Below are positions 1-64,000 of a DNA stretch of 64,000 nucleotides, piece after piece. A program made the position numbers and the translations under genes. Within the stretch, counting starts at the first letter, position 1. Each line of letters begins with the position of its first letter. The stretch covers positions 1 through 64,000 of the forward strand of contig NZ_JAHKRT010000006.1 of assembly GCF_018863195.1 (NCBI RefSeq), in the 5' to 3' direction. The notes under the pieces are model-generated. The model saw nothing but the letters and a program-made list of their open reading frames with translations, had not been told where the DNA came from and made no database searches. Origin of the DNA: Sphingomonas quercus (GTDB taxonomy: Bacteria > Pseudomonadota > Alphaproteobacteria > Sphingomonadales > Sphingomonadaceae).

Positions 1-83
1 TGGGTGGTCGCAGCGGGATAAACGCCCCGCCACAGGGTCTTGGACGAACTCATTTTCCGGAAACCTCCGTTGAAAGCACAGAT

Positions 84-97
84 CGTATACGGTATAT
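84..97 (+). promoter_or_regulatory. Putative operator, copy 1 of a shared 14-bp site
   Basis: The sequence CGTATACGGTATAT lies just before the first FAD oxidoreductase gene. Its core TATAC-N-GTATA is an odd-length palindrome. An identical copy is at 7070-7083 and a one-mismatch copy at 3648-3661, each in front of a gene of the same functional theme. The pattern resembles operators of GntR-type repressors, but the regulator is not encoded in the window, so the protein that binds is unknown. Confidence 0.6.
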
Positions 98-105
98 CAG
101 ACCGC

Positions 106-1389
106 GTGCAAACCGAAAATCTCGCCCAACCCAACCCAAATGCGCTCATTCCGGGCGCTGTCATAGTCGGCGGCGGGGTCGTCGGCCTGGCGATCGCCTG
201 CCGGCTTCAATTGCGCGGCATCGCGACCATGCTGGTCGATCCAGACGACGCGCCGCGCGGCGCGTCATGGGGCAATGCCGGCCATATCGCCGTCGAGCAG
301 GTCGAGCCGCTCGCCTCACGGGCGACGGTGCGCTCCATGCCGCGCCGGCTGTTCTGGCGCGGCGGCGCGCTTGGCCTGCCATGGCGGGACGCGGCGGCAT
401 GGCTGCCCTTCTCGCTGCGGCTGCTCGGCGCCACCCGGCCGGCGCGATTCGCCGCCGGGCGGGCCGCGCTCGCCGCGATCCTCGGCCAGGCGATGCCGGC
501 ATGGCGACGGCTGCTCGACGAGACCGGCGCGCGCGAGCTGCTGATCGAGGATGGCCATTTCGTCGTCTGGGAAAGCGCCGCGAGCGCAGCGGCAAGCAAG
601 GCGCGCTGGCAGGCGGCGGACATCGGCACGGCGGCGATCCGCGACGCTACCGCGGACGAGCTGGCCAAGATCAACGCGCTGGTCATGCGCCCCGTGGCCG
701 GCGCCATCCGTTTCATCGGCAGCGGCCAGATCGCCGATCTCGGCCTGCTCGCCGAGCGGCTGGCGGCGGCGTTCTCGGCCGCCGGCGGCATCCGGCGCAC
801 GGCACGGGTGGCGCGGCTGGAGCAGGCCGGCGGACGCGCCGTTGCGGTGCTGGAGGACGGCGCACGGCTGAGCGCGGATGCGCTGATCATCGCCGGCGGT
901 GCGCGATCGGGCGCATTGATGCGGCCGCTCGGTCATGCAGTGCCGATCATCGCCGAGCGCGGCTATCATATCCAGTCGGCCGATACCGAGTGGCCAGCCG
1001 ATATGCCCCCCATGGTGTTCGAGGATCGCTCGCTGATCGTCACCCGCTTCCGCTCCGGCCTGCGCGCGGCGAGCTTCGTCGAGTTCGGCCGCGCCGACAG
1101 CCCGCCCGATCCGCGCAAATGGGCGCGGCTGCGCGCCCATGTCGCCGCGCTTGGCCTCTCGTTCGGCCTGCCCGGTATCGAGTGGATGGGTGCCCGCCCG
1201 ACCCTGCCCGACTATCTGCCGGCGATCGGGCGGAGCAGGCGCGCCGGGAATCTCTATTACGCCTTCGGCCACCAGCATCTCGGCCTGACGCTGGCCGCCG
1301 CCACCGCCGAGGCGGTCGCCGCGGTCGTCGGCGGCGAGGCGCCGCCATTCGACCTCGCCCCCTTCACGCTCGATCGCTTCGGAGCCTGA
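106..1389 (+). CDS. FAD-dependent D-amino-acid dehydrogenase-like oxidoreductase (DadA family)
   Basis: The protein opens with an FAD-binding Rossmann motif (VIVGGGVVGLAIA) followed by a DAO-type fold, and ends with the family's C-terminal segment GNLYYAFGHQHLGLTLAAATAEAVA. Relatives oxidise D-amino acids or cyclic amines such as D-proline or hydroxyproline and pass electrons to quinones. I chose the GTG at 106 because it follows the 84-97 operator; TTG codons at 40 and 70 are in frame alternatives, and none has a strong ribosome-binding site. The stop is 3 bases before the M24 peptidase, so the two form an operon. With the convergent imine reductase it could turn a D-cyclic amino acid into its L form. 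The family call is firm; the substrate is inferred. Confidence 0.85.
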   Translation: MQTENLAQPNPNALIPGAVIVGGGVVGLAIACRLQLRGIATMLVDPDDAPRGASWGNAGHIAVEQVEPLASRATVRSMPRRLFWRGGALGLPWRDAAAWLPFSLRLLGATRPARFAAGRAALAAILGQAMPAWRRLLDETGARELLIEDGHFVVWESAASAAASKARWQAADIGTAAIRDATADELAKINALVMRPVAGAIRFIGSGQIADLGLLAERLAAAFSAAGGIRRTARVARLEQAGGRAVAVLEDGARLSADALIIAGGARSGALMRPLGHAVPIIAERGYHIQSADTEWPADMPPMVFEDRSLIVTRFRSGLRAASFVEFGRADSPPDPRKWARLRAHVAALGLSFGLPGIEWMGARPTLPDYLPAIGRSRRAGNLYYAFGHQHLGLTLAAATAEAVAAVVGGEAPPFDLAPFTLDRFGA

Positions 1390-1392
1390 ACC

Positions 1393-2595
1393 ATGACCAG
1401 CGGCATAGGCGGATCGACCGCCGGGCAGGAACTCGACGCCATCACGCCCTGGGCCGACGTCGCCCCGCCGATCGGGCGAGAGGAGCGCGAGCATCGCCTG
1501 GAGAAGGCCCGCCGCCTGATGCACGACGCCGGCGCCGACGCGCTGCTGATCGGCGCCGGCGCGTCGCTGCGCTATTTCGCCGGCGTGCCATGGGGTGCGA
1601 GCGAGCGTCTGGTGGCGATGTTGCTGCCGCGAGCCGGCCGGCCGATCCTGATCGCGCCGGTGTTCGAGCGAGGGACATTGGAGGCCGATCTGCTGATCGA
1701 CGCCGAGCTGCGGCTATGGGAGGAGGATGAATGTCCGTCCGCGCTGGTTGCCGCCGCGCTGCGCGAGACCGGCGCCACGACGCTGGCGATCGATCCGGCG
1801 ATGGCCTTCCTGTTCGTCGCGCGGCTGCGCGCCGTGGCACCATCGCTCGATCTCGTCGAGGGCAGCGCCGTCGTCGATGCCTGCCGCATGTACAAGTCGG
1901 CGGCGGAGCTGGCGCTGCTCCAACAGGCCAAGTCGATGACCCTCGAGGTGCATCGCCGCGCCGCGCGCATCCTCCGCCGCGGTATCCGCGCCAGCGAGGT
2001 TGCGCGTTTCCTCGATCAGGCGCACCGCGCGATCGGGGCGCCGGCCGGCAACAGCTTCGTCATCGTCCAGTTCGGCCGGGCGAGCGCCTTCCCGCACGGG
2101 TTGCCCGGCGACGCCCAGCTAGACGAGGGAGATGTCGTCCTGATCGACGTGGGCTGCGTCATCCACGGCTATCATTCCGATATCACCCGCACCTACATAT
2201 TCGGCGAAGCGGACGCCGAGCAGCGCCGCATATGGTCGCTGGAGCAGGAGGCGCAGGCCGCGGCCTTCGCCGCCGCGCGACCCGGCGTCCCGTGCGAGGC
2301 GGTGGACTATGCCGCGCGCGCCGTGCTTGAGAAGGCCGGTCTCGGGCCGGACTACCGCCTGCCCGGTCTGCCGCATCGCACCGGGCACGGCATCGGCCTG
2401 TCCATCCACGAACCGGCCTATCTGGTGCGCGGCGACCGCACCGCGCTGGCGCCGGGAATGTGCTTCTCCAACGAGCCGATGATCGTCATTCCCGATCGCT
2501 TCGGCGTGCGGCTGGAAGACCATTTCTACATGACCGAGGACGGCCCGCGCTGGTTCACCCAGCCGTCCCCGGCCATCGACCGGCCGTTCGGATAG
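1393..2595 (+). CDS. M24 family Xaa-Pro peptidase (prolidase/aminopeptidase P type)
   Basis: About 400 residues with an N-terminal creatinase-like domain and a C-terminal pita-bread metallopeptidase domain. Expected metal ligands are visible in order: two Asp in the IDVGCVIHGYHSDITRTY stretch (around 250-262), His in HRTGHGIG (around 330), Glu in NEPMIVIP (around 359) and Glu in RLEDHFY (around 375). Enzymes of this family cleave peptides or dipeptides next to proline, or hydrolyse creatine-like substrates. There is no signal peptide, so it is cytoplasmic. It starts 3 bases after the upstream oxidoreductase, with GGAG in front of the ATG, and is probably co-transcribed. The proline link agrees with ProC and the imine reductase nearby. 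Confidence 0.9.
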   Translation: MTSGIGGSTAGQELDAITPWADVAPPIGREEREHRLEKARRLMHDAGADALLIGAGASLRYFAGVPWGASERLVAMLLPRAGRPILIAPVFERGTLEADLLIDAELRLWEEDECPSALVAAALRETGATTLAIDPAMAFLFVARLRAVAPSLDLVEGSAVVDACRMYKSAAELALLQQAKSMTLEVHRRAARILRRGIRASEVARFLDQAHRAIGAPAGNSFVIVQFGRASAFPHGLPGDAQLDEGDVVLIDVGCVIHGYHSDITRTYIFGEADAEQRRIWSLEQEAQAAAFAAARPGVPCEAVDYAARAVLEKAGLGPDYRLPGLPHRTGHGIGLSIHEPAYLVRGDRTALAPGMCFSNEPMIVIPDRFGVRLEDHFYMTEDGPRWFTQPSPAIDRPFG

Positions 2596-2597
2596 GA

Positions 2598-3614
2598 TCA
2601 GTCCAGCAAGCGCTGCAGGTCCGCATAGAGCGCATGCGGCACGCGGACGCCATCGGCGATGCTGCGCGCGCGCGCGGCGAAGCGGCGCTCCGACGGCAGG
2701 CGCGCGCCCTGGCTGGTGATGTTGTCGAACAGCGCTTCGGCGCGCGCGATGTGGCTCGCCGCCTCAGCGCCGAGGAATCCGGCGGGGTCGATGGCCAGGA
2801 TCAGCTCTCCGCCGATCGGAGAGGAACCCGCGCCGGCGTCGAGCGCGATCGATTCGGCGCTGGTAAGGTCGCCGATCAGCGGCCCGGCGATCAGTTCGAT
2901 CATTGCCGACAGGGCCGAGCCCTTATGGCCGCCGAACGTCAGCATCGCGCCGGCCAGCGCGGCAGCGGCGTCGGTGGTCGGCTGGCCGTCCGCGTCCAGC
3001 CCCCAGCCATATGGAATCGGCTTGCCGGCGCGGCGGTGCAGCTCGATTTCGCCCCGCGCCACGGCGCTGGTCGCGAAATCGAACACGAAACTGCCTTCCG
3101 GGCGTGGCCAGCCGAAGGCGATCGGATTGGTGCCGAACACCGGCCGCGTGCCACCGGCAGGGGCCACCCAGGCATGGCTGGGCGTACAGGCGAGCGTGAC
3201 GAGGCCATGCGCCGTGACCGCCTCCACCTCGGGCCACAAAGCGGCGAAATGGACGCAATGGTTGAGGCCCATCGCGGCGATGCCGTTGCGCCGTGCCTTT
3301 TCGACCAGCACCGGCAGGCCGCGCTCGAATGCGAGCTGGGCGAAGCCGCCACCAGCATCGACGCGCACCAGCGCCGGGGCGACATCGTCGACAACCGGCA
3401 CCGCATCGGCCACGACCCCGCCGGAGCGAAGGGTGTTGACGCAGACGAGCAGGCGATAGACGCCGTGGCTGGCGCACTCGTCACGCTCCCCGGCGACGAT
3501 GGTCCGGGCCACCGCCTCGACATGATCGGCGGCGAGGCCATGTTTGCTCAATATGGCGCGAGACAGGCTGGCCACCTCGTCGAGGCTCAGTGCCACGCTC
3601 TCATGATCGTTCAC
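2598..3614 (-). CDS. Ldh2/malate dehydrogenase-family NAD(P)H oxidoreductase, possible cyclic imine (pyrroline/piperideine-2-carboxylate) reductase
   Basis: This belongs to the non-Rossmann malate/L-lactate dehydrogenase family (YlbC/YbiC type). Signature stretches are SHAWVAPAGGTRPVFGTNPI and GGHKGSALSAMIELIAGPL. Members include malate, lactate and ureidoglycolate dehydrogenases and the delta1-piperideine/pyrroline-2-carboxylate reductases; the Ser-His-Ala-Trp form before VAPAGG is reminiscent of the imine reductases, but I cannot test this. The GTG at 3614 has GGAG five bases upstream; a GTG at 3620 is an alternative. It converges on the M24 gene with 2 bases between stops. A copy of the shared operator lies about 34 bases upstream of the start. 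Confidence 0.85.
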   Translation of the reverse strand: MNDHESVALSLDEVASLSRAILSKHGLAADHVEAVARTIVAGERDECASHGVYRLLVCVNTLRSGGVVADAVPVVDDVAPALVRVDAGGGFAQLAFERGLPVLVEKARRNGIAAMGLNHCVHFAALWPEVEAVTAHGLVTLACTPSHAWVAPAGGTRPVFGTNPIAFGWPRPEGSFVFDFATSAVARGEIELHRRAGKPIPYGWGLDADGQPTTDAAAALAGAMLTFGGHKGSALSAMIELIAGPLIGDLTSAESIALDAGAGSSPIGGELILAIDPAGFLGAEAASHIARAEALFDNITSQGARLPSERRFAARARSIADGVRVPHALYADLQRLLD

Positions 3615-3647
3615 AAACACTCCGCAACAGGTCGATTAAGGCGCTAT

Positions 3648-3661
3648 CGTATACGTTATAT
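3648..3661 (-). promoter_or_regulatory. Putative operator, copy 2 of the shared site
   Basis: CGTATACGTTATAT (plus-strand reading) differs at one base from the copies at 84-97 and 7070-7083. It lies 34 bases upstream of the Ldh2-family gene, a typical promoter position. The right half-site is weakened by the mismatch. Confidence 0.55.
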
Positions 3662-3701
3662 ACTCTGACCGCCAGCAGAACGGGTCTGCCGGGCGCAAGG
3701 A

Positions 3702-6700
3702 TCAATTCTCGCCCTCGCCCTCGCCATCTGCCTCGGCTTCGCTGGCGCTGTTGCCCTCGCTCGCTTCATCCTTGTCGGCGGGCGGCACCGTCAAGCTCAG
3801 CGGCGGCATATGCTGACTGGTGAGCAGTCTGTTGAAGGCGGGAACGTCCTTCGCGTTCAGCGCGGCGAAATGGTCGACGCTTGCCCTGAGATCCTTCTCG
3901 ATCAGCGCGACGAGGTTGACAGCCGTGTCGGTCGGCTTCTGCTCGGCGGCGCCGGCAACGTCCAGGACATTGCCGTTGAGGCCGGCATAGGTCCACATCA
4001 GGTTGAAATAGACCTTGTAGGCAGACAGGTAATATTTGTCGTCGCTGGGCGCCATGTCCTTGTTGAGCAACTCATATTCCACGGACTGGAGTCTCGCATC
4101 GAACGCCGCAGCGGCCTTGCTCAGCCGGGCGTTGCCGGCGATTTTGGGCTGCATGTCCTCGATCTGACGACGCATCCATTCGATCGAATTGATGACGTCG
4201 CTTGCCTGCCTGACGTCGTCGCGCAGGCGCAGCTGCAACTTCGTCGTCTCCGCCAGTTCGGCGACGCTGCCCGGGCTGTTCGGATCGGGCATGATCTCGA
4301 TCGACGCCGTCCGGGTTTGGCTGTTTGCCGTCAGGCGCACCTGATAGAGGCCGGGCGGCACCAGCGGGCCGGATTGACGAGCGGGCAGGCCCCACTGGGT
4401 CACTGTGCGGTATTCGTGGTTGTTCTTGAAGCGCGGCTCATCCCACAAATGCGGATTCTCCGGCGGCAGGGTGCGCAGCAAGGCGGTGCTGAGTGAATCG
4501 TAGCGCAGATTCCACATGATCCGGTTGAGCCCGGCCTTGCCCGGGTGGGTCAGGGTGCGGATGATGCTGCCGTCCTGGCCGAGGATCTCGACACGGACGG
4601 GCTCGGCGGGGGACTTTTTCAGCATGAAATCGACATAGGCCGCCTGGCCGCGCGGCAGGCGATAGGTCGGCCGCGGATCGAACAGCCGCACGTCGGGCGT
4701 CGCCCTGCCGGCGGCGAGATCGGCCGACATCTGCTCCAGCGGGCTGATGTCGGGGAGGATGTAGAAGCCGCGCCCCCAGGTCGACACGACGAGATCGTGG
4801 AAGCGCGGCTGCACCACCGTCCAGGTGACGGGCGATGGCGGCAAGCCGTCCTTCAGCCGCACCCAATTGTCGCCCGCATCGAGCGAGTAATAAAGGCCGG
4901 CGCCGGTTCCCGCGAACAGCAGGCCTCTGGCATTGGGATCTTCCGCGACGTTGCGGACATAGGCGAGTTCGCCGCGCGGGAGGGTAGCGTCGATCCGCGT
5001 CCAGCTCTTTCCGAAGTCGCGGGTGCGATAGATATAGGGATCGCGATTGTCGTTGATGTGGAAATCCACCGCGACATAGGCGGTGCCGGCATCGAAGCTC
5101 GACGGTTCGATGCTGGCGATCGTGCCCCAGGCGGGCATGCCGGCGATGTTCTTCGTGACGTCCGTCCACCGGCCGCCGCCGTCCAGCGTATACCAGAGCT
5201 TGCCGTCATTGGTGCCGGCCCAGATCAGCCCCTTCTGCTTGCGGGACGGGGCGATGGCATAGACGACCTCGCCATAGAACTGGCCGAGATTGTCCCCGAC
5301 CAGCCCCCCCGACGAACCGAGGCGGCGGGGATCCTGCGTCGAAAGATCCGGGCTGATGATCTTCCAGCTCTGGCCTTCGTTGCTGGTCTGGAAGATCATC
5401 TGGCAGCCATAATAGACCGTCTTGGGATCGAAGGGGTCGATGGCGAGCGGCGCCGTCCAGTGACAGCGATATTTGCTGTCGCCGGGCGCCGCGCTCAGCG
5501 TGTGCAGCCACGGCGCCACTGAGCGGGCGAGCCTCGTCCTGGCATCCCAGCGCGTTACCTCGTTGCCGTAGCAAGTGGCCCAGACCACGTCGGGATTGCC
5601 GGGCTCGGGCACGGTCCAGCCGGATTCGCAGCCGCCCATGCCATGCTCCCAGCCCGCCGCGTTGCCGAGGCCCCAGGACGTGCTGCCGAAAGGCACGCTC
5701 GGCCCGCGCATCGTGCTGTTGTCCTGCATGTTGCCGTAGAAATTATAGGGGATGCGATCATCGACGGCGACATGATAGATTTGGCCGATCGGCAGGCTCG
5801 TCTTGCGCCAGCCGTCGCCGCCGACGGTGGTGATGTCGACGCCACCATCATAGGTTATGGCGAAATGGTTCGGATCCTTGGGGTCCAGCCAGATGTCGTG
5901 ATTGTCCCCGCCCCAGTTGCGCACCTCGAACGTCTTTCCGCCGTCGGTGGAAAGGTGATAATTGCTACTGGCGACATAGACCTTGTTCTCGTCCCCCGGC
6001 GACACCGCGATCTTGATGTAATAGCCGGCCCGCCCGGCCAGCGTGCGATCCCAGCTCGACACCTGCCATTTCGCGCCGCCATCGTCGGAGCGCCACACAG
6101 AACCTTGGCCCGGCGCCTGGATCAGCGCGTAGATACGCTTGGAGTTGCCTGGTGCGATCGCCACGTCGATCTTGCCGACCGGCGATTTCGGCATGCCGTG
6201 GCCGACCACGCGCTGCCAGTTCCTGCCGCCGTCGTGAGTGATGAAAACGCCGCTGCCCAGACCGCCGCTGTCCATGCCCCATGTATGCATCACCACCTGC
6301 CAGGTCCCGGCGATGAGCGTGTTGGGATCACTGGCATCCATGGATAGGCCCGAGCAGCCCGTGTCGGCATCGACGAACAGCGAGCGCGTCCAGTTGCGGC
6401 CGCCGTCCGTGGTGTGGAACACGCCGCGCTCCTGCTGCGGGCCGGTCATGCGTCCGCCCGCGCACACCCAGAGCTCGTCCGGATTGGTCGGGCTCGCGAT
6501 CATCGTGGCGATGCGGCCGCTGCCCTTGAGCCCGACATGCGTCCACGTCTTGCCGGCATCGGTGGAACGATAAATGCCGTCGCCCATGACATCCATGTCG
6601 CGGATCGCCCACGCCTCGCCCGTGCCCGCCCACACGACGTCCGGATTGACCGGGGATACGGCCAGCGCACCGATGGCGGCCACCGGCTGATCGTCGAAGA

Positions 6701-6998
6701 CAGGAACCCAGCGATTGCCGCCGTCGGTGGTCTTCCAGATGCCGCCGGATGCCGCGCCGGCATAATAGGTCGTCTTGTTACCCGGAATGCCGGCGACCGA
6801 TGCGACGCGGTTGCCCTGCGCAGGGCCGGCGAAACGGAACGCGAAGACATTGGGATCGCCGCGGCCGCGCTGCGCCGTCGCATTGCTCGCAGGCAGGAGC
6901 GCAAACAGCGCAGCGATTGCCAGAATGAGCCGACCGAAGGTTCGAAAATCGACCGATCTACGGTTGGCCTTCGCCGCGTTGGTGCGATGCTTGCCCAT
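3702..6998 (-). CDS. Exported sortilin/VPS10-like beta-propeller protein
   Basis: A protein of nearly 1100 residues. A hydrophobic signal segment (LILAIAALFALLPASNATAQ) is followed by many BNR/Asp-box repeats, such as TTDGGNRW, STDAGKTW, TTDGGRNW, THDGGRNW, SDDGGAKW, STDGGKTF and TLDGGGRW, filling roughly residues 60-750. A mixed C-terminal region follows, ending in an acidic Glu/Asp/Gly tail. Such proteins are often named glycosyl hydrolases, but no glycosidase active site is recognisable; ligand binding is as likely. I chose the ATG at 6998 (MGKHRTNAAK) because the signal peptide then starts normally; an in-frame start 36 bases upstream exists. It is divergent from the DUF885 pair, with the shared operator between them. 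Confidence 0.85.
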   Translation of the reverse strand: MGKHRTNAAKANRRSVDFRTFGRLILAIAALFALLPASNATAQRGRGDPNVFAFRFAGPAQGNRVASVAGIPGNKTTYYAGAASGGIWKTTDGGNRWVPVFDDQPVAAIGALAVSPVNPDVVWAGTGEAWAIRDMDVMGDGIYRSTDAGKTWTHVGLKGSGRIATMIASPTNPDELWVCAGGRMTGPQQERGVFHTTDGGRNWTRSLFVDADTGCSGLSMDASDPNTLIAGTWQVVMHTWGMDSGGLGSGVFITHDGGRNWQRVVGHGMPKSPVGKIDVAIAPGNSKRIYALIQAPGQGSVWRSDDGGAKWQVSSWDRTLAGRAGYYIKIAVSPGDENKVYVASSNYHLSTDGGKTFEVRNWGGDNHDIWLDPKDPNHFAITYDGGVDITTVGGDGWRKTSLPIGQIYHVAVDDRIPYNFYGNMQDNSTMRGPSVPFGSTSWGLGNAAGWEHGMGGCESGWTVPEPGNPDVVWATCYGNEVTRWDARTRLARSVAPWLHTLSAAPGDSKYRCHWTAPLAIDPFDPKTVYYGCQMIFQTSNEGQSWKIISPDLSTQDPRRLGSSGGLVGDNLGQFYGEVVYAIAPSRKQKGLIWAGTNDGKLWYTLDGGGRWTDVTKNIAGMPAWGTIASIEPSSFDAGTAYVAVDFHINDNRDPYIYRTRDFGKSWTRIDATLPRGELAYVRNVAEDPNARGLLFAGTGAGLYYSLDAGDNWVRLKDGLPPSPVTWTVVQPRFHDLVVSTWGRGFYILPDISPLEQMSADLAAGRATPDVRLFDPRPTYRLPRGQAAYVDFMLKKSPAEPVRVEILGQDGSIIRTLTHPGKAGLNRIMWNLRYDSLSTALLRTLPPENPHLWDEPRFKNNHEYRTVTQWGLPARQSGPLVPPGLYQVRLTANSQTRTASIEIMPDPNSPGSVAELAETTKLQLRLRDDVRQASDVINSIEWMRRQIEDMQPKIAGNARLSKAAAAFDARLQSVEYELLNKDMAPSDDKYYLSAYKVYFNLMWTYAGLNGNVLDVAGAAEQKPTDTAVNLVALIEKDLRASVDHFAALNAKDVPAFNRLLTSQHMPPLSLTVPPADKDEASEGNSASEAEADGEGEGEN

Positions 6999-7069
6999 GT
7001 CCAGTTCCCGCGTCCCTGACCCTTGGCCACGCACGAGGCTAGAATCCCCTTGGAGGCCTTGCCGTATTA

Positions 7070-7083
7070 CGTATACGGTATAT
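7070..7083 (+). promoter_or_regulatory. Putative operator, copy 3 of the shared site, in a divergent promoter region
   Basis: CGTATACGGTATAT is identical to the copy at 84-97. It lies in the 154-base gap between the divergent sortilin-like gene (start 6998) and the first DUF885 peptidase (start 7153), 70 bases from either start. One bound regulator could control both transcripts. Confidence 0.6.
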
Positions 7084-7152
7084 GAAATGTCGCCAAGACT
7101 CTATCTTGGGTGGCCGGGCCTGAGGGCCGGCGCGTCGAAAAGGGCCGGACTT

Positions 7153-8931
7153 ATGAGCGCAAACCTGTCCCTGAGGCGTCCGCAGGCTCGCGCATCATGG
7201 GCCGTCCTGCCGCTGGCGATGGGGGCGCTGATTTCGTCCGCCTGCGCCCGTCCGCAAGCGGAGACGGCCGACGCGCGCCTGAAGGCGCTGTACGACGCGG
7301 AATGGAACTGGCGGCAGAAAGAGCTGGCCCGCGGCGAGGACGAAGAGGACGGCAGCCCGTCCCTGCCTCATGTCGACCCCGCCAGCCAGAAGCGGCGGGC
7401 CGATTATTGGGCGAATGCGCTCGACAAGCTGGCCGACATCCCGGTCGATCAACTTTCCCCCGAAGAAAAGATCAACGCGGCGGTCTTCCGGGCCGCGCTC
7501 GAAGGCTTCGTCTCCGAGTATAAGTTCAAGGAGTATGAAAACCCCTTCGGTTTCTGGACGTGGATGGCGCCGCGCCGCGGCTTCGGCAACGCGCAGGCCT
7601 ATCGCAACTATTCCAGCCGTCTGCGCGACATGCCGCGCTTCATTGACGAGCAGATCGCCAATATGCGCGCCGGCCTTGCCCGCGGCTTCACCAATCCGCA
7701 GGTGTCGCTGGGCGAGCGTTACAAGCCGATCGAGCCCCTGGCCGCGCCGGACATCGAGGCCAACCCGCTGTTCGGCCCGTTCAAGATGATGCCGGACGGC
7801 CTCACCGCGGGCCAGCGCGAGGCGCTGCTCGCCGAGGGCAAGGCGGCCGCCGCGATCGCGGCGCCGGCCTTCGCCAGGCTCCTCGCCTTCGTCCGCGACG
7901 ATTATATCCCGCACGCCCGCAAGACCACGGCCGGAGAGGCACTGCCCGATGGCAAGGCCTTCTATCTCGCCAAGGTGCGGCAATATACGACGCTGGAGCT
8001 GACCCCGGATCAGATCCACCAGATCGGCCTCAAGGAAGTCGCCCGCATCGACGCGGATATGCAGGCGACGATGAAGCAGGCCGGCTGGAAAGGCGACTTC
8101 CAGGGCTTTCTCCATTTCCTCAAGACCGATCCGCAGTTCACGGCGAAGACGCCTTACGAACTGATCGCGAAGTCCGCCTATGTCGCCAACAAGATCAACG
8201 GCGAGCTGAAATATACGGTCGGCATGCTGCCGCGCTATCGCTTCACGATCCGGCCGACCCCCGCGAACATCGCGCCCTTCGCCACCGGCGGCAATGGCGG
8301 CCTCGAAAGCTGCCTGATGAACACCTATGACCTGCCGGCCCGCCCGCTCTACACCATCCCGCCGCTGACCGCGCACGAATGCGTGCCGGGCCACAGCTTC
8401 CAGGCGGCGCTGGCGCTGGAGGGGCCTGACCGGCCGGCGATCCGCAAATCCACCTATTTCTCCGGCTATGGCGAAGGCTGGGCGCTCTACATGGAGTGGC
8501 TCGGCACCAAATGGGGAATCTACGAAACGCCCTATGACGAGTTCGGCCGCGAAACCTATGAAATGTGGCGGGCCGCACGCCTCGTCGTCGATACCGGGCT
8601 GCACCATATGGGTTGGACGCGCGATCAGGCGCTCGACTATATGAAGAGCCACACGGCGCTCTCGGACCATGAGGTGACGATCGAGGTCGATCGCTATCTC
8701 AACGATCCCGGCCAGGCGCTGGCCTACACGCTCGGCGAGATGCTCATCCGCCGCAAGCGCGCCGAGGCGGAGACGAAGCTCGGCACCGCGTTCGATCAGC
8801 GCTGGTTCCACGATGTCATCCTCGGCCTCGGCGCAGTGCCGCTGCCAACGCTGGAACAGGTGCTCGATCGCTGGATCGCCGGCGGCGGCAAGGATCCCTA
8901 TGCCGGCAAGACCGGCTTCAAGCTTCCCTGA
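7153..8931 (+). CDS. DUF885 family exported metallopeptidase-like protein, paralog 1
   Basis: A protein of 592 residues with an N-terminal export signal (SWAVLPLAMGALISSACA; the Cys is only a weak lipobox) and one DUF885 domain. The probable zinc site is HECVPGH at about residue 408, followed by FSGYGEGWALYMEWLG, the conserved downstream helix of the family. DUF885 proteins are predicted gluzincin-like peptidases; specificity is unknown. The open frame continues far upstream, but the ATG at 7153 gives the signal peptide a proper start. The next gene is a full-length paralog beginning 15 bases after this stop, and an S10 carboxypeptidase follows, so the three form a peptidase operon. Confidence 0.88.
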   Translation: MSANLSLRRPQARASWAVLPLAMGALISSACARPQAETADARLKALYDAEWNWRQKELARGEDEEDGSPSLPHVDPASQKRRADYWANALDKLADIPVDQLSPEEKINAAVFRAALEGFVSEYKFKEYENPFGFWTWMAPRRGFGNAQAYRNYSSRLRDMPRFIDEQIANMRAGLARGFTNPQVSLGERYKPIEPLAAPDIEANPLFGPFKMMPDGLTAGQREALLAEGKAAAAIAAPAFARLLAFVRDDYIPHARKTTAGEALPDGKAFYLAKVRQYTTLELTPDQIHQIGLKEVARIDADMQATMKQAGWKGDFQGFLHFLKTDPQFTAKTPYELIAKSAYVANKINGELKYTVGMLPRYRFTIRPTPANIAPFATGGNGGLESCLMNTYDLPARPLYTIPPLTAHECVPGHSFQAALALEGPDRPAIRKSTYFSGYGEGWALYMEWLGTKWGIYETPYDEFGRETYEMWRAARLVVDTGLHHMGWTRDQALDYMKSHTALSDHEVTIEVDRYLNDPGQALAYTLGEMLIRRKRAEAETKLGTAFDQRWFHDVILGLGAVPLPTLEQVLDRWIAGGGKDPYAGKTGFKLP

Positions 8932-8946
8932 CCTGGAGATCCGACG

Positions 8947-10722
8947 TTGAGCATCACCAAGCGCCTGCGCCTGCTCCCGCTGCTGCTTGCCGCCACCGCG
9001 GCCGCCGCCGCCTCACCCTCGCTCGCCCAGCCCGGCGGCGCCGATGCCCGGCTGCGCGCGCTCTACGAGAAGGAATGGGCGTGGCGGCAGCAGGAGCTTG
9101 CCCGCGCCACCGGCGACGACGGATTCAGCGCCAGTGGCGATCATCTGCCGCGCGTCGACGCCGCCAGCCAGGAGGCCCGGCTGGCTTATTGGCGAGCCGT
9201 CCTCGTCGAGCTCGACAAGGTCCCCGTCGACCAGCTCAGCCATGAGGAAGCGATCAACGCGGCGGTGTTCCGCACGAGTATCGAGGCGTTCGTCGCGCAG
9301 GGCAAATATCGCGCCTGGGAGATGCCGTTCACCGCGGACAGCAATTTCTGGTCCGGCCTGAGCTCGCGCGCGCCGTTCCGCACCGCCGAGCTCTACCGAC
9401 GCTATCTCGGGCGGATGCGCGACGTGCCGCGCTATTTCGACGAGCAGATCGTCAACATGCGCGCCGGGCTGAAGCGCGGCTTCAGCGTGCCGCGCGCGAC
9501 CCTGGAAGGGCGCGACGCCTCGATCGCCGCCTATACCGATCCGGACGTGGCGAAGAACCCTTTCTACGCCGCCTTTCGGGATATGCCGAACTCGGTCCCG
9601 CCGGCCGAACGCGAGCGGATGCAGGCCGAGGCGCGGGAGCTGATCTCGAAACAGATCATCCCGGCCTATGCCAAGTTGCTGACCTTCTTCCGCCAGGACT
9701 ATCTGGCGCAGACCCGCAAGACCACCGCCGCCGAGGATATGCCGGACGGCAAGGCTTATTATCAGGCGCAGATCAAGGAATATACCACCACCGATCTCAC
9801 CGCCGAGCAGATCCACCAGATCGGCCTCAAGGAAGTCGAGCGGATCGACGCTGACATGCACAAGACGATGGCAGCGGCCGGATTCAAGGGCACGATCGGC
9901 CAGTTCATCGAGTTTCTGCGCACCGATCCGCAGTTCATCGCCCGCACGCCGGACGAACTGATGGGCTATTCGGCCTATGTCTCGAAACGCGCGGACGGCA
10001 AGCTGAAAGACGAGCTCGGCCTCCTGCCGCGCTACCGCTTCGCGATCAACCCGGTCCCCGACGCGATCGCGCCCTTCTACACCGCCGGGCGCGGCGGGCT
10101 CGATGCGTGCCTGATGAACACTTACGACCTCAAGTCGCGGCCGCTCTACAATATCCCGGCACTGACGCTTCACGAATGCAACCCGGGCCACAGCCTGCAG
10201 GCGGCGCTCGCCCGCGAGGCACCGGCCCGGCCGGACTTTCGCCGCAGCACCTATTTCTCCGGCTATGGCGAAGGCTGGGGGCTGTACACCGAATGGCTCG
10301 GCATCGAGATGGGGATCTATCGCACGCCCTATGAGGAATTCGGCCGCGAAACCTACGAGATGTGGCGCGCGGTGCGCCTCGTCATCGACACCGGCATGCA
10401 TCATTATGGTTGGAGCCGGCAGAAGGCGATCGATTATCTCGCCGGCCATACCGCACTTTCCCGCCACGAGGTCGAGACCGAGGTGGACCGCTACATCAGC
10501 TGGCCGGGCCAGGCGCTGGCCTACAAGCTGGGCGAGCTGACCATCCGGCGGGAGCGCGCCAAGGCCGAGCAGGCGCTCGGCCCGAAATTCGACCGGCGCT
10601 GGTTCCACGATACGCTGCTCGCGCTCGGATCGGTGCCGCTGACGGTGCTGGAACGCGAGCTCGACGCATGGATCGCCGCCGGCGGTCCCAACCCCAATGC
10701 CGACAAGGTTGACGCGAACTGA
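8947..10722 (+). CDS. DUF885 family exported metallopeptidase-like protein, paralog 2
   Basis: A protein of 591 residues, closely similar to the preceding gene over its whole length (both carry RKTTA, EQIHQIGLKEVxRID, NTYDL, TYFSGYGEGW). The zinc-site equivalent is HECNPGH at about residue 409. The signal peptide is clear: LLPLLLAATAAAAASPSLAQ. Translation starts at a TTG at 8947 with GGAG nine bases upstream; no in-frame ATG fits. The pair arose by tandem duplication, and the second metal-site motif has Asn in place of Val, so substrate range may have diverged. Its stop overlaps an upstream ATG of the next gene (TGATG). Confidence 0.88.
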   Translation: MSITKRLRLLPLLLAATAAAAASPSLAQPGGADARLRALYEKEWAWRQQELARATGDDGFSASGDHLPRVDAASQEARLAYWRAVLVELDKVPVDQLSHEEAINAAVFRTSIEAFVAQGKYRAWEMPFTADSNFWSGLSSRAPFRTAELYRRYLGRMRDVPRYFDEQIVNMRAGLKRGFSVPRATLEGRDASIAAYTDPDVAKNPFYAAFRDMPNSVPPAERERMQAEARELISKQIIPAYAKLLTFFRQDYLAQTRKTTAAEDMPDGKAYYQAQIKEYTTTDLTAEQIHQIGLKEVERIDADMHKTMAAAGFKGTIGQFIEFLRTDPQFIARTPDELMGYSAYVSKRADGKLKDELGLLPRYRFAINPVPDAIAPFYTAGRGGLDACLMNTYDLKSRPLYNIPALTLHECNPGHSLQAALAREAPARPDFRRSTYFSGYGEGWGLYTEWLGIEMGIYRTPYEEFGRETYEMWRAVRLVIDTGMHHYGWSRQKAIDYLAGHTALSRHEVETEVDRYISWPGQALAYKLGELTIRRERAKAEQALGPKFDRRWFHDTLLALGSVPLTVLERELDAWIAAGGPNPNADKVDAN

Positions 10723-10742
10723 TGAAAAGGGAGGCTATCACC

Positions 10743-12335
10743 ATGCGCAAAAGCCAGCTTGTTGTTGCCGCGACGGTTCTCGCCGTCTTCGCCCCACCGC
10801 TCGCCGCGCAGCGCCAGGGCGACGCCGCCCGCGAGCAGGGCGCCGCCGATCGGGAGCAGGACAAGGCGGCGAGGCCCGCCGACCCCGATGTCGCGCTGGC
10901 CAGCGCCACCGAGGACGCGCAGCCCAGGCGCGGCAGCGTCACCGTCGCCGGCAAGCTCATCAACTACACCGTCACCCCCGGCACGCTCACCATCCGCAAC
11001 GACAATGGCGAGGCGGTGGCGAGCATGTTCTACGTCGCCTATGTCGCTGATCGCCCCGCCGGCGCGGCCGAGCGCCCGGTGACCTTCACCTATAATGGCG
11101 GCCCGGGCTCATCCTCGATGTGGCTGCACATGGGCTCGATCGGCCCGGTGCATGTCGAGACGCCGGACCCCGCCGCCACCGCCCCGGCGCCGTTCCGCAT
11201 CACCAGCAATCCCCACACCATGCTGGACAAGACGGACATCGTGTTCCTCGACGCGATCGGCACCGGCCTGTCGCGCCCGATCGGCAAGTCCAAAGGCCCG
11301 GAATTCTACGGCGTGGATCAGGATATCGACGCCTTCGCGCGCGGCGTTCAGCGCTATCTGACGATCAACGATCGCTGGAACAGCCCGAAATTCCTGTTCG
11401 GCGAAAGCTATGGCACGCTGCGTTCCGCCGGTCTCGCCTATGCGCTGCAACAGCGCGGGGTACAGGTGAACGGGGTGACCTTGCTCTCGTCGATCCTCAA
11501 CTACGGCGTGCGCCAGCCCGGCTACGACCAGATCAACCTCACCTTTCTGCCGAGCTACGCGGCAACTGCCTGGTACCACAACAGGCTGCCGAACCGCCCG
11601 CCCGCGCTGGAGCCGTTTCTGACCGAGGTGCGGCAATGGGCGATCGGCCCCTATGCGACCGCTCTGGCCAAGGGCTCCGACCTGCCGGACGCCGAACGCA
11701 ATGCCATCGCCCAGCAGATGAGCGCCTATACCGGCCTTTCCGTGAAATATCTGCTCGACGCCGATTTGCGCGTCGACCTGTCGCGGTTCCGCAAGGAGCT
11801 GCTGCGTGACCAGCGCCGCACAGTCGGGCGGCTCGATTCCCGCTTCATCGGCATAGATGTCGACGCAGCGGGCGAGGGGCCGGAATATGACACCACCGAT
11901 ACCTCGATCAGCGGCCCCTATATCGGCGCGCTCAACAAATATCTGTTCGGCACCCTCGGCTACAAGACCAAGCTCAGCTACCGGCCCAATTATTATAGCG
12001 GCATCAGCGGCCAATGGGACCAGCGCCATCGCGGGCCGGGCGGCCGCGCTGGCGGCGGCAACATGGCGCTGGCCGACACCGCCCTGGATCTGTCCGCCGC
12101 GATGCGGCAGAACCCGCATCTGAAAGTCCTGTCGCTGAACGGTTATTACGACATGGCGACGCCGTTCTTCGGGGCGGAATATGACCTGAAGCATATGCAG
12201 ATCGATCCGACGCTACAGAAAAACGTGACCTTCCATTATTATGAGTCCGGTCACATGGTTTACATCAATCCGGCCGTGACCGCGCAATTCAAGAAGGACC
12301 TGGACGCCTTCTACGATTCCGCCGTTCATCCCTGA
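10743..12335 (+). CDS. S10 family serine carboxypeptidase-like protein, exported
   Basis: A protein of 530 residues with signal peptide (QLVVAATVLAVFAPPLAAQ). The catalytic triad of the serine carboxypeptidase family is visible: Ser in GESYG near residue 222, Asp in NGYYDMATPF near 470, and His in ESGHMVYI near 504. The oxyanion region YNGGPGSSSMW precedes it. The ATG at 10743 has GGGAGG at ideal spacing; an ATG at 10722 overlapping the previous stop is in frame but has no such site. The family removes C-terminal residues from peptides in the periplasm. It is the last gene of the DUF885 operon and runs tail to tail into proC with a 10-base overlap. Confidence 0.92.
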   Translation: MRKSQLVVAATVLAVFAPPLAAQRQGDAAREQGAADREQDKAARPADPDVALASATEDAQPRRGSVTVAGKLINYTVTPGTLTIRNDNGEAVASMFYVAYVADRPAGAAERPVTFTYNGGPGSSSMWLHMGSIGPVHVETPDPAATAPAPFRITSNPHTMLDKTDIVFLDAIGTGLSRPIGKSKGPEFYGVDQDIDAFARGVQRYLTINDRWNSPKFLFGESYGTLRSAGLAYALQQRGVQVNGVTLLSSILNYGVRQPGYDQINLTFLPSYAATAWYHNRLPNRPPALEPFLTEVRQWAIGPYATALAKGSDLPDAERNAIAQQMSAYTGLSVKYLLDADLRVDLSRFRKELLRDQRRTVGRLDSRFIGIDVDAAGEGPEYDTTDTSISGPYIGALNKYLFGTLGYKTKLSYRPNYYSGISGQWDQRHRGPGGRAGGGNMALADTALDLSAAMRQNPHLKVLSLNGYYDMATPFFGAEYDLKHMQIDPTLQKNVTFHYYESGHMVYINPAVTAQFKKDLDAFYDSAVHP

Positions 12336-13144
12336 ACCGCATCGCGCGTCTCCGCCGCCATCTCCGCACTGCGGGCGGCGGCGGCGGCGAGGGTGTCGGC
12401 GATCAGGCGGGTGAGCGCATCCTGCTCGTCGAGCACGCGCAGGCCCGCCAGCGTTACCCCGCCCGGGCTGGCGACGCGGGCCGCCATCTCCGCGGGATCG
12501 GCGTCTGCCGCGCGGAGCATCGCACCGGCGCCGGCCATCGTCTCGGCGATGAGCCGCAAGGCCTGGGCGCGGGGCAGGCCCTGCGCCTCGCCGGCCCGGG
12601 CCACCGCGTCGGCGAAGCGGAACAGGAAGGCCGGTCCGCAGCCGGACACCGACGTCGCCGCATCGCACAGCGCTTCCCGCGCCAGCCACTCGACCGGCCC
12701 GAGCGGCGCGCACAATGTTTCGGCGAGCGATACGTGGGAAGGGCTCAGCCCCTCGCCGGCCAGCGCCGTGATGCCGTGGCCGATGGCGGCCGGCAGATTG
12801 GGCACGGCGCGGACGATCGCCCCGGCCCGCGGAAACACCCGCCGCAGCGTGGCGATCTCGGCCGAGGCGAGCACGGACAGCAGCAAGGTCTGCGGCGCCG
12901 CCAGCGCCGAAATCGCGCCGGCGACCTCGGCCAGCTTTTGCGGCTTGACGGCAAGGATCAGGGCCGCGGGCACGTCCATCGCGGCCTCCGGCTCCGCCAC
13001 TCGCCGCACGCCATCGGGCAGCGCCGGCAGAGAGGGATCGATCACCGTGATCCGCTCCGCCGCGATGCCCTGACGCAGCCAGCCGGACAACATCGCGCCG
13101 CCCATATTGCCACAGCCGACGAGGACGATGTTGGGATGGGACAT
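12326..13144 (-). CDS. proC: Pyrroline-5-carboxylate reductase
   Basis: A protein of 272 residues, the usual length. The N-terminal NAD(P)-binding motif is VLVGCGNMGGAMLSGWL, and the C-terminal dimerisation domain contains VSGCGPAFLFRFADA and VASPGGVTLAGLRVL, both characteristic of ProC. It makes the last step of proline synthesis, reducing delta1-pyrroline-5-carboxylate with NAD(P)H. It is transcribed against the S10 peptidase and overlaps it by 10 bases. Its presence next to a prolidase-like gene and an imine reductase supports a proline theme, but proC is a housekeeping gene and may be there by chance. Confidence 0.93.
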   Translation of the reverse strand: MSHPNIVLVGCGNMGGAMLSGWLRQGIAAERITVIDPSLPALPDGVRRVAEPEAAMDVPAALILAVKPQKLAEVAGAISALAAPQTLLLSVLASAEIATLRRVFPRAGAIVRAVPNLPAAIGHGITALAGEGLSPSHVSLAETLCAPLGPVEWLAREALCDAATSVSGCGPAFLFRFADAVARAGEAQGLPRAQALRLIAETMAGAGAMLRAADADPAEMAARVASPGGVTLAGLRVLDEQDALTRLIADTLAAAAARSAEMAAETRDAVQG

Positions 13145-13387
13145 GAGGCGGTCCTGCGTTAGGTCAATACTGCGGTGAAATTGGCGAAGTTGCCAATTGT
13201 GACTGCCGATTTCTGCGCCAGCCCTGGGTTGTTTGAACTAGGGTCCGGGCATGAGAGGCAGCATGTCCGGGGCAGTCCTGCAAGGAAAGAGGTTTGGGCG
13301 GGCGTCGTACAAGGCGGCTCGACAGCCTGGCCGCCACCAATGTCTGCGCCGGTGAGTGGCGCGGCCGCCGATCAGGCCTGTGCCGTG

Positions 13388-13412
13388 CCTGTCGAAGGGC
13401 CCGGGGTGACGG
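13388..13412 (+). repeat. Short dispersed intergenic repeat, copy A
   Basis: The 277-base gap between proC and ydbL holds no convincing gene. It contains a 25-base element starting CCTGTCGAAGGG and ending GGGTGACGG, which matches the element at 42143-42167 at most positions. Elements of this kind are common between sphingomonad genes. Confidence 0.45.
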
Positions 13413-13421
13413 GGCCTCCGA

Positions 13422-13802
13422 CTATTGACCGCCGCACTGCGCCGGCAGGCTGATCGGGGCGGCGCCCTTCACCGCCCAGGCACCACCGATATTATAGGCG
13501 CGGCCCTGCTTGAGCCCGGCCAGCGTGCGGCAGCCGATCGACGCGGCGAACGCCTCGATCGGCACGTTCCGCGTCTGGGCAACCTGGGTATAGCCCTGGC
13601 GGCGCTTGATGTTGATCGCATCAACCTTCGCCTTGAGGCCGCCGGCCGGCGGGCGCGCGAAGCCGAGATAGCCGTCCGCCTGCTCGCCGACCGAGCCGGC
13701 GTTGAGCGCGGCCTCGACCTCGTCGTCCATCTGGGCGACGGCCGGCGCGGCCATGGCGAAGGCGGCAAGGGCGGCGATCAGGAAGGGGCGGCGCATCTTC
13801 AT
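13422..13802 (-). CDS. ydbL: Periplasmic DUF1318 protein YdbL
   Basis: A protein of 126 residues with signal peptide (LIAALAAFAMAAPAVAQ) and a DUF1318 domain, ending with conserved VPIEAFAASIGCRTLAGLKQGRAY. In E. coli YdbL works with the YnbE-YdbH intermembrane bridge that moves phospholipids to the outer membrane, probably as a chaperone that prevents runaway YnbE assembly. The ATG at 13802 overlaps the stop of ynbE (ATGA). A second ATG two codons in is possible. Gene order ydbH-ynbE-ydbL is the same as in enterobacteria. Confidence 0.85.
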   Translation of the reverse strand: MKMRRPFLIAALAAFAMAAPAVAQMDDEVEAALNAGSVGEQADGYLGFARPPAGGLKAKVDAINIKRRQGYTQVAQTRNVPIEAFAASIGCRTLAGLKQGRAYNIGGAWAVKGAAPISLPAQCGGQ

Positions 13803-14029
13803 TTGGGGAACAGGTCCGGATTGTTGGCGATGAAGTCCTCGGCGTCCTTCTTGAGGCTGACGACGACCTCCTGCTTCACATTGATGTTCAGGTTGATCTC
13901 GATCGGCTTGTCGGGCGCCTTGACCGTCACGCAAGCGGCGAGCAGCAGGCCGAGGCACGGAAAAAGCCGACTTGTCATCGCCGCGACGCTCGCACTCCGG
14001 TTCCTGATCGTCAAGCATGGGCCGTTCAT
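13799..14029 (-). CDS. ynbE: YnbE-like small outer-membrane lipoprotein
   Basis: The core is a lipoprotein signal ending LGLLLAAC, followed by APDKPIEINLNINVKQEVVV and a short charged C-terminus, closely matching the layout of E. coli YnbE (about 60 residues). YnbE polymerises as beta-strands that extend the YdbH groove to the outer membrane. The start at 14029 overlaps the ydbH stop and has GAGG seven bases upstream, giving 76 residues; an internal ATG at 13978 would give 59 residues and a more standard signal peptide. The gene overlaps both neighbours by 4 bases. Confidence 0.82.
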   Translation of the reverse strand: MNGPCLTIRNRSASVAAMTSRLFPCLGLLLAACVTVKAPDKPIEINLNINVKQEVVVSLKKDAEDFIANNPDLFPK

Positions 14030-16968
14030 CGCACAGCCTCGCTTGCCGGGGTCTGAACGGCGGGCTCGGCCTGATTGAGGAGCAGCCGCGGGTCCATATA
14101 AGCACGCGCCGAGCCCACCAGCCCGCGGAACGGCGCGCGAATGCGGATGTTGAAGCGGAACGGCAGGTTGCGGATCAGGCGGGTGACCAAGCTCTGCTCG
14201 GGCGTCGCCTCGCGGATGCCGGTGAAGCGCACCTGGCTGATCATCTCCCCGTCCAGCCGCCCGTCGAAGGCGATGTCGAGCGAGGAATAGCGGATCGCCT
14301 TCAGCGCATCGAAGGCGAGCTTGCCCATCGTGCCGATATCCGCGCTGCTCAGCTCGCCGACATAGGCGAGCGTGCCGCCACCCTTGCGCGCGGCGAGGAA
14401 GCCGCCGTCGATACGGCCGCCCTGCCGGTCGAAGATCATCGGCAGCGTGCCGTCGAAGGTGCCGGTGGCGGCGATGTTCGGGAATTCGAGCTGCTGGACG
14501 AAGGCGGCGGCGTCCAGCCCGTCGACGCGGAAGGTGAGCCGGCGCTCGGCATCCTCGGCGAAATCGAGCATGGTCGGATCGAGCCGCAGCACGCCCGCCG
14601 CGAACGGCCAGCGGGCGTCCTCGACCTGTACGCGCTCGGCGCCGAGCAGCTGGTAGTGGACGACGCCATTGGCGACGGCGACGCCGGGGTTGATCTCTGC
14701 AATGGTCGCCTCCTGATGGGGCGCGGTGACGAGGCCGAGCAGGTCGGTGAAGCGCACCTCCCCCCTGATGCCGGTGACGGGGCCGAAGGCGGCGGCGAGA
14801 TCCAGCGCATCGGTGGCGAAGCTGCCGCTGCTGGTGACGCCGTCGGCGGTCCAGTCGATCCGGCCGCGGCCGGAAACGGTGCCGGCGACGTTGGCGACGA
14901 CGCCGAGGGTGAGCGGGGTCAGCGCCTCGGGCTGGAGGCGCTTCGGGGCGAACGGGATGCCCGGCACGTCGATCAGGGCGTGGCCGGTGGTGGTGGCCAG
15001 CCTGTGCGCCACCGTCACCGTGGCAACGGCGGTGTGGCTGGTCGGCTCGGTAAGGGTGGCGGTGGCGTCGATGCGGCCGTCTGCGAAGCGCAGGCGCATG
15101 CCGTCACCGGCGAGGGGGTTGAAGCGCGGCGACGGCGCGGCGTCGCGGAGGCGGAATCCACCGTCGAGGTCGAGACCGCCAGCCGCGAAGCGCCAGTGCC
15201 CGGCACCGTCCGAGAGCAGCAGAGGCACCTTGGCGATGGCGCCGGCCGCGCCGGAGAAGTCGCCGCCGGCGCCGCCACCGGAGAGGCGGCCGGCGAGGTG
15301 ATCGACGGCGAGGCGCGTCTCGCCCAGCGTCACGGCCAGCCCGGCCGCATCGAGCGCGTCGCCGGTGAGGCGCAGGCGGGTGGCGTCCAGCGTCATCGGC
15401 TGGCCGGCGTCGCTGCGGCCGGCGAGACGGAGCGGCCCGGACGCCATGTCGATGCGCAGCGCGCCATTGGCGGCGCGGGCGAGGATCGGCTGGCCGCAGA
15501 GCCGCGCCCGGGTGTCTGCAAAGGTGAAGCCGGCGAGCCGCAAGCGCCGGAACGCGACGGGCTGGCAACCGCGGCCGATGACAAGGGCGCCGCTCGCGCT
15601 GGCTTCGCCCGTCACCGGCAGGCGGAGGCCCTGCACGAAGCCGCCGCCGAGCGGGCCGTCGATCAGCGCGATCGCGTCGAACCGTGTGTCGCGGCCATCC
15701 CATGCGACCCGGAAGGACGGCACGGCGAAGGCGGCCTCGCCGGCGCGATAGCGGGCGACCCGGCCGGTGGCGGAGAGCGGCGCGCCGGCCGCGGTCTGGT
15801 GGAGAGCGAGGGTGAGCGACGGCAGGCCGCCGCCTTCCGCCACGACATCGCCATCGGCGCGCCACCGCTCCGGGCTCCAGTCCAGCCCGCCACGCGGCGT
15901 CGCGGTGACGCGCGCGCCGTCCGGGCCGGCGACGGTGGCCCGCTTGAGGCGCAGCGTGACGGCCTCGCCGAGGATCGCGGCGTTGAACTCGGCATCGAGC
16001 GTGGCGCCGCGGAGCAGCCGGGCGGCGGCGGCGGCGGCCTGCCGGCCGGGGGCCGCCAGCGGGGTGTCGGCGGCAAGGCTGGCGGATCGCGCCACGGCAA
16101 GGGCGGCCTCGGGAAGGGCGAAATGGGCGGCGGCAAGACTGATCCGCGCGGTCAGCGCGCCGAACGTGCCGGCGGCGGCAAGGACGCCATGCGCGCCGCC
16201 GAAGCGCGCCGGGCCGGCGGCGCCGTCGAAGCCGTCAAGAACGGCGCGCAGCGCGATGCGGTTGAGCGTGGGGCTGCTGCTGGCGTCGATGGCGGCGGTG
16301 CCCGGGCCGAGCGTGACGTGCGGGCAGACCGTGCGCGCAATCGCCACCGGCCCGGTGGCACGCGGCGCGCCGGCGGCGGTGACGAGGCGCAGGTCCGCCG
16401 CGGCGCCGCTCAGCGCGCAGCTCGCCAGCCGCAGCGCACCGGCCGTCACTCGGGCATGGCCGGCGAAGCTCCGCGCGGCATTGCCGCTGCCGTCCAGGGC
16501 GACCTCGATCGCGCCATTCGGCGTGGCCAGCGCCAGTCGCGCGTCGCGCACGGCGACGTCGAGGTCGGGCAGCAGAGTCTTGCCGGTCGTCGAGCTGGGC
16601 AGCAGCCGGTCCAGCGCGCCGAGATGCAGGCCGCCGCGATCGACGGTGGCGCGGAGCCGCACCCCTTCTGCCGCGACATGGGCGACGAACGGGCCGTCGG
16701 CGCCATAGCCGAGCCGCAGGTCGATGCGCCGCGCGATCAGGTCAGGGCGGGCGGGATCGCCGATGCGGACATCCTCCATCCGCTCCGCGAACGGCCCGAT
16801 GCGGGTGATCCGGTAGGAGGCGGGCACCTCCGCCTCCCGCAGCGTGCGATCGACCAGCGCCGTGGCGATGCGCAGCCGGAGCGCCCAGCCGAGGCCCAGT
16901 GCCACGACCAGGGCGAGCGCGCCGAGCTTGAGGATGACGGCGATGGAGCGACGCATGGACGGCTGCAT
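14026..16968 (-). CDS. ydbH: YdbH family AsmA-like intermembrane lipid transporter
   Basis: A protein of 980 residues with a single N-terminal membrane anchor (SIAVILKLGALALVVALGLGW), then a long periplasmic beta-rich region low in cysteine, and the YdbH C-terminal domain from about residue 650 (for example GVVHYQLLGAERVQVEDARW and YSSLDIAFDGRLDGEMISQV). YdbH, TamB and YhdP are redundant bridge proteins carrying phospholipids between the membranes in E. coli. The C-terminal domain was once called dicarboxylate transport, which is misleading. It is the first gene of a tightly overlapping three-gene operon. The 1015-codon open frame on the other strand is an artefact of base composition. Confidence 0.9.
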   Translation of the reverse strand: MQPSMRRSIAVILKLGALALVVALGLGWALRLRIATALVDRTLREAEVPASYRITRIGPFAERMEDVRIGDPARPDLIARRIDLRLGYGADGPFVAHVAAEGVRLRATVDRGGLHLGALDRLLPSSTTGKTLLPDLDVAVRDARLALATPNGAIEVALDGSGNAARSFAGHARVTAGALRLASCALSGAAADLRLVTAAGAPRATGPVAIARTVCPHVTLGPGTAAIDASSSPTLNRIALRAVLDGFDGAAGPARFGGAHGVLAAAGTFGALTARISLAAAHFALPEAALAVARSASLAADTPLAAPGRQAAAAAARLLRGATLDAEFNAAILGEAVTLRLKRATVAGPDGARVTATPRGGLDWSPERWRADGDVVAEGGGLPSLTLALHQTAAGAPLSATGRVARYRAGEAAFAVPSFRVAWDGRDTRFDAIALIDGPLGGGFVQGLRLPVTGEASASGALVIGRGCQPVAFRRLRLAGFTFADTRARLCGQPILARAANGALRIDMASGPLRLAGRSDAGQPMTLDATRLRLTGDALDAAGLAVTLGETRLAVDHLAGRLSGGGAGGDFSGAAGAIAKVPLLLSDGAGHWRFAAGGLDLDGGFRLRDAAPSPRFNPLAGDGMRLRFADGRIDATATLTEPTSHTAVATVTVAHRLATTTGHALIDVPGIPFAPKRLQPEALTPLTLGVVANVAGTVSGRGRIDWTADGVTSSGSFATDALDLAAAFGPVTGIRGEVRFTDLLGLVTAPHQEATIAEINPGVAVANGVVHYQLLGAERVQVEDARWPFAAGVLRLDPTMLDFAEDAERRLTFRVDGLDAAAFVQQLEFPNIAATGTFDGTLPMIFDRQGGRIDGGFLAARKGGGTLAYVGELSSADIGTMGKLAFDALKAIRYSSLDIAFDGRLDGEMISQVRFTGIREATPEQSLVTRLIRNLPFRFNIRIRAPFRGLVGSARAYMDPRLLLNQAEPAVQTPASEAVR

Positions 16969-17008
16969 AGCTCAGCCTGCCGGCAGCGCTCCCATCAAAT
17001 GCGTATCG

Positions 17009-18004
17009 TCACGCCGCGGGCGCGCGCCGGAGCGCGCCTTTCAGCCAATCGCCCCGGCGCATAGCCATCCCGATCAGGCCGAAGCCGAGCAGCATCGTCG
17101 CCCAGCTCGCCGGCTCGGGCACGGCCTGGACCCCGGTGAGATCGAATTTGGCGACCATGTCGCGATAGCCGGCCTCCTGCACCGCAGCGGTCGGGTGAAC
17201 GCCGTCGAACGAGAAGAAACCGGCGCAGCCGGTGTCCTGTGCGCCGGCCGCGACACAGCTGACATCCGCGCGCAACGGCGGCAGGCCGAAGGCGGCCGGA
17301 TCGGTCAGCACGCGCCGATTGAAGTCGCTGAGGCTGTAGACGAACAGGTCGGTGTCGGCATCGAGCTTCAACGTGGCGAGCGCCGCGTTCAGATAGCCAT
17401 TGGCCTCGATGGTCAGCGGGTCCCCGGCCAGCGGAAAGTCGGTCATCAGGATGTTGCGCACGCCGAGATCGTTCAGCGCCTGCACGCGCGCGACATATTG
17501 CTCGGCGGCGGCGCGAAGATAGCTGCTGATATCCGGATAGGAGCCGATCGCGCCGACCTCGCCGAACACCCCCTCCGCGCCGAACACGTCGTTGCCGCCG
17601 AGATTGAGGATATAGAGGCCGTTCTCGTCGATGCCGCGCCCCGATGCGCTGAAGGCAGCGAGCTGCGCCTGCAGATCCGGGATAGTATCGCCCGTGTCGA
17701 CAATGCGTGCGCCGCCGAAGGCGAAGTTCCCACCGCCCGTCAGCGAAGGCGCGGTCGGCGTTCCGAACAAATCGAGCGAAAGCAAGTCCGGATAATCATA
17801 GCCGTTGGTGAAGCGATGCTGAAAATATCCGAGTGCCGGATCGGGTCTTGTGCCGCCATTTGCGATGTAAAGATTGCCGGCGTCGACAAGACTGTCTCCA
17901 AACACCGTGATCGAAGTATAAGTTGGCGTGTCGCGATCTGCCCAGGCCGGAGTTGCCGTGAGCACGCCGAGCGCACCGATCGCGAATAGCCATTTCTTGT
18001 CCAA
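17009..18004 (-). CDS. Secreted GDSL/SGNH hydrolase with PEP-CTERM sorting signal
   Basis: A protein of 331 residues. The signal peptide WLFAIGALGVLTATPAWA is followed by the GDSL block VFGDSLVDAGN, block III GGND and block V DGVHPT, giving the Ser, Asn and Asp-His catalytic set of SGNH lipases/esterases. The C-terminus VPEPASWATMLLGFGLIGMA plus MRRGDW is a PEP-CTERM signal, which exosortase A recognises and which links proteins to exopolysaccharide-producing cells; no exosortase is in the window. Translation starts at a TTG at 18004, supported by GGGAGG seven bases upstream. The longer frame to 18151 would run over the start of the next gene. Confidence 0.9.
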   Translation of the reverse strand: MDKKWLFAIGALGVLTATPAWADRDTPTYTSITVFGDSLVDAGNLYIANGGTRPDPALGYFQHRFTNGYDYPDLLSLDLFGTPTAPSLTGGGNFAFGGARIVDTGDTIPDLQAQLAAFSASGRGIDENGLYILNLGGNDVFGAEGVFGEVGAIGSYPDISSYLRAAAEQYVARVQALNDLGVRNILMTDFPLAGDPLTIEANGYLNAALATLKLDADTDLFVYSLSDFNRRVLTDPAAFGLPPLRADVSCVAAGAQDTGCAGFFSFDGVHPTAAVQEAGYRDMVAKFDLTGVQAVPEPASWATMLLGFGLIGMAMRRGDWLKGALRRAPAA

Positions 18005-18124
18005 TTGATCGCCTCCCTGTTTGCCCGGTTCGTCCGGATCGGGGGCTAAACTCTTGAGGCGCCAGTTGAGTGCCACGCGGGCGCGCGCGTTGTGCCGATC
18101 GGCCCGGCTGTGCGTTGAGCAGCC

Positions 18125-18406
18125 ATGGCGGACACGATCGAAACGCTGCAACGGAAGATGGAGGAGGCAGCGCGCGCGCTCGACTTCGAGGAAGCGCGGC
18201 GATGCCGTGACAGGATCAACCTGATGCGCGGCGGCGCCACGCCGGCGCAGGCGGAACAGGCCGATCTTGCCGGGCTGGAGCGCCAGCAGCCGGGAGCGAT
18301 GGGCCTCGGCACCAGCCAGCAGCGGATGACGCCGCCGCCCGGGTGGCGACCGCCGCCCAAGCCCGATCCGATGACCACCGGCCGGGGTCGCCCACGCAAA
18401 TCATGA
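18125..18406 (+). CDS. Small UVR-motif protein
   Basis: A 93-residue protein. Residues 3-35 (IETLQRKMEEAARALDFEEA then RRCRDRINLMR) form the helical UVR motif, known from the UvrB C-terminus, UvrC and ClpC/McsA-type proteins, where it mediates protein-protein contact. The rest is Pro/Gly-rich and ends in a basic tail (GRGRPRKS). Possible roles include modulation of a UvrB/UvrC or Clp partner; there is no direct evidence. It is divergent from the GDSL gene with 120 bases between starts. Confidence 0.75.
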   Translation: MADTIETLQRKMEEAARALDFEEARRCRDRINLMRGGATPAQAEQADLAGLERQQPGAMGLGTSQQRMTPPPGWRPPPKPDPMTTGRGRPRKS

Positions 18407-18460
18407 CCGCCCCCGGCGGAACGGCGCCCCTCCCGCTGGCTTTCGCTCACCTCATGCTGA

Positions 18461-18486
18461 AATGGTCGGGGAGAGAGGATTCGAAC
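18461..18486 (+). repeat. Distal copy of a 26-bp tRNA-Pro 3'-end direct repeat (putative att site)
   Basis: These 26 bases are identical to 20269-20294, which covers the CCA end, acceptor stem and T-arm start of tRNA-Pro(CGG) plus two flanking bases. Identity stops abruptly on both sides. Orientation is the same, and the copy lies on the 3' side of the tRNA gene, as expected for integration by a tyrosine recombinase. Confidence 0.75.
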
Positions 18487-18897
18487 GAAAACAGGGCCGC
18501 TTTGGCAATCTGCACGAAGCATTGAATTTCGCCGGTGCGGGATGCGGTTGCGCACGGCGCTTGGCGAGCACCCCAGGCGGGGCGCAAGGCGTCCACCGTG
18601 AATGGCAGGGCGGGCATGCCGCCATTGTTCACTCCTCTCTCTCCTCTGGACGTCTGGCGCCGGGCAGCCGATCGGCGCATGCTCCCTCGAGATCCGGCAG
18701 GGAGTCGCCCAAGACCTGTCTTGACCCTGCCGGGTCGCCCGTGTCTTTGGCCCGCCGCTCGCTACCTGCCTCACCGGCGCCCCGAGCGACCCATTTTTCC
18801 GTTAATTATCCTGGAGTCATGTTCCAGCAATTTGGCTGGGCGCATTGGTCTTTGTGGCACGACGGGCCTGGCCCTTCCGGAACAAGCACGTCGAGCC

Positions 18898-18938
18898 GCT
18901 CCCTCCGTCCTAAACATTGCTGCTGGGACGGAGGGGGC
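18898..18938. repeat. Long hairpin inside the island remnant
   Basis: CCCTCCGTCC (18901-18910) pairs perfectly with GGACGGAGGG (18926-18935) around a 15-base loop; three more pairs, one G-T, extend the stem to 13. There is no T-run on either side, so it is not a typical terminator. It could be a folded recombination site, a small RNA or part of a decayed repeat. Confidence 0.5.
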
Positions 18939-19234
18939 TCCTCGCGCCGCAGTCGCCGTTTCGCTGCGGGTGGCGCAGCGGCTCCTGCGGCGATCCTCCC
19001 TGCCGGTTCCGCGAGAAGGCCGGGGGCCCGGTTGCAGGCCATTCCCGCCGATGGTCGGGCATGCCCTATGATGCGTCGACAGTCGCCGACTCAACGCCCG
19101 ATATTCGGGTTTCGCGGACGTCGCCGATAAGACGATCACCTATCGGATCGCAGACAGTGCTCGCGGCGTGGACGAGAGCCGGGTTGGGAGGGCAGGCCAT
19201 CAGACCGTGCTGCACGCCGCGTGATCGCTCGATC

Positions 19235-19414
19235 CTAGTCTCTGCTCTCGCGGAGGTGCTGCAATTGGGCCTGGCGCGCTGCGCAGAGAATTCGCTTCGC
19301 TACCTCCCTCGCCTCAGCCGGCCGCAGGAACAGGGTGAGGCCTCCGGAGCCATCAATCAGAACCATTCCGTCCGTTGATTCAATGCGTTCTGGTGCCCAC
19401 GCTACAGGTATCAT
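19235..19414 (-). CDS. Small hypothetical protein in the island remnant
   Basis: A 59-residue product (MIPVAWAPERIESTDGMVLI onward, ending QLQHLRESRD) from an ATG with GGGAGG six bases upstream. The frame stays open for 42 codons upstream, but with weaker coding character. The C-terminal half is probably helical (RPAEAREVAKRILCAARQAQL). I do not recognise a family. Codon use is less GC-biased than in flanking genes, consistent with acquired DNA. Confidence 0.55.
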   Translation of the reverse strand: MIPVAWAPERIESTDGMVLIDGSGGLTLFLRPAEAREVAKRILCAARQAQLQHLRESRD

Positions 19415-19568
19415 GCGCTGCCTCCCGTTGAACCGGATATGGACAACGCATGAGGTGGCAGGGAGGGTGGATGTAATTGCTAAGAGCAGGCATTTTTCCC
19501 CGCGCGGGCGTGATCGGGGCGTGGCAATCACCGTCAGCAAGGCCTCCGATGAGACGCGACGGTGCCCC

Positions 19569-19778
19569 TTAACTCGGCCTTGAGCGCGGAGGAGAGGACC
19601 GGATCGGAAGGCCGAGGTTGTTAGCGCGGTTGCGAACCGCCTCGCGGGTGCGCCCTAATCGAGGCGCAATGTCTTCGACAAACAAACCTGCGTCGATAAG
19701 CTCTCGCAATTGATTATCATCATCATCGTTCCATGGCCGTCGATGAGCACGTGGTGTAATAAGAAGACGGTTCTCCAT
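19569..19778 (-). CDS. Small HTH/SANT-like DNA-binding protein
   Basis: About 69 residues. The segment RPWNDDDDNQLRELIDAGLF followed by VEDIAPRLGRTREAVRNRANNLGLP has the spacing of a Myb/SANT-like or GcrA-like helix-turn-helix, a pattern frequent in small alphaproteobacterial proteins. The ATG at 19778 has GGAGG three bases upstream; an ATG at 19790 is the alternative. A 6-bp inverted repeat (GCTTAC/GTAAGC, 19791-19809) lies directly in front and could be its own binding site. AT-rich codons such as GAT, AAT and ATT are frequent. It is the only recognisable possible regulator in the window. Confidence 0.65.
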   Translation of the reverse strand: MENRLLITPRAHRRPWNDDDDNQLRELIDAGLFVEDIAPRLGRTREAVRNRANNLGLPIRSSPPRSRPS

Positions 19779-19790
19779 GTTCCTCCCCAT

Positions 19791-19809
19791 GCTTACTTGT
19801 TTCGTAAGC
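19791..19809 (-). promoter_or_regulatory. Inverted repeat before the small HTH gene
   Basis: GCTTAC and GTAAGC are separated by TTGTTTC, immediately upstream of the possible start codons of the HTH-like gene. It may be an autoregulatory operator or simply a hairpin over the ribosome-binding region. Confidence 0.35.
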
Positions 19810-20270
19810 TAAGGGTCGAATGAAGCTAAATCTGTGTGCATAACAACCGCGTTTCATGGTTAACGCCGCACCAGGCGTTAGCGGATACATGAGCGTCCCG
19901 ATTTAGGACGATGCTATGCGAATAGCCCCGGCTGCACCTTCCGCGTCGGAGACACGGACCCACGCACGGCCATGAACTCGGCGGGACATGGCCGTTGCAT
20001 GGCGGCTCGTGACGAGCAGGGTGATCGTGGAGCCAAGGAGCGCATGGTTCACTCCGGCTTCTCTGCCAGAGTCGTTAGCCCTGCCTGCCGCGGCGGGTCG
20101 AGCATCGTCGCGAAATGGGCTTAAGTGTCTCGGGCTCGAGAGCTGCCTTGTTGCGGGCTCGGTTGCAGATGGCGGCCGCTGATGGGGATTCGGGCCTTGC
20201 GAGCCCCCGCGCCAGCTTCTGTGGTGGCTCCGGCCCATGTCCATTCTGGGCAATAACCCGTGGAAATCAA

Positions 20271-20347
20271 TGGTCGGGGAGAGAGGATTCGAACCTCCGG
20301 CCCCTGCCTCCCGAAGACAGTGCTCTACCAGGCTGAGCTACTCCCCG
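20271..20347 (-). tRNA. tRNA-Pro (anticodon CGG)
   Basis: Read on the minus strand the gene folds as a standard cloverleaf: acceptor CGGGGAG/CTCCCCG, D-arm GCTC...GAGC, anticodon stem CTGTC/GGCAG with loop TTCGGGA (anticodon CGG), T-arm GGAGG TTCGAAT CCTCT, discriminator A and an encoded CCA end. Total length is 77. Its 3' end is duplicated at 18461-18486, suggesting it serves as an integration site. Confidence 0.95.
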
Positions 20348-20473
20348 ACGGAGCGCCGACCCTTGATGCCCCCTGGGAAGGGGCGGGCCGGCAGAGCCAA
20401 GTGGGGGAGCCTATAGGGGGCATGTTTCGATTCCTCAAGCGCCAACCCGCATATTCCTGTGGACAGCCGTCGG

Positions 20474-23400
20474 TCAGTGGAAATTCCGGCTTTTCTGGCG
20501 GAGCGCTCCGCCGCCCGGGGCAGGCAGCGGCACGCCGGGCGCGTCCATCTGGCCCACCGCGCGCAGCAGGTGGGTATAATCGACCACCTCCTCGACGACG
20601 ATGTGGATGACCAGCCCCTCGCGCTGCACCAGCCCGCGAATCCCCACCATCGCCGAGGCCAGCACGGTGACGCGCTGCGCTTCGAAGCGATCCTTCCACA
20701 GAATGCCGTTGGCGATGCCGGTCTCATCCTCGATCGTCAGGAACACGACGCCCTTGCCCGATCCCGGCCGCTGGCGGACCAGGATGACGCCCGCCACCTC
20801 CACCCGCCGGCCGGCCGGAACCTGCGCGAGATCGCGGCAGCGCAGGATGCCGCGCCGAGCCAGTTCCGGGCGCAGATAGTGGAGCGGGTGGGCGCGGAGC
20901 GACAATTGCGTGGCGCGATAATCCTCGACCACCTCGCGGCCGGCCGGCATCGGCGCGAGCGCCACGGCGGGCTCGACGCTCTCGGCGCGCATCGCGCCTT
21001 CCCGGGCATCGGCCGCGGCGAACAGCGGCAGCGGCTGGGCGCCCAGCCCGCGCACCCGCCACAGCGCCTGACGCCGATCCAGCCCGAAGCAGCGGAAGGC
21101 GTCCGCCTCGGCCAGCCGCTCCAGCGCCATCGTCGACACGGCCGCCCGGCGCCACACATCCTCGATTCCGCTGAACGGGCGCAACGCCTCGATCCTCTCG
21201 GCCTGCCTTGCGTCGAGCCCGCGCACCAGCCGCAGGCCGAGGCGCACGGGCAGCCTCTCCCCCTCCCCGCCCGCGCCCTCGATTCGGCAATCCCAGCCGC
21301 TTTCGTTGATGCAGACCGCGCGGATGGCGACGCCGTGATCGCGCGCGTCGCGGACGATCTGGGCAGGCGCGTAAAAGCCCATCGGCTGGGCGTTGAGCAG
21401 CGCGCAGCAGAAGATGTCCGGGTGATGATGCTTCATCCAGCAGGAGGCATAGGCGATCTTGGCGAAGCTGGCGGCGTGGCTCTCCGGGAAGCCATAGGAT
21501 CCGAAGCCCTCGATCTGGCGAAAGGTGCGCTCGGCGAAATCGCGGGCATAGCCATTGTCGATCATGCCCTGAATCATCTTCGTCTCGAGCTTGCTGACGC
21601 CGCCGGTGGCCTTGAAGGTGGCCATGGAGCGGCGCAGCTCGTCGGCCTCGGCGGCCGTGAAGCCGGCACCGATGATCGCCACCTTCATCGCCTGTTCCTG
21701 AAAGAGCGGCACGCCATAGGTCTTGCCGAGCACGTCCTTCAGCTCTTCGCTCGGATAATCCGCCTTCTCCAGCCCCTGCCGCCGCTTGAGATAGGGATGG
21801 ACCATATCCCCCTGGATCGGGCCGGGGCGGACGATCGCGATCTGAATGACGAGATCGTAGAACTCCTTCGGTTTGAGCCGGGGCAGCATCGACATCTGCG
21901 CCCGGCTCTCGATCTGGAAGGTGCCGAGCGTGTCGGCCTTCTGGATCATCGCGTAGACGCCCGGATCATCATCCTGCAGCACCGGCGCGGCGAGACCGAT
22001 GCGCTGCCCCTTGTGCGCCGCGAGCAGATCGAAGGCGCGCCGCATGCAGCCGAGCATGCCAAGGCCCAGCACATCCACCTTCATGAACTTGAGCAGCGCG
22101 ATATCGTCCTTGTCCCATTCGATGACGCGCCGGTCGGCCATGGCGGCAGGCGCGATGGGAACGAGATCGTCGAGCCGCTCCTGCGTCAACACGAAGCCGC
22201 CGGGATGCTGGGAGAGATGGCGAGGGCAATCGCGAAGCTGGCCGGCAAGCTCCAGCGCGAGCGCGAGGCGCGGTTCGCTGGCGTCGAGACGGATGCGCGC
22301 GGCGTGCTTTTCCTCGACTCCTTCCATGGAGGTGCCCCAGATCTGGCCCGAGAGGCCGGCGATGACATCCTCCGACAGGCCGAGCGCCTTGCCGACATCG
22401 CGCATCGCGCCGCGGGTGCGATAGCGGGTGACGACGGCGGTCAGCGCCGCGCGCTCATGGCCATAGGTGTCGTAGACCCACTGGATCACCTCCTCGCGCC
22501 GCTCATGCTCGAAATCGACGTCGATGTCGGGCGGCTCGTCGCGCGCGTCGGAGATGAAGCGCTCGAAGAGGAGCTTGTGCTTGATCGGGTCGATCGAGGT
22601 GATGCCGAGCACGAAGCAGATCAGCGAATTGGCCGCCGACCCGCGCCCCTGACAGAGGATGCCCTTGCCGCGCGCGAAGCGGACGATGGCGTTGACGGTG
22701 AGGAAATAGGGCGCATAGCCATAGGCGCTGACCAGCTTCAGCTCATGCGCGATCTGTTCGCGATAGCGGGCGGGCGCGCCATCCGGCCATGTCTCGGCCA
22801 TGGCGCTGGCGATGCGCGCTTCCAGCGTCGCCTGCGCGCTCATCCCCGGCGTCGATTCCTCGGGATATTGATATTGGAGATCCTCCATGCGGAAGGCGCA
22901 GCGGGCGACGACATCCCCGCTCGCGGCGAGCGCGTCCGGCCAGCGGCGGAACAGTCGGGCCATCTCGGCTGCGGATTTCATGTGCCGGTCGGCGAAGCGC
23001 TCGCGGCGGAAGCCGAGCGTGTCGATGGTGGTGTTCTCGCGGATCGCGGCCATCACCTCCTGCAGCATCCGGCGATCGGGCGTCGCATAAAGCACGTCGC
23101 CGGTGGCGAGCGGAGTGAGGCCGCCCGCCCGCGCCATGTCGTCCAGCATCTCCAGCCGGGCGATGTCGCCGGGGCGGCGGCGATAGCTGAGCGCGAGATG
23201 GGCGCGATCGCCGAACAGATCGCGGGTGCGTCCGATCAGGGACTGATCCGGCCGATCGGGGATGAGAGCGGCGACCAGCCCCCCGGCATGATCGGCGAGC
23301 ATGTCCCAGTCGATGCGGCAGGGCGGCTTGCCTTCCTTGCCGTCCTCCGGCCGGCGCGCCTTGCCGAGGGTGAGCAGGCGCATCAGGCGGGACCAGCCGG

Positions 23401-23647
23401 CGCGATCCTCCGGCCAGACGAGCAGGGACGTGCCGCAGACGAGGTCCAGCCGGCAGCCGGGCACCAGCCGGACGCCGGTCTGCCGCGCCGCATCCCAGGC
23501 GCGGACCATGCCGGCCACCGAATTGCGATCGGTGATGCCGAGCGCGGGGATGCCGAGAAGCGCGGCGGTGGCGAACAGCTCCCTGGGATCGGAGGCGCCG
23601 CGCAGGAAGCTGAAATGCGTGGCGACCTGAAGCTCGGCGTAGCTCAT
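20474..23647 (-). CDS. dnaE2: Error-prone DNA polymerase DnaE2 (ImuC)
   Basis: A protein of 1057 residues. It begins with a PHP domain (MSYAELQVATHFSFLRGAS) and has the C-family polymerase core with catalytic aspartates in PDIDVDFEHERREEVIQWVY, then helix-hairpin-helix and OB-fold regions near the C-terminus (GSGKGVVFLTIEDETGIANG). Length and the imuB neighbour identify the DnaE2 rather than the replicative DnaE branch. The ATG at 23647 overlaps the imuB stop (ATGA); the longer frame upstream is imuB in another phase. It performs translesion synthesis after DNA damage, together with ImuA and ImuB. Confidence 0.95.
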   Translation of the reverse strand: MSYAELQVATHFSFLRGASDPRELFATAALLGIPALGITDRNSVAGMVRAWDAARQTGVRLVPGCRLDLVCGTSLLVWPEDRAGWSRLMRLLTLGKARRPEDGKEGKPPCRIDWDMLADHAGGLVAALIPDRPDQSLIGRTRDLFGDRAHLALSYRRRPGDIARLEMLDDMARAGGLTPLATGDVLYATPDRRMLQEVMAAIRENTTIDTLGFRRERFADRHMKSAAEMARLFRRWPDALAASGDVVARCAFRMEDLQYQYPEESTPGMSAQATLEARIASAMAETWPDGAPARYREQIAHELKLVSAYGYAPYFLTVNAIVRFARGKGILCQGRGSAANSLICFVLGITSIDPIKHKLLFERFISDARDEPPDIDVDFEHERREEVIQWVYDTYGHERAALTAVVTRYRTRGAMRDVGKALGLSEDVIAGLSGQIWGTSMEGVEEKHAARIRLDASEPRLALALELAGQLRDCPRHLSQHPGGFVLTQERLDDLVPIAPAAMADRRVIEWDKDDIALLKFMKVDVLGLGMLGCMRRAFDLLAAHKGQRIGLAAPVLQDDDPGVYAMIQKADTLGTFQIESRAQMSMLPRLKPKEFYDLVIQIAIVRPGPIQGDMVHPYLKRRQGLEKADYPSEELKDVLGKTYGVPLFQEQAMKVAIIGAGFTAAEADELRRSMATFKATGGVSKLETKMIQGMIDNGYARDFAERTFRQIEGFGSYGFPESHAASFAKIAYASCWMKHHHPDIFCCALLNAQPMGFYAPAQIVRDARDHGVAIRAVCINESGWDCRIEGAGGEGERLPVRLGLRLVRGLDARQAERIEALRPFSGIEDVWRRAAVSTMALERLAEADAFRCFGLDRRQALWRVRGLGAQPLPLFAAADAREGAMRAESVEPAVALAPMPAGREVVEDYRATQLSLRAHPLHYLRPELARRGILRCRDLAQVPAGRRVEVAGVILVRQRPGSGKGVVFLTIEDETGIANGILWKDRFEAQRVTVLASAMVGIRGLVQREGLVIHIVVEEVVDYTHLLRAVGQMDAPGVPLPAPGGGALRQKSRNFH

Positions 23648-25329
23648 CCGAACAGGCCGTGCATATGCCAGCTCATGTCGCCGGTGCGCGTGTCGACGCC
23701 GTCGCCGCGGCGGAAGATCCAGAAACGATGGCCGGCCTCGTCCTCCACCTGGAAATAATCGCGCACCGCGTCCGCCTCGGCGGCGTTGCGCCACCATTCG
23801 CCATGGACGCGCTCCGGCCCGTCGCCGCGCACGACGCGATAAGCCTGCCCCCGCCAGCGGAAGCGGCGCGGCGGATGGTCCGGCAGTTCGGCCAGCACCT
23901 GATCGACCGGCTCGGCCGGGTCGAGCAGGCGCACCGGACGCGGCCAATCGTCCGGCCAGCATGGGGGATGGGCGAGCGGACGGTGGCGGCGTTGCGCGCG
24001 CTCCGGCAGCTCGCTCTCCATCATGCCCAGCCGATAGAGGCGGCGATCGCCGAGACGGGTCGCCAGCCGATCGACGAGCGTGGCGAGCGGCGGCACTGCC
24101 GGCTCGCCGGTGAGCGCGCCGGGCAGCGCCGTGGATGCCAGCGCATCGGCGCGGGTCGCGGTGAGCGCCATCGCCTCGATGCCGAAGCCCGGCGCGATCT
24201 CCTCCAGGCGCAGCCCGAGCAGGCGGCGGATATGGGCGGCATCGCGGCTCGGCCGGGCGAGGCCGATGGCGATGCGCTGCCGGTCATGATCAATGCGCAC
24301 GCATTCGAGCAGCAGCGTGCGCGCGCCGAGGCCGCGTTCGGCAAGCGCGCCGATCATCGCCTCGACCAGACGTGCCGTGGCATCGGCGATGCCCTCTGCG
24401 GTCAGCACCGGCTCGGCGAAGCGATGCATGACGCGGGGCGCCTCGGCCGGCACCAGCGGGTCGATCGGATCGGGCATGGCCCCGCGCAGCCGGTCGAGCG
24501 CGGCCAGCGTGTCCCGGCCGAAGCGGCGGGCGAGCGGCGCGCGCGGCATCGCACCCAGCGCGCCGACGCTCTCCACGCCGAGCCGGGCGAGGCCGGCCAC
24601 CGTCTCCGGCGGCAGGCGCAGGGCGGCGACCGGCAGCGCGGCGGTGGCCTGCTCGGCATCGCCCGGCGGACAGAGGATCAGGCGAGCGGCGCCAAAGGCG
24701 GCGAGCGCGCGGGCGGCGGCGGCAGTATCGGCGACGGCGATATGCGCGGCGAGGCCGAGGCGGCGGCACAGGTGCAGGATGCGGCGGCATAGCCGCTCCT
24801 CCCCGCCGAACAGATGGGCGCTGCCGGTGATGTCGAGCACGATCTCCCGGTCGCCGACGGGCGCCGCCAATGGCGTCCAGTGGCGCGCCGCGTGGGTCGC
24901 GAGGCGGGCGAGGTCGGCCATCTCGCCAGGCGGATCGGCAGGGCGCACGTCGAGACCGGGCACCATGGCGCGGGCCTGGGTCATCGCCATGCCGGGCGCG
25001 AGGCCGAGGGCGCGGGCGGCGGGACAGGCGGCGGCGAGCACGATCTTCTGGCCTTCCGCGCGAACGGTGACCAGCGGCGGCAGCCCCGGCGCGGGCCGCG
25101 CCGCGTCGCCCCGCGCCGGCACGCCCTCGTCCCGTGCCCAACGCGCGCCGGGGCGCCAGCCGCCGCCGCGCGCGACGGCGTGATTGGCCTCTATCCGGAG
25201 ATAAGGGCCGGCCTCAGGCGGCGGCGCGGACGGCGCCGGCGACAATGGGCGAGACGCTGTCCGCCGGTCGAGCCGGCGCAGCCGGTCCGTCGCGAAATCC
25301 GGCAGGCAGAGCGAGGCGACCCTCGGCAT
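23644..25329 (-). CDS. imuB: ImuB, inactive Y-family polymerase-like mutasome protein
   Basis: A protein of 561 residues starting MPRVASLCLPDFATDRLRRL, the typical ImuB N-terminus, with Y-family palm and little-finger regions (GMAMTQARAMVPGLDV, DREIVLDITGSAHLFGGEERLCRRI). ImuB proteins lack the catalytic acidic residues and act as the hub linking DnaE2 and ImuA to the beta clamp. The ATG at 25329 follows GGAGGG at good spacing. It overlaps the end of imuA by 116 bases, more than usual, and ends in an ATGA overlap with dnaE2. Confidence 0.93.
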   Translation of the reverse strand: MPRVASLCLPDFATDRLRRLDRRTASRPLSPAPSAPPPEAGPYLRIEANHAVARGGGWRPGARWARDEGVPARGDAARPAPGLPPLVTVRAEGQKIVLAAACPAARALGLAPGMAMTQARAMVPGLDVRPADPPGEMADLARLATHAARHWTPLAAPVGDREIVLDITGSAHLFGGEERLCRRILHLCRRLGLAAHIAVADTAAAARALAAFGAARLILCPPGDAEQATAALPVAALRLPPETVAGLARLGVESVGALGAMPRAPLARRFGRDTLAALDRLRGAMPDPIDPLVPAEAPRVMHRFAEPVLTAEGIADATARLVEAMIGALAERGLGARTLLLECVRIDHDRQRIAIGLARPSRDAAHIRRLLGLRLEEIAPGFGIEAMALTATRADALASTALPGALTGEPAVPPLATLVDRLATRLGDRRLYRLGMMESELPERAQRRHRPLAHPPCWPDDWPRPVRLLDPAEPVDQVLAELPDHPPRRFRWRGQAYRVVRGDGPERVHGEWWRNAAEADAVRDYFQVEDEAGHRFWIFRRGDGVDTRTGDMSWHMHGLFG

Positions 25330-26032
25330 CTGTTCCCTCCACGATCCATGAACAGGGCTCGCCGCCGCGCTGGCGCAGCAGATCGAGCTGCCAGCGCGCC
25401 CGGCCGATGCCGGCATCGCCGACCGGATCGGCGAGCCGCGCGGACGGCATGGCGCCCACCCGCCAGCGCGTCGTCGCTGCGGAGGGCTCGGCCAGCGCAT
25501 CGCGGTCGCGCGCCCGGGGGCGACGCAGCAGCAGTGCGGTGACGCCGCGCTCCTCGGCGGCGAGTTGCAGCCGGCGGGTAGCGGTCATCCCGGCGAGGCG
25601 GACCTCGCCAACCACGGCGGCGAGCCCGCCATGGCGCAGCCCCTCCTCCATCACCGCCAGCACGGCGGCATCGTCCCCTGCCTCGGCGAGCAACAGCCGT
25701 TCCGGTGCCAGGCCGGCCTGCTGGAGGCCGGGCCCGTAAAGCTCCGCCCGCCCGAACGCCCACAACACCACCGCCCCCTCCCCCATTTCGCGGGCGCGGC
25801 GCGCGGCGATGCCGGCGAGGAACAGGGTGGCGGCGGCATCATCGGCGAGCGCGGCGCCGCCGCTTGCCTCATGCAGCGCGGCGGCGGCGAGCCCCCCGCC
25901 GACCAGCCGCGCGTCGATCGCGTCAGCCCCGAACGGCAGCACGGCCCCCGCCTCGCGCCCGGAGGCGGTGATCGCTCCGATCTCGGCACGGAGGGCCGCG
26001 ATGCGGCGGGACTGAGCGGCAGACACGGACAT
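25214..26032 (-). CDS. imuA: ImuA, RecA/SulA-like mutasome protein
   Basis: A protein of 272 residues in the ImuA family, distantly RecA-like, with VLPFGADAIDARLVGGGLAAAALHEASGG and ALLLRRPRARDRDALAEPSAATTRWRVGAMPS in the conserved order. ImuA is required for damage-induced mutagenesis with ImuB and DnaE2. The SOS box at 26064-26078 is 31 bases upstream. The C-terminal 38 codons overlap imuB in a different frame; this region is Ala/Pro-rich and probably unconstrained. All three genes form one SOS operon. Confidence 0.9.
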   Translation of the reverse strand: MSVSAAQSRRIAALRAEIGAITASGREAGAVLPFGADAIDARLVGGGLAAAALHEASGGAALADDAAATLFLAGIAARRAREMGEGAVVLWAFGRAELYGPGLQQAGLAPERLLLAEAGDDAAVLAVMEEGLRHGGLAAVVGEVRLAGMTATRRLQLAAEERGVTALLLRRPRARDRDALAEPSAATTRWRVGAMPSARLADPVGDAGIGRARWQLDLLRQRGGEPCSWIVEGTDAEGRLALPAGFRDGPAAPARPADSVSPIVAGAVRAAA

Positions 26033-26063
26033 GGGATCGACAGACGACTCGGAACAGGGATTT

Positions 26064-26078
26064 GTTCCTTATATGTTC
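26064..26078 (-). promoter_or_regulatory. LexA (SOS) box for imuA-imuB-dnaE2
   Basis: GTTC-CTTATAT-GTTC matches the alphaproteobacterial LexA site GTTC-N7-GTTC exactly and lies 31 bases before the imuA start. An overlapping GAAC...GTTC arrangement on the left (GGAACAGGGATTTGTTCC) may add a second half-site. LexA repression released by DNA damage is expected. Confidence 0.88.
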
Positions 26079-26170
26079 CGTCTGATCAGCGGAGTCGAGA
26101 GGCGTGTGTCCAGCTTCTCGGCAGACCCTTCTCGACAAGCTCGAAGCGAACGGTTTCCCGCTTCACCCGT

Positions 26171-26476
26171 TCAGCGCCCCGCCTTCTTGCGGCGCGTTTC
26201 CCAGCCCTTCTTGGCGGCGGCTGAGCGATCGGCGGCGCTGCGACCGGACGAGGCGGCCCCGCCCTTGCGGCCGCCCTTGCGCGACGATTCGTGATTGTCC
26301 GCCTTGCCGCGGCCGGAGCCGGACTTGTTGCCGCCACCCGACTCCTTGTTCACGGTCGCCCAGGCGCGGCGCTCCGCTTCCTTGGGCGACACGCCGCGAT
26401 CTTCATAGCCTTCCTCGATATGCTCGGCCTTGCGCTTCTGCTTGTCGGTATAGGCACCCTTGTCGCCGCGCGGCAT
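26171..26476 (-). CDS. Small basic KGG-rich protein, plasmid-stabilization-like family
   Basis: A 101-residue, very basic, Gly/Ser/Lys-rich protein. The N-terminus MPRGDKGAYTDKQKRKAEHI and the stretch EAERRAWATVNKESGGGNKSG are the conserved signature of a small family usually named plasmid stabilization protein in databases, without experimental support. The C-terminus has repeated KGG/KKG motifs (SRKGGRKGGAASSG). It could bind nucleic acid or be a stress-related disordered protein. It stands alone between imuA and pgl. Confidence 0.75.
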   Translation of the reverse strand: MPRGDKGAYTDKQKRKAEHIEEGYEDRGVSPKEAERRAWATVNKESGGGNKSGSGRGKADNHESSRKGGRKGGAASSGRSAADRSAAAKKGWETRRKKAGR

Positions 26477-26521
26477 AATCCACCTCCGTCACTCTGACGG
26501 GGCTGAAACGCGCGACGACCG

Positions 26522-27235
26522 TCACGCGCTCCAGTGAATGTCGACCGGCGTCTCGAACTCGGCGAGCACCCGGCCGATCGGCAGGCGGGACATCGGGCCA
26601 TCGGCGATGGCACGTTCCAGCACCGCCTTCTTCTCCTCGCCCGAAAAGGTGATGAGCAGCGAGCGGGCGGTGGAGAGGGTGGCGCGGGTCAGCGTCAGCC
26701 GCGCCACCGGCGCCTCCCTGGGCAGCGGATCGGGCAACACGCCGACGACGTGCCGGCCGCGGGGCGCATCCAGCGCCGACTCATAGTCCGGGCCGGGGAA
26801 GATCGAGGCGGTATGCCCGTCCGCGCCGATGCCCAGCCAGGCGAGATCGAGCGGCCAATCCAGCTCCGCCAGCCGCGCATCGGCAGCACGGGCGGCGGCA
26901 TGGCGATCATCGAGGCTGACGCCCTCGGCGAGCGGCACGATCGTCGCCCCGGTAGGCCCGAGCAGCTCGCGGATCATCGCCACATTGCTGAGCGGATCGC
27001 CGGCGGCGACCAGCCGATCGTCGGTTGGAATGAACGTGACCTTCGCCCAATCGAGCTTCTGTCTGGCCAATGCCTTGAAGATCGGCTGCGGCGTCTTGCC
27101 GCCGGGCACCGCGACCAGCGCGCGGCCATGCGCCTCGATCGCCTGACCGATCAGGAAGCCGATATCGCCGGAAACGGCCTCAGCCATCTCCTTCGGCGTT
27201 TCATAATCCCACCATTCGACTTCGTCTTCAGTCAT
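26522..27235 (-). CDS. pgl: 6-phosphogluconolactonase
   Basis: A protein of 237 residues of the SugarP isomerase-like lactonase family: ALVAVPGGKTPQPIFKALA, FIPTDDRLV and LDLAWLGIGADGHTASIFPG are the family's conserved blocks, the last including the catalytic His region. It hydrolyses 6-phosphogluconolactone from the Zwf reaction. The ATG at 27235 overlaps the zwf end by 8 bases, so the two are translationally coupled. The edd and glk genes that often follow in sphingomonads are not next to it. Confidence 0.94.
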   Translation of the reverse strand: MTEDEVEWWDYETPKEMAEAVSGDIGFLIGQAIEAHGRALVAVPGGKTPQPIFKALARQKLDWAKVTFIPTDDRLVAAGDPLSNVAMIRELLGPTGATIVPLAEGVSLDDRHAAARAADARLAELDWPLDLAWLGIGADGHTASIFPGPDYESALDAPRGRHVVGVLPDPLPREAPVARLTLTRATLSTARSLLITFSGEEKKAVLERAIADGPMSRLPIGRVLAEFETPVDIHWSA

Positions 27236-28676
27236 GCCAGCTTACTCCGTCACGCTCCGTCAGGGCGATGGCGGCCGATGGCCCCCAGCTGCCCGCGCCA
27301 TAGCTTCTGGGCGTCATGCCCGCCGCCGTCCAGCCGGCGCGGATGCGATCGATCCACTCCCACTGCGCTTCCACCTCGTCGCGACGCACGAACAGGGTGG
27401 GGTCTCCCTCGATGAGATCGAGCAGCAGCCGCTCATAGGCGATGCGCCGCCGCGCGCCGGCAAAGGCGTTGGTCAAGGACAGGTCCAGCGGCACCTCGCG
27501 CAGGCGGATGCCCTGCCGGTCGAGCCCCGGCTCCTTGGCCATGACGAGCAGGCGGATATTCTCCTCCGGCTGGAGGCGGATGACCAGCTTGTTGGGCTGG
27601 AGATGGGCGCCGCGCCCGCCGAAGATCGAGTGCGGCACCGTGCGGAACTGGATGAAGATCTCCGACTGGCGGCTGGGCAGGCGCTTGCCGGTGCGCAGGT
27701 AGAAGGGCACGCCGTGCCAGCGCCAATTGTCGACATGCGCCTTCAAGGCGACGAAGGTCTCGATGTCGGAGGGCTTGCCGAGTTCCTCCAGATAGCCGGG
27801 CACAACCTGGCCGGCGACGGCGCCGGCGGAATATTGGCCGATCACGCTTTCCTTCTCGATGTGGTCGGCATCGATCGGGCGGAGCGAGCGCAGCACCTTC
27901 ACCTTCTCGTCGCGCACCGCCGAGGCGTCGAAATGCGACGGCGGCTCCATCGCCACCAGCGCGAGCAGCTGGAGCATATGGTTCTGCACCATGTCGCGCA
28001 GCGCCCCCGAGGTGTCGTAATAGCCGGCGCGCCCTTCCAGCCCGACCGTTTCCGAGACGGTGATCTGGACATGCTCGATGCCCTTGGCGTTCCACATCGG
28101 CTCGAACAGCGCATTGCCGAAGCGCAGCGCCAGCAGGTTCTGCACCGTCTCCTTGCCGAGATAATGGTCGATGCGGAAGGTGCGCTCCTCCGGGAAGGCG
28201 GCGGCGACGACGTCGTTGATCGCGCGGCTGGAGGAGAGATCGGTGCCGAGCGGCTTTTCGAGCGCCAGCCGCACGCCTTCGCCGGCAAGCCCGGCCGCCT
28301 TCAGCCCTTCCACCGTCGGCCCGAACAGCGACGGCGCGGTGGACAGGAAGATCGACAGGCCCTTGTCGATCCGCCCCGCCAGCGCCTGCCCGAGCCGGGC
28401 GAAATCCTCGGGGCGCGAGGCGTCGACCGAAATATAGTCGAGCCGCTCGAGGAAGCTCGCCAGCGTCGATTCCTCCAGCCGGTCGGCCGGCATGAAACGG
28501 CGCAGCGCCTCGCCGGCGGTGGCGCGGAACGCCGCGGTGTCGAGCTCGGAACGCGCCGTCGCGCAGATCCGGAAATCGGCCGGCAGCAGCCGGTCCGCGT
28601 GCAGGCCGTACAGCGACGGCAGCAGCATGCGGTGGGAAAGATCGCCGGTGGCGCCGAACAGCAGCAAGGTGGACAA
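27228..28676 (-). CDS. zwf: Glucose-6-phosphate 1-dehydrogenase
   Basis: A protein of about 482 residues. The N-terminal coenzyme motif is LLFGATGDLSHRMLLPSLY, and the active-site block is RIDHYLGKETVQNLLALRFGN, both diagnostic. It supplies NADPH and 6-phosphogluconolactone for the Entner-Doudoroff and pentose phosphate routes. I chose the TTG at 28676 because GGAG lies seven bases before it and the coenzyme motif then sits at the usual distance; a GTG at 28724 adds 16 residues. It is the first gene of the zwf-pgl operon. Confidence 0.94.
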   Translation of the reverse strand: MSTLLLFGATGDLSHRMLLPSLYGLHADRLLPADFRICATARSELDTAAFRATAGEALRRFMPADRLEESTLASFLERLDYISVDASRPEDFARLGQALAGRIDKGLSIFLSTAPSLFGPTVEGLKAAGLAGEGVRLALEKPLGTDLSSSRAINDVVAAAFPEERTFRIDHYLGKETVQNLLALRFGNALFEPMWNAKGIEHVQITVSETVGLEGRAGYYDTSGALRDMVQNHMLQLLALVAMEPPSHFDASAVRDEKVKVLRSLRPIDADHIEKESVIGQYSAGAVAGQVVPGYLEELGKPSDIETFVALKAHVDNWRWHGVPFYLRTGKRLPSRQSEIFIQFRTVPHSIFGGRGAHLQPNKLVIRLQPEENIRLLVMAKEPGLDRQGIRLREVPLDLSLTNAFAGARRRIAYERLLLDLIEGDPTLFVRRDEVEAQWEWIDRIRAGWTAAGMTPRSYGAGSWGPSAAIALTERDGVSWHD

Positions 28677-28798
28677 AGTCTGGCTCCGTACCGAGGTCGG
28701 CTGAGCCCATGCCTCGGCCCGCACGTCGCGACAAGCCTTGGCGAAGGGCCGGGACCCACTACATCAGATCGAGGCGGCCGGGGATCAAGGAGGGGATC

Positions 28799-29080
28799 GT
28801 GACTGACAAGCCCAATATCGACGGGGACCAGGCCGACGAGGACGAGCCGTTCGACGTCCAGGCGGCACGCCATACGGCCTATATCCACGCGGTCGCGCAG
28901 ATCGCGGCCACCGGCGCCTTCCAGGCGATCCGCGCGCTGCACCGGCGCGGGATGATGGATGCCGAAGACCTCGCCCCTCTCCACGAGACGGTCTCGCTGC
29001 TCCGCGACGCGCTCTGCCCGGCACTTCTCGACGCCGACCGCGAGATGTTCGAGGCATTGATCGCCGAAATACCACGCTAG
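28799..29080 (+). CDS. Conserved-looking small helical protein, unknown function
   Basis: A 93-residue acidic protein starting at a GTG with a very strong AAGGAGGGG ribosome-binding site. Residues 25-90 are predicted helical (ARHTAYIHAVAQIAATGAFQ, DLAPLHETVSLLRDALCPAL). There is no signal peptide or membrane segment. I do not recognise a family. It is divergent from zwf (122 bases apart). The 229 bases after it up to 29309 hold no other gene that I can support. Confidence 0.7.
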   Translation: MTDKPNIDGDQADEDEPFDVQAARHTAYIHAVAQIAATGAFQAIRALHRRGMMDAEDLAPLHETVSLLRDALCPALLDADREMFEALIAEIPR

Positions 29081-29309
29081 CGCTGCCTAATTCCGCAGCG
29101 TCGGCAACATGCCGCTTCGCAACACCATGCGAACAATGCGTGTCGTCACATCTTTTCATGTCGCGGTCTTCGTCGTTGTCGCCTAGGCTGTCCGCGGGAG
29201 AGCAGAGGGGATAGCGGGAATCAGCAGCGGCGCACGCCATTCGATTAAGGTGCGCTTCACGCCTTGCTGTTAACCCCCTGATCAGCACGCAAGTTCATTC
29301 GAGCACGCC

Positions 29310-32270
29310 TTGAACGGTAGGATACGCCCTGTTCTCGCTCCGGTAGTCGCGCCGCTGCTCACGGCCGTGCTCTATTATGCCGCCGCGATGGCAACGCTGA
29401 TGCTTACCGGCGGGGTGGACGGGGTGGCGGCGCTGTGGCCGGCCAATGCCGTGCTGATCACCGCGATCATCCGCCTGCCGCGCGAGCGGCGCATCCCCTA
29501 TCTGCTGCTCTGCACGCTGGCGAGCGCCGCCGCCAACCACCAGGCACAGCTGCCGGCCACCGCGGTACTCGGCTTCACCGTCGCCAACATCGCCGAGGCC
29601 GCGCTGGCCGCCACCCTGTTCGACCGGCTGTGCCCGGCGCGCCATCTCGTCACCACGCTCCGCCACCTCGGCGCCTTCTCGATCGCGGCGGTGCTGTCCG
29701 CGGCCACCAGCGCGACGGTGGCGGCGGTGGCGGCGGCCACCGCCATTCGCGATCTCTCCGGCTTCTGGGTGTCGTGGTTCACCACCGACACGCTGGGCAT
29801 GTTCATGATCGTGCCGCCGGGGCTGATGATCATCGCCCTCCTGCAGCGCGACCCCCAGGTGCGGGTGCGCCGTGGCCCGATCGAGGTGACGGCGGTGCTC
29901 GCCGCGGTGCTGGCGGTGAACCTCGTCGTCTTCGCGCTGCCGCCCTACCCGCTGACCTTCCTGCCGCTGGCGGCGTTGCTGCTCGCCACCGCGCGGCTCG
30001 GGCCGCTCGGCACCACCGTGTCGCTGCTCATCACCGCGGTGGTCGGCTCGCTGCTGACGGCCGCCGGCAAGGGCCCGCTGGCGCCGATCGCCGACACCGC
30101 CGAGGCGGTGCTGCTGTTCCAATTCTATCTGGTGATCCTGTTCGCCGCATCGCTGCCGATCGCCTCGCTGCTCGCCAGCCAGCGCGAGACGATCACCGAG
30201 ACGGACCGGAGCGAGCGCTTCCATCGTTCGATCATTGATCGCACCCACGCCCTGTTCTTCGAGACGGACGCCGAGGGCCGCTGGACCTTCCTCAGCCCGG
30301 CCTGGACCGAGCTGACCGGCACGCCCGTCGCCGAGGCGATCGGCGCTTCGTTCGAGGCGATCATCCATCCGGACGACCATGCGAAGGGGCTCGGCTTGAT
30401 CGAGCGGCTGCGCGCCACCGACGACGGCGAGGAGGCGATCGACGTGCGCTATCGCGCGGCCGACGGCAGCTGGCGCTGGGTGGCGGTGCGCGCTACCCGC
30501 CTCGCCGACAAGGCCGGCGCCTTCACCGGACTGTTCGGCACGCTGATCGACATCGACGATCGCGTCACCGCCGAGCAGGCGCGCAGCGAGAGCGAGCGGC
30601 TCTACCGGCTGCTCGCCGACAATTCCAACGACATGATCTTCCGCGTCGGGCTCGACGGGGTGCGCACCTATGCTTCGCCGGCCTGCCGCACCGTGCTCGG
30701 CTGGGAGCCGGAGGAGCTGATCGGCCGCCAGGCGCTCGACACCATCCACCCCGACGATCGCACCGTCACCCGCGCCGCCGCGTCCAGTCTGCTCGATGGC
30801 GTCGCGGCGCCGACCGCCATCTATCGCCAGCGCCGCCGCGACGGCGCCTATGTGTGGCTGGAGGCAACCTACCGGCTGGTCCGCGATCCCGAGACCGGCG
30901 CGCCCAAGGAGTTCGTGTCCACCGTTCGCGACATTTCCCGCCGGCAGGAGGCGGAGCTGGAGGCGGTCGAGACGGCGGCCCGGCTCAATGAGAATTACCG
31001 CCTGCTGATGATGACCGAGGCGATGGCCCATGTCGGCCACTGGCGGCTCGACAATGTCACCAAGGACCTGTTCTGGTCCGACGAGGTGTTCCGCATCTAT
31101 GGGGTGCCGGCCGGCAGCCCGGTGTCGCTGGACATGGCTCAGGCCGCGCTTCATCCCGACGATCGCGAGACGATGCGCGGCCTGCTCGAGGCCGGCGCCG
31201 GTTATGTGCAGGCCGCCCGCATCATCCGCCCCGATGGCGAGGAGCGCCACATCGCCACCCAGGGCCAGCCGGACATCGCGCCCGACGGCACGGTGATCGG
31301 CATGTTCGGCGTCATCCAGGACATCACCGATCAGGCCAAGGCGGAGGCCAAGCTGCGCGAGAGCGAGGCCCAGTATCGCCTGCTCGCCGAACATGCCTCC
31401 GACATCATCTTCCGGCTCGATGCCGAGGGCCGCTATCTTTACGTCTCGCCGGCGACCGAGGCGCTGACCGGCTATGCGCCCGAGGAAATGATCGGACAGC
31501 GCCCGTCCGATTATGCCCATGCCGAGGACGTGCCCAAGGTCCGCGAGACGCTGAAATCGCTGCATCTGGCGGGTGGCGGACAGTGCGTCGTCTCCTATCG
31601 CCGCCGCCGCAAGGACGGCAGCTGGCAGTGGCTGGAGGCGAGCGCGCGGCTCGCCACCTCCGTCGACGGCGCGGCCGAGATCGTCGGCATCGCCCGCGAT
31701 ATTTCCGACCGCAAACGCTTCGAGGCGGAGCTGCTCAACGCGCGCGAGGCGGCCGAACGCGCCGCCCACGAAGCCCGCCAGATCGCCGCCACCGACGAGC
31801 TGACCGGGCTCGCCAGTCGCCGCATGTTCATGGGCCGGCTGGTCGGCGAGGTGACCGCCGCCGCCGCGACGGCGACGCCGCTGTCGGTGGCGCTGCTCGA
31901 CGTCGATCATTTCAAGCTGGTCAATGATCGCTACGGCCATGCCGTCGGCGACCGCGTGCTGCGGGCGATCGCCGCCACCGCGACACGCGCGGTCCGCGGC
32001 CATGACGTGATCGGCCGCATCGGCGGCGAGGAATTCGCCATCCTCATGCCGCGCACCACCGCCGAGGCGGCGGCCCTGGTCGGCGAGCGGCTGCGCCTCG
32101 CCGTCGAGGCGAGCGGCGAGGAGCATCCCGAGCTGCCGCGCGTCACCGTCAGCATCGGCATCGCCAGCCTGGTCGACGGCAGCGACGCAGCGTCGCTGCT
32201 GGCCGCGGCCGACTATGCCCTCTATACCGCCAAGGCCGAGGGCCGGAATCTGCTCCGCCTCGCCTCCTGA
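29310..32270 (+). CDS. MASE1-PAS(x4)-GGDEF membrane diguanylate cyclase
   Basis: A protein of 986 residues. Residues 1-290 form an eight- to ten-helix MASE1 sensor (VDGVAALWPANAVLITAII near the start). Four PAS/PAC units follow at about 297-420, 428-550, 565-680 and 685-800, and the GGDEF domain runs from about 820 to the end with an intact GGEEF active site near residue 904 and the substrate-binding DVDHFKLVNDRYGH. It should make cyclic di-GMP in response to a membrane or PAS-bound signal; no EAL domain is present. It starts at a TTG without a strong ribosome-binding site. A response regulator gene follows in the same direction. Confidence 0.9.
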   Translation: MNGRIRPVLAPVVAPLLTAVLYYAAAMATLMLTGGVDGVAALWPANAVLITAIIRLPRERRIPYLLLCTLASAAANHQAQLPATAVLGFTVANIAEAALAATLFDRLCPARHLVTTLRHLGAFSIAAVLSAATSATVAAVAAATAIRDLSGFWVSWFTTDTLGMFMIVPPGLMIIALLQRDPQVRVRRGPIEVTAVLAAVLAVNLVVFALPPYPLTFLPLAALLLATARLGPLGTTVSLLITAVVGSLLTAAGKGPLAPIADTAEAVLLFQFYLVILFAASLPIASLLASQRETITETDRSERFHRSIIDRTHALFFETDAEGRWTFLSPAWTELTGTPVAEAIGASFEAIIHPDDHAKGLGLIERLRATDDGEEAIDVRYRAADGSWRWVAVRATRLADKAGAFTGLFGTLIDIDDRVTAEQARSESERLYRLLADNSNDMIFRVGLDGVRTYASPACRTVLGWEPEELIGRQALDTIHPDDRTVTRAAASSLLDGVAAPTAIYRQRRRDGAYVWLEATYRLVRDPETGAPKEFVSTVRDISRRQEAELEAVETAARLNENYRLLMMTEAMAHVGHWRLDNVTKDLFWSDEVFRIYGVPAGSPVSLDMAQAALHPDDRETMRGLLEAGAGYVQAARIIRPDGEERHIATQGQPDIAPDGTVIGMFGVIQDITDQAKAEAKLRESEAQYRLLAEHASDIIFRLDAEGRYLYVSPATEALTGYAPEEMIGQRPSDYAHAEDVPKVRETLKSLHLAGGGQCVVSYRRRRKDGSWQWLEASARLATSVDGAAEIVGIARDISDRKRFEAELLNAREAAERAAHEARQIAATDELTGLASRRMFMGRLVGEVTAAAATATPLSVALLDVDHFKLVNDRYGHAVGDRVLRAIAATATRAVRGHDVIGRIGGEEFAILMPRTTAEAAALVGERLRLAVEASGEEHPELPRVTVSIGIASLVDGSDAASLLAAADYALYTAKAEGRNLLRLAS

Positions 32271-32416
32271 GCCGGTGAATGAAAATGGCGTAATTCAGCC
32301 GATTTTCAAAAACGCTGTGCCAAAATGGGGCATGTGCGGAACTTGGCCTTCGCAATTGCGTTTCGCCCCCCGCCCTAAAATGGTTCAAAAGGGGCAAAAT
32401 TTGTCCGGGGGGGATA

Positions 32417-32794
32417 ATGAACGCTGGAAAACCGACGATTCTGCTTGTTGAAGATGAGGCTCTGCTGCGTGAGATCGTGACCTACGAACTCGTCGAGGCG
32501 GGCTTCGACGTGATCGAAGCCGCCGATGGCGAAGCGGCGATCCGCACACTCGACAGCGGCGCCGCCATCGACCTGCTGCTCACCGACATCCGCCTGCCCG
32601 GCAGCAAGGACGGGTGGAGCGTCGCCCGCCATGCGCGCACCACCCACCCCGGCCTGCCGGTGATCTATGCCACCGGCTACAGCGCCGAGATGGTCGATCT
32701 GGTGCCGGGCGGGCAGCTGATCCGCAAGCCGTTCCTGCCGGCGATGATGGTCCGCGCCGTGGAGGACATGGGGGTCTCGCCGGGCCGGCACTGA
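32417..32794 (+). CDS. Single-domain response regulator
   Basis: A 125-residue receiver domain only. The acidic pocket is VEDEALL, the phosphorylation site Asp57 lies in LLLTDIRLPG, the Thr/Ser switch is ATGYS and Lys104 is in IRKPF. With no output domain it may act like CheY-type or phosphorelay proteins, or feed a hybrid histidine kinase located elsewhere. No histidine kinase is in the window. The 146-base gap before it contains repeated AAAATGG/GGGGCA words but no recognisable promoter. Confidence 0.88.
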   Translation: MNAGKPTILLVEDEALLREIVTYELVEAGFDVIEAADGEAAIRTLDSGAAIDLLLTDIRLPGSKDGWSVARHARTTHPGLPVIYATGYSAEMVDLVPGGQLIRKPFLPAMMVRAVEDMGVSPGRH

Positions 32795-32881
32795 CCGACG
32801 CGCCCCCCTGCACGAGCGGATTGCCCCGCGCCTGCCGCCGTTGCATCGTGGGGCACAGTCAAAAGGGGGAAAATCGCCGTC

Positions 32882-35140
32882 ATGACCATCCGTCGCACGC
32901 TTGTCCTCGCCGCCTCCGCCGCTGCCATCTCCGCCGCTGCCATCTCCGCTGCGCTGGCCCAGCAGCCCCCGCATGACGGCCCGGCGCTGGAGCAGGCGTT
33001 CGACGCCGCGATCAGCTCCGAGGACCAGCTCGCCTGGTTGAAGACGATGTCGTCGGCGCCGAACCATGTCGGCTCTCCCCACGACAAGGCCAATGCCGAG
33101 TTCCTGCGCGATCGCTTCAAGGAATTCGGCTGGGACGTGCGGATCGAGACGTTCAACGTGCTTTATCCGACGCCGCTCTCCACCGTCGTCGAGATGATCA
33201 CCCCGCAGCGCGTCAAGCTGGGCGGGCAGGAACCGCCGATCGCCGAGGATCCGACCTCGAACATGCCGGGCATGCTGCCGCCCTATGTCACCTATCAGGG
33301 TGACGGCGACGTCACCGCCGAGCTGATCTACGTCAATCGCGGCATGCCTGAGGATTATGAGGCGCTGGCCCGCCGCGGCATCAGCGTGAAGGGCAAGATC
33401 GTCATCGCCCGCTATGGCGGCGGCTGGCGCGGCCTGAAGCCGAAGCTGGCCCAGGATCATGGGGCGATCGGCTGCATCATCTATTCCGATCCCGCCGATG
33501 ACGGCTATGCCCAGAACGACGTCTATCCCAAGGGCGGCGCCCGGCCGGCGGGCAGCGTGCAGCGCGGTTCCGTGCAGGACATGGCGATCTTCCCCGGCGA
33601 TCCGCTGACCCCCGGCATCGGCGCCACCGCCAACGCCAAGCGGCTGACCCGCGCCACGGCGCCGACGATCCTCAAGATCCCGGCATTGCCGATGTCCTAT
33701 GGCGACGCGCAGAAGCTGCTGGCGCGGCTCGGCGGGCCGGTTGGCCCCGAGGATTGGCGCGGGGCGCTGCCGATCACCTACCATATGGGCGGCGACGGGG
33801 CGGTGAAGGTGCATCTTGCCGTCAAGTCCGACTGGTCGCTCAAGCCGATCTACAACGTCATCGCCACGCTGAAGGGCGCCAGGGAGCCGGATCGCTGGAT
33901 CATCCGCGGCAATCATCATGACGGCTGGGTGTTCGGCGCTGCCGACCCGCTGTCCGGCGACGTCGCCATGCTGTCCGAGGCCAAGGCGCTCGGCCAGCTC
34001 GCCAGGCAAGGCTGGCGGCCGGATCGCACCATCGTCTACGCCAGCTGGGACGCCGAGGAGCCGGCCCTGCTCGGTTCCACCGAATGGGCCGAGGAGCATG
34101 ACGCCGAACTGAAGAAGAAGGCGATCATCTACATCAACACCGACGGCAATGGCCGCGGCTTTCTGGGCGCGGCCGGCACGCACAGCTATCAGCACCTCGT
34201 CAACGAGGTGTCGCGCGAGGTCATCGACCCGGAGACCGGCGCCACCGCCTATGAGCGCAACCGCGCGCGCATCCTCGCCGGCGCCTTCGACGGCGGGCGT
34301 CGCAGCGCCCCCGAGGCGATGGCGGCTGCCGAACGCCGCGGCGACCTGCCGATCGGTCCACTCGGCTCGGGATCGGACTATTCCGGCTTCCTCCAGCATC
34401 TCGGCATCGCCGCCCTCAATATCGGCTATGGCGGCGAGGATGAGAGCGGCGGCGTCTATCACTCGATCTACGACAGCTTCCACCACATGACGACGTTCGA
34501 CGATCCGGGCCTCAAATATGGCGCGGCCTTGTCCAAGACGGTCGGCCGCATCGTCATCCGCCTGGCGCAGGCGGATACGCCGCCGGCCCGCTACGCCGAT
34601 TTCGCCGACACCGTGTCGCGCTATCTGGCGGAACTGGTGAAGCTGCAGAATGATCGCCAGAGCGAGGACGACAAACGCGCCAAACTGACCGCCGAAGGCG
34701 CCTTCCGCCTGGTCAGCGATCCGCTCCGCCCGGTCGGGGCGCCGACGCCACAGGCGGCGACGCCGCATATCGAGCTTGCCGCGCTCGCCAACGCCGTCGA
34801 CCGGCTGAAGGCGGCGGCGACCGCCTATGACGCCGCCTATGCCGCGCGCGGCAAGACGCTGGCGCCGGCGGCGCGGGCGAAGCTGAACGACACGCTCGCC
34901 GACATCGACCAGACCATGCTCGACGACAAGGGCCTGCCCGGCCGGCCGTGGTTCAAGAACATGATCTACGCGCCGGGCCGCTTCACCGGCTATGGCGCCA
35001 AGACCCTGCCCGGCGTCCGAGAGGCGATCGAGGAGCGCCGCTTCGACGACGCCAATGAATATGCCGGACGCACCGCGCGGGCGATCACAGCCTATGCCGT
35101 ACGACTGGAGCAGGCGCGCGGGATCGTCGAAGGTCGGTGA
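32882..35140 (+). CDS. Exported M28 family peptidase, PSMA/glutamate carboxypeptidase II type
   Basis: A protein of 752 residues. The signal peptide contains a tandem AAAIS repeat and ends ALAQ. A PA domain (about 150-280) sits inside the M28 zinc peptidase fold: NHHDGWVFGAADPLSG (His, Asp), SWDAEEPALLGSTEW (Glu pair), YINTDGNGRG (Asp) and YHSIYDSFHHM (His). A transferrin-receptor-like dimerisation domain ends the protein. Relatives remove C-terminal or N-terminal residues from small peptides, including acidic ones. A very stable hairpin immediately downstream probably terminates the transcript. Confidence 0.9.
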   Translation: MTIRRTLVLAASAAAISAAAISAALAQQPPHDGPALEQAFDAAISSEDQLAWLKTMSSAPNHVGSPHDKANAEFLRDRFKEFGWDVRIETFNVLYPTPLSTVVEMITPQRVKLGGQEPPIAEDPTSNMPGMLPPYVTYQGDGDVTAELIYVNRGMPEDYEALARRGISVKGKIVIARYGGGWRGLKPKLAQDHGAIGCIIYSDPADDGYAQNDVYPKGGARPAGSVQRGSVQDMAIFPGDPLTPGIGATANAKRLTRATAPTILKIPALPMSYGDAQKLLARLGGPVGPEDWRGALPITYHMGGDGAVKVHLAVKSDWSLKPIYNVIATLKGAREPDRWIIRGNHHDGWVFGAADPLSGDVAMLSEAKALGQLARQGWRPDRTIVYASWDAEEPALLGSTEWAEEHDAELKKKAIIYINTDGNGRGFLGAAGTHSYQHLVNEVSREVIDPETGATAYERNRARILAGAFDGGRRSAPEAMAAAERRGDLPIGPLGSGSDYSGFLQHLGIAALNIGYGGEDESGGVYHSIYDSFHHMTTFDDPGLKYGAALSKTVGRIVIRLAQADTPPARYADFADTVSRYLAELVKLQNDRQSEDDKRAKLTAEGAFRLVSDPLRPVGAPTPQAATPHIELAALANAVDRLKAAATAYDAAYAARGKTLAPAARAKLNDTLADIDQTMLDDKGLPGRPWFKNMIYAPGRFTGYGAKTLPGVREAIEERRFDDANEYAGRTARAITAYAVRLEQARGIVEGR

Positions 35141-35146
35141 GGAATG

Positions 35147-35188
35147 GCCGGCCCGCCGCCGCGCAGAGAGCGGCGGCGGCGGGCCGGC
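35147..35188 (+). terminator. Strong hairpin after the M28 peptidase gene
   Basis: GCCGGCCCGCCGCCGC (35147-35162) pairs perfectly with 35173-35188 around a 10-base loop, starting 6 bases after the stop codon. There is no T-run, but the 16-bp all-GC stem is likely to stop or process the transcript. Confidence 0.6.
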
Positions 35189-35197
35189 ATGTTCACG

Positions 35198-35338
35198 TCA
35201 ACGCCGGTGACGCGCCACGACGTCCGCCAGCGCAATGACTTGCCCGCCAGGGGATATCAGCGGCGAAAAGACGATCTTCTTGTTATTGCCGAAATAGCTT
35301 TGGACAATCCCGCTCTCGGCATCCCGGATATCATGCAT
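35198..35338 (-). CDS. Possible small ORF or gene fragment of 46 residues
   Basis: The frame reads MHDIRDAESGIVQSYFGNNK and ends VIALADVVARHRR; its composition is that of a folded protein, with one beta-like run (KIVFSPLISPGGQVIAL). It begins directly after a stop codon and has no clear ribosome-binding site, so it may be the surviving 3' end of a lost gene. The rest of the 35339-35768 stretch is AT-richer than neighbours and I see no gene in it. Confidence 0.3.
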   Translation of the reverse strand: MHDIRDAESGIVQSYFGNNKKIVFSPLISPGGQVIALADVVARHRR

Positions 35339-35768
35339 TCACGGAAGGTGGCCACCAAGTCCCTGTAAATGGCGACCCCATAAGACCATTCATAAGGCCG
35401 GGACATAAAAAGAGAGTTTAGGCCAGCCCGTTGGTCATTGTGAGTTATATGTCCGCCGATATCCTTTATCGGCCCTGAAATACCTCGTTCGTCGTGATGC
35501 CATCTACTGTGTGGACGACGATCACGAAGGACGGGCCCTGGGACGATCCCCGCTAGCGTGAGGCGATCGTGCCTGGACGTCCTTTCCGCCGCGCTTCTGG
35601 CGGGCGAGCTTACCGCAGCATCCCCCGGTCTTCCAACTGTTGCGATCAGTTCGCAACGACTGCCGGCTAACACCTTGGTGTTATCTTCCTAGATCAAGGT
35701 CGGATGAATGTGTCCCTAAAGGCGTGCAATAAACTTGCCAGTGCGCACAAAGGAATCACATTTTTGGC

Positions 35769-35811
35769 TTGCGACCTAAATCGGGCTACGATAGTTTTCT
35801 CCTGCGACTAG
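35769..35811 (+). promoter_or_regulatory. Conserved upstream block of TonB receptor gene 1
   Basis: This 43-base stretch (starting TTGCGA, with CGATAG in the middle and GCGACTA near the end) aligns without gaps to 39049-39091 in front of the paralogous receptor. TTGGCT-N17-TACGAT, starting at 35764, resembles a sigma-70 promoter and would place transcription about 170 bases before the gene. Conservation in otherwise unrelated upstream DNA suggests a shared promoter or regulator site. Confidence 0.5.
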
Positions 35812-35971
35812 TCGTGACGAATGCCCTGCCGTAGCGTTCATTGTCATTGAGATGACGCGCCCTGCCTAAGCAGCATTGGCGCAGTTAGTGAGTATTAACC
35901 ACAGGGAAAAGCACAAGGCAGCCCGGTCGCGGGCGCACTTGTCGCACCCATATGACCAGGGGGCCACATCT

Positions 35972-38908
35972 ATGAAACCTGTCGCGCAACTCTCGCGCAT
36001 GGCGCTTGCCGTGGGCATGCTGGCGAGCGGCGCTGCCGCCGTCGCCCAGCAAGGCGCCGCCGCCGAACCACAGGCCGATATCATCGTCACCGGCACGCGC
36101 ACCACCGGCATGCAGGCCGCCGACAGCCCGGCGCCGATCCAGATGCTGGGAAGCGACCTGCTGGCACGCAGCGCGCAGCCCGATCTGTCGCTGACACTGG
36201 CGCAGAACCTGCCGTCGGTGCAGGCGCAGTCCTTCGGCACCGACCTGCAGCAGGTCAACCTGACGTTTCGCCTGCGCGGCCTGAGCCCGAACCACACGCT
36301 GGTGCTGCTCAACGGCAAGCGCCGCCACGGCACCGCCAACGTATCGGTGGCGGGTGGCGTCTATGGCGGCGCGGCGGCCCCCGACATCAGCTTCGTCTCG
36401 TCCGCATCGATCGATCACGTCGAGGTGCTGCAGGATGGCGCCGCTGCCCAATATGGCACGGACGCCATCGCCGGCGTCATCAACATCATCCAGAAGAAGG
36501 CCGATCACGGCGGCAGCTTCTCGATCGATGGCGGACAATATTTCGACCAGTATGACGACGGCAATTGCCCCAGCACGCCGGCAGATCGCTGTATGGCGAA
36601 AGGCGGCAAATCATGGAGCGTGGTCGGCAATATCGGCATCGCGCCTTTCGAGGGCGCCTATCTGAACCTGACCGGCGAGCGCAAGCATCGCGGCCGCAGC
36701 GTGCGCACCCATTATGATGCGCAATATTATCAGACCGGCCCGGACAACGCGACCGCGCGCAATTACCTCGCCATCTATCAGGATCTCAAGAACAACCCGA
36801 CCTATCCGTTCCTGGACCAGCGCCAGGGCGATCCCGACATGGACATCACCAATGTGATGTACAATGCCGGCTATGAGTTCGGCGATTTCGAGATTTACAG
36901 CTTCGGCAGCTATGGCCACAAGAATGCCTCGACGCTGCAGGTGTTCCGCTATCCGGACAAGACCTACTGCACCGTCAACACCACCACCTGCCTGGCCGGG
37001 GTCGCGGGCGGCTATTATCTCAACGCCGCGCCCGTCACCGTCGGCGGCGTGACCTATGCGGCGGGCCCGGCGAGCGGCGCGTCGATCGTGCCCGGCACCA
37101 CGCGCAAGCTGTTCGCCTCCCAGGGCTATGAGCCCCAACAGGTGACGTCGGAAACCGACTATGCCTTCACGGGCGGCTTCCGCGGCGAGATCGGCGGCAC
37201 CACGTTCGACTTCGCCTCCACCTATGGCCGTGATCGCTATGACCTCAGCGTCAAGAATTCGGCCAATACCACGCTCTACAATCGCAGCGGCTTCACCCCG
37301 ACCAGCATCTATATCGGCCGGTTGAAGGCGAGCCAGTGGAGCAACACCCTCGACCTGACCCACGAGCTCGATGTCGGTCTCGACAACCCGGTCACGATCG
37401 CGGCCGGCGTCGAATATCGCCACGAGACCTATGGCATCGGGGCCGGCGATCCGCTGTCCTATTATGGCTCGGGGGCAGAATCCTTCTTCGGATGGAGCCC
37501 GCGCGACGCCAGCAACAATTCGCGCAACAACTTCTCGCAATATCTCGACATCAGCATCAAGCCGACCGACAAGTGGCTGGTGGACGGCGCCGTGCGCCAC
37601 GAACATTATAGCGACTTCGGCAACACCACCGTGTTCAAGCTGACCAGCCGCTATGACTTCTCCGATGCCATCGCCATTCGCGGCACGGTGTCGACCGGCT
37701 TCCGCGCGCCGACGCTCGCCGAGGAATTCTATTCGGGCATCAACGTCAGCACCAACTATCTGGCCGGCATCTTCCCGGCGAACGGCTCCGTCATCGAGGG
37801 GCTGGGCTTTCCCAACCTCAAGCCGGAAAAGTCGACCAACTTCAGCCTCGGCCTGGTGCTGCACCCGTTCGATCGCCTGTCGATCACCATCGACGCCTAT
37901 ATGATCAAGCTGCGCGACCGCATCACGCTGTCGCCGACCTTCTACGGCTATCGCGGCGCCTATTGCCCGCCGGGCCAGCCCGGCCAGGCGAACAATCCCG
38001 GCACCGTCGCCCAGACCAGCAATCCGAACGACGTGCGCACCCTGGCCGCCGGCCCGGGCGGCGTCGGTCGCTGCACCAACGTGGCCGCGCCCGGCACCGC
38101 CGGCGACAGCTATTATATCTACAACCAGCAGACCATCTATAACGTGATGACGGCAGCGGTCAGCGACATCCCCGCGGCCGTGCTGTACCTGAATTCCAAC
38201 CCCGCCGATGGCCGCAACACGGCGGGCGGATATCTTTCGGTGCAGACCTTCGCCAACGCGCTGTCGGTGCACACCAAGGGCATCGATTTCCAGGCGAACT
38301 ATTCGAGCAATTTCGGCAGCGCCCGGGTCAACTGGAACCTGTCGATGAATTACAACAAGAACAAGATCAAGAAGGTCAATCCGCTGCCGGCCGGCTTCTA
38401 CACGTCGACCCTGCAGCCGAACCTGACCACGCTTTATCCCACCGATGTAGGCTTCGACAGCTATCCGGGCGAGCATGACAGCCCGCGCTTCCGGGCCACG
38501 GCCGGCGCCAACCTGACCTGGGGCAAGTTCGCCGCCGGCGTGCGCGAGAATTACTACGGTTCGACCTGGACTTCGGCGACGCAATCCAACGGCGCCATCC
38601 TCGACAACGGCAATATCGTCGGTGGCACCGGCCCCGGCCACGTCGCGCCGACAATCTACAAGCAATATATCAAGTCAGCCTTCATCACCGATATCGACAT
38701 CAGCTATCAGCTGACCCAGTTCCTGCGGCTGACCGTGGGCGCGAACAATGTGTTCAACCACTATTCCAACGCGGTGAGCTGGCAGTTCAACCAGGAGCCG
38801 AAAGAACGGCTCGGCAATGGCGGCACCGCTGCCATGCCTTATCAGACCGGTTCACCCTATGGCTATAACGGCGGTTACTATTATGCCCGTGCCAGCGTGA
38901 AGTTCTGA
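35972..38908 (+). CDS. TonB-dependent outer-membrane receptor, paralog 1
   Basis: A protein of 978 residues with a signal peptide (ALAVGMLASGAAAVAQQ), a TonB-box-like segment (ADIIVTGTR), a plug domain (LRGLSPNHTLVLLNGKRRHG; VEVLQDGAAAQYGTDAIAGVIN) and a 22-strand barrel ending YYYARASVKF, with the aromatic C-terminus needed for barrel assembly. It imports a bulky substrate with TonB energy; the substrate cannot be read from sequence. The ATG at 35972 follows AGGGGG. The next gene is a close paralog, and a terminator lies between, so each is transcribed separately. No FecR/sigma pair is nearby. Confidence 0.93.
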   Translation: MKPVAQLSRMALAVGMLASGAAAVAQQGAAAEPQADIIVTGTRTTGMQAADSPAPIQMLGSDLLARSAQPDLSLTLAQNLPSVQAQSFGTDLQQVNLTFRLRGLSPNHTLVLLNGKRRHGTANVSVAGGVYGGAAAPDISFVSSASIDHVEVLQDGAAAQYGTDAIAGVINIIQKKADHGGSFSIDGGQYFDQYDDGNCPSTPADRCMAKGGKSWSVVGNIGIAPFEGAYLNLTGERKHRGRSVRTHYDAQYYQTGPDNATARNYLAIYQDLKNNPTYPFLDQRQGDPDMDITNVMYNAGYEFGDFEIYSFGSYGHKNASTLQVFRYPDKTYCTVNTTTCLAGVAGGYYLNAAPVTVGGVTYAAGPASGASIVPGTTRKLFASQGYEPQQVTSETDYAFTGGFRGEIGGTTFDFASTYGRDRYDLSVKNSANTTLYNRSGFTPTSIYIGRLKASQWSNTLDLTHELDVGLDNPVTIAAGVEYRHETYGIGAGDPLSYYGSGAESFFGWSPRDASNNSRNNFSQYLDISIKPTDKWLVDGAVRHEHYSDFGNTTVFKLTSRYDFSDAIAIRGTVSTGFRAPTLAEEFYSGINVSTNYLAGIFPANGSVIEGLGFPNLKPEKSTNFSLGLVLHPFDRLSITIDAYMIKLRDRITLSPTFYGYRGAYCPPGQPGQANNPGTVAQTSNPNDVRTLAAGPGGVGRCTNVAAPGTAGDSYYIYNQQTIYNVMTAAVSDIPAAVLYLNSNPADGRNTAGGYLSVQTFANALSVHTKGIDFQANYSSNFGSARVNWNLSMNYNKNKIKKVNPLPAGFYTSTLQPNLTTLYPTDVGFDSYPGEHDSPRFRATAGANLTWGKFAAGVRENYYGSTWTSATQSNGAILDNGNIVGGTGPGHVAPTIYKQYIKSAFITDIDISYQLTQFLRLTVGANNVFNHYSNAVSWQFNQEPKERLGNGGTAAMPYQTGSPYGYNGGYYYARASVKF

Positions 38909-38923
38909 TCGCTGGGACAGGGT

Positions 38924-38963
38924 CGACCGGGGCGGTCCCAGCCAGCCCCGGTCGGCCTTTCCG
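38924..38963 (+). terminator. Rho-independent terminator after receptor 1
   Basis: A perfect 10-bp stem, CGACCGGGGC with GCCCCGGTCG, has an 11-base loop and is followed by GCCTTTCC. It begins 16 bases after the stop codon of the first receptor and separates it from the second. Confidence 0.75.
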
Positions 38964-38985
38964 GCCGTTCTGCAATGGAGTGCGC

Positions 38986-38997
38986 TTGTATACACAA
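38986..38997 (+). promoter_or_regulatory. GTATAC-centred palindrome upstream of receptor 2
   Basis: TTGTATACACAA is a near-perfect palindrome with a TGTATACA centre, of the type bound by GntR-family repressors. It lies between the receptor 1 terminator and the conserved upstream block of receptor 2. It shares GTATAC with the three operators at 84, 3648 and 7070, but the flanks differ, and receptor 1 has no equivalent site. Confidence 0.35.
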
Positions 38998-39048
38998 TGG
39001 TAGACTGTGGCAAAAATGCCATGCAGCAAAAAACCCGAAATTAGGACG

Positions 39049-39091
39049 TTGCGATACAATTCGTGTCGCGATAGCTTTCCCTCGCGACTAA
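39049..39091 (+). promoter_or_regulatory. Conserved upstream block of TonB receptor gene 2
   Basis: Gapless 43-base counterpart of 35769-35811, sharing TTGCGA, CGATAG, TTTC and GCGACTA at the same spacing. It lies 163 bases before the start of receptor 2, close to the distance seen for receptor 1. Confidence 0.5.
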
Positions 39092-39254
39092 CCAAGGCAA
39101 AGTAGTTTCCGTCGGGGCCACCTTCGCTTCTGCAGCATGACTTTGCGCATGCCACGGAAGTGAAAGTAAAAAAACCAGCCCGAAGGGACAAAGCACGCGG
39201 TGGCGCACGAATGGGGCACGCTGGGGTGGCCCTATGAGCTGGGAGGCAATTCAC

Positions 39255-41963
39255 GTGAAATCTGTCGCGTATCTTTCGCGCATGGCGCTGGCCATGGGCA
39301 TGCTGGCTGCTGGCACCGTTGCCGCGGCGCAGCAGGCCGGCAATGCGGCCACGCAGACCGCTGCGGCCGAGCCGCAGGCCGACATCATCGTCACCGGCAC
39401 GCGCACTACAGGCATGAGGGCTGCGGACAGCCCGGCGCCGATCCAGCTGCTCGGCAACGATCTCCTCCAGCGCACCGGCCAGCCCGACCTGGTGACCAGC
39501 CTGGCGCAGAATCTGCCCTCCGTGCAGGCGCAGGCGTTCGGCACCGACCTTCAGCAGATCAACCTGCAGATGAAGCTGCGCGGGCTCAGCCCCAACCACA
39601 CGCTGATCCTCGTCAACGGCAAGCGCCGCCACGGCACCGCCAACGTGTCGGTCGCCGGCGGCCCATTCGGCGGCTCGGCCGCGCCTGACGTCAGTTTCAT
39701 CCTCCCGGATTCGATCGATCACGTCGAAGTGCTGCAGGACGGCGCCGCCGCCCAGTATGGCACCGATGCCATCGCCGGCGTCATCAACTTCATCCAGAAG
39801 AAAACCGACCATGGCGGCACGATCGATCTTACCGGCGGCCAATATATGGACCAGGGCGGGAAGACCTATTCCATCTCGGGCAATATCGGCCTCGCGCCAT
39901 TCGACGGCGCCTATCTGAACATCACCGCCGAGAAGAAACATAAGGGCTTCAGCTTCCGTGGCGACGCGGACGCATCGGTGTTCGGTAACAATCCGACAGC
40001 GATCCGCAACCTCGCGACCTATCCCGATCTGACCAAGATGCCCTATTATCCCTACGTGAATCGCCGCATCGGCGATCCGGAGGTCGATCAGACGTCGGTG
40101 ATGTACAATGCCGGCTACCAGTTCGGCGATTTCGAGCTCTACAGCTTCGGCAGCTACGGCCATAAAAACGCTCACGCCAACGAAAATTCGCGCAATCCGA
40201 GCGTGATCTATTGCGTCGTCGGCTCGCCTAACTGCACGGTCGGCGCTGGCGACAAGACGATCGTCTCGGGCACCCAGACCCGCAAGCTGTTCTACCCGTC
40301 GGGCTTCCAGCCGCAGCAGCGCATTTCCGAGACCGATTATTCGTTCACCGGCGGTTTCAAGGGCAATGTCGGCGACACCACGTTCGACCTCGCCTCGACC
40401 TATGGTCGCGACGTCTATCACATCTATGTCGAGAATTCGGGCAACGCCTCCCTTTATCGCAACACTGGCTTCACCCCGACCAGCTTCTACATTGGCGAGC
40501 TTAAGGCCAGCCAGTGGAGCAACACGCTGGATGTGACCCACCAGTTCGACGTGGGCCTCGCCGAGCCGATCACCGTCGCAGCCGGTCTCGAATATCGACA
40601 TGAGACCTACGGCCTCGGCGCCGGCGATTCCTCGTCCTATTATGGCTCGGGTGCGGAATCATTCTTCGGCTTCAGCCCGCTCAACCAGAGCAACAATTCT
40701 CGTAACAACTTCTCGCAATATCTCGACATCACCATCAAGCCGACCGACAAGTGGCTGATCGACGGCGCCGTGCGTCACGAGCATTACAGCGACTTCGGCA
40801 ACACCACCGTGTTCAAGCTGACCAGCCGCTACGACTTCACTGACGCGATCGCCATTCGCGGCACGGTGTCGACCGGCTTCCGCGCGCCGACGCTGGCCGA
40901 GGAATTCTACCAGGGCATCAACGTCAGCACCAACTATGTGAACGGCATCTTCGCGCCGAACAGCGCGGCCGCGGCCGGTCTCGGCTTCGGCAATCTGCGA
41001 CCGGAAAAGTCGACCAACTACAGCGTCGGCTTCGTGCTCAACCCGATGCCGCGCATGACGATCACCGTCGACGGCTATTGGATCGAGCTGCGCAATCGCA
41101 TCGTGATGTCCAGCAACTTCTACGGCTTCCGCGGCTCCTACTGCCCGCAAGGCTATGCCGCGCCGGCCGGCGCGCCCCCGGCTACCTGCCAGCCGTTCAA
41201 CGAGAACCTCTACAAGCTCTACAACCAGCAGGCCGTGTACAATGCCATGGCGGCGGCACTGGGCGGCGAGATCCCGCCGGCCACGCTGTTCGTCAACGGC
41301 GATCCGGCGCTCGGCCGCAATACGGACAGCGCCGCGGCGGTCTATGTCCAGACCTTCGTCAACGGCATCACCATGCGCACCCGCGGCATCGATGCGATGG
41401 CCACCTATGCCAGCGATTTCGGGCGCGCCCGCGTCGACTGGTCGCTGTCGGCGAACTATAACGCCAACAAGGTCAAGAGCATCCGCCCGCTGCCCTCGCA
41501 GCTCTATTTCTCACAGAGCACGCCCGATCTGACCGTGCTGCAGGATCGCTACGCCGTAGCCAGCCTGGAGCACAGCACGCCGCGCTTCCGCGCGACGGCG
41601 GGCGCCTACTTCACGCTGGGCAAGTTCAGCGCGAACCTGCGCGAGAGCTATTATTCGGGCATCTACACGCTCGGCATCGCGCCGAGCGGCAGCCCGGTGG
41701 CCGGCCAGGACGTCAAGACCCGGGTAAACGCCGCGTTCCTGACCGACCTGGAGCTCAGCTATCAGATCGCCAAGCCGATCCGCATCTCGCTGGGCGCGAA
41801 CAACCTGTTCAACAAATATCCGACCAAGACGCCGTTCAAAGAGATCCGTCAGGCGCAGCTGAACACCGGTTCGACCAGCTATGCCGGCAGCCTGTATCCG
41901 ACCGGCTCGCCCTTCGGCTACAATGGCGGCTATTACTACGCGCGTGCCAGCGTGAAATTCTGA
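39255..41963 (+). CDS. TonB-dependent outer-membrane receptor, paralog 2
   Basis: A protein of 902 residues, strongly similar to the preceding receptor through the plug (ADIIVTGTRTTGMRAADSPA, VEVLQDGAAAQYGTDAIAGV) and barrel (RGTVSTGFRAPTLAEEFYQG), and sharing the YYYARASVKF end. Differences concentrate in extracellular loops, for example the segment after GSYCP, which is shorter here. This suggests duplication followed by change of ligand. The GTG at 39255 has GGGAGG eight bases upstream; an ATG 21 bases earlier is in frame. A terminator follows. Confidence 0.92.
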   Translation: MKSVAYLSRMALAMGMLAAGTVAAAQQAGNAATQTAAAEPQADIIVTGTRTTGMRAADSPAPIQLLGNDLLQRTGQPDLVTSLAQNLPSVQAQAFGTDLQQINLQMKLRGLSPNHTLILVNGKRRHGTANVSVAGGPFGGSAAPDVSFILPDSIDHVEVLQDGAAAQYGTDAIAGVINFIQKKTDHGGTIDLTGGQYMDQGGKTYSISGNIGLAPFDGAYLNITAEKKHKGFSFRGDADASVFGNNPTAIRNLATYPDLTKMPYYPYVNRRIGDPEVDQTSVMYNAGYQFGDFELYSFGSYGHKNAHANENSRNPSVIYCVVGSPNCTVGAGDKTIVSGTQTRKLFYPSGFQPQQRISETDYSFTGGFKGNVGDTTFDLASTYGRDVYHIYVENSGNASLYRNTGFTPTSFYIGELKASQWSNTLDVTHQFDVGLAEPITVAAGLEYRHETYGLGAGDSSSYYGSGAESFFGFSPLNQSNNSRNNFSQYLDITIKPTDKWLIDGAVRHEHYSDFGNTTVFKLTSRYDFTDAIAIRGTVSTGFRAPTLAEEFYQGINVSTNYVNGIFAPNSAAAAGLGFGNLRPEKSTNYSVGFVLNPMPRMTITVDGYWIELRNRIVMSSNFYGFRGSYCPQGYAAPAGAPPATCQPFNENLYKLYNQQAVYNAMAAALGGEIPPATLFVNGDPALGRNTDSAAAVYVQTFVNGITMRTRGIDAMATYASDFGRARVDWSLSANYNANKVKSIRPLPSQLYFSQSTPDLTVLQDRYAVASLEHSTPRFRATAGAYFTLGKFSANLRESYYSGIYTLGIAPSGSPVAGQDVKTRVNAAFLTDLELSYQIAKPIRISLGANNLFNKYPTKTPFKEIRQAQLNTGSTSYAGSLYPTGSPFGYNGGYYYARASVKF

Positions 41964-41986
41964 TCGCTGGACAAATGAATGACGAG

Positions 41987-42020
41987 CCGGGGTCGGACCG
42001 CGAGGTCCGGCCCCGGTTTG
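41987..42020 (+). terminator. Rho-independent terminator after receptor 2
   Basis: CCGGGGTCGGACC (41987-41999) pairs with GGTCCGGCCCCGG (42004-42016), with one G-T pair and a 4-base loop, followed by TTTG. It starts 23 bases after the receptor 2 stop. Confidence 0.75.
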
Positions 42021-42142
42021 TTCATGGGGGTTGAATGCCACCCTCCCTTCGTCTGGCCGGGCTCGTCTTCGCATCCGCCCCGCCCCGCCCCGGGCTCCAC
42101 GGCAAGTGGAGAAGCGGGTCGTGAAACAAAGCCCGTCGCCCG

Positions 42143-42167
42143 CCTGTCGACGGGTTCAGGGTGACGG
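42143..42167 (+). repeat. Short dispersed intergenic repeat, copy B
   Basis: The element, starting CCTGTCGACGGG and ending GGGTGACGG, matches 13388-13412 at most positions, in the same orientation. It lies between receptor 2 and the MFS gene, in 189 bases without a gene. Confidence 0.45.
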
Positions 42168-42209
42168 TCTCAGTCGGCGGGCGATGCCAGTTACACAGCG
42201 GCGGGGCGA

Positions 42210-43499
42210 TCAATCCTCGAGGATGCGGCTGTGGATGCGGGTGTCGCGCATCTTCAGGTAGACGATCAGCGACACCCCGATCATCGCCGTGACATACCAG
42301 TAGAAGCCCTGTTCCCATCCCGCCGACTTGAACCACAGCGCGGCATATTCGGCGGTACCCCCGAACAGGGTGTTAGCGAGCGCATAGGGCAGGGCCACGC
42401 CGAGCGCGCGGATATGGGCGGGAAACAGCTCCGCCTTCACCACCGCATTGATCGAGGTGTAACCGGTGACGATGATCAGGGCGGCCATCACCAGCAACCC
42501 CGCCGTCACCGCCGAGTGCACGCTCTCGAGCGCGGTGAAGATCGGATAGGTGCAGACCATGCCGAGCACGCCGAAGCCGATCATCAGCGGCTTGCGCCCG
42601 ACCCGGTCGGACAGCGCGCCCGCCACCGGCTGGAGCAGCATGAAGCCGAACAGGGTGACGGCGTTGATCTCGGAAGCGGTCTCGCGACTGAAGCCGGCAG
42701 TGTTGACGAGGAACTTCTGCATGTAGATCGAATAGGCGTAGAAGGCGAGCGTGCCGCCTGCGGTGAGCAGCATCACCACCGCCGTCTCGCGCGGATAATG
42801 GGTGACCAGTCGCCAGAAGCCGGAGCGCGGCGCCCCTTCCGCCGCGGCATTGCGATAACTCTCCGTCTCGGCGAGGCCGCGGCGGATGTAGAAGACCGCC
42901 ACCGCCAGCGCGCCACCGATTGCGAAGGGAATGCGCCAGCCCCAGGCATCCAGCGCCGCCTCCGGCAACGTCCGCTGAAGGACGAGCAGCACGCACAGAG
43001 CCACCAGCTGGCCGGCGATCAGCGTGACATATTGGAAGGAGGAATAGAAGCCGCGGCTGCGCGCGCCGGCCATTTCCGACAGATAGGTGGCGCTGGCGCC
43101 ATATTCGCCGCCCACCGACAGGCCTTGCATCAGCCGCGCCAGCACCAGCAGCGCCGGCGCCACCCAGCCGATGGCGCGATAATCCGGCGTCACCGCGATC
43201 AGCAGCGAACCCGCGCACATCAATGTGACGGAGAGCGTCAGCCCCGCCTTGCGGCCGTGACGATCCGCATAGATGCCCATGATCCATGCCCCGATCGGGC
43301 GCATCACGAAGCCGACGGCGAAGATCGCGGCGGCGTTGAGAAGCTGGACGGTACGATCTTCCGACGGGAAGAAATGCGGCGCGAAATAAAGTGTGAAGGC
43401 GGAATAGGCGTACCAGTCATACCATTCGACCAGATTGCCGGTAGATCCACCGATGATGGAGCGCAGCCGCCCCCAGGTGTCGCCCGCCGCCGCCATCAA
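42210..43499 (-). CDS. MFS transporter of the metabolite:H+ symporter (MHS) family
   Basis: A protein of 429 residues with about 12 membrane helices. The N-terminal signature YDWYAYSAFTLYFAPHFFPS and the loop YADRHGRKAGL are those of the KgtP/ProP-like MHS group, which imports dicarboxylates, betaine, proline or similar organic acids with protons. The sequence does not fix the substrate. It is transcribed on its own, divergent from nothing close; the cytochrome gene upstream is read in the same direction after a 144-base gap. Confidence 0.9.
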   Translation of the reverse strand: MMAAAGDTWGRLRSIIGGSTGNLVEWYDWYAYSAFTLYFAPHFFPSEDRTVQLLNAAAIFAVGFVMRPIGAWIMGIYADRHGRKAGLTLSVTLMCAGSLLIAVTPDYRAIGWVAPALLVLARLMQGLSVGGEYGASATYLSEMAGARSRGFYSSFQYVTLIAGQLVALCVLLVLQRTLPEAALDAWGWRIPFAIGGALAVAVFYIRRGLAETESYRNAAAEGAPRSGFWRLVTHYPRETAVVMLLTAGGTLAFYAYSIYMQKFLVNTAGFSRETASEINAVTLFGFMLLQPVAGALSDRVGRKPLMIGFGVLGMVCTYPIFTALESVHSAVTAGLLVMAALIIVTGYTSINAVVKAELFPAHIRALGVALPYALANTLFGGTAEYAALWFKSAGWEQGFYWYVTAMIGVSLIVYLKMRDTRIHSRILED

Positions 43500-43643
43500 T
43501 GTCTCCCCGCTTCCGTTTCTCCGGCGATCATGCTGCGCCGCGCAGACGGCAGTGGCAAGCAGGAGGAGCGCTGCACAGCGCCCGACCCGGTGGCGGACGC
43601 CGGAGACCGACGCCCGCCACCTCCCAGGGAAGCAAGCCGCCTG

Positions 43644-44066
43644 TTATCCCGGCCGCTGCGCCTGCTGCTGCACGGCGCGCGCACGCAGGCCCTTGACCTG
43701 ATCGAGCGTGACGGCGTTGGGATAGCTGTTGCCGAAATTGGTGCGGATATAGTTGACCACTTCGACGACCTGCTCGTCGCTGAGCGCCGAGAAGGACGGC
43801 ATCGCCTTCTGCCCGCGCAGCACGATCAGCACCGGGTAAAGCGGCGTCTGCAGCTTGCGGTTGCTGGCCAGCCCCGGATAGGCGCCGGCGCCCTGCGCGC
43901 CCTTGGCGTCGGCCATGTGGCAGCCCTGGCAGACATGCTCGTAAATGTCCTTGCCCGAGGCGAAATTATAGCCGCCGCGGCGCTGCGCGTTGGCGGCGGT
44001 GACGATGCCGGCGACAGCCGCCACGGTGCACACCACGCCGGTTGCAACTCGAATGGGATGTTTCAT
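43644..44066 (-). CDS. Periplasmic c-type cytochrome
   Basis: A 140-residue single-heme cytochrome with signal peptide (VVCTVAAVAGIVTAANAQ), heme site CQGCH near residue 44 and a probable Met ligand in AMPSFSALSDEQ, typical of class I cytochromes that accept electrons from periplasmic dehydrogenases. It starts 5 bases after the stop of the flavin oxidase gene, so they are co-transcribed and the cytochrome is a likely electron acceptor for it. Confidence 0.9.
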   Translation of the reverse strand: MKHPIRVATGVVCTVAAVAGIVTAANAQRRGGYNFASGKDIYEHVCQGCHMADAKGAQGAGAYPGLASNRKLQTPLYPVLIVLRGQKAMPSFSALSDEQVVEVVNYIRTNFGNSYPNAVTLDQVKGLRARAVQQQAQRPG

Positions 44067-44071
44067 GTCTC

Positions 44072-45676
44072 TCAGCCCTTGGTGATGCGCTGATGCAGCC
44101 GCGTGATGGCGTCGATCGACGAAGTGACGGCGCCTTCCTGCCACGCCGGGATCATCGACACATGCTCGCCGGCGAGCACGATGCGACCGTCGATCTGGCA
44201 GATGTTCTTGTAGTGAGTGGCGCGGGCGTCCTCGCTCCACGTGCCCTGGCAGCCGAGCGTCCACGGCACGCGATGCCAGGCGACGGCGACGCCGGTCTCG
44301 AACTCGGTACGATATTGCGGATGGATGTTGGCACCCATCTGCACCGCCGCGTTGATCCGCTCCTGCGGCGTCATCGAGGTGAAGATGGAGGCGTTCGGAC
44401 CAAACGTATAGGCGCCGAGCAGGACGCCCTTGCCCTTCGAGAAATAGTCGGTGTTCGGATAGGCGATGATGGCATTCATCTGATCCGTGTAGGTGATGCC
44501 GCCATAGATATCCTCGTCTTCTTCCCAGAAGCGCCGCTTCATCTGCAGGCCGACCTTGCATGATGCGCCATAGGGGATCGCGTAGATCGCCTGCTGCATG
44601 GCCGGGCTGACGTTCATCGGGATCTGGCTGAGGATGGAGGCGGGAATCGTGCACACGCACCAGTCGCCACGCGCCGTCTGCGGCGGTCCGCCCTTCACCG
44701 TATCGACATAGGTGGCGGTCACGCCGGTCTCGTCCTGCTTGATCTCGACGACCTTGGAATTGAGGCGGATGACGTTCTTGAGCAGTTCGCCGAACTTGCG
44801 GCCGATCACGCCCATGCCGCCGACCGGCTGAAACAGGGTCGGCTGCTCGGGAATGCCGTCATTGGCGGCGATCTCGCCCCACAGGCCGGACTTGAGAATG
44901 TCCGACAGCGCCACCGGCTCGCTATAGGTCGGCTCGCCGTCGAGGCCGCCGCCGGGCCAATGGTCGAAGCCGCGCCGGCTGCTGCTCGCCCTGCCCTTCA
45001 CATAGCGGTAGTTCTGATCCAGCGCGCCCCAGTTGCGCAGCGCCTGGAGGAGGATTTCCCGGTCCTCCTTGGTGACGGCCTGATCGAGCTGGCTCTGCTG
45101 CAGCGACTTGGAGAGCAATTCGGCGACGGCGCCCTCGAAGTCCGCCTTCACCGTGCGATAGCGCTGCGGCTTGCCGCCGAAGGCGTTCTGCGAATGGATA
45201 TAGGCCGCGTAATTGGCCTGGTTGAAGGATTCGAGCTTTACGCCCAGCATCTGGCAATAGTGGAGGATGCCCTGGTGATTATAGGGCAGGCGCCACGGGC
45301 CGGGATTGAGGTAAAGTCCCTTGTCGAACTGGACGTGCTGGGTGATGCCGCCCAGTTCCGTATAGGTGTCGCCACCATAGAGCGACCAGTTACGGCCGCC
45401 GGTACGGTTGTTATATTCGAGGATCTGGACCTTGTAGCCGGCCTTTTGCAGCTCATAGGCGGCGACCATGCCGGCGAGACCCGCGCCGAGGATCAGCACC
45501 GACGCGCCCTTCGGCGCGCCGGAGAGGGAGAAGCGCTTGTCGAAAGTCGAATTGGCGGCGAGCGCCAGCGACGACATCATCTGGTACATCGCCGCCGTGC
45601 CGGCGACCTTGCCGACGAGAGTCATCAACTCCCGGCGGCTCATTGACTGCGTTGCGTCGTCGGCGATCACACTCAT
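44072..45676 (-). CDS. Tat-exported flavin monoamine/L-amino-acid oxidase-like enzyme
   Basis: A protein of about 534 residues. Twin arginines in SRRELMTLVG start a Tat signal. An FAD Rossmann motif (VLILGAGLAGMVAAYELQKAG) and the RTGGRNW motif follow, and the C-terminal FAD contact is IVLAGEHVSMIPAWQEGA, all typical of the monoamine oxidase/L-amino-acid oxidase family. Tat export fits a flavoprotein folded with its cofactor before export. The ATG at 45676 was chosen over an upstream GTG because the Tat motif then lies at residue 13. It is flanked by an exported RidA-like protein upstream and a cytochrome c downstream, so it may act as a dehydrogenase rather than an oxidase. Confidence 0.88.
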   Translation of the reverse strand: MSVIADDATQSMSRRELMTLVGKVAGTAAMYQMMSSLALAANSTFDKRFSLSGAPKGASVLILGAGLAGMVAAYELQKAGYKVQILEYNNRTGGRNWSLYGGDTYTELGGITQHVQFDKGLYLNPGPWRLPYNHQGILHYCQMLGVKLESFNQANYAAYIHSQNAFGGKPQRYRTVKADFEGAVAELLSKSLQQSQLDQAVTKEDREILLQALRNWGALDQNYRYVKGRASSSRRGFDHWPGGGLDGEPTYSEPVALSDILKSGLWGEIAANDGIPEQPTLFQPVGGMGVIGRKFGELLKNVIRLNSKVVEIKQDETGVTATYVDTVKGGPPQTARGDWCVCTIPASILSQIPMNVSPAMQQAIYAIPYGASCKVGLQMKRRFWEEDEDIYGGITYTDQMNAIIAYPNTDYFSKGKGVLLGAYTFGPNASIFTSMTPQERINAAVQMGANIHPQYRTEFETGVAVAWHRVPWTLGCQGTWSEDARATHYKNICQIDGRIVLAGEHVSMIPAWQEGAVTSSIDAITRLHQRITKG

Positions 45677-45742
45677 ATCCTTTTGCCTAATCCCAGCGGG
45701 CGTCACCGCCCGCTTCCCCCGCGCTGATCCTCGCGCCGCGTC

Positions 45743-46249
45743 TCAGCGCGCCGCCATCTTCGCCGCCGTGACTTCGATCTCGACCAGATAATAAGGGCCG
45801 GCGAGGCCCGCGACCTGGATCGTCGAGCGCGCGACGAGATTGGGGTTTTCCGGCGTACCGAAGAACTGGCGATAACCTTCGTTCATGCCGGCAAAGTCCA
45901 TCTTGCCGTCCTGGCGCTTGGGGTCGGCGGCGACGAACACCGTCATCTTGATGATGTCGGACATCGCATAGCCGCGGCTGGCGAGGATGCCCTTGATCTT
46001 GTTGAGCGCGCTGATCGTCTGCGTCTTGGTGTCGCCGAAGCTTTCGACGCTGTCCGGCCGCTTGCTGGAATCGATCGGCGAGGCGAGCTGTCCGGACAGC
46101 ATCAGCGTGTCGGCGCCGGCGGGGACGCTGACGCCTTCGAGGATGACCGCATTGCCGCCGCTGCTGTGGCGGACGATCTGGGCGGAGCCCGGCGCGGCGA
46201 GCAGCGCGGCACCGACGGCGCCGAGCACGAGCGTCTTCATATCAAGCAT
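45743..46249 (-). CDS. Exported RidA/YjgF-family protein
   Basis: A 168-residue protein with a signal peptide (TLVLGAVGAALLAAPGSAQ) in front of a RidA domain (GADTLMLSGQLASPIDSS, IKMTVFVAADPKRQ, NLVARSTIQVAGLAGPYYLVEIEVTA). RidA hydrolyses reactive enamine/imine intermediates; Arg in VARSTIQV sits where the catalytic Arg of RidA lies. Being exported suits imines made by the amine oxidase encoded next. The gene is the first of the three-gene unit. Upstream, 46250-46782 has no gene but has a striking AT-rich patch. Confidence 0.85.
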   Translation of the reverse strand: MLDMKTLVLGAVGAALLAAPGSAQIVRHSSGGNAVILEGVSVPAGADTLMLSGQLASPIDSSKRPDSVESFGDTKTQTISALNKIKGILASRGYAMSDIIKMTVFVAADPKRQDGKMDFAGMNEGYRQFFGTPENPNLVARSTIQVAGLAGPYYLVEIEVTAAKMAAR

Positions 46250-46570
46250 GTGTCTTCCCTCTTTCCAGATCGGGGCAAGTCCCCGGTTGCCGCAGCGCAG
46301 CCTGACGCATCGCGTCCACGGCGTCGAGGATCAAAGCATGTCGGGGATGCGATCGCCGCGCGGCGGCAGGGAGACCTGCCATGATGCCGCGGCGGCCGAT
46401 GGCGATACTCCTGTCAGGCGATCCGGCGCCGGCCCGGCGTGCCCATCGCGCACGCCGGCAGCGACAGCGGTCGCTGCCGGCGTGCGGCGGTTCCGATCCT
46501 AATGGCTATCCGCGCGGCGCGACCGCGCGCGTCCAAATACCATGACGGCATCGACATCCTCCCCAGACCA

Positions 46571-46604
46571 TCTTATTTTATATTTATAATTATCTATCTT
46601 TTTC
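46571..46604 (-). promoter_or_regulatory. AT-rich patch upstream of the RidA-oxidase-cytochrome operon
   Basis: Thirty-four bases are nearly all A/T in an otherwise GC-rich region, 322 bases before the RidA start. It could be an UP-element or a regulator/H-NS-like binding region. The remainder of 46250-46782 shows no gene. Confidence 0.3.
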
Positions 46605-46782
46605 AGGCACCCGGCCGGTTCGACGTGACGCCCCAGACCGGACGCCTCATTGATAGGTCGGATGCCCAAATTCAGTCTGCGCCACCGACATTGGGTTGGC
46701 AAGGCCGATTCGTCGCTTGCCGGCGGCCGCCCTCGTTGCGCGCGATGACGACGCCCGCGCTGTTGCATTTCCTACACAGGGG

Positions 46783-48081
46783 TCAGGCCGGCAGCGGTTC
46801 TTCCACGGGCAGATCGCGGCCGAAGCGATCGAGATCGAGGATGCCGGCGCGCCGCGCCACGATCGTCGGCACCAGCGCCTGTCCGGCGACGTTCACCGCC
46901 GTCCGGCCCATGTCGAGGATCGGGTCGATCGCCAGCAGCAGGCCGACGCCCTCCAGCGGCAGGCCGAGCGTGGACAGCGTGAGCGTCAGCATCACCACCG
47001 CGCCGGTCAGCCCGGCCGTCGCCGCCGATCCGAACACCGACACCAGCACGATCAGGGCATAGTCGGAGAGGCCGAGCGGGACATTGTAGAATTGCGCGAC
47101 GAAGATCGCGGCGACGGCCGGATAGATGGCCGCACACCCGTCCATCTTGGTGGTCGAGCCCAGCGGCACGGCGAAGGCGGCATAGGCGCGGGGCACGCCG
47201 AGGCCGCGTTCCGTGACCTCCTCCGTCACCGGCAGCGTGCCCACCGAGGAGCGCGACACGAAGCCGAGCTGAATCGCCGGCCACGCCTTGGCGAAGAAGC
47301 GACGCGGGCTCAGCCCGTTGGCCACGAGGATCGTCGGGTAGACGACCAGCAGCACCAGCGCGAGGCCGACATAGACCGCGCCGGCGAAGGCGCCGAGCGC
47401 CGACAGCGCCTCCCAGCCATAGCGCACCACCGCGTCGCCGATCAGCGCCGCCGTGCCGATCGGGGTGAGCCGGATGATCCAGCGCAGGATGCGGCGGAAG
47501 ATCGCCAGCGCCGATGCGTTGAAGCTGAGAAACGCCTCGCCGGCCCCGCCGACGCGCACCGCCGCGGCGCCGATGGCAATGGCGACGACGATGATCTGGA
47601 GGACGTTGAAGGAGAGCGCGGTGCTGTCGCCGCGGGTCGACGCCTCGATGCCAAGGAAATTGGCAGGTACGAGCCCTTTCAGGAAGTCGATCCATGAGCC
47701 GCTGCTGGCCGGCGCCGTCGCGGCGGCGGCGCTGACGCTGGTATGCAGGCCGGGCTGGATGATCAGGCCGAGGGCGATGCCGATCGACACCGCGATCAGC
47801 GCCGTCAGCGCGAACCACAGCAAGGTGTTCCACACCAGCTTGGCGGCGTTGGTCAGCTCGCGCAGCGCCGCGATGGAGGCGACGATGGCGGTGAACACCA
47901 GCGGCGGCACCAGCGCCTTGAGCAGCTGCACGAAGATCTGCCCGATGGTGTGCAAGGCCTCGCCGAACGGACCCCCGCCGACCGAGCGCACGGCGAGACC
48001 GAGCACGATGCCGGCGGCCATGCCGAGCAGCACCTGGGTGCCGAAGGAAGGAAAGCGGGACGAGGTCGCGGAGCTGCTCAT
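46783..48081 (-). CDS. Dicarboxylate/amino acid:cation symporter (DAACS family)
   Basis: A protein of 432 residues with the fold of GltP/DctA. The two re-entrant hallmarks are visible: the serine-rich SRSSVGTLPVTEEV and the second motif GSTTKMDGCAAIYP, the equivalent of GATxNMDGT in glutamate transporters. Lys in place of Asn in that motif is unusual and may change cation coupling or substrate. Substrates of the family are glutamate, aspartate, serine, or C4-dicarboxylates. It stands alone between intergenic stretches. Confidence 0.9.
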   Translation of the reverse strand: MSSSATSSRFPSFGTQVLLGMAAGIVLGLAVRSVGGGPFGEALHTIGQIFVQLLKALVPPLVFTAIVASIAALRELTNAAKLVWNTLLWFALTALIAVSIGIALGLIIQPGLHTSVSAAAATAPASSGSWIDFLKGLVPANFLGIEASTRGDSTALSFNVLQIIVVAIAIGAAAVRVGGAGEAFLSFNASALAIFRRILRWIIRLTPIGTAALIGDAVVRYGWEALSALGAFAGAVYVGLALVLLVVYPTILVANGLSPRRFFAKAWPAIQLGFVSRSSVGTLPVTEEVTERGLGVPRAYAAFAVPLGSTTKMDGCAAIYPAVAAIFVAQFYNVPLGLSDYALIVLVSVFGSAATAGLTGAVVMLTLTLSTLGLPLEGVGLLLAIDPILDMGRTAVNVAGQALVPTIVARRAGILDLDRFGRDLPVEEPLPA

Positions 48082-48293
48082 GGCATGATCTTCCGTCCGT
48101 ATAGCGTGGTCCGCAACATAGCTTTGATTTGCCGGGACGCGGACAATTTTGTGCGGACGTCGAACGGCGCAGACGGCGGCCGGGTGACCGCCGAGCCAGG
48201 TTCAGCATGACGATCGGAGGGGCAGGTCGGTCGGGCGATTGACCACCGACGCGGCTCGCGACACAGATACAGATCGTAACCGGGGAGAAATGC

Positions 48294-49568
48294 GTGTCCC
48301 AAGCGATCTGGAAACCGCACCGGCGGGTGCTGCTGGCGAGCCTCGTCGGCACGGCGGTCGAGTTCTATGATTTCTATGTCTATGCAACCGCAGCGAGCCT
48401 GTTCTTCGGGCCGCTCTTCTTCCCCTCTTCCGATCCTTCTGCGCAACTGCTGCTCTCCTACGCGACGCTGGGCCTCGCCTTCGTCGCGCGGCCGGTCGGG
48501 GCGGCGCTGTTCGGCCATTTCGGCGATCGCGTCGGGCGCAAGTCGACGCTGGTCGCCTCGCTGCTGCTGATGGGCGGATCGACGACGCTGATCGCGTTCC
48601 TGCCGACCTATGCGCAGGCCGGCTGGATCGCCTCGCTGCTGCTCTGCCTGCTGCGCTTCGGCCAGGGGCTCGGGCTCGGCGGCGAGTGGGGCGGCGCGGC
48701 GTTGCTCGCCGTGGAAAACGCGCCGCCGGGCTGGCGCGGCCGGTTCGGCATGGTGCCGCAATTGGGCGCCCCGGTGGGCTTCATCGCCGCCAACGGCTTC
48801 TTCCTGCTGCTCGGCCTGATCCTGCCCAATGAGGCGATGCGCGAATGGGGCTGGCGCATCCCGTTCCTTGCCTCGGCGATACTCGTCGCGGTCGGCCTGT
48901 GGGTCCGCCTGAAGCTGACCGAGACGCCCGCCTTCGCCGCCGCGCTGGCCGAGGCGCCGCCCGAGGCGGTGCCGATCGCGACCATGGCGCGCGAGCATCT
49001 CGGCGCGACCGTCGCCGGCACGCTCGGCGTGGTCGCCTGCTTCGCGCTTTACTACATCTCCACCGCCTTCGCGCTCGGCTATGGCACGACCGCGCTCGGT
49101 TATGACCGCAACGACTTCCTGCTGATCCAGCTTGGCGCGATCTTCTTCATGGCCGGCGGTATCGCGCTGGCCGGCATCGCCTCCGACCGCTTCGACCCGC
49201 GACGCACGCTGATCGGCGGCTGCGCGGCGACGATCGTCGCCGGTTTCCTGCTGGCGCCGATGCTCGGCAGCGGATCACTGCTGCTCGCCTTCCTGTTCCT
49301 GACCATCGCGCTGGTCTGCATGGGTTTCTGCTACGGGCCGCTCGGCGCATGGCTGCCCGGGCTGTTTCCGCCGCAGGTGCGCTATACCGGCGCCTCGATC
49401 GCGTTCAACGTCGGTGGCATATTGGGCGGCGCGCTGACCCCGATCTTCGCGCAGGCGATGGCCGAGCATTACGGCCTGATGCCGGTCGGCCTCTATTGTT
49501 CGGGGTGCGCGGCGGTCAGCCTCGTCACGCTCCTCGTCGCACGAGGGCGGCGAGCCAGCCAGCGCTGA
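48294..49568 (+). CDS. MFS transporter of the MHS family, second copy
   Basis: A protein of 424 residues with about 12 helices. Signatures of the MHS family are VEFYDFYVYATAASLFFGPL and FGDRVGRKSTLVAS. It is clearly related to 42210-43499 but not a recent duplicate. It starts at a GTG with GGGGAG eight bases upstream. The cargo is unknown. It is followed, after 119 bases, by the Tat-exported aldo/keto reductase. Confidence 0.9.
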   Translation: MSQAIWKPHRRVLLASLVGTAVEFYDFYVYATAASLFFGPLFFPSSDPSAQLLLSYATLGLAFVARPVGAALFGHFGDRVGRKSTLVASLLLMGGSTTLIAFLPTYAQAGWIASLLLCLLRFGQGLGLGGEWGGAALLAVENAPPGWRGRFGMVPQLGAPVGFIAANGFFLLLGLILPNEAMREWGWRIPFLASAILVAVGLWVRLKLTETPAFAAALAEAPPEAVPIATMAREHLGATVAGTLGVVACFALYYISTAFALGYGTTALGYDRNDFLLIQLGAIFFMAGGIALAGIASDRFDPRRTLIGGCAATIVAGFLLAPMLGSGSLLLAFLFLTIALVCMGFCYGPLGAWLPGLFPPQVRYTGASIAFNVGGILGGALTPIFAQAMAEHYGLMPVGLYCSGCAAVSLVTLLVARGRRASQR

Positions 49569-49687
49569 TTTTTCCGCGCAACATTGCTGCATTGTGTACG
49601 GCGTTTGCCTTTGTGGCACGGGTGACATAAGCACGGTCCGCCAGGGTCTTACATTGCTGCGCATAACGCGTTGTCATGGAGGCACGC

Positions 49688-50596
49688 ATGATGGACCGTC
49701 GCACCCTGCTCGCGGGGCTTGCCGCCGCCCCGCTGATCGCCTCGCGCGCAATGGCGCAGGCGCCCGCTCCGCTGATCACCCGCCGCATTCCCGGCATCGC
49801 CGAACCGCTGCCGATCGTCGGCATCGGCACCGCCCGACGCTATGAAAATCCGGAGGGCGAGGCGGCGCTGGCGCCGCTGCGCGAGACGATCCGCCGCTTC
49901 CACCAGCTGGGCGGGCGGATCATCGACATGGCGCCCTCCTATGGCCGCGCCGAGAGCGTGGTCGGAGAACTCGTCGCCGGGCTCGGCAATCGCCGCGACC
50001 TCATCTTCTCGACCAAGGTCGGCGCCGACAGCAAGGAGGCCGGCCGCCAGCAGATCGAGCAATCCTTCAGGAACCTGCGCACCGATCGCATCGACCTGTT
50101 CTTCGTCCACAATATCCGTGACGTCGACAATCAGCTCGCCACGCTGGCCGAGCTGAAGCAGGCCGGTCGCATTCGCGCCCTCGGCATCACCACCTCATTC
50201 GACCAGCAATATCAGGCGTTCGAGGCGGTGATGCGTCGCGCCAGGCTGGACTGCATCCAGGTCGATTACGCGCTCGACAATCGCGGCTCGGCCGAGCGCA
50301 TCCTGCCGCTGGCGCAGGAGCGCGGCATGGCGGTGATGGTCAACCTGCCCTTTGGGCGCGATCGGCTGTTCAACGCCACCAACGGCAAGCCGCTGCCGGA
50401 CTGGGCGAAGGACATCGGCTGCACCAGCTGGGCGCAGGTCTTCCTCAAATATGTGCTGTCGCACCCGGCGGTGACATGCGTCGTGCCGGGCATGTCGCAG
50501 GCGCGCTATGTCGACGACAATCTCGGCGCGGCGCGCGGGCGCATGCCGGATGCGGCGATGCGGCGGCGCATGGAGCAGTTCATTGACGCCCTTTGA
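49688..50596 (+). CDS. Tat-exported aldo/keto reductase
   Basis: A 302-residue protein. A twin-arginine signal (MMDRRTLLAGLAAAPLIASR ending AMA) precedes an AKR barrel with the catalytic tetrad: Asp in IIDMAPSYG, Tyr of the same motif, Lys in STKVG and His in FFVHN. Export of an NAD(P)-dependent enzyme is unusual; it would need tightly held cofactor, as known for glucose-fructose oxidoreductase of Zymomonas. The ATG at 49688 follows GGAGG at good spacing. Its last 14 bases overlap the next gene, implying coupled translation. Confidence 0.88.
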   Translation: MMDRRTLLAGLAAAPLIASRAMAQAPAPLITRRIPGIAEPLPIVGIGTARRYENPEGEAALAPLRETIRRFHQLGGRIIDMAPSYGRAESVVGELVAGLGNRRDLIFSTKVGADSKEAGRQQIEQSFRNLRTDRIDLFFVHNIRDVDNQLATLAELKQAGRIRALGITTSFDQQYQAFEAVMRRARLDCIQVDYALDNRGSAERILPLAQERGMAVMVNLPFGRDRLFNATNGKPLPDWAKDIGCTSWAQVFLKYVLSHPAVTCVVPGMSQARYVDDNLGAARGRMPDAAMRRRMEQFIDAL

Positions 50597-51881
50597 GGGC
50601 GCGGGCGAGCGGCGCACCCGCACCGGCCTCGCCCGACTGTTCGCGGCCGAAGCGGAGGAGCTGGGCGCCGTCATCGCCGGCTTCCTCCTGTTCTTCCTGC
50701 TATTCGCCGGCTATTTCATGCTGCGCCCGGTGCGCGAGACGATGGGCATCGCCGGCGGCGTCGACAACCTCCAGTGGCTGTTCCTCGGCACCTTTCTCGC
50801 CACTCTGGTGGTCGTGCCGCTTTACGGCTGGGCGAGCCGGGTGGTGCCGCGCCGACGGCTGCTGCCGGTGACCTATGGCGTGTCGGCGCTGATCCTCGTC
50901 GGGTTCGCGACAAGCATGGCGGCCAACCCGGACGACCCGTGGGTGGCGCGCGCCTTCTATATCTGGATTTCGGTGTTCAACCTGTTCGCCATCTCCATCG
51001 CGTGGAGCCTGATGGCCGATCTGTTCCGGCCCGAGCAATCCAAGCGGCTGTTCGGACAGATCGCCGCCGGCGCCAGCCTCGGCGGGCTGGCCGGCCCGAT
51101 CATCAGCGGCACGCTGGTGGCGAGCGTCGGCAATGCCGGGCTGCTCGCCATCTCCGCCGTGTTGCTGCTGGCCACACTCGGTTGCGTCCGGTGGCTGCAG
51201 CGCTGGCGCGACGTGCACGGGCCGGCACAGACGCAGGAGGATGCCGGTCGGCCTATCGGCGGCGGCATCCTTTCCGGGCTGACGCTGGTGATCCGCTCAC
51301 CCTTTCTGCTCGGCATCTGCCTGTTCGTGATCCTGCTCGCCACCGTCTCGACCTTCCTCTATTTCGAGCAGGCGCGGCTGGTGGAGGAAAGCTTCCCCGA
51401 TCGCACCCGCCAGACGCAGGTGTTCGCCGGCATCGACACGCTGGTGCAGAGCCTGACGATCCTCATCCAGATCTTCTTCACCGGCCGGCTGGCCAGGCGG
51501 CTGGGCGTGGTGGCGCTGCTGACCGCGGTACCGCTGGCGACGATGGGCGGCTTCGCCGCGCTGGCGGTAGCGGCAACCTTCCCGGTGCTGGCGGTGGTGA
51601 TGGTGCTGCGCCGGGTCGGCGAATATGCGCTGGTCCGGCCGGGGCGCGAGATGCTGTTCGTGCCGCTCGATCAGGAAACCAAGTACAAGGCCAAGAACGT
51701 CATCGACACTGTCATCTACCGCGGCGGCGACGCGGTGAGCGCCTGGGCGAAGGCCGGCATCGACGCCTTCGCCGCCAGCCCGGTGGCGGCGGCGGTCGCT
51801 GGCGTCGGCGTGGCGGGGCTCTGGGCGGCGACCGGCTATGCGCTGGGCCGGCGGCATGACCGGCAGGTGGCAGGCGGGTGA
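50583..51881 (+). CDS. MFS permease resembling nucleotide (Npt/Tlc) transporters
   Basis: A 432-residue membrane protein with about 12 helices. The stretch GYFMLRPVRETMGIAGGVDN and the neighbouring FYIWISVFNLFAISIAWSLMAD are conserved in a group annotated as MFS or NTP/NDP exchange transporters in gamma- and alphaproteobacteria; transport of nucleotides by free-living members is unproven. The start is a TTG at 50583, inside the end of the aldo/keto reductase gene, with GGAG seven bases upstream. A start at 50508 would overlap much more and lacks a site. Confidence 0.83.
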   Translation: MTPFEGAGERRTRTGLARLFAAEAEELGAVIAGFLLFFLLFAGYFMLRPVRETMGIAGGVDNLQWLFLGTFLATLVVVPLYGWASRVVPRRRLLPVTYGVSALILVGFATSMAANPDDPWVARAFYIWISVFNLFAISIAWSLMADLFRPEQSKRLFGQIAAGASLGGLAGPIISGTLVASVGNAGLLAISAVLLLATLGCVRWLQRWRDVHGPAQTQEDAGRPIGGGILSGLTLVIRSPFLLGICLFVILLATVSTFLYFEQARLVEESFPDRTRQTQVFAGIDTLVQSLTILIQIFFTGRLARRLGVVALLTAVPLATMGGFAALAVAATFPVLAVVMVLRRVGEYALVRPGREMLFVPLDQETKYKAKNVIDTVIYRGGDAVSAWAKAGIDAFAASPVAAAVAGVGVAGLWAATGYALGRRHDRQVAGG

Positions 51882-51930
51882 AGGCGCTCTCCGACAGATG
51901 AGGTGAGGGCCAGAAGTCCTGCCCCGCTTC

Positions 51931-51996
51931 GCTTCGAGCCTGTCAAAGCGAGCACGCGGGCCCGTCGAGGTGCGACCGCTGCGACAGGCTCGAAGC
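51931..51996. repeat. Large intergenic inverted repeat
   Basis: GCTTCGAGCCTGTC (51931-51944) and its exact complement GACAGGCTCGAAGC (51983-51996) enclose 38 bases. Another partial copy, TGAGCCTGTCGAA, is at 52034-52046, followed by TTCGACTTCGCTCAG-like sequence. The 237-base gap holds no gene. This resembles REP-type elements of sphingomonads and could also end both flanking convergent transcripts. Confidence 0.6.
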
Positions 51997-52118
51997 CAGC
52001 GGAGCCTGGACCGCGTTGGCCCTGAACAGGCATTGAGCCTGTCGAAATACGAAGCTTCGACTTCGCTCAGCCGCACCGCAGGGCGAACGGACGAGGGGGC
52101 GGGAGAGCCCCCCGCCGA

Positions 52119-52682
52119 TCATGGATGCCGGAAGAAGCCGACCAGGCCCGACGACGCCTTGGCGTGGCCGTTGAGCTTGGCCATCAGCTCCTCGCGGGTG
52201 AGGCCGGCGGGAAGCGCGTCCGGGGCGAGATCAGTTGCGATCGCGACGAACGTATAGTGATGATAGGTGGTGTTTGGCGGCGTGCACGGCCCGGAATAAT
52301 AATCGAGGCCCTGCGTGCTCTTGCCGCCGACATAGCCCCGGGGCGGCTGGGCGGCCTCGCCCTCGGCGAAGCTGGTGCGGCTCACAGGCACGCCATAGGC
52401 CACCCAATGCGCCACCTCGAGGCCGTTGCGGCCCTCCGGGTCGATCATCAGGAAGGCGAGGCTCTTCGTGCCCTCGGGCGCGCCCGACCAGGAAAGCTGC
52501 GGCGACACGTTCCGGCCGACGCAATTGGCGTTGCCGGCAGTGGCGCCGGCATGCTTGACGTCGAGCACCGCGCCGTCGCGGAAACTCGTCGAGCTCAACG
52601 TGAACACCGCCGGCTGCTGGGCGACGGCGCCGCCGGACATAGCGATGGCGGCGAGCGACAGGCTCAGGATCGAACGGCGCAT
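52119..52682 (-). CDS. Exported YbhB/YbcL-type PEBP-family protein
   Basis: A protein of 187 residues with a signal peptide (SILSLSLAAIAMSGGAVAQ). The PEBP core is recognisable by NVSPQLSWSGAPEGTKSLAF, DPEG, VAHWVAYGVP and YYSGPCTPPNTTYHHYTF, where the Gly-Pro-Cys-xx-Pro and His residues line the ligand pocket. Bacterial members are called Raf kinase inhibitor-like, but their biochemical role is unclear. The ATG at 52682 follows GGAGG at seven bases. It is divergent from the M28 peptidase gene (102 bases between starts). Confidence 0.9.
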   Translation of the reverse strand: MRRSILSLSLAAIAMSGGAVAQQPAVFTLSSTSFRDGAVLDVKHAGATAGNANCVGRNVSPQLSWSGAPEGTKSLAFLMIDPEGRNGLEVAHWVAYGVPVSRTSFAEGEAAQPPRGYVGGKSTQGLDYYSGPCTPPNTTYHHYTFVAIATDLAPDALPAGLTREELMAKLNGHAKASSGLVGFFRHP

Positions 52683-52784
52683 CGGGCATCCTCCATGGAT
52701 CGATTCGGGAGCGGGACCATGGTTCGCGCGGGGCGGCGCGTCCAGCCTCTTGCACCAGTCCGGCGACATCCGCATGCTGCGCCG

Positions 52785-54107
52785 ATGCGCGCCCTCCTCC
52801 TCCCCCTCGCCGCCCTGCCGCTCGCCGCGGCCTCCGCCCAGCCGGCGCCCGATCCTGCGGCGTTGAAGGCCAGCATCACCGCGCTGGTCGGCTTCGGCAC
52901 GCGCCACACGCTGTCCACCACCACCGATCCGAAGCGCGGCATCGGCGCGGCGCGGCGCTGGGCGGCGTCGCGGTTCGAGGCGATGGGCGCCGCGTGCGGG
53001 AAATGCCTGGCGGTGGAGACGATCGGCGCGCCGTTCACCGGCCCGCGCGCGCCCAACGGCGTGCGCGTCGAGGACGTCATCGCCATCCAGCGCGGCACCG
53101 GCGATCCGGACCGGGTGATCATCATTCAGGGCCATATCGACAGCCGCGTCAACGACGTGATGGACGTCACCACGGACGCGCCGGGCGCCAATGACGACGC
53201 CTCCGGCACCGCGCTGGTGCTGGAAGCGGCGCGGCTCCTCTCGCGCGAGAAGTTCGCGGCGACGATCGTCTATGCCGCGCTCTCGGGCGAGGAACAGGGG
53301 CTGTGGGGTGGCAAGCTGCTCGCCGACACCGCGAAGGCGCGCGGCTGGAAGGTGGCGGCCGTGCTCAACAACGACATTGTCGGCAACACGCATGGCATCG
53401 GCGGCGAGCATATCGACAATCGCGTGCGGGTGTTCAGCGAAGGGATAGGCATTGCGGGCGACCTCGCCGCGTTGCGCGCCCAGCGCGGCATCGGGGGCGA
53501 GGATGATTCCCCGTCGCGCGCGCTGGCCAAGGCGGTGCTGCGCGTGGCCGGCGCACAGCAGGGGCTGGGCCTGGAGGCGGTGGCAATGCGCAGGCCGGAC
53601 CGGTTCGGGCGCGGCGGCGATCATATTCCCTTCCTCGAGGCTGGCTTTCCGGCGGTGCGCTTCACCGAAGCGACCGAGAATTATGACCGCCAGCACCAGA
53701 CCGTCCGCACCGAGGGCAGTCGCCGCTATGGCGACACGATCGAATTCGTCGATTTTCCCTATCTGGCGAAGGTGACGGCGCTGAACGTGGCGGTCGCGCG
53801 CGAACTGGCGACGGCCCCGGCGGCGCCCGCCAGTGCCAGCATTGCCGGCGGCGGTTCGGACGACACCACGGTCAGCTGGGCAACGGTGCCCGGCGCGTCC
53901 GGCTATCGCATCCGCTGGCGCCGGGCCGACCAGTCGCGCTGGACGGACAGCCGCGACGTCGGCGCCGAGGCAAGCTCGCTCAAGCTGGAGCGGATCAACA
54001 TCGACGATAATTTCTTCGGCGTCTCCGCGCTGTCGGCAGGCGGCGCGGAGAGCATCGTCAGCTTCGCCGGCGTGCCACCTCGGCCGGCGCCGGGAACGGT
54101 GCGCTAA
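52785..54107 (+). CDS. Exported M28 family metallopeptidase with a C-terminal beta-sandwich
   Basis: A 440-residue protein with signal peptide (ALLLPLAALPLAAASAQ). Zinc-site residues are in GHIDSRVN (His), GANDDASG (Asp), LSGEEQGLWG (Glu pair), NNDIVGN (Asp) and GGDHIPFLEAGFPAVRFTE (His). The last 90 residues (TTVSWATVPGASGYRIRWRR) look like a fibronectin-III domain that may bind substrate or surface. The start is placed at the ATG at 52785, although it has no strong ribosome-binding site; the open frame upstream is chance. It is the second M28 peptidase of the window and not closely related to the first. Confidence 0.88.
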   Translation: MRALLLPLAALPLAAASAQPAPDPAALKASITALVGFGTRHTLSTTTDPKRGIGAARRWAASRFEAMGAACGKCLAVETIGAPFTGPRAPNGVRVEDVIAIQRGTGDPDRVIIIQGHIDSRVNDVMDVTTDAPGANDDASGTALVLEAARLLSREKFAATIVYAALSGEEQGLWGGKLLADTAKARGWKVAAVLNNDIVGNTHGIGGEHIDNRVRVFSEGIGIAGDLAALRAQRGIGGEDDSPSRALAKAVLRVAGAQQGLGLEAVAMRRPDRFGRGGDHIPFLEAGFPAVRFTEATENYDRQHQTVRTEGSRRYGDTIEFVDFPYLAKVTALNVAVARELATAPAAPASASIAGGGSDDTTVSWATVPGASGYRIRWRRADQSRWTDSRDVGAEASSLKLERINIDDNFFGVSALSAGGAESIVSFAGVPPRPAPGTVR

Positions 54108-54125
54108 ATCCGTTCACCGACCGGC

Positions 54126-54326
54126 TCAGCAGCAGCGGAAGCCGCCCTTTCCCGCTTCGCCATATTGCGCCTTCATCCGGTTCTCGAAGAACTCGACCTC
54201 GGTCATGGGCTCGCGATCCGGATGATGGGCGCGCATATGAGTAAGATAGGCTTCGTAGGATTGCACGCCGACCATCAGCCGCGCCCCGTCGCGGACCAGC
54301 TTCAGGACATGGGCGAGCTCGGCCAT
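54126..54326 (-). CDS. YbdD/YjiX-like small protein linked to CstA
   Basis: A 66-residue protein (AELAHVLKLVRDGARLMVGV, ending GEAGKGGFRCC). The YbdD/YjiX family is found next to cstA or btsT in many bacteria, where it is thought to assist the transporter. Its ATG overlaps the cstA stop (TGATG). The two cysteines at the end match the conserved Cys-Cys tail of the family. Confidence 0.87.
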   Translation of the reverse strand: MAELAHVLKLVRDGARLMVGVQSYEAYLTHMRAHHPDREPMTEVEFFENRMKAQYGEAGKGGFRCC

Positions 54327-56371
54327 CAGATGCTCGGCACGTAGGACGGATCGAGCCGGGCGGTGGCATCGGCATCCTTGAGCGCGGCGAGCGCGGTCTT
54401 GACGCCGATCAGCACCACGACCAGCGTCATCACCACGAAGAAGGCGCAAAGGGCAGCATCCACCCAGCCATTCTGCACGATCTGGCGCATCTGGTCGACC
54501 GTCTTGGCCGGGCCCATGAAACGGCCTTCGGCAATGGCGGCGCTATAGGCGCGGGCCTGAGCCACGAAGCCGAGCGCCGGATCCGGCGAGAAGATCTTCA
54601 TCAGCCCCGCCGTCATCGTGCAGATCAGCAGCCACACCGCCGGCAGGCCGGTGACCCAGGCGAAGCGGGCGCGGCGGGTCTTGATCAGCGCCACCGTGGC
54701 GAAGGTCAGCGCGATGCCGGCCAGCATCTGGTTGGACAGCGCGAACAGCGGCCATAGCGTGTTGACGCCGCCCAGCGGATCGGTGGCCCCCTGGTAGAGG
54801 AAGAAGCCCCAGGCCGCGACGCACAGGGTCGTCGCCACCAGATTGGGGATCAGCGCCGATGTTCGGCGAAAGGCCGGTATCGCCCCGCCGATAAGATCCT
54901 GGAGCATGAAGCGGCCGGAGCGCGTGCCGGAATCCACGGCGGTCAGGATGAACAACGCTTCGAACAGGATGGCGAAGTGATACCAGAAGGCCATCAGATG
55001 CTCGCCGATCACCCGCGAGAAAATGTGCGCCATGCCCACCGCCAGCGTCGGAGCGCCGCCGGCGCGCGAGATGATGCTCGCCTCGCCGATCTGGTCGGCG
55101 GTATGTTTGATTTCCTGCGCGTCGGCCGGGAAGCCCATCTTGGTGACGGCGGTCGCCGCACTCTCGGCGGTGGTGCCGACGACGGCGCCCGGGCTGTTCA
55201 TCGTGAAATAGATGGACGGGTTGAGCACGCAGGCGGAGATCAGCGCCATCACCGCGACGAAGGATTCCATCAGCATCGCGCCATAGCCGATGAGCCGGGC
55301 GTCACGCTCGTCGGCGATCTGCTTCGGCGTCGTGCCGGATGAGATCAGCGCATGGAAGCCCGACACCGCGCCGCAGGCGATGGTGATGAACAGGAAGGGG
55401 AAGACCGGGCCCGTCCAGACCGGCCCGGTGCCGTCGATGAACTTGGTGGTCGCCGGCATTTCCAGCATCGGGCGCGCCAGCACGAGGCCGATCGCCAGCA
55501 GCACGATCACGCCGATCTTCATGAAGGTCGAGAGATAGCCGCGCGGCGCCAGCAGCAGCCACACCGGCAGCGTCGAGGCGACGATGCCGTAGATGATCAG
55601 CACCCAGCAAACCTGCACCTCGGTGAGGGTGAACCACGGCGCCAGTGTCGGCGAGGCGGCGACATATTGGCCGCCCACCGTCGCCAGCATCATCAGCACG
55701 AAGCCGCCGATCGACACCTCGGCAATGCGCGCGGGCTGGATGAAGCGGGTGTAGAGACCCATCAGGATGGCGATCGGCACGGTGGCGGCGACCGTGAACG
55801 TGCCCCACGGGCTGTGCGCCAGCGCCTTGACCACGATCAGCGCCAGCACCGCGAGGATGATGATCATGATCGCGAAGGTGCCGATCTGGGCGGTGACGCC
55901 GGCGACCTGGCCGAACTCCTCGCGGATCATCTCGCCGAGCGAGCGCCCGCCACGGCGAGTGGACATGACGAGGATGATGAAATCCTGCACGCAGCCACCG
56001 ACCACGGCGCCGATGATGATCCACAATATGCTGGGCAAGTAGCCGAGCTGAGCCGCCAGCACCGGGCCGACCAGCGGACCCGCGCCCGCGATCGCCGCGA
56101 AATGATGGCCGAACAGTACATATTTGTTGGTCGGAACGTAATCGAGGCCGTCATTCTGGGCGACGGCGGGCGTCACCCGGTTGCCGCTGAGCAGCGCCAC
56201 ATCCTCGGCGACGAAGCGGCTATAATAGCGATAGGCGACGAGATAGGTGCACACCGCCGCGGTCAGCATCCAGAGCGCGTTGATCTGCTCCCCCCGCGAC
56301 AGGGCGACCACGCCGAGCGCCACCGCGCCCAGCGCGGCGACGAGAATCCAGATACCGTGTTTCCTCAACAT
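54326..56371 (-). CDS. cstA: CstA-type pyruvate/peptide transporter
   Basis: A protein of 681 residues with about 16 membrane helices. Conserved CstA blocks are NKYVLFGHHFAAIAGAGPLV, GPVLAAQLGYLPS, ISSGTTPKQIADERDA and the C-terminal LWPLFALSNQMLAGIAL. In E. coli CstA and BtsT import pyruvate, and CstA has also been linked to peptide uptake in starvation. I chose the ATG at 56371 with AAGGGG upstream; a frame extends 16 codons further. The small YbdD-like gene overlaps its end. The upstream NHL-cytochrome gene is separated by a terminator. Confidence 0.92.
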   Translation of the reverse strand: MLRKHGIWILVAALGAVALGVVALSRGEQINALWMLTAAVCTYLVAYRYYSRFVAEDVALLSGNRVTPAVAQNDGLDYVPTNKYVLFGHHFAAIAGAGPLVGPVLAAQLGYLPSILWIIIGAVVGGCVQDFIILVMSTRRGGRSLGEMIREEFGQVAGVTAQIGTFAIMIIILAVLALIVVKALAHSPWGTFTVAATVPIAILMGLYTRFIQPARIAEVSIGGFVLMMLATVGGQYVAASPTLAPWFTLTEVQVCWVLIIYGIVASTLPVWLLLAPRGYLSTFMKIGVIVLLAIGLVLARPMLEMPATTKFIDGTGPVWTGPVFPFLFITIACGAVSGFHALISSGTTPKQIADERDARLIGYGAMLMESFVAVMALISACVLNPSIYFTMNSPGAVVGTTAESAATAVTKMGFPADAQEIKHTADQIGEASIISRAGGAPTLAVGMAHIFSRVIGEHLMAFWYHFAILFEALFILTAVDSGTRSGRFMLQDLIGGAIPAFRRTSALIPNLVATTLCVAAWGFFLYQGATDPLGGVNTLWPLFALSNQMLAGIALTFATVALIKTRRARFAWVTGLPAVWLLICTMTAGLMKIFSPDPALGFVAQARAYSAAIAEGRFMGPAKTVDQMRQIVQNGWVDAALCAFFVVMTLVVVLIGVKTALAALKDADATARLDPSYVPSI

Positions 56372-56435
56372 CGCTCGCCCCTTCTCGCCGGCCCGCCAAT
56401 CCATGTCCAGGACGAACATGCCCGCGGGTCTCCTG

Positions 56436-56472
56436 CAAAATGTCGGGGCGGGATCGCCGGAGATCCCGCCCC
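56436..56472 (-). terminator. Terminator after the NHL-cytochrome gene
   Basis: A perfect 11-bp stem, GGGGCGGGATC with GATCCCGCCCC, has a 6-base loop. On the minus strand it is followed by GACATTTTGC, giving a short T-run. It separates the PQQ-dehydrogenase operon from cstA. Confidence 0.7.
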
Positions 56473-56518
56473 ATGCGCCCCACGCCCCCTCTCCCCGGGG
56501 CGCGTCGGGCGGCTATTC

Positions 56519-58063
56519 CTACTTCGTGTAGCGGACCACAGCCTTCTGCTGGACCTGCGCGCCGTAGATCACGCCATTCTTGTCGGCCCAGATGCCCTCG
56601 GCGCCGCTGGTCGCGCCGCGGTCGGGATTGGGCTCGGTGTCCGGAATGAACGCCACGACCTGACCGGTGCGCGCGCTGCCGACGCGGATGCCGCGCTTCC
56701 AGCCCGGGTTATGGCCATAGCCCGAACGGCGATCGCCGGCGATGACCGGGTTGGTGCGCGATTCCGAATCCGCAACATAGAGATTGTCCTTGGCGTCGAT
56801 ATAGACGCCGCTCGGCCGGCCGAACTGCTTCCAGCTGTCGAGCAGCTTGCCGTCCTGATCGTAGATCTGGATGCGGTTGTTCCAGCGATCGCCGACAAAC
56901 AGCCGGCCCTTGCTGTCCATCGCCAGCGTGTGCGGCACGTTGAGCTGCCCTGCGCCGCCGCCGGTCGTACCCCATTCCTTGATGTACTTGCCGTTGGCGT
57001 CATATTTCACGACGCGGCTGATCTTGTCGTTGGTGTGCCCCTCCGACACGAAGATCGTGCCGTTGGGCGCCACCAGCACGGCGTTGGGCTCGCTGAAGGT
57101 ATCGTGGGTACTGGTGCCGGTCCCCGCCTTGCCGATGGTAAGCAGCACCTTGCCGTTCTGGTCCATCTTGGTGACGGTGCCGCCCTTGCCGCCGTCGACG
57201 CGCTCATCGACCACCCAGATATTGTCGCGGGCGTCGATGTAGAAGCCGTGCGGAAAGTTGAACATGCCGCCGCCGAAGGCCTTGATGAAATTACCCCTGG
57301 CGTCGAATTGCATGATCGGATCGAGCGGGCTGTCCGAGCAGCTGTTCACGCCGCAGCGGTCGGCGATCCAGATATTGCCCTTGCTATCTACCGCAACGGA
57401 GCTGGACGAGCCCATCGTGCGCCCGGCCGGCAGCTTGAAGAAGCTGGTGTCGGTCTTGTACGGGTTCGGATAGCCGTTCGGGTCGGCGGCCGGCGCCGCC
57501 ATCGCCTGCATCAGCGTCGGCGAAATGATGTAGGACGCCTTGAGCAGCATCGCGCCGCGCGACACCTGATGTTCGATCGGCTGGGGCCACGGCGCGAAAT
57601 TGGCAGCGGCGGCACCCGGCTTCTGCGCGACGATCTTGATCGTGGCGAGCATTTCGCTGCGCCCGCTCAAATCCGCCTGCCCGGCCGGGAAGCCGTTGAA
57701 CTTCAAGATGTTGGCAATGATATCCGCATAGACTTCGCGGCTGAGCGCACCGGGCCGGTCGAACGGCATGGTGGTGCGCACGCGATCGAACAGATCGCCG
57801 ACGGTCAGCCCGTTCCAGTTGGACAGGAACTCGCCGCCGGCGAGGCCCGGCGCCTCACCGGTGCCGGACAACGTCACGCCGTGGCAGGCCGAGCAATTCT
57901 CGGCATAGGCGGTGGCGCCGCGCGCGGCCTGCGCTTCACTATAGATGCCGCTCCAGGTCGTCTTTTCGCTGTCCTGGGCGCGGAGCGCGCCGCCGCCCAG
58001 GACGATAGCAGCTCCAGCCACGGCAATGGCTGTCGCCGACATGAGGGTATTCAAAAGTCTCAC
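56519..58063 (-). CDS. Cytochrome c fused to an NHL beta-propeller, exported
   Basis: A 514-residue protein. After a signal sequence (SATAIAVAGAAIVLGGGALR) comes a cytochrome c domain with heme site CSACH and a possible Met ligand in TTMPFDRPG. From about residue 190 an NHL/SMP-30-like six-bladed propeller runs to the end (DSKGNIWIADRCG, GSARTGQVVAFIPDTE and repeated VDSKG/DGKLLDSW blades). Such propellers occur in peptidylglycine-amidating lyases and in binding proteins; the catalytic residues of the lyase were not identifiable. A GTG at 58063 with GGAGAGAG in front is the start. The gene follows the PQQ dehydrogenase in one operon, so the heme may take its electrons. Confidence 0.85.
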   Translation of the reverse strand: MRLLNTLMSATAIAVAGAAIVLGGGALRAQDSEKTTWSGIYSEAQAARGATAYAENCSACHGVTLSGTGEAPGLAGGEFLSNWNGLTVGDLFDRVRTTMPFDRPGALSREVYADIIANILKFNGFPAGQADLSGRSEMLATIKIVAQKPGAAAANFAPWPQPIEHQVSRGAMLLKASYIISPTLMQAMAAPAADPNGYPNPYKTDTSFFKLPAGRTMGSSSSVAVDSKGNIWIADRCGVNSCSDSPLDPIMQFDARGNFIKAFGGGMFNFPHGFYIDARDNIWVVDERVDGGKGGTVTKMDQNGKVLLTIGKAGTGTSTHDTFSEPNAVLVAPNGTIFVSEGHTNDKISRVVKYDANGKYIKEWGTTGGGAGQLNVPHTLAMDSKGRLFVGDRWNNRIQIYDQDGKLLDSWKQFGRPSGVYIDAKDNLYVADSESRTNPVIAGDRRSGYGHNPGWKRGIRVGSARTGQVVAFIPDTEPNPDRGATSGAEGIWADKNGVIYGAQVQQKAVVRYTK

Positions 58064-58098
58064 AATCTCTCTCCTGCCGGCGACAGCCGTCATGCGTC

Positions 58099-60153
58099 TC
58101 AGCGCTGGTTAGGCAGCGTATAGGCGATGTACTCGCCCGAATATGTACCGCCACTGACTGCGACGATGATGTACTGCTTGCCGTTGACCATGTAGGTCAT
58201 CGGCGAACCGCTCTGCGTTGCCGGCATCCACACTGCGCCCACTTCGTGGCCGTCGTTCTTGTCATAGGCACGCAGCATGGCGCCGCGCGGGTGATCGGCC
58301 GTGGTGGTGATCTGGTTTTCACCAGCGATGACCAGCGACTTCGTCACCAGGGTGCCGATCTGGTACGTCGCCTGACCGGTGCGCGGCACGTTGATGCCCT
58401 TCAGCGCCGGGCTGTTGCGGATATAGTCCGGCGTCTCGCCATGCGCGATCTGCCACTTGATCGTGCCGGTGTTGACGTCGATCGCGCTCAAGCGGCCATA
58501 AGGCGGCTTGATGATCGGCAGGCCATCGACGACGAGGCGACCGCGAGCGCCGCCACCGCCGGCATCCGCGGCCGCGGCCGGGCGCGGCGGCGGCGGCGCG
58601 GAATCGGCGCCGGCATCTTCGCCCGGACCCTTGATCATCGTCACCGGCTGGCCGGCGACGCCGACCACCCAGTCGATGTCGGTCATGCCGGGGGGCGGCT
58701 TCTGCAGGCCGGTCGAGGAGACGCAGGCGCTGCACGAATAGACATAGGCGATGCCGGTTTCCGGATCGAACGAGCCGCCCGGCCAGTTGGTGCCGCCCGA
58801 GGCCCAGTTGCCGAGCGTGCCGAGCTGCTGCGGCGTGCTGACCACCGGGGGAGTATAGGCGCCGCCCAGCTTGTAGTTCTTCACCAGTTCCAGCGCCTTC
58901 TGCTTCATCTCGGGCGTGAAATCGATGAGGTCCTTTTCCTGGACGCCGGTGCGCTCATAGCTGATCGTCGGGATCGGCTGGGTCGGGGAATACCATTCGC
59001 CCGGGACATTGCCCTTCTCGACCTTGGTCTCCTTGATCGGGAATACCGGCTCGCCGGTGGCGCGATCGAAGACGTAGAAGAAGCCCTGCTTGCTGGGCAC
59101 GCCCACCACCTTGCGCGGCTGGCCCTTCACGGTGACGTTCATCAGCAGCGGCGCCGACGAGTTGTCCAGATCCCAGATTTCGTGGTGGATGAGCTGATAA
59201 TGCCACTTGCGCTGGCCGGTGTTCAGATCGACGGCGACGATTGAGTTGCCAAACAGGCCGGGGCCCGGGCGATGGCCGCCGTAAAAGTCGCTGGTCGGCG
59301 ATTCCACGTTCAGATAGGCGAGGTTGAGATCCGGATCGATCGAAACCTGCGTCCACACGCCGGCATTGCCGGTGGTGTCCGCCGAGTTGTTCAGCCAGGT
59401 GTCGTAGCCGAACTCGCCCTTTTTCGGGATGGTGTGGAAGATCCACATCCGCTTGCCGGTGCGCACGTCATAACCGCGGACATAGCCCTTGGTGTTGTCA
59501 TGGGTGCGCGGCGTGAAGCCCTCGCGGAACGCGGCGCCGATGATGATCGTGTTGCCGGAGATGGCCGGCGCGGAATGCAGGCCCACCTCGCCCGTCTCCA
59601 GGCCGCCCTTCAGCTCCTGGTCGAAATCGGTCTTGAGGTCGACGATGCCGTCGTTGCCGAAATCCTTGATGCGCTGGCCGGTGGCGGCGTCGAGCGCGAC
59701 CAGGCGATAGCCGGTGGTGACATAGTAGATCCGCTTCTGCTTGCCGTCCGTCCAGTAGGACAGGCCACGGCCAGACAGCGCGCGCGGCGAGGCGGCGGCG
59801 CGGGCGCCCTCCTTCTCGGAATGAACCCACTGGATCTCGCCCGTCGCGCCATCGAGCGCGACGACCGCGCGGCGAGTGCCGGCGGTGGCGTAGATGATGC
59901 CGTCGACCGCGAGCGGCGTGCCCTCGAGCTTGAACTCCGGGCGCGAGCCGAGCGCGTCGGTCTTGAAGCGCCAGGCCACTTCCAGCTTGCTGAAGTTGGA
60001 GGCGTTGATCTGGTCCAGCGGCAGATAGCGGCTGCCGGCGAGATCGGCGTTGTAGGTCGGCCAGTTCACGGTCTGCGCGCCGGCCAGCGAGGAGGAAAGC
60101 ATCAGCGCGACGGAGATTGCGCCGAAGACGGACTTGTTGCTGTTGCGAATCAT
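58099..60153 (-). CDS. Exported PQQ-dependent dehydrogenase
   Basis: A 684-residue quinoprotein of the eight-bladed propeller type. The signal peptide (GAISVALMLSSSLAGAQ) is followed by propeller blades with Trp-docking motifs (GTRRAVVALDGATGEIQWVH, GRLSAIDVNTGTIKWQI, GYVRGYDVRTGKRMW). The C-terminal part resembles glucose dehydrogenase-like quinoproteins rather than methanol dehydrogenase; no membrane anchor helices are present. The Gly/Pro/Ala insert near AAAADAGGGGARGRLVVDG is low-complexity. The ATG at 60153 follows a GAGCGGTAAG site; an upstream ATG lacks the proper signal peptide. Upstream gene is the exported DHDPS-like protein; downstream the NHL-cytochrome. Confidence 0.9.
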   Translation of the reverse strand: MIRNSNKSVFGAISVALMLSSSLAGAQTVNWPTYNADLAGSRYLPLDQINASNFSKLEVAWRFKTDALGSRPEFKLEGTPLAVDGIIYATAGTRRAVVALDGATGEIQWVHSEKEGARAAASPRALSGRGLSYWTDGKQKRIYYVTTGYRLVALDAATGQRIKDFGNDGIVDLKTDFDQELKGGLETGEVGLHSAPAISGNTIIIGAAFREGFTPRTHDNTKGYVRGYDVRTGKRMWIFHTIPKKGEFGYDTWLNNSADTTGNAGVWTQVSIDPDLNLAYLNVESPTSDFYGGHRPGPGLFGNSIVAVDLNTGQRKWHYQLIHHEIWDLDNSSAPLLMNVTVKGQPRKVVGVPSKQGFFYVFDRATGEPVFPIKETKVEKGNVPGEWYSPTQPIPTISYERTGVQEKDLIDFTPEMKQKALELVKNYKLGGAYTPPVVSTPQQLGTLGNWASGGTNWPGGSFDPETGIAYVYSCSACVSSTGLQKPPPGMTDIDWVVGVAGQPVTMIKGPGEDAGADSAPPPPRPAAAADAGGGGARGRLVVDGLPIIKPPYGRLSAIDVNTGTIKWQIAHGETPDYIRNSPALKGINVPRTGQATYQIGTLVTKSLVIAGENQITTTADHPRGAMLRAYDKNDGHEVGAVWMPATQSGSPMTYMVNGKQYIIVAVSGGTYSGEYIAYTLPNQR

Positions 60154-60253
60154 CTTACCGCTCTTTCTGTGAGAGGCTGCGAGGTGCGGCAATCAATGCT
60201 GTGGCGGCCGGCGCATCGGAATGCGCAGGCCCCCGGACGGTGGACGCGAGGCG

Positions 60254-61246
60254 TCAGCCCATGGCCTTGACGCGCTCATAAGCGGCCTTCAACGAGGCCC
60301 GCTGCGCGTCGGTGAGCTGGACATAAGGCGCCCGGGCATACATTTCCGGTCCGCCCATTTCGAGGCTCAGCACATATTTCATGGTCGCATAGGTGTTGGC
60401 GCCGCCATTGGCGCCGCGCAGCACCTGCTGCTTGGCGCGAAGCTTCGCCAGCTCCGCCTTCCAGTCACCCTTGGCGCGATACGCCTTGAAGATGTTGGCG
60501 CATTCCTTGGAGAAATTATTGCCGTCGGCGAGGATCGTGCCCATGCCGTGATCAAGCGCGACCTCCAGATTGTTGCTGGTGCCGCAGCGCATGTTGAGAT
60601 CCGGAAAGCCCTCGACGAAGGCGGTGAAGCCCTGGGCGTTGCCGCTGGAATCCTTGATCCCGGCGAGGTGCGGATAGTGCATCAGCGACTTCAGGAGATC
60701 GGCGGTGATCGCCACCTCACTGGTGCCGGGGATGTGATAGAGGTTGATCGGCAGGCGCACCGCGTCGAACAGCATCGAATAATAGGCGGTGAGGCCTTCG
60801 ACCGGCGGCTGGTTGAAATAGAAGGGGGGGATGACGAGCAGGCCGTCGGCGCCATTGGCCTCGGCATGCTTGGCGAGATCGATCGTCTCGGCAATGTTCG
60901 GGGTGCCCGGGCCGATGATGATGTTGAGGCCCTGCTTGTCCTTGAGCACCGTCTCGGCGACCTGGCGGCGCTCGGCGACGGAGAAGGAGGGGAATTCGCC
61001 GGAGGTGCCGAGCACCACCATGCCGTCCGCGCCCTGCGACTTGTGCCACTGGGTGATGGCGCGCATCGCGCCGGGGTCGAACTTGCCGCTCTTGTCGCAG
61101 GGGGTGACGGTGGCCACCCAGTACATCGTCTTGGACGGGCTGCCGAGCCTGCGGGCCTGGGCCATCGCGCTTGTCGATCTGGCCAGCATGGCTGCCGCGG
61201 CGGCACCGCCGAGCAGGCCCATAGTGCCTCTACGAGTCGTCTCCAT
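60254..61246 (-). CDS. Tat-exported dihydrodipicolinate synthase/N-acetylneuraminate lyase-family protein
   Basis: A 330-residue protein. A twin-arginine signal (TTRRGTMGLLGGAAAAAMLA then RSTSAMA) precedes a complete DHDPS-type TIM barrel with the Schiff-base Lys in AGIKDSSG and the catalytic Tyr in INLYHIPG; VLGTSGEFPSFSVAERR is the substrate carboxylate motif region. These enzymes make or cleave pyruvate adducts of aldehydes and imines, and are normally cytoplasmic. Here export implies a periplasmic substrate. The ATG at 61246 has GGAGG directly upstream. It is the first gene of the operon with the PQQ dehydrogenase and NHL-cytochrome. Confidence 0.85.
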   Translation of the reverse strand: METTRRGTMGLLGGAAAAAMLARSTSAMAQARRLGSPSKTMYWVATVTPCDKSGKFDPGAMRAITQWHKSQGADGMVVLGTSGEFPSFSVAERRQVAETVLKDKQGLNIIIGPGTPNIAETIDLAKHAEANGADGLLVIPPFYFNQPPVEGLTAYYSMLFDAVRLPINLYHIPGTSEVAITADLLKSLMHYPHLAGIKDSSGNAQGFTAFVEGFPDLNMRCGTSNNLEVALDHGMGTILADGNNFSKECANIFKAYRAKGDWKAELAKLRAKQQVLRGANGGANTYATMKYVLSLEMGGPEMYARAPYVQLTDAQRASLKAAYERVKAMG

Positions 61247-61271
61247 ATTTCCTCCCCAGAGTGGTTCGCTT

Positions 61272-61289
61272 TGTTTTGCTCTGTTTTGC
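61272..61289 (-). promoter_or_regulatory. Direct repeats in the DHDPS-like operon promoter region
   Basis: The octamer TGTTTTGC occurs at 61272-61279 and again at 61282-61289, one helical turn apart, 26 bases upstream of the start codon. Such tandem half-sites suit a repressor bound close to the promoter. Confidence 0.35.
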
Positions 61290-61341
61290 GCAATGAGTAC
61301 CGCAAAAAACCGATCTTGCAATGGCCCTGATGGTGCCTTTT

Positions 61342-61375
61342 CCCCACGCCCGGTGCGGGACGCCCGGACGTGGGG
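61342..61375. terminator. Hairpin between the TonB receptor and the exported DHDPS-like gene
   Basis: CCCCACGCCCGG (61342-61353) pairs with CCGGACGTGGGG (61364-61375) with one G-T pair. It lies just after the receptor stop codon on the minus strand. There is no T-run on that strand, so its termination strength is uncertain. Confidence 0.45.
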
Positions 61376-61393
61376 GAAGGCTGGGGCCGTCGA

Positions 61394-64000
61394 TCAGAAG
61401 CGGAAGCGAACGCCGGCGCGGTACGAGCGGCCGAGCTGATCATAGATCTGGCCGGCGATCGGCGTGAAATAATAGGCCGTCTGCCCCTGGGTCGGGCCGG
61501 CGGCGACGTTCGGCGGCGCCTGGTTGAGGAGGTTGTCCACGGCCGCGAAGAACTGGATCGCGGGCGTGATCTGGTAGGAGCCGCGCAGGTCGACATAGGC
61601 GACCGCCGGGATCGAATTGTCGTCCACGTCCTTCTTCGTCCAGGTGTAGACGAGCTTCGCCCCGCCGATGAACCGGGTCTGCGCGGTGAACGAAAGCGGA
61701 CCGGTGTCGTAGGTGGCGCTGGCGGTGAAACGAGCGCGCGGCACGCCGGTCACCGGATTGTCGGGCCCGATGGCACCGGCATAGTTGACGACCTGGCCGA
61801 GCTGGTTCTGCCGCAACGTGAAAATGTAGTTGCCGAGCACGCGCAGCTGCAGGTCACCCGAGAGGAACGGCAGGGTATAATCGGTCTGGAAGTCGAGGCC
61901 TTCCGTCTTCAGGCTGGCGAGGTTCTGCGGGAACAGCCGGATGTCGCTGAGCAGCGGCCCGTTCGGCCCGGGCGCGCCATTATAGATGAGCTGCGGGCAG
62001 AACTGCGTCTCTCCGGCAAGGCAGCGATTCTGCACTTCTGTCGAGCCGATGCTGTTGATCGCGCCCTTGAGCGTGATCTGATAATAGTCGACCGAGATGT
62101 TGAACCGCCGCAGGAAGGTGGGCGACAATACGATGCCCGCCGAATAGGTGCGCGCGACTTCCGGCTTCAGGTTCGGATTGCCGGACTGGACGGTGTAGTT
62201 GGGCGGCGTCACGCTCCCGTTCGGATTGGCACGCAGGTCGGGCACATTGGCCAGCGTCGACAGGCCGGTGCTGAACAGTTCGTTGAGGTTCGGCGCGCGG
62301 ATGTCGCGAGAGACCGTGCCGCGCAGACGGATGCTGTCATTGACCTGGCTGGTAAGCCCGATCTTCCACGTCTTGACCACGCCGCTGGTGCTGTAATCGG
62401 TGATGCGGCCGGCGCTGTTGAGGCTGAGCGACTTGACGAAGCTGTCCTCGATGAGCGGCACGTCGACTTCGACGAACGCCTCCTTCACATGATATTTGCC
62501 GTAGAAGGTCGGGAAGTTGGCGACCGAATAAAGGCGTGCCACCGCCCCCGGATCGGCATTCACGACGCCCTTTTCATCGCGATATTCGGCGCCGAACGCG
62601 ACGGCGACGTTGCCCGCCGGCAGGCCGAACGGCAAGGTGCCCTGGGCCGAGGCGGCGACGACATTCTCGGTCAGGTTCTGGATCTGGTAATTCTGCCCCT
62701 CCTTGACGTTGACGTAGCGGATCGCCGCCTGCGAGGCGACGCCGGTGCCGAAGATGTTGAGCGGCACGCAGCCCGCCGCGGCGGGATTGCCCTGAAGCGT
62801 GGCGCGGCAGACGATGTTGCCGGTGGCCGGATCGCGAACGGCATCGGCCGCGAACGCATAATTGGCGGTGATGACGTTGGACAGCGTGCGCTGCACCACC
62901 TTCACTTCACCGCGCTGGTAATAGGCATTCCACGACCAGCCGCCGCCGAGATCGCCCTCGAGCGTGAACACGCCGCGCTTCAGCGTGCGCTTGGTGGTGG
63001 CGACCGGCACGCCGACGACATCATGGATGAAATTATCGTAGGACAGTGTGTCTTCGGTGAGGTTGTTGAGGTTGGTGGTGCCGACGCGAATGGTCGCGAG
63101 GTTAAGCGCCTGCATCTGCTGGCGCACAGCATCCGGCAGGAAGGCGTTGTCGGCGCGCACGTTCACCGCGTTGGTCCCCGTGCGGATCGAGGGCACCGAA
63201 TTGTTCTTCGAATAGGTAGTGCCATAGTTGAGCTGCACCGAGGCTTTCAGCCAGTCAGTGAACTCATAGCTGGCATAGCCGAACAGCGAAGATGTGCGGT
63301 AGCGGATGGCGAGATTGTTGAGCGACGCCTGCAGCGTCTCGGCGTCGGACGCGACCTGACCGGACACGATGCCCGGAGTGAACGGGGCCAGCGCGCCGCT
63401 CTGGCCGGTGAACTGGCGGCTGTTCAGGGCATTGGTGTTGCAGGTGACGCCGGTGACGCAAGTCCCGCCGACGATCAGGCCGCCGGTCGTGGCGCCGGCG
63501 AGATTGACATTGTCCGCGTGGATCAGGCGCGGCTGGCCGTTGGTCGCGGTATAGGCCGGATTGACGACGAGCTGACGATAGCGGTTCCATTTACGCTGGT
63601 TGGCGAAGACATTTTCGGGGGCGTTGAAGTAATTGCCGGCGATGATGACGCGCCCACGGCCTTCGTTGAAGCCGGTGCCGGCCGCGAAGGACAGGCGATA
63701 ATTGTCGCGATCGAACTTATATGTCGAGCCGCCCTCGACGGACGCCCGAATGCCGTCGAACTTCTTGTTGATGACGAGGTTGACGACGCCGGCAACCGCG
63801 TCCGAGCCCCAGGCGGCAGACGCGCCGGCGGTCACCACGTCGATGCGCTGCACCAGCATCGTGGGCACGGTGCCGAGGTCGATCTGACCGGTGACGTTGG
63901 ACTGGACGACCCTCTGGCCGTCGAACAGCACCAGCGTGCGCGTCACGCCGAGATTGCGCAGGTTGACGGTGTCGAGGCCGGTGATGCCGGCGACGATATT
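61394..64000 (-). CDS. TonB-dependent receptor, partial (runs off the right edge)
   Basis: At least 868 residues, N-terminus missing. The plug domain is seen at the edge (NLRNLGVTRTLVLFDGQRVV, then VDVVTAGASAAWGSDAVAGV), and the barrel ends YRAGVRFRF with the terminal aromatic residue. The sequence is not close to the two receptors at 36-42 kb; the motif ASAAWGSDAVAGVVN and conserved SRDIRAPNLNELF place it in the large carbohydrate/peptide-type group common in sphingomonads. The frame stays open through base 64000; an internal GTG at 63946 is not the true start. It probably supplies the substrate handled by the operon next to it. Confidence 0.92.
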   Translation of the reverse strand, partial: NIVAGITGLDTVNLRNLGVTRTLVLFDGQRVVQSNVTGQIDLGTVPTMLVQRIDVVTAGASAAWGSDAVAGVVNLVINKKFDGIRASVEGGSTYKFDRDNYRLSFAAGTGFNEGRGRVIIAGNYFNAPENVFANQRKWNRYRQLVVNPAYTATNGQPRLIHADNVNLAGATTGGLIVGGTCVTGVTCNTNALNSRQFTGQSGALAPFTPGIVSGQVASDAETLQASLNNLAIRYRTSSLFGYASYEFTDWLKASVQLNYGTTYSKNNSVPSIRTGTNAVNVRADNAFLPDAVRQQMQALNLATIRVGTTNLNNLTEDTLSYDNFIHDVVGVPVATTKRTLKRGVFTLEGDLGGGWSWNAYYQRGEVKVVQRTLSNVITANYAFAADAVRDPATGNIVCRATLQGNPAAAGCVPLNIFGTGVASQAAIRYVNVKEGQNYQIQNLTENVVAASAQGTLPFGLPAGNVAVAFGAEYRDEKGVVNADPGAVARLYSVANFPTFYGKYHVKEAFVEVDVPLIEDSFVKSLSLNSAGRITDYSTSGVVKTWKIGLTSQVNDSIRLRGTVSRDIRAPNLNELFSTGLSTLANVPDLRANPNGSVTPPNYTVQSGNPNLKPEVARTYSAGIVLSPTFLRRFNISVDYYQITLKGAINSIGSTEVQNRCLAGETQFCPQLIYNGAPGPNGPLLSDIRLFPQNLASLKTEGLDFQTDYTLPFLSGDLQLRVLGNYIFTLRQNQLGQVVNYAGAIGPDNPVTGVPRARFTASATYDTGPLSFTAQTRFIGGAKLVYTWTKKDVDDNSIPAVAYVDLRGSYQITPAIQFFAAVDNLLNQAPPNVAAGPTQGQTAYYFTPIAGQIYDQLGRSYRAGVRFRF

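What the first reader, a model, noticed from the sequence alone, without database searches (positions are those of the whole stretch)
84..7083. Three matching operators define a probable peptide/proline regulon without a regulator in sight
CGTATACGGTATAT occurs identically at 84-97 and 7070-7083, with a 13/14 match at 3648-3661, and each lies in front of a different transcript: the DadA-like/M24 pair, the imine reductase, and the divergent sortilin-like gene and DUF885-S10 operon. Two exact copies of a 14-mer, all placed in promoter positions within 7 kb of GC-rich DNA, are not expected by chance. The centre TATAC-N-GTATA is palindromic, as with GntR-type sites. The regulator is not encoded inside the window and may lie left of base 1. 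The regulon as a whole seems undescribed to me.
Basis: partly seen in the sequence, partly recalled or inferred. Interest (0 to 1): 0.7.

Follow-up and report, generated by a model that had tools for sequence, protein, structure and literature searches.

The report
Hydroxyproline-use regulon in a sphingomonad
The three matching sites are most likely real switch sites through which one repressor controls genes for taking apart hydroxyproline-containing peptides and burning the hydroxyproline; it looks like a new version of a kind of control circuit already known in other bacteria.

Summary
In detail: the 14-mer is exact at 84-97 and 7070-7083, one mismatch at 3648-3661; 0.00015 matches with at most one mismatch are expected in this 7.1 kb. 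The window starts at a contig end. Its first 127 bases equal the ends of two other contigs, which shows what lies left of base 1: a divergent operon of a DapA-family enzyme, 4-hydroxyproline epimerase, a GntR/FCD regulator (1.9-2.5 kb left) and a permease. The window adds a DadA-like enzyme, prolidase, imine reductase and DUF885 proteins. In 48 related loci TATACNGTATA (at most one mismatch) occurs 68 times (29 permuted half-sites: mean 3.5, largest 26); 63 of 68 lie upstream of cluster genes, none inside. So this is most likely a hydroxyproline-utilisation regulon under a local GntR repressor. It works like the HypR regulon, but the regulator is not HypR's orthologue by best hit (27% identity), and in relatives it includes a GH127-clan enzyme and DUF885 proteins. 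Sortilin-like and S10 genes have little or no comparative support. Binding, inducer, repression and substrates are inferred. New variant of a known kind.

The parts
1..127 (.). contig-end overlap shared exactly with the right end of contig C6 and (reverse complement) the end of contig C15; holds the start of the divergent DapA-family gene (its ATG ends at 53, reading left)
   Evidence: 127-base identity; DapA ORF L037:2418-3332(-)
84..97 (+). operator 1 (CGTATACGGTATAT), between divergent DapA-family gene and DadA-like gene
   Evidence: head-to-head DadA/DapA arrangement in 16 of 48 related loci, site present in 12 of the 16
106..1389 (+). DadA-like FAD oxidoreductase; proposed cis-4-hydroxy-D-proline dehydrogenase (start GTG 106 proposed; listed ORF opens at TTG 40)
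   Evidence: PF01266 149.9 bits; no NCBIfam model over its cut-off, best D-amino acid dehydrogenase 127 of 383 bits; 34% to the FAD oxidoreductase in the S. meliloti hyp cluster
1393..2595 (+). M24 prolidase (Xaa-Pro dipeptidase)
   Evidence: PF00557 194.5 bits; 514 bits to the solved proline dipeptidase 4r60
2598..3620 (-). Ldh_2-family imine reductase, proposed Delta1-pyrroline-2-carboxylate reductase
   Evidence: PF02615 312 bits; 237 bits to delta1-piperideine-2-carboxylate reductase 1wtj, next best 126; no NCBIfam model over its cut-off; 57% to the Ldh gene in the S. meliloti hyp cluster
3648..3661 (+). operator 2 (CGTATACGTTATAT), 27 bp upstream of the listed imine reductase start
   Evidence: one mismatch
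3702..6998 (-). sortilin/BNR-repeat protein (listed ORF opens at GTG 7034), divergent from operator 3; membership unsupported
   Evidence: PF15902 87 bits; relative in 0 of 48 loci
7070..7083 (+). operator 3 (CGTATACGGTATAT), upstream of DUF885-DUF885-S10
   Evidence: overlapping 2-mismatch core at 7065; promoter-like hexamers at 7016-7045 just upstream
7153..8931 (+). DUF885 protein a, proposed exported peptidase
   Evidence: PF05960 454.7 bits
8947..10722 (+). DUF885 protein b
   Evidence: PF05960 491 bits; relatives in 21 of 48 loci; 240 bits to 3o0y
10722..12335 (+). S10-type serine carboxypeptidase
   Evidence: PF00450 40 bits, cut-off 21.9; relative in 1 of 48 loci, 29% identical, next to epimerase and prolidase in L169

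Best explanation
The three sites are operators of a GntR/FCD repressor encoded about 1.9-2.5 kb left of base 1, in the operon divergent from the window's first gene. The repressor controls uptake and breakdown of 4-hydroxyproline and of peptides that hold it. Prolidase, DUF885 and perhaps S10 peptidases release imino acids; the permease takes them up; the epimerase turns trans-4-hydroxy-L-proline into cis-4-hydroxy-D-proline; the DadA-like enzyme oxidises this to Delta1-pyrroline-4-hydroxy-2-carboxylate; the DapA-family enzyme deaminates it to alpha-ketoglutaric semialdehyde; an aldehyde dehydrogenase on contig C3 makes alpha-ketoglutarate; the Ldh_2 imine reductase recycles the proline-derived imine to L-proline. 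Without inducer a GntR dimer sits on TATACNGTATA at or near the promoter and blocks it; hydroxyproline or an intermediate releases it. Shown: sites, gene families, neighbourhood, conservation of site with genes. Inferred: binding by this GntR, repression, inducer, enzyme substrates.
For: Assembly link: C12:1-127 equals C6:3280-3406 and C6:1-127 equals the end of C1. C6 encodes a DapA-family enzyme, 4-hydroxyproline epimerase (NF010578, 538 bits, cut-off 376), GntR (58.5 bits) plus FCD (74.5 bits), and a permease running into C1. The head-to-head order DadA/DapA that this join predicts is seen in 16 of 48 other loci, 12 with the site between. In 40 loci, 29 of 34 DapA genes have a <=1-mismatch site within 250 bp upstream (29 permuted half-sites: mean 0.21, largest 2), GH127 8 of 13, GntR 13 of 40, DUF885 3 of 14, while epimerase has 0 of 33 and permease 0 of 31, as for genes inside operons. 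In 48 loci: 68 sites, 63 within 350 bp upstream of cluster genes, 5 elsewhere, 0 inside. Exact CGTATACNGTAT is in 6 of 9 genomes with the GntR orthologue and 4 of 31 without (Fisher p 0.003). The aldehyde dehydrogenase on C3 is 55% identical to that of the S. meliloti hyp cluster.
Against: No binding or expression data. 5 of 34 DapA genes lack a site at this threshold, as do 4 of 16 head-to-head regions; L150 has the cluster and GntR with no <=1-mismatch site. Four GntR loci without a DapA hit have no site in the stretch read (L061, a 4.4 kb contig, L071, L079, L171), and L076 has one far from GntR. Ldh_2 has its own site in 1 of 9 relatives, M24 in 1 of 29, DadA (over-long query) in 0 of 29. 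The DapA enzyme is only 31% identical to S. meliloti HypD over 71%; DapA, DadA, Ldh_2 and the C3 aldehyde dehydrogenase pass no NCBIfam cut-off, and the epimerase passes one of three 4-hydroxyproline epimerase models. The C3 operon with GH127 and aldehyde dehydrogenase has only overlapping 2-mismatch sites. The relatives are related to one another, so counts are not independent. A sigma-70 scan found no promoter at sites 1 and 2.
Confidence: 0.8

Rival explanations
1. The sites form a real regulon, but another regulator in the genome binds them, not the C6 GntR.
For: The genome has 16 GntR-domain genes over the Pfam cut-off. The protein nearest to S. meliloti HypR is C12:94546 (33%, 92.7 bits), not the C6 GntR (27%, 56 bits). 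The operator TATACNGTATA does not follow the TKGT/ACMA consensus given for FadR-type regulators (PMC4494728, passages).
Against: 37 of 48 loci hold both DapA and this GntR (note that most loci were found through the GntR), and it has its own upstream site in 13 of 40; 27 of 31 genomes without its orthologue lack the exact motif. The C12:94546 gene stands beside ORFs that look like CoA-transferase and enoyl-CoA hydratase, not hyp genes (my reading of the translations).
Confidence: 0.12
2. The repeated 14-mer is not an operator but a shared AT-rich promoter element.
For: Sites sit close to gene starts (DapA median 27 bp) and resemble -10 elements.
Against: The palindrome, its absence from the rest of the window, its concentration upstream of one pathway's genes in 48 loci and the much lower counts for permuted half-sites are not expected of a general promoter element.
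Confidence: 0.03
3. The regulon serves D-amino-acid or proline peptide use in general, with hydroxyproline only one substrate.
For: The imine reductase is nearest to a piperideine-2-carboxylate reductase, and only one proline-racemase-family gene was found in the genome, so no separate trans-3-hydroxyproline dehydratase explains it.
Against: The epimerase passes a 4-hydroxyproline epimerase model and falls below the proline racemase and trans-3-hydroxyproline dehydratase cut-offs.
Confidence: 0.2

Closest known systems
HypR hydroxyproline regulon of Sinorhizobium meliloti and other Proteobacteria (Leyn 2016 PMC5343134, section 11 and passages read; White 2012 known only through its citation there)
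   Same: GntR-family regulator, epimerase, oxidoreductase, deaminase, aldehyde dehydrogenase; prolidases and peptidases in Alteromonadales/Aeromonas versions; an Ldh-family gene beside the S. meliloti cluster
   Different: regulator not the HypR orthologue by best hit (27%); operator TATACNGTATA; an APC-type permease, where the paper names ABC, MFS and TRAP transporters; DUF885 and, in relatives, a GH127-clan enzyme as members
HypR of Streptomyces coelicolor (PMC6608401, passages including the abstract)
   Same: FCD-type GntR that represses hydroxyproline genes and a putative collagenase gene
   Different: its motif CTNTGC(A/C)ATGTCAC is unlike the one here; different phylum
Proline racemase superfamily gene neighbourhoods (PMC4113996, passages)
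   Same: 4-hydroxyproline epimerase beside DAAO, DHDPS, aldehyde dehydrogenase and MLD2 (Ldh_2) proline-ketimine reductase
   Different: the word GntR does not occur in its main text; no operator analysis in the passages seen
Bifidobacterial beta-L-arabinooligosaccharide use (PMC7263609, PMC10850190; search listing and abstract starts only)
   Same: beta-L-arabinofuranosidases of the GH127/GH146 kind acting on plant hydroxyproline-rich glycoproteins
   Different: carbohydrate use only in what was seen; no coupling to hydroxyproline catabolism there

Membership tests
FadR/FCD subfamily of GntR regulators | N-terminal GntR winged helix and C-terminal FCD domain | tested here: met
   PF00392 58.5 bits (cut-off 27) and PF07729 74.5 bits (cut-off 24.3)
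FadR/FCD subfamily of GntR regulators | typical (not defining) operator with TKGT/ACMA boxes, usually 3 nt between GT and AC | tested here: not met
   53-site matrix centres on TATAC-S-GTATA, i.e. AC-N-GT in the middle; consensus from PMC4494728, which also lists exceptions such as NanR and BioR, so the subfamily is not excluded
HypR orthologue group (S. meliloti) | orthology to S. meliloti HypR | tested here: not met
   27% identity; S. meliloti HypR's best hit in this genome is C12:94546, 92.7 against 56 bits. No tree was built; the S. meliloti gene was taken as HypR from its place in the cluster
HypR-type regulon | epimerase, D-hydroxyproline dehydrogenase and deaminase genes under one operator type | tested here: met
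   operator 1 lies between both divergent units; 29 of 34 DapA genes in relatives. Predicted, not measured
HypR-type regulon | alpha-ketoglutaric semialdehyde dehydrogenase (hypH) under the same regulator | tested here: inconclusive
   55% homologue of the S. meliloti cluster's aldehyde dehydrogenase in a likely operon on C3 whose upstream region has three overlapping 2-mismatch cores
HypR-type regulon | autoregulation | tested here: met
   GntR lies in the closely spaced gene run that starts at operator 1; 13 of 40 relatives have a site upstream of GntR, in several of which a divergent DadA shares it. Predicted only
HypR-type regulon | repressor released by 4-hydroxyproline | not testable with these tools
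   needs binding and expression assays
4-hydroxyproline epimerase | passes a curated equivalog model | tested here: met
   NF010578 538 bits, cut-off 376; below cut-off for two other 4-hydroxyproline epimerase models, for proline racemase and for trans-3-hydroxyproline dehydratase
Pyr4H2C deaminase (HypD) | DapA-family enzyme in hyp operons, acting on Pyr4H2C | tested here: inconclusive
   DHDPS 192.7 bits, 31% to S. meliloti HypD, next to the epimerase in many loci; substrate not tested

The most novel reading that the evidence does not exclude
Sphingomonads have a dedicated regulon for plant hydroxyproline-rich glycoproteins (extensin/arabinogalactan-protein type): a GntR/FCD regulator that replaced HypR, with an unusual TATACNGTATA operator, switches on together a GH127-clan beta-L-arabinofuranosidase that strips Hyp-linked arabinose, DUF885 peptidases and prolidase that free hydroxyproline, and the enzymes that burn it, sugar and imino acid both ending as alpha-ketoglutaric semialdehyde.
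Probability: 0.45. Interest if true: 0.62.

Novelty: new variant of a known kind. Interest (0 to 1): 0.5.

Why it matters
It names a regulator, an operator and a gene set that can be tested at once, gives the DUF885 family (of unknown function in Pfam's description) a peptide-release role to test, and suggests how sphingomonads may feed on hydroxyproline glycoproteins. If a tree confirms the orthology result, it also shows an unrelated or distant GntR regulator in the HypR role.

Tried and rejected
Sigma-70 scan at the three sites: nothing at sites 1 and 2; one + strand hit at 7016-7045, 24 bp before site 3, with 0.1 expected, compatible with an operator just downstream of that promoter but only a consensus match. 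By eye site 1 overlaps TTGAAA-17-TATATC, which the scan did not pass; not used as evidence.

Other near matches in the genome: for C9:110809, C14:139842, C15:38497, C1:148062, C9:413154 and C15:95295 the 3 kb round the site hold no relative of a cluster gene; C1:3232, C1:456973, C9:325254 and C10:100279 were seen only as ORF maps (the others also). C15:38497 is inside an ORF. All treated as background or as another regulator's sites.

MFS transporter at the C15 end as a member: its listed start is about 190 bp from the shared site, it passes no NCBIfam cut-off and has no relative in the 48 loci; left open. The 500-aa ORF on C3 behind site C3:51543 has no Pfam or NCBIfam match and no relative in the 48 loci.

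Orthology to S. meliloti HypR was tested and not met. Of the 45 loci, the 12 weakest (L083-L094) were dropped before the counts: L083 holds hyp-like genes without a site, the other 11 show no cluster gene and no site. One search uses 40 loci and drops genes whose match begins after residue 60 or that have under 100 bp upstream; one search uses 48 loci. One of the 9 orthologue-bearing genomes, G003, was not fetched for the locus counts. first gave 10 of 16 head-to-head regions with a site because the DadA query began at TTG 40 and ran over the site; with the GTG 106 start it is 12 of 16. The search for a second left neighbour of C6 scored 40 of 142 candidates.
Full report
OBSERVATION. The 14-mer CGTATACGGTATAT is exact at 84-97 and 7070-7083 and has one mismatch at 3648-3661. 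A first-order Markov model of the 7.1 kb expects 1.5e-4 matches with at most one mismatch there and 0.001 exact matches in a genome of this size. The core TATACNGTATA with up to 2 mismatches is found in the 64 kb window only at these three places. In the whole genome the exact 14-mer is listed four times. With looser settings the motif is not enriched genome-wide: CGTATACNGTAT with up to one mismatch has 11 matches against 8 for its reversed control, and TATACNGTATA with up to 2 mismatches has 130 places against 292. So only near-exact sites, position and conservation carry weight.

WHAT LIES LEFT OF BASE 1. The window is C12:1-64000 of a 15-contig assembly, so base 1 is a contig end. Bases 1-127 equal the last 127 bases of contig C6 (3406 bp) and the reverse complement of the last 127 of C15; C6 bases 1-127 equal the last 127 of C1. 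Identical 127-base ends are what an assembly graph of k = 127 leaves at a branch (inference). Hence C6 very probably adjoins the window, and also C15, so it may be a two-copy segment collapsed in assembly; a second left neighbour was not found (40 of 142 candidates scored). Three of the four exact 14-mers are this one overlap; the real genome probably has two or three copies.

C6 carries, reading away from the window, a DapA-family enzyme (PF00701), a 4-hydroxyproline epimerase (NF010578, 538 bits against 376), a GntR/FCD regulator (C6:730-1395) and an amino-acid permease that continues into C1. The DapA gene begins at window position 53 reading left, so site 84-97 lies 30 bp upstream of it and 8 bp upstream of the likely GTG start (106) of the DadA-like gene.

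THE WINDOW GENES. DadA-like FAD oxidoreductase; M24 protein with 514 bits to a solved proline dipeptidase; Ldh_2 protein nearest to delta1-piperideine-2-carboxylate reductase (237 bits, next 126); sortilin/BNR protein; two DUF885 proteins; an S10-type peptidase. Against the S. meliloti hyp cluster (L148, L156): epimerase 62%, Ldh 57%, aldehyde dehydrogenase 55% (ours is on contig C3), FAD oxidoreductase 34%, DapA 31%, GntR 27%. DapA, DadA, Ldh_2 and the aldehyde dehydrogenase pass no NCBIfam cut-off, so their exact substrates rest on neighbourhood. One proline-racemase-family gene was found in the genome.

COMPARATIVE TEST. A scan with the C6 GntR gave 45 loci; 33 are strong (46-67% identity), 30 of these with Sphingomonadales genus names in the title (my reading). 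A recurrent cluster appears: prolidase and DadA on one side, DapA-epimerase-GntR-permease on the other, often with GH127, Ldh_2 and DUF885. In 40 loci (those 33, one Sphingomonas plasmid and six unnamed relatives), 29 of 34 DapA genes have a <=1-mismatch TATACNGTATA within 250 bp upstream; 29 half-sites of the same composition give 0.21 on average and 2 at most. GH127 8 of 13, GntR 13 of 40, DUF885 3 of 14, Ldh_2 1 of 9, M24 1 of 29, DadA 0 of 29 (query start too far upstream), aldehyde dehydrogenase 0 of 2; epimerase 0 of 33, permease 0 of 31, as expected for genes inside operons. In L055, L056, L066 and L082 GH127, Ldh_2 and DUF885 follow one another on one strand behind a site. In 48 loci (952 kb; eight more from relatives and plasmids) there are 68 sites against a mean of 3.5 for permuted half-sites (largest 26); 63 lie within 350 bp upstream of a cluster gene, 5 elsewhere, none inside a matched cluster gene. 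Head-to-head DadA/DapA occurs in 16 loci, 12 with a site between, which independently supports joining C6 to this window.

Among 40 genomes, exact CGTATACNGTAT is in 6 of the 9 that have the GntR orthologue (over 200 bits, own genome included) and 4 of 31 that do not (Fisher p 0.003). The reversed control gives 2 matches in the 9 genomes (pattern 11, overlap copies included) and 18 in the 31 (pattern 7). In the five other orthologue-bearing genomes with matches, 5 of 6 matches lie within 10 kb of the GntR gene and the sixth is upstream of a GH127 gene.

OTHER OWN-GENOME MEMBERS. A one-mismatch site (CGTATACGGTATTT) at C3:51543-51556 is 22 bp upstream of a 500-aa ORF without family matches. About 7 kb away an amidohydrolase, a GH127-clan enzyme and the aldehyde dehydrogenase lie on one strand, divergent from a TonB-dependent receptor, with three overlapping 2-mismatch cores between (C3:58761-58785). 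This may bring the last pathway enzyme under the same control, but it is weak. The GH127-clan enzyme's nearest solved relative is 5opj (486 bits), which from recall belongs to GH146.

MECHANISM. Shown: sites, families, synteny, conservation. Inferred: the C6 GntR binds as a dimer and blocks the promoters, and hydroxyproline or an intermediate lifts this, as stated for S. meliloti HypR in PMC5343134, section 11.

AGAINST. L150 has cluster and regulator but no <=1-mismatch site; 5 of 34 DapA genes and 4 of 16 head-to-head regions lack one; GntR loci L061, L071, L079 and L171 show no site. The operator does not follow the FadR-subfamily consensus (PMC4494728, passages). The loci are related to one another, and most were found through the GntR itself, so counts are not independent of it.

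KNOWN OR NEW. HypR regulons with epimerase, oxidoreductase, deaminase, dehydrogenase, collagenases and prolidases are published (PMC5343134, section 11; PMC6608401, passages). The regulator here is not the HypR orthologue by best hit. Searches for hydroxyproline with Sphingomonas and regulon (0 papers), 4-hydroxyproline epimerase with Sphingomonadaceae, hydroxyproline with Sphingomonadales, hydroxyproline with Sphingomonas and extensin, hydroxyproline with GH127, extensin and arabinofuranosidase and HypR with hydroxyproline and GntR listed no paper that by title or abstract start describes such a regulon. The library holds open-licence papers only, and supplements and RegPrecise were not consulted, so a Sphingomonadales entry there is not excluded.

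Noticed in passing
window 1-127; C6; C15 end: C6 (3.4 kb) may be a collapsed repeat joining C12 and C15; at C15 the DapA operon would face an MFS transporter gene instead of the DadA gene. A second left neighbour was not found.
   Followed up: partly
G000:C14:139842 (L016): Perfect palindrome CCTGTATACTCTATACAGG about 30 bp upstream of the listed start of an ORF that by eye resembles a sugar-phosphate isomerase/epimerase: perhaps the operator of another regulator.
   Followed up: no
L037:730-1395: The GntR is nearer to Sphingobium (67%), Sphingosinicella (65%) and Sphingopyxis (64%) proteins than to its orthologues in same-genus genomes (53-54%), which hints at horizontal transfer of the cluster.
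   Followed up: no
L169 (Sphingomonas parapaucimobilis plasmid): FAD oxidoreductase, 4-hydroxyproline epimerase, Xaa-Pro peptidase and an S10 peptidase lie together, mild support for the window's S10 gene as a member.
   Followed up: partly
L068, L078, L081, L146, upstream of GH127: A second flavour of the site, ATATTATACGGTATATAAT-like, precedes GH127 genes; it may reflect a second regulator or a different affinity.
   Followed up: no
L167 (Niveispirillum cyanobacteriorum, Rhodospirillales): A similar gene set with prolidase and DUF885 and a one-mismatch site before DapA on one replicon, a 49% GntR relative on another (L171), so the arrangement is not confined to Sphingomonadales.
   Followed up: partly
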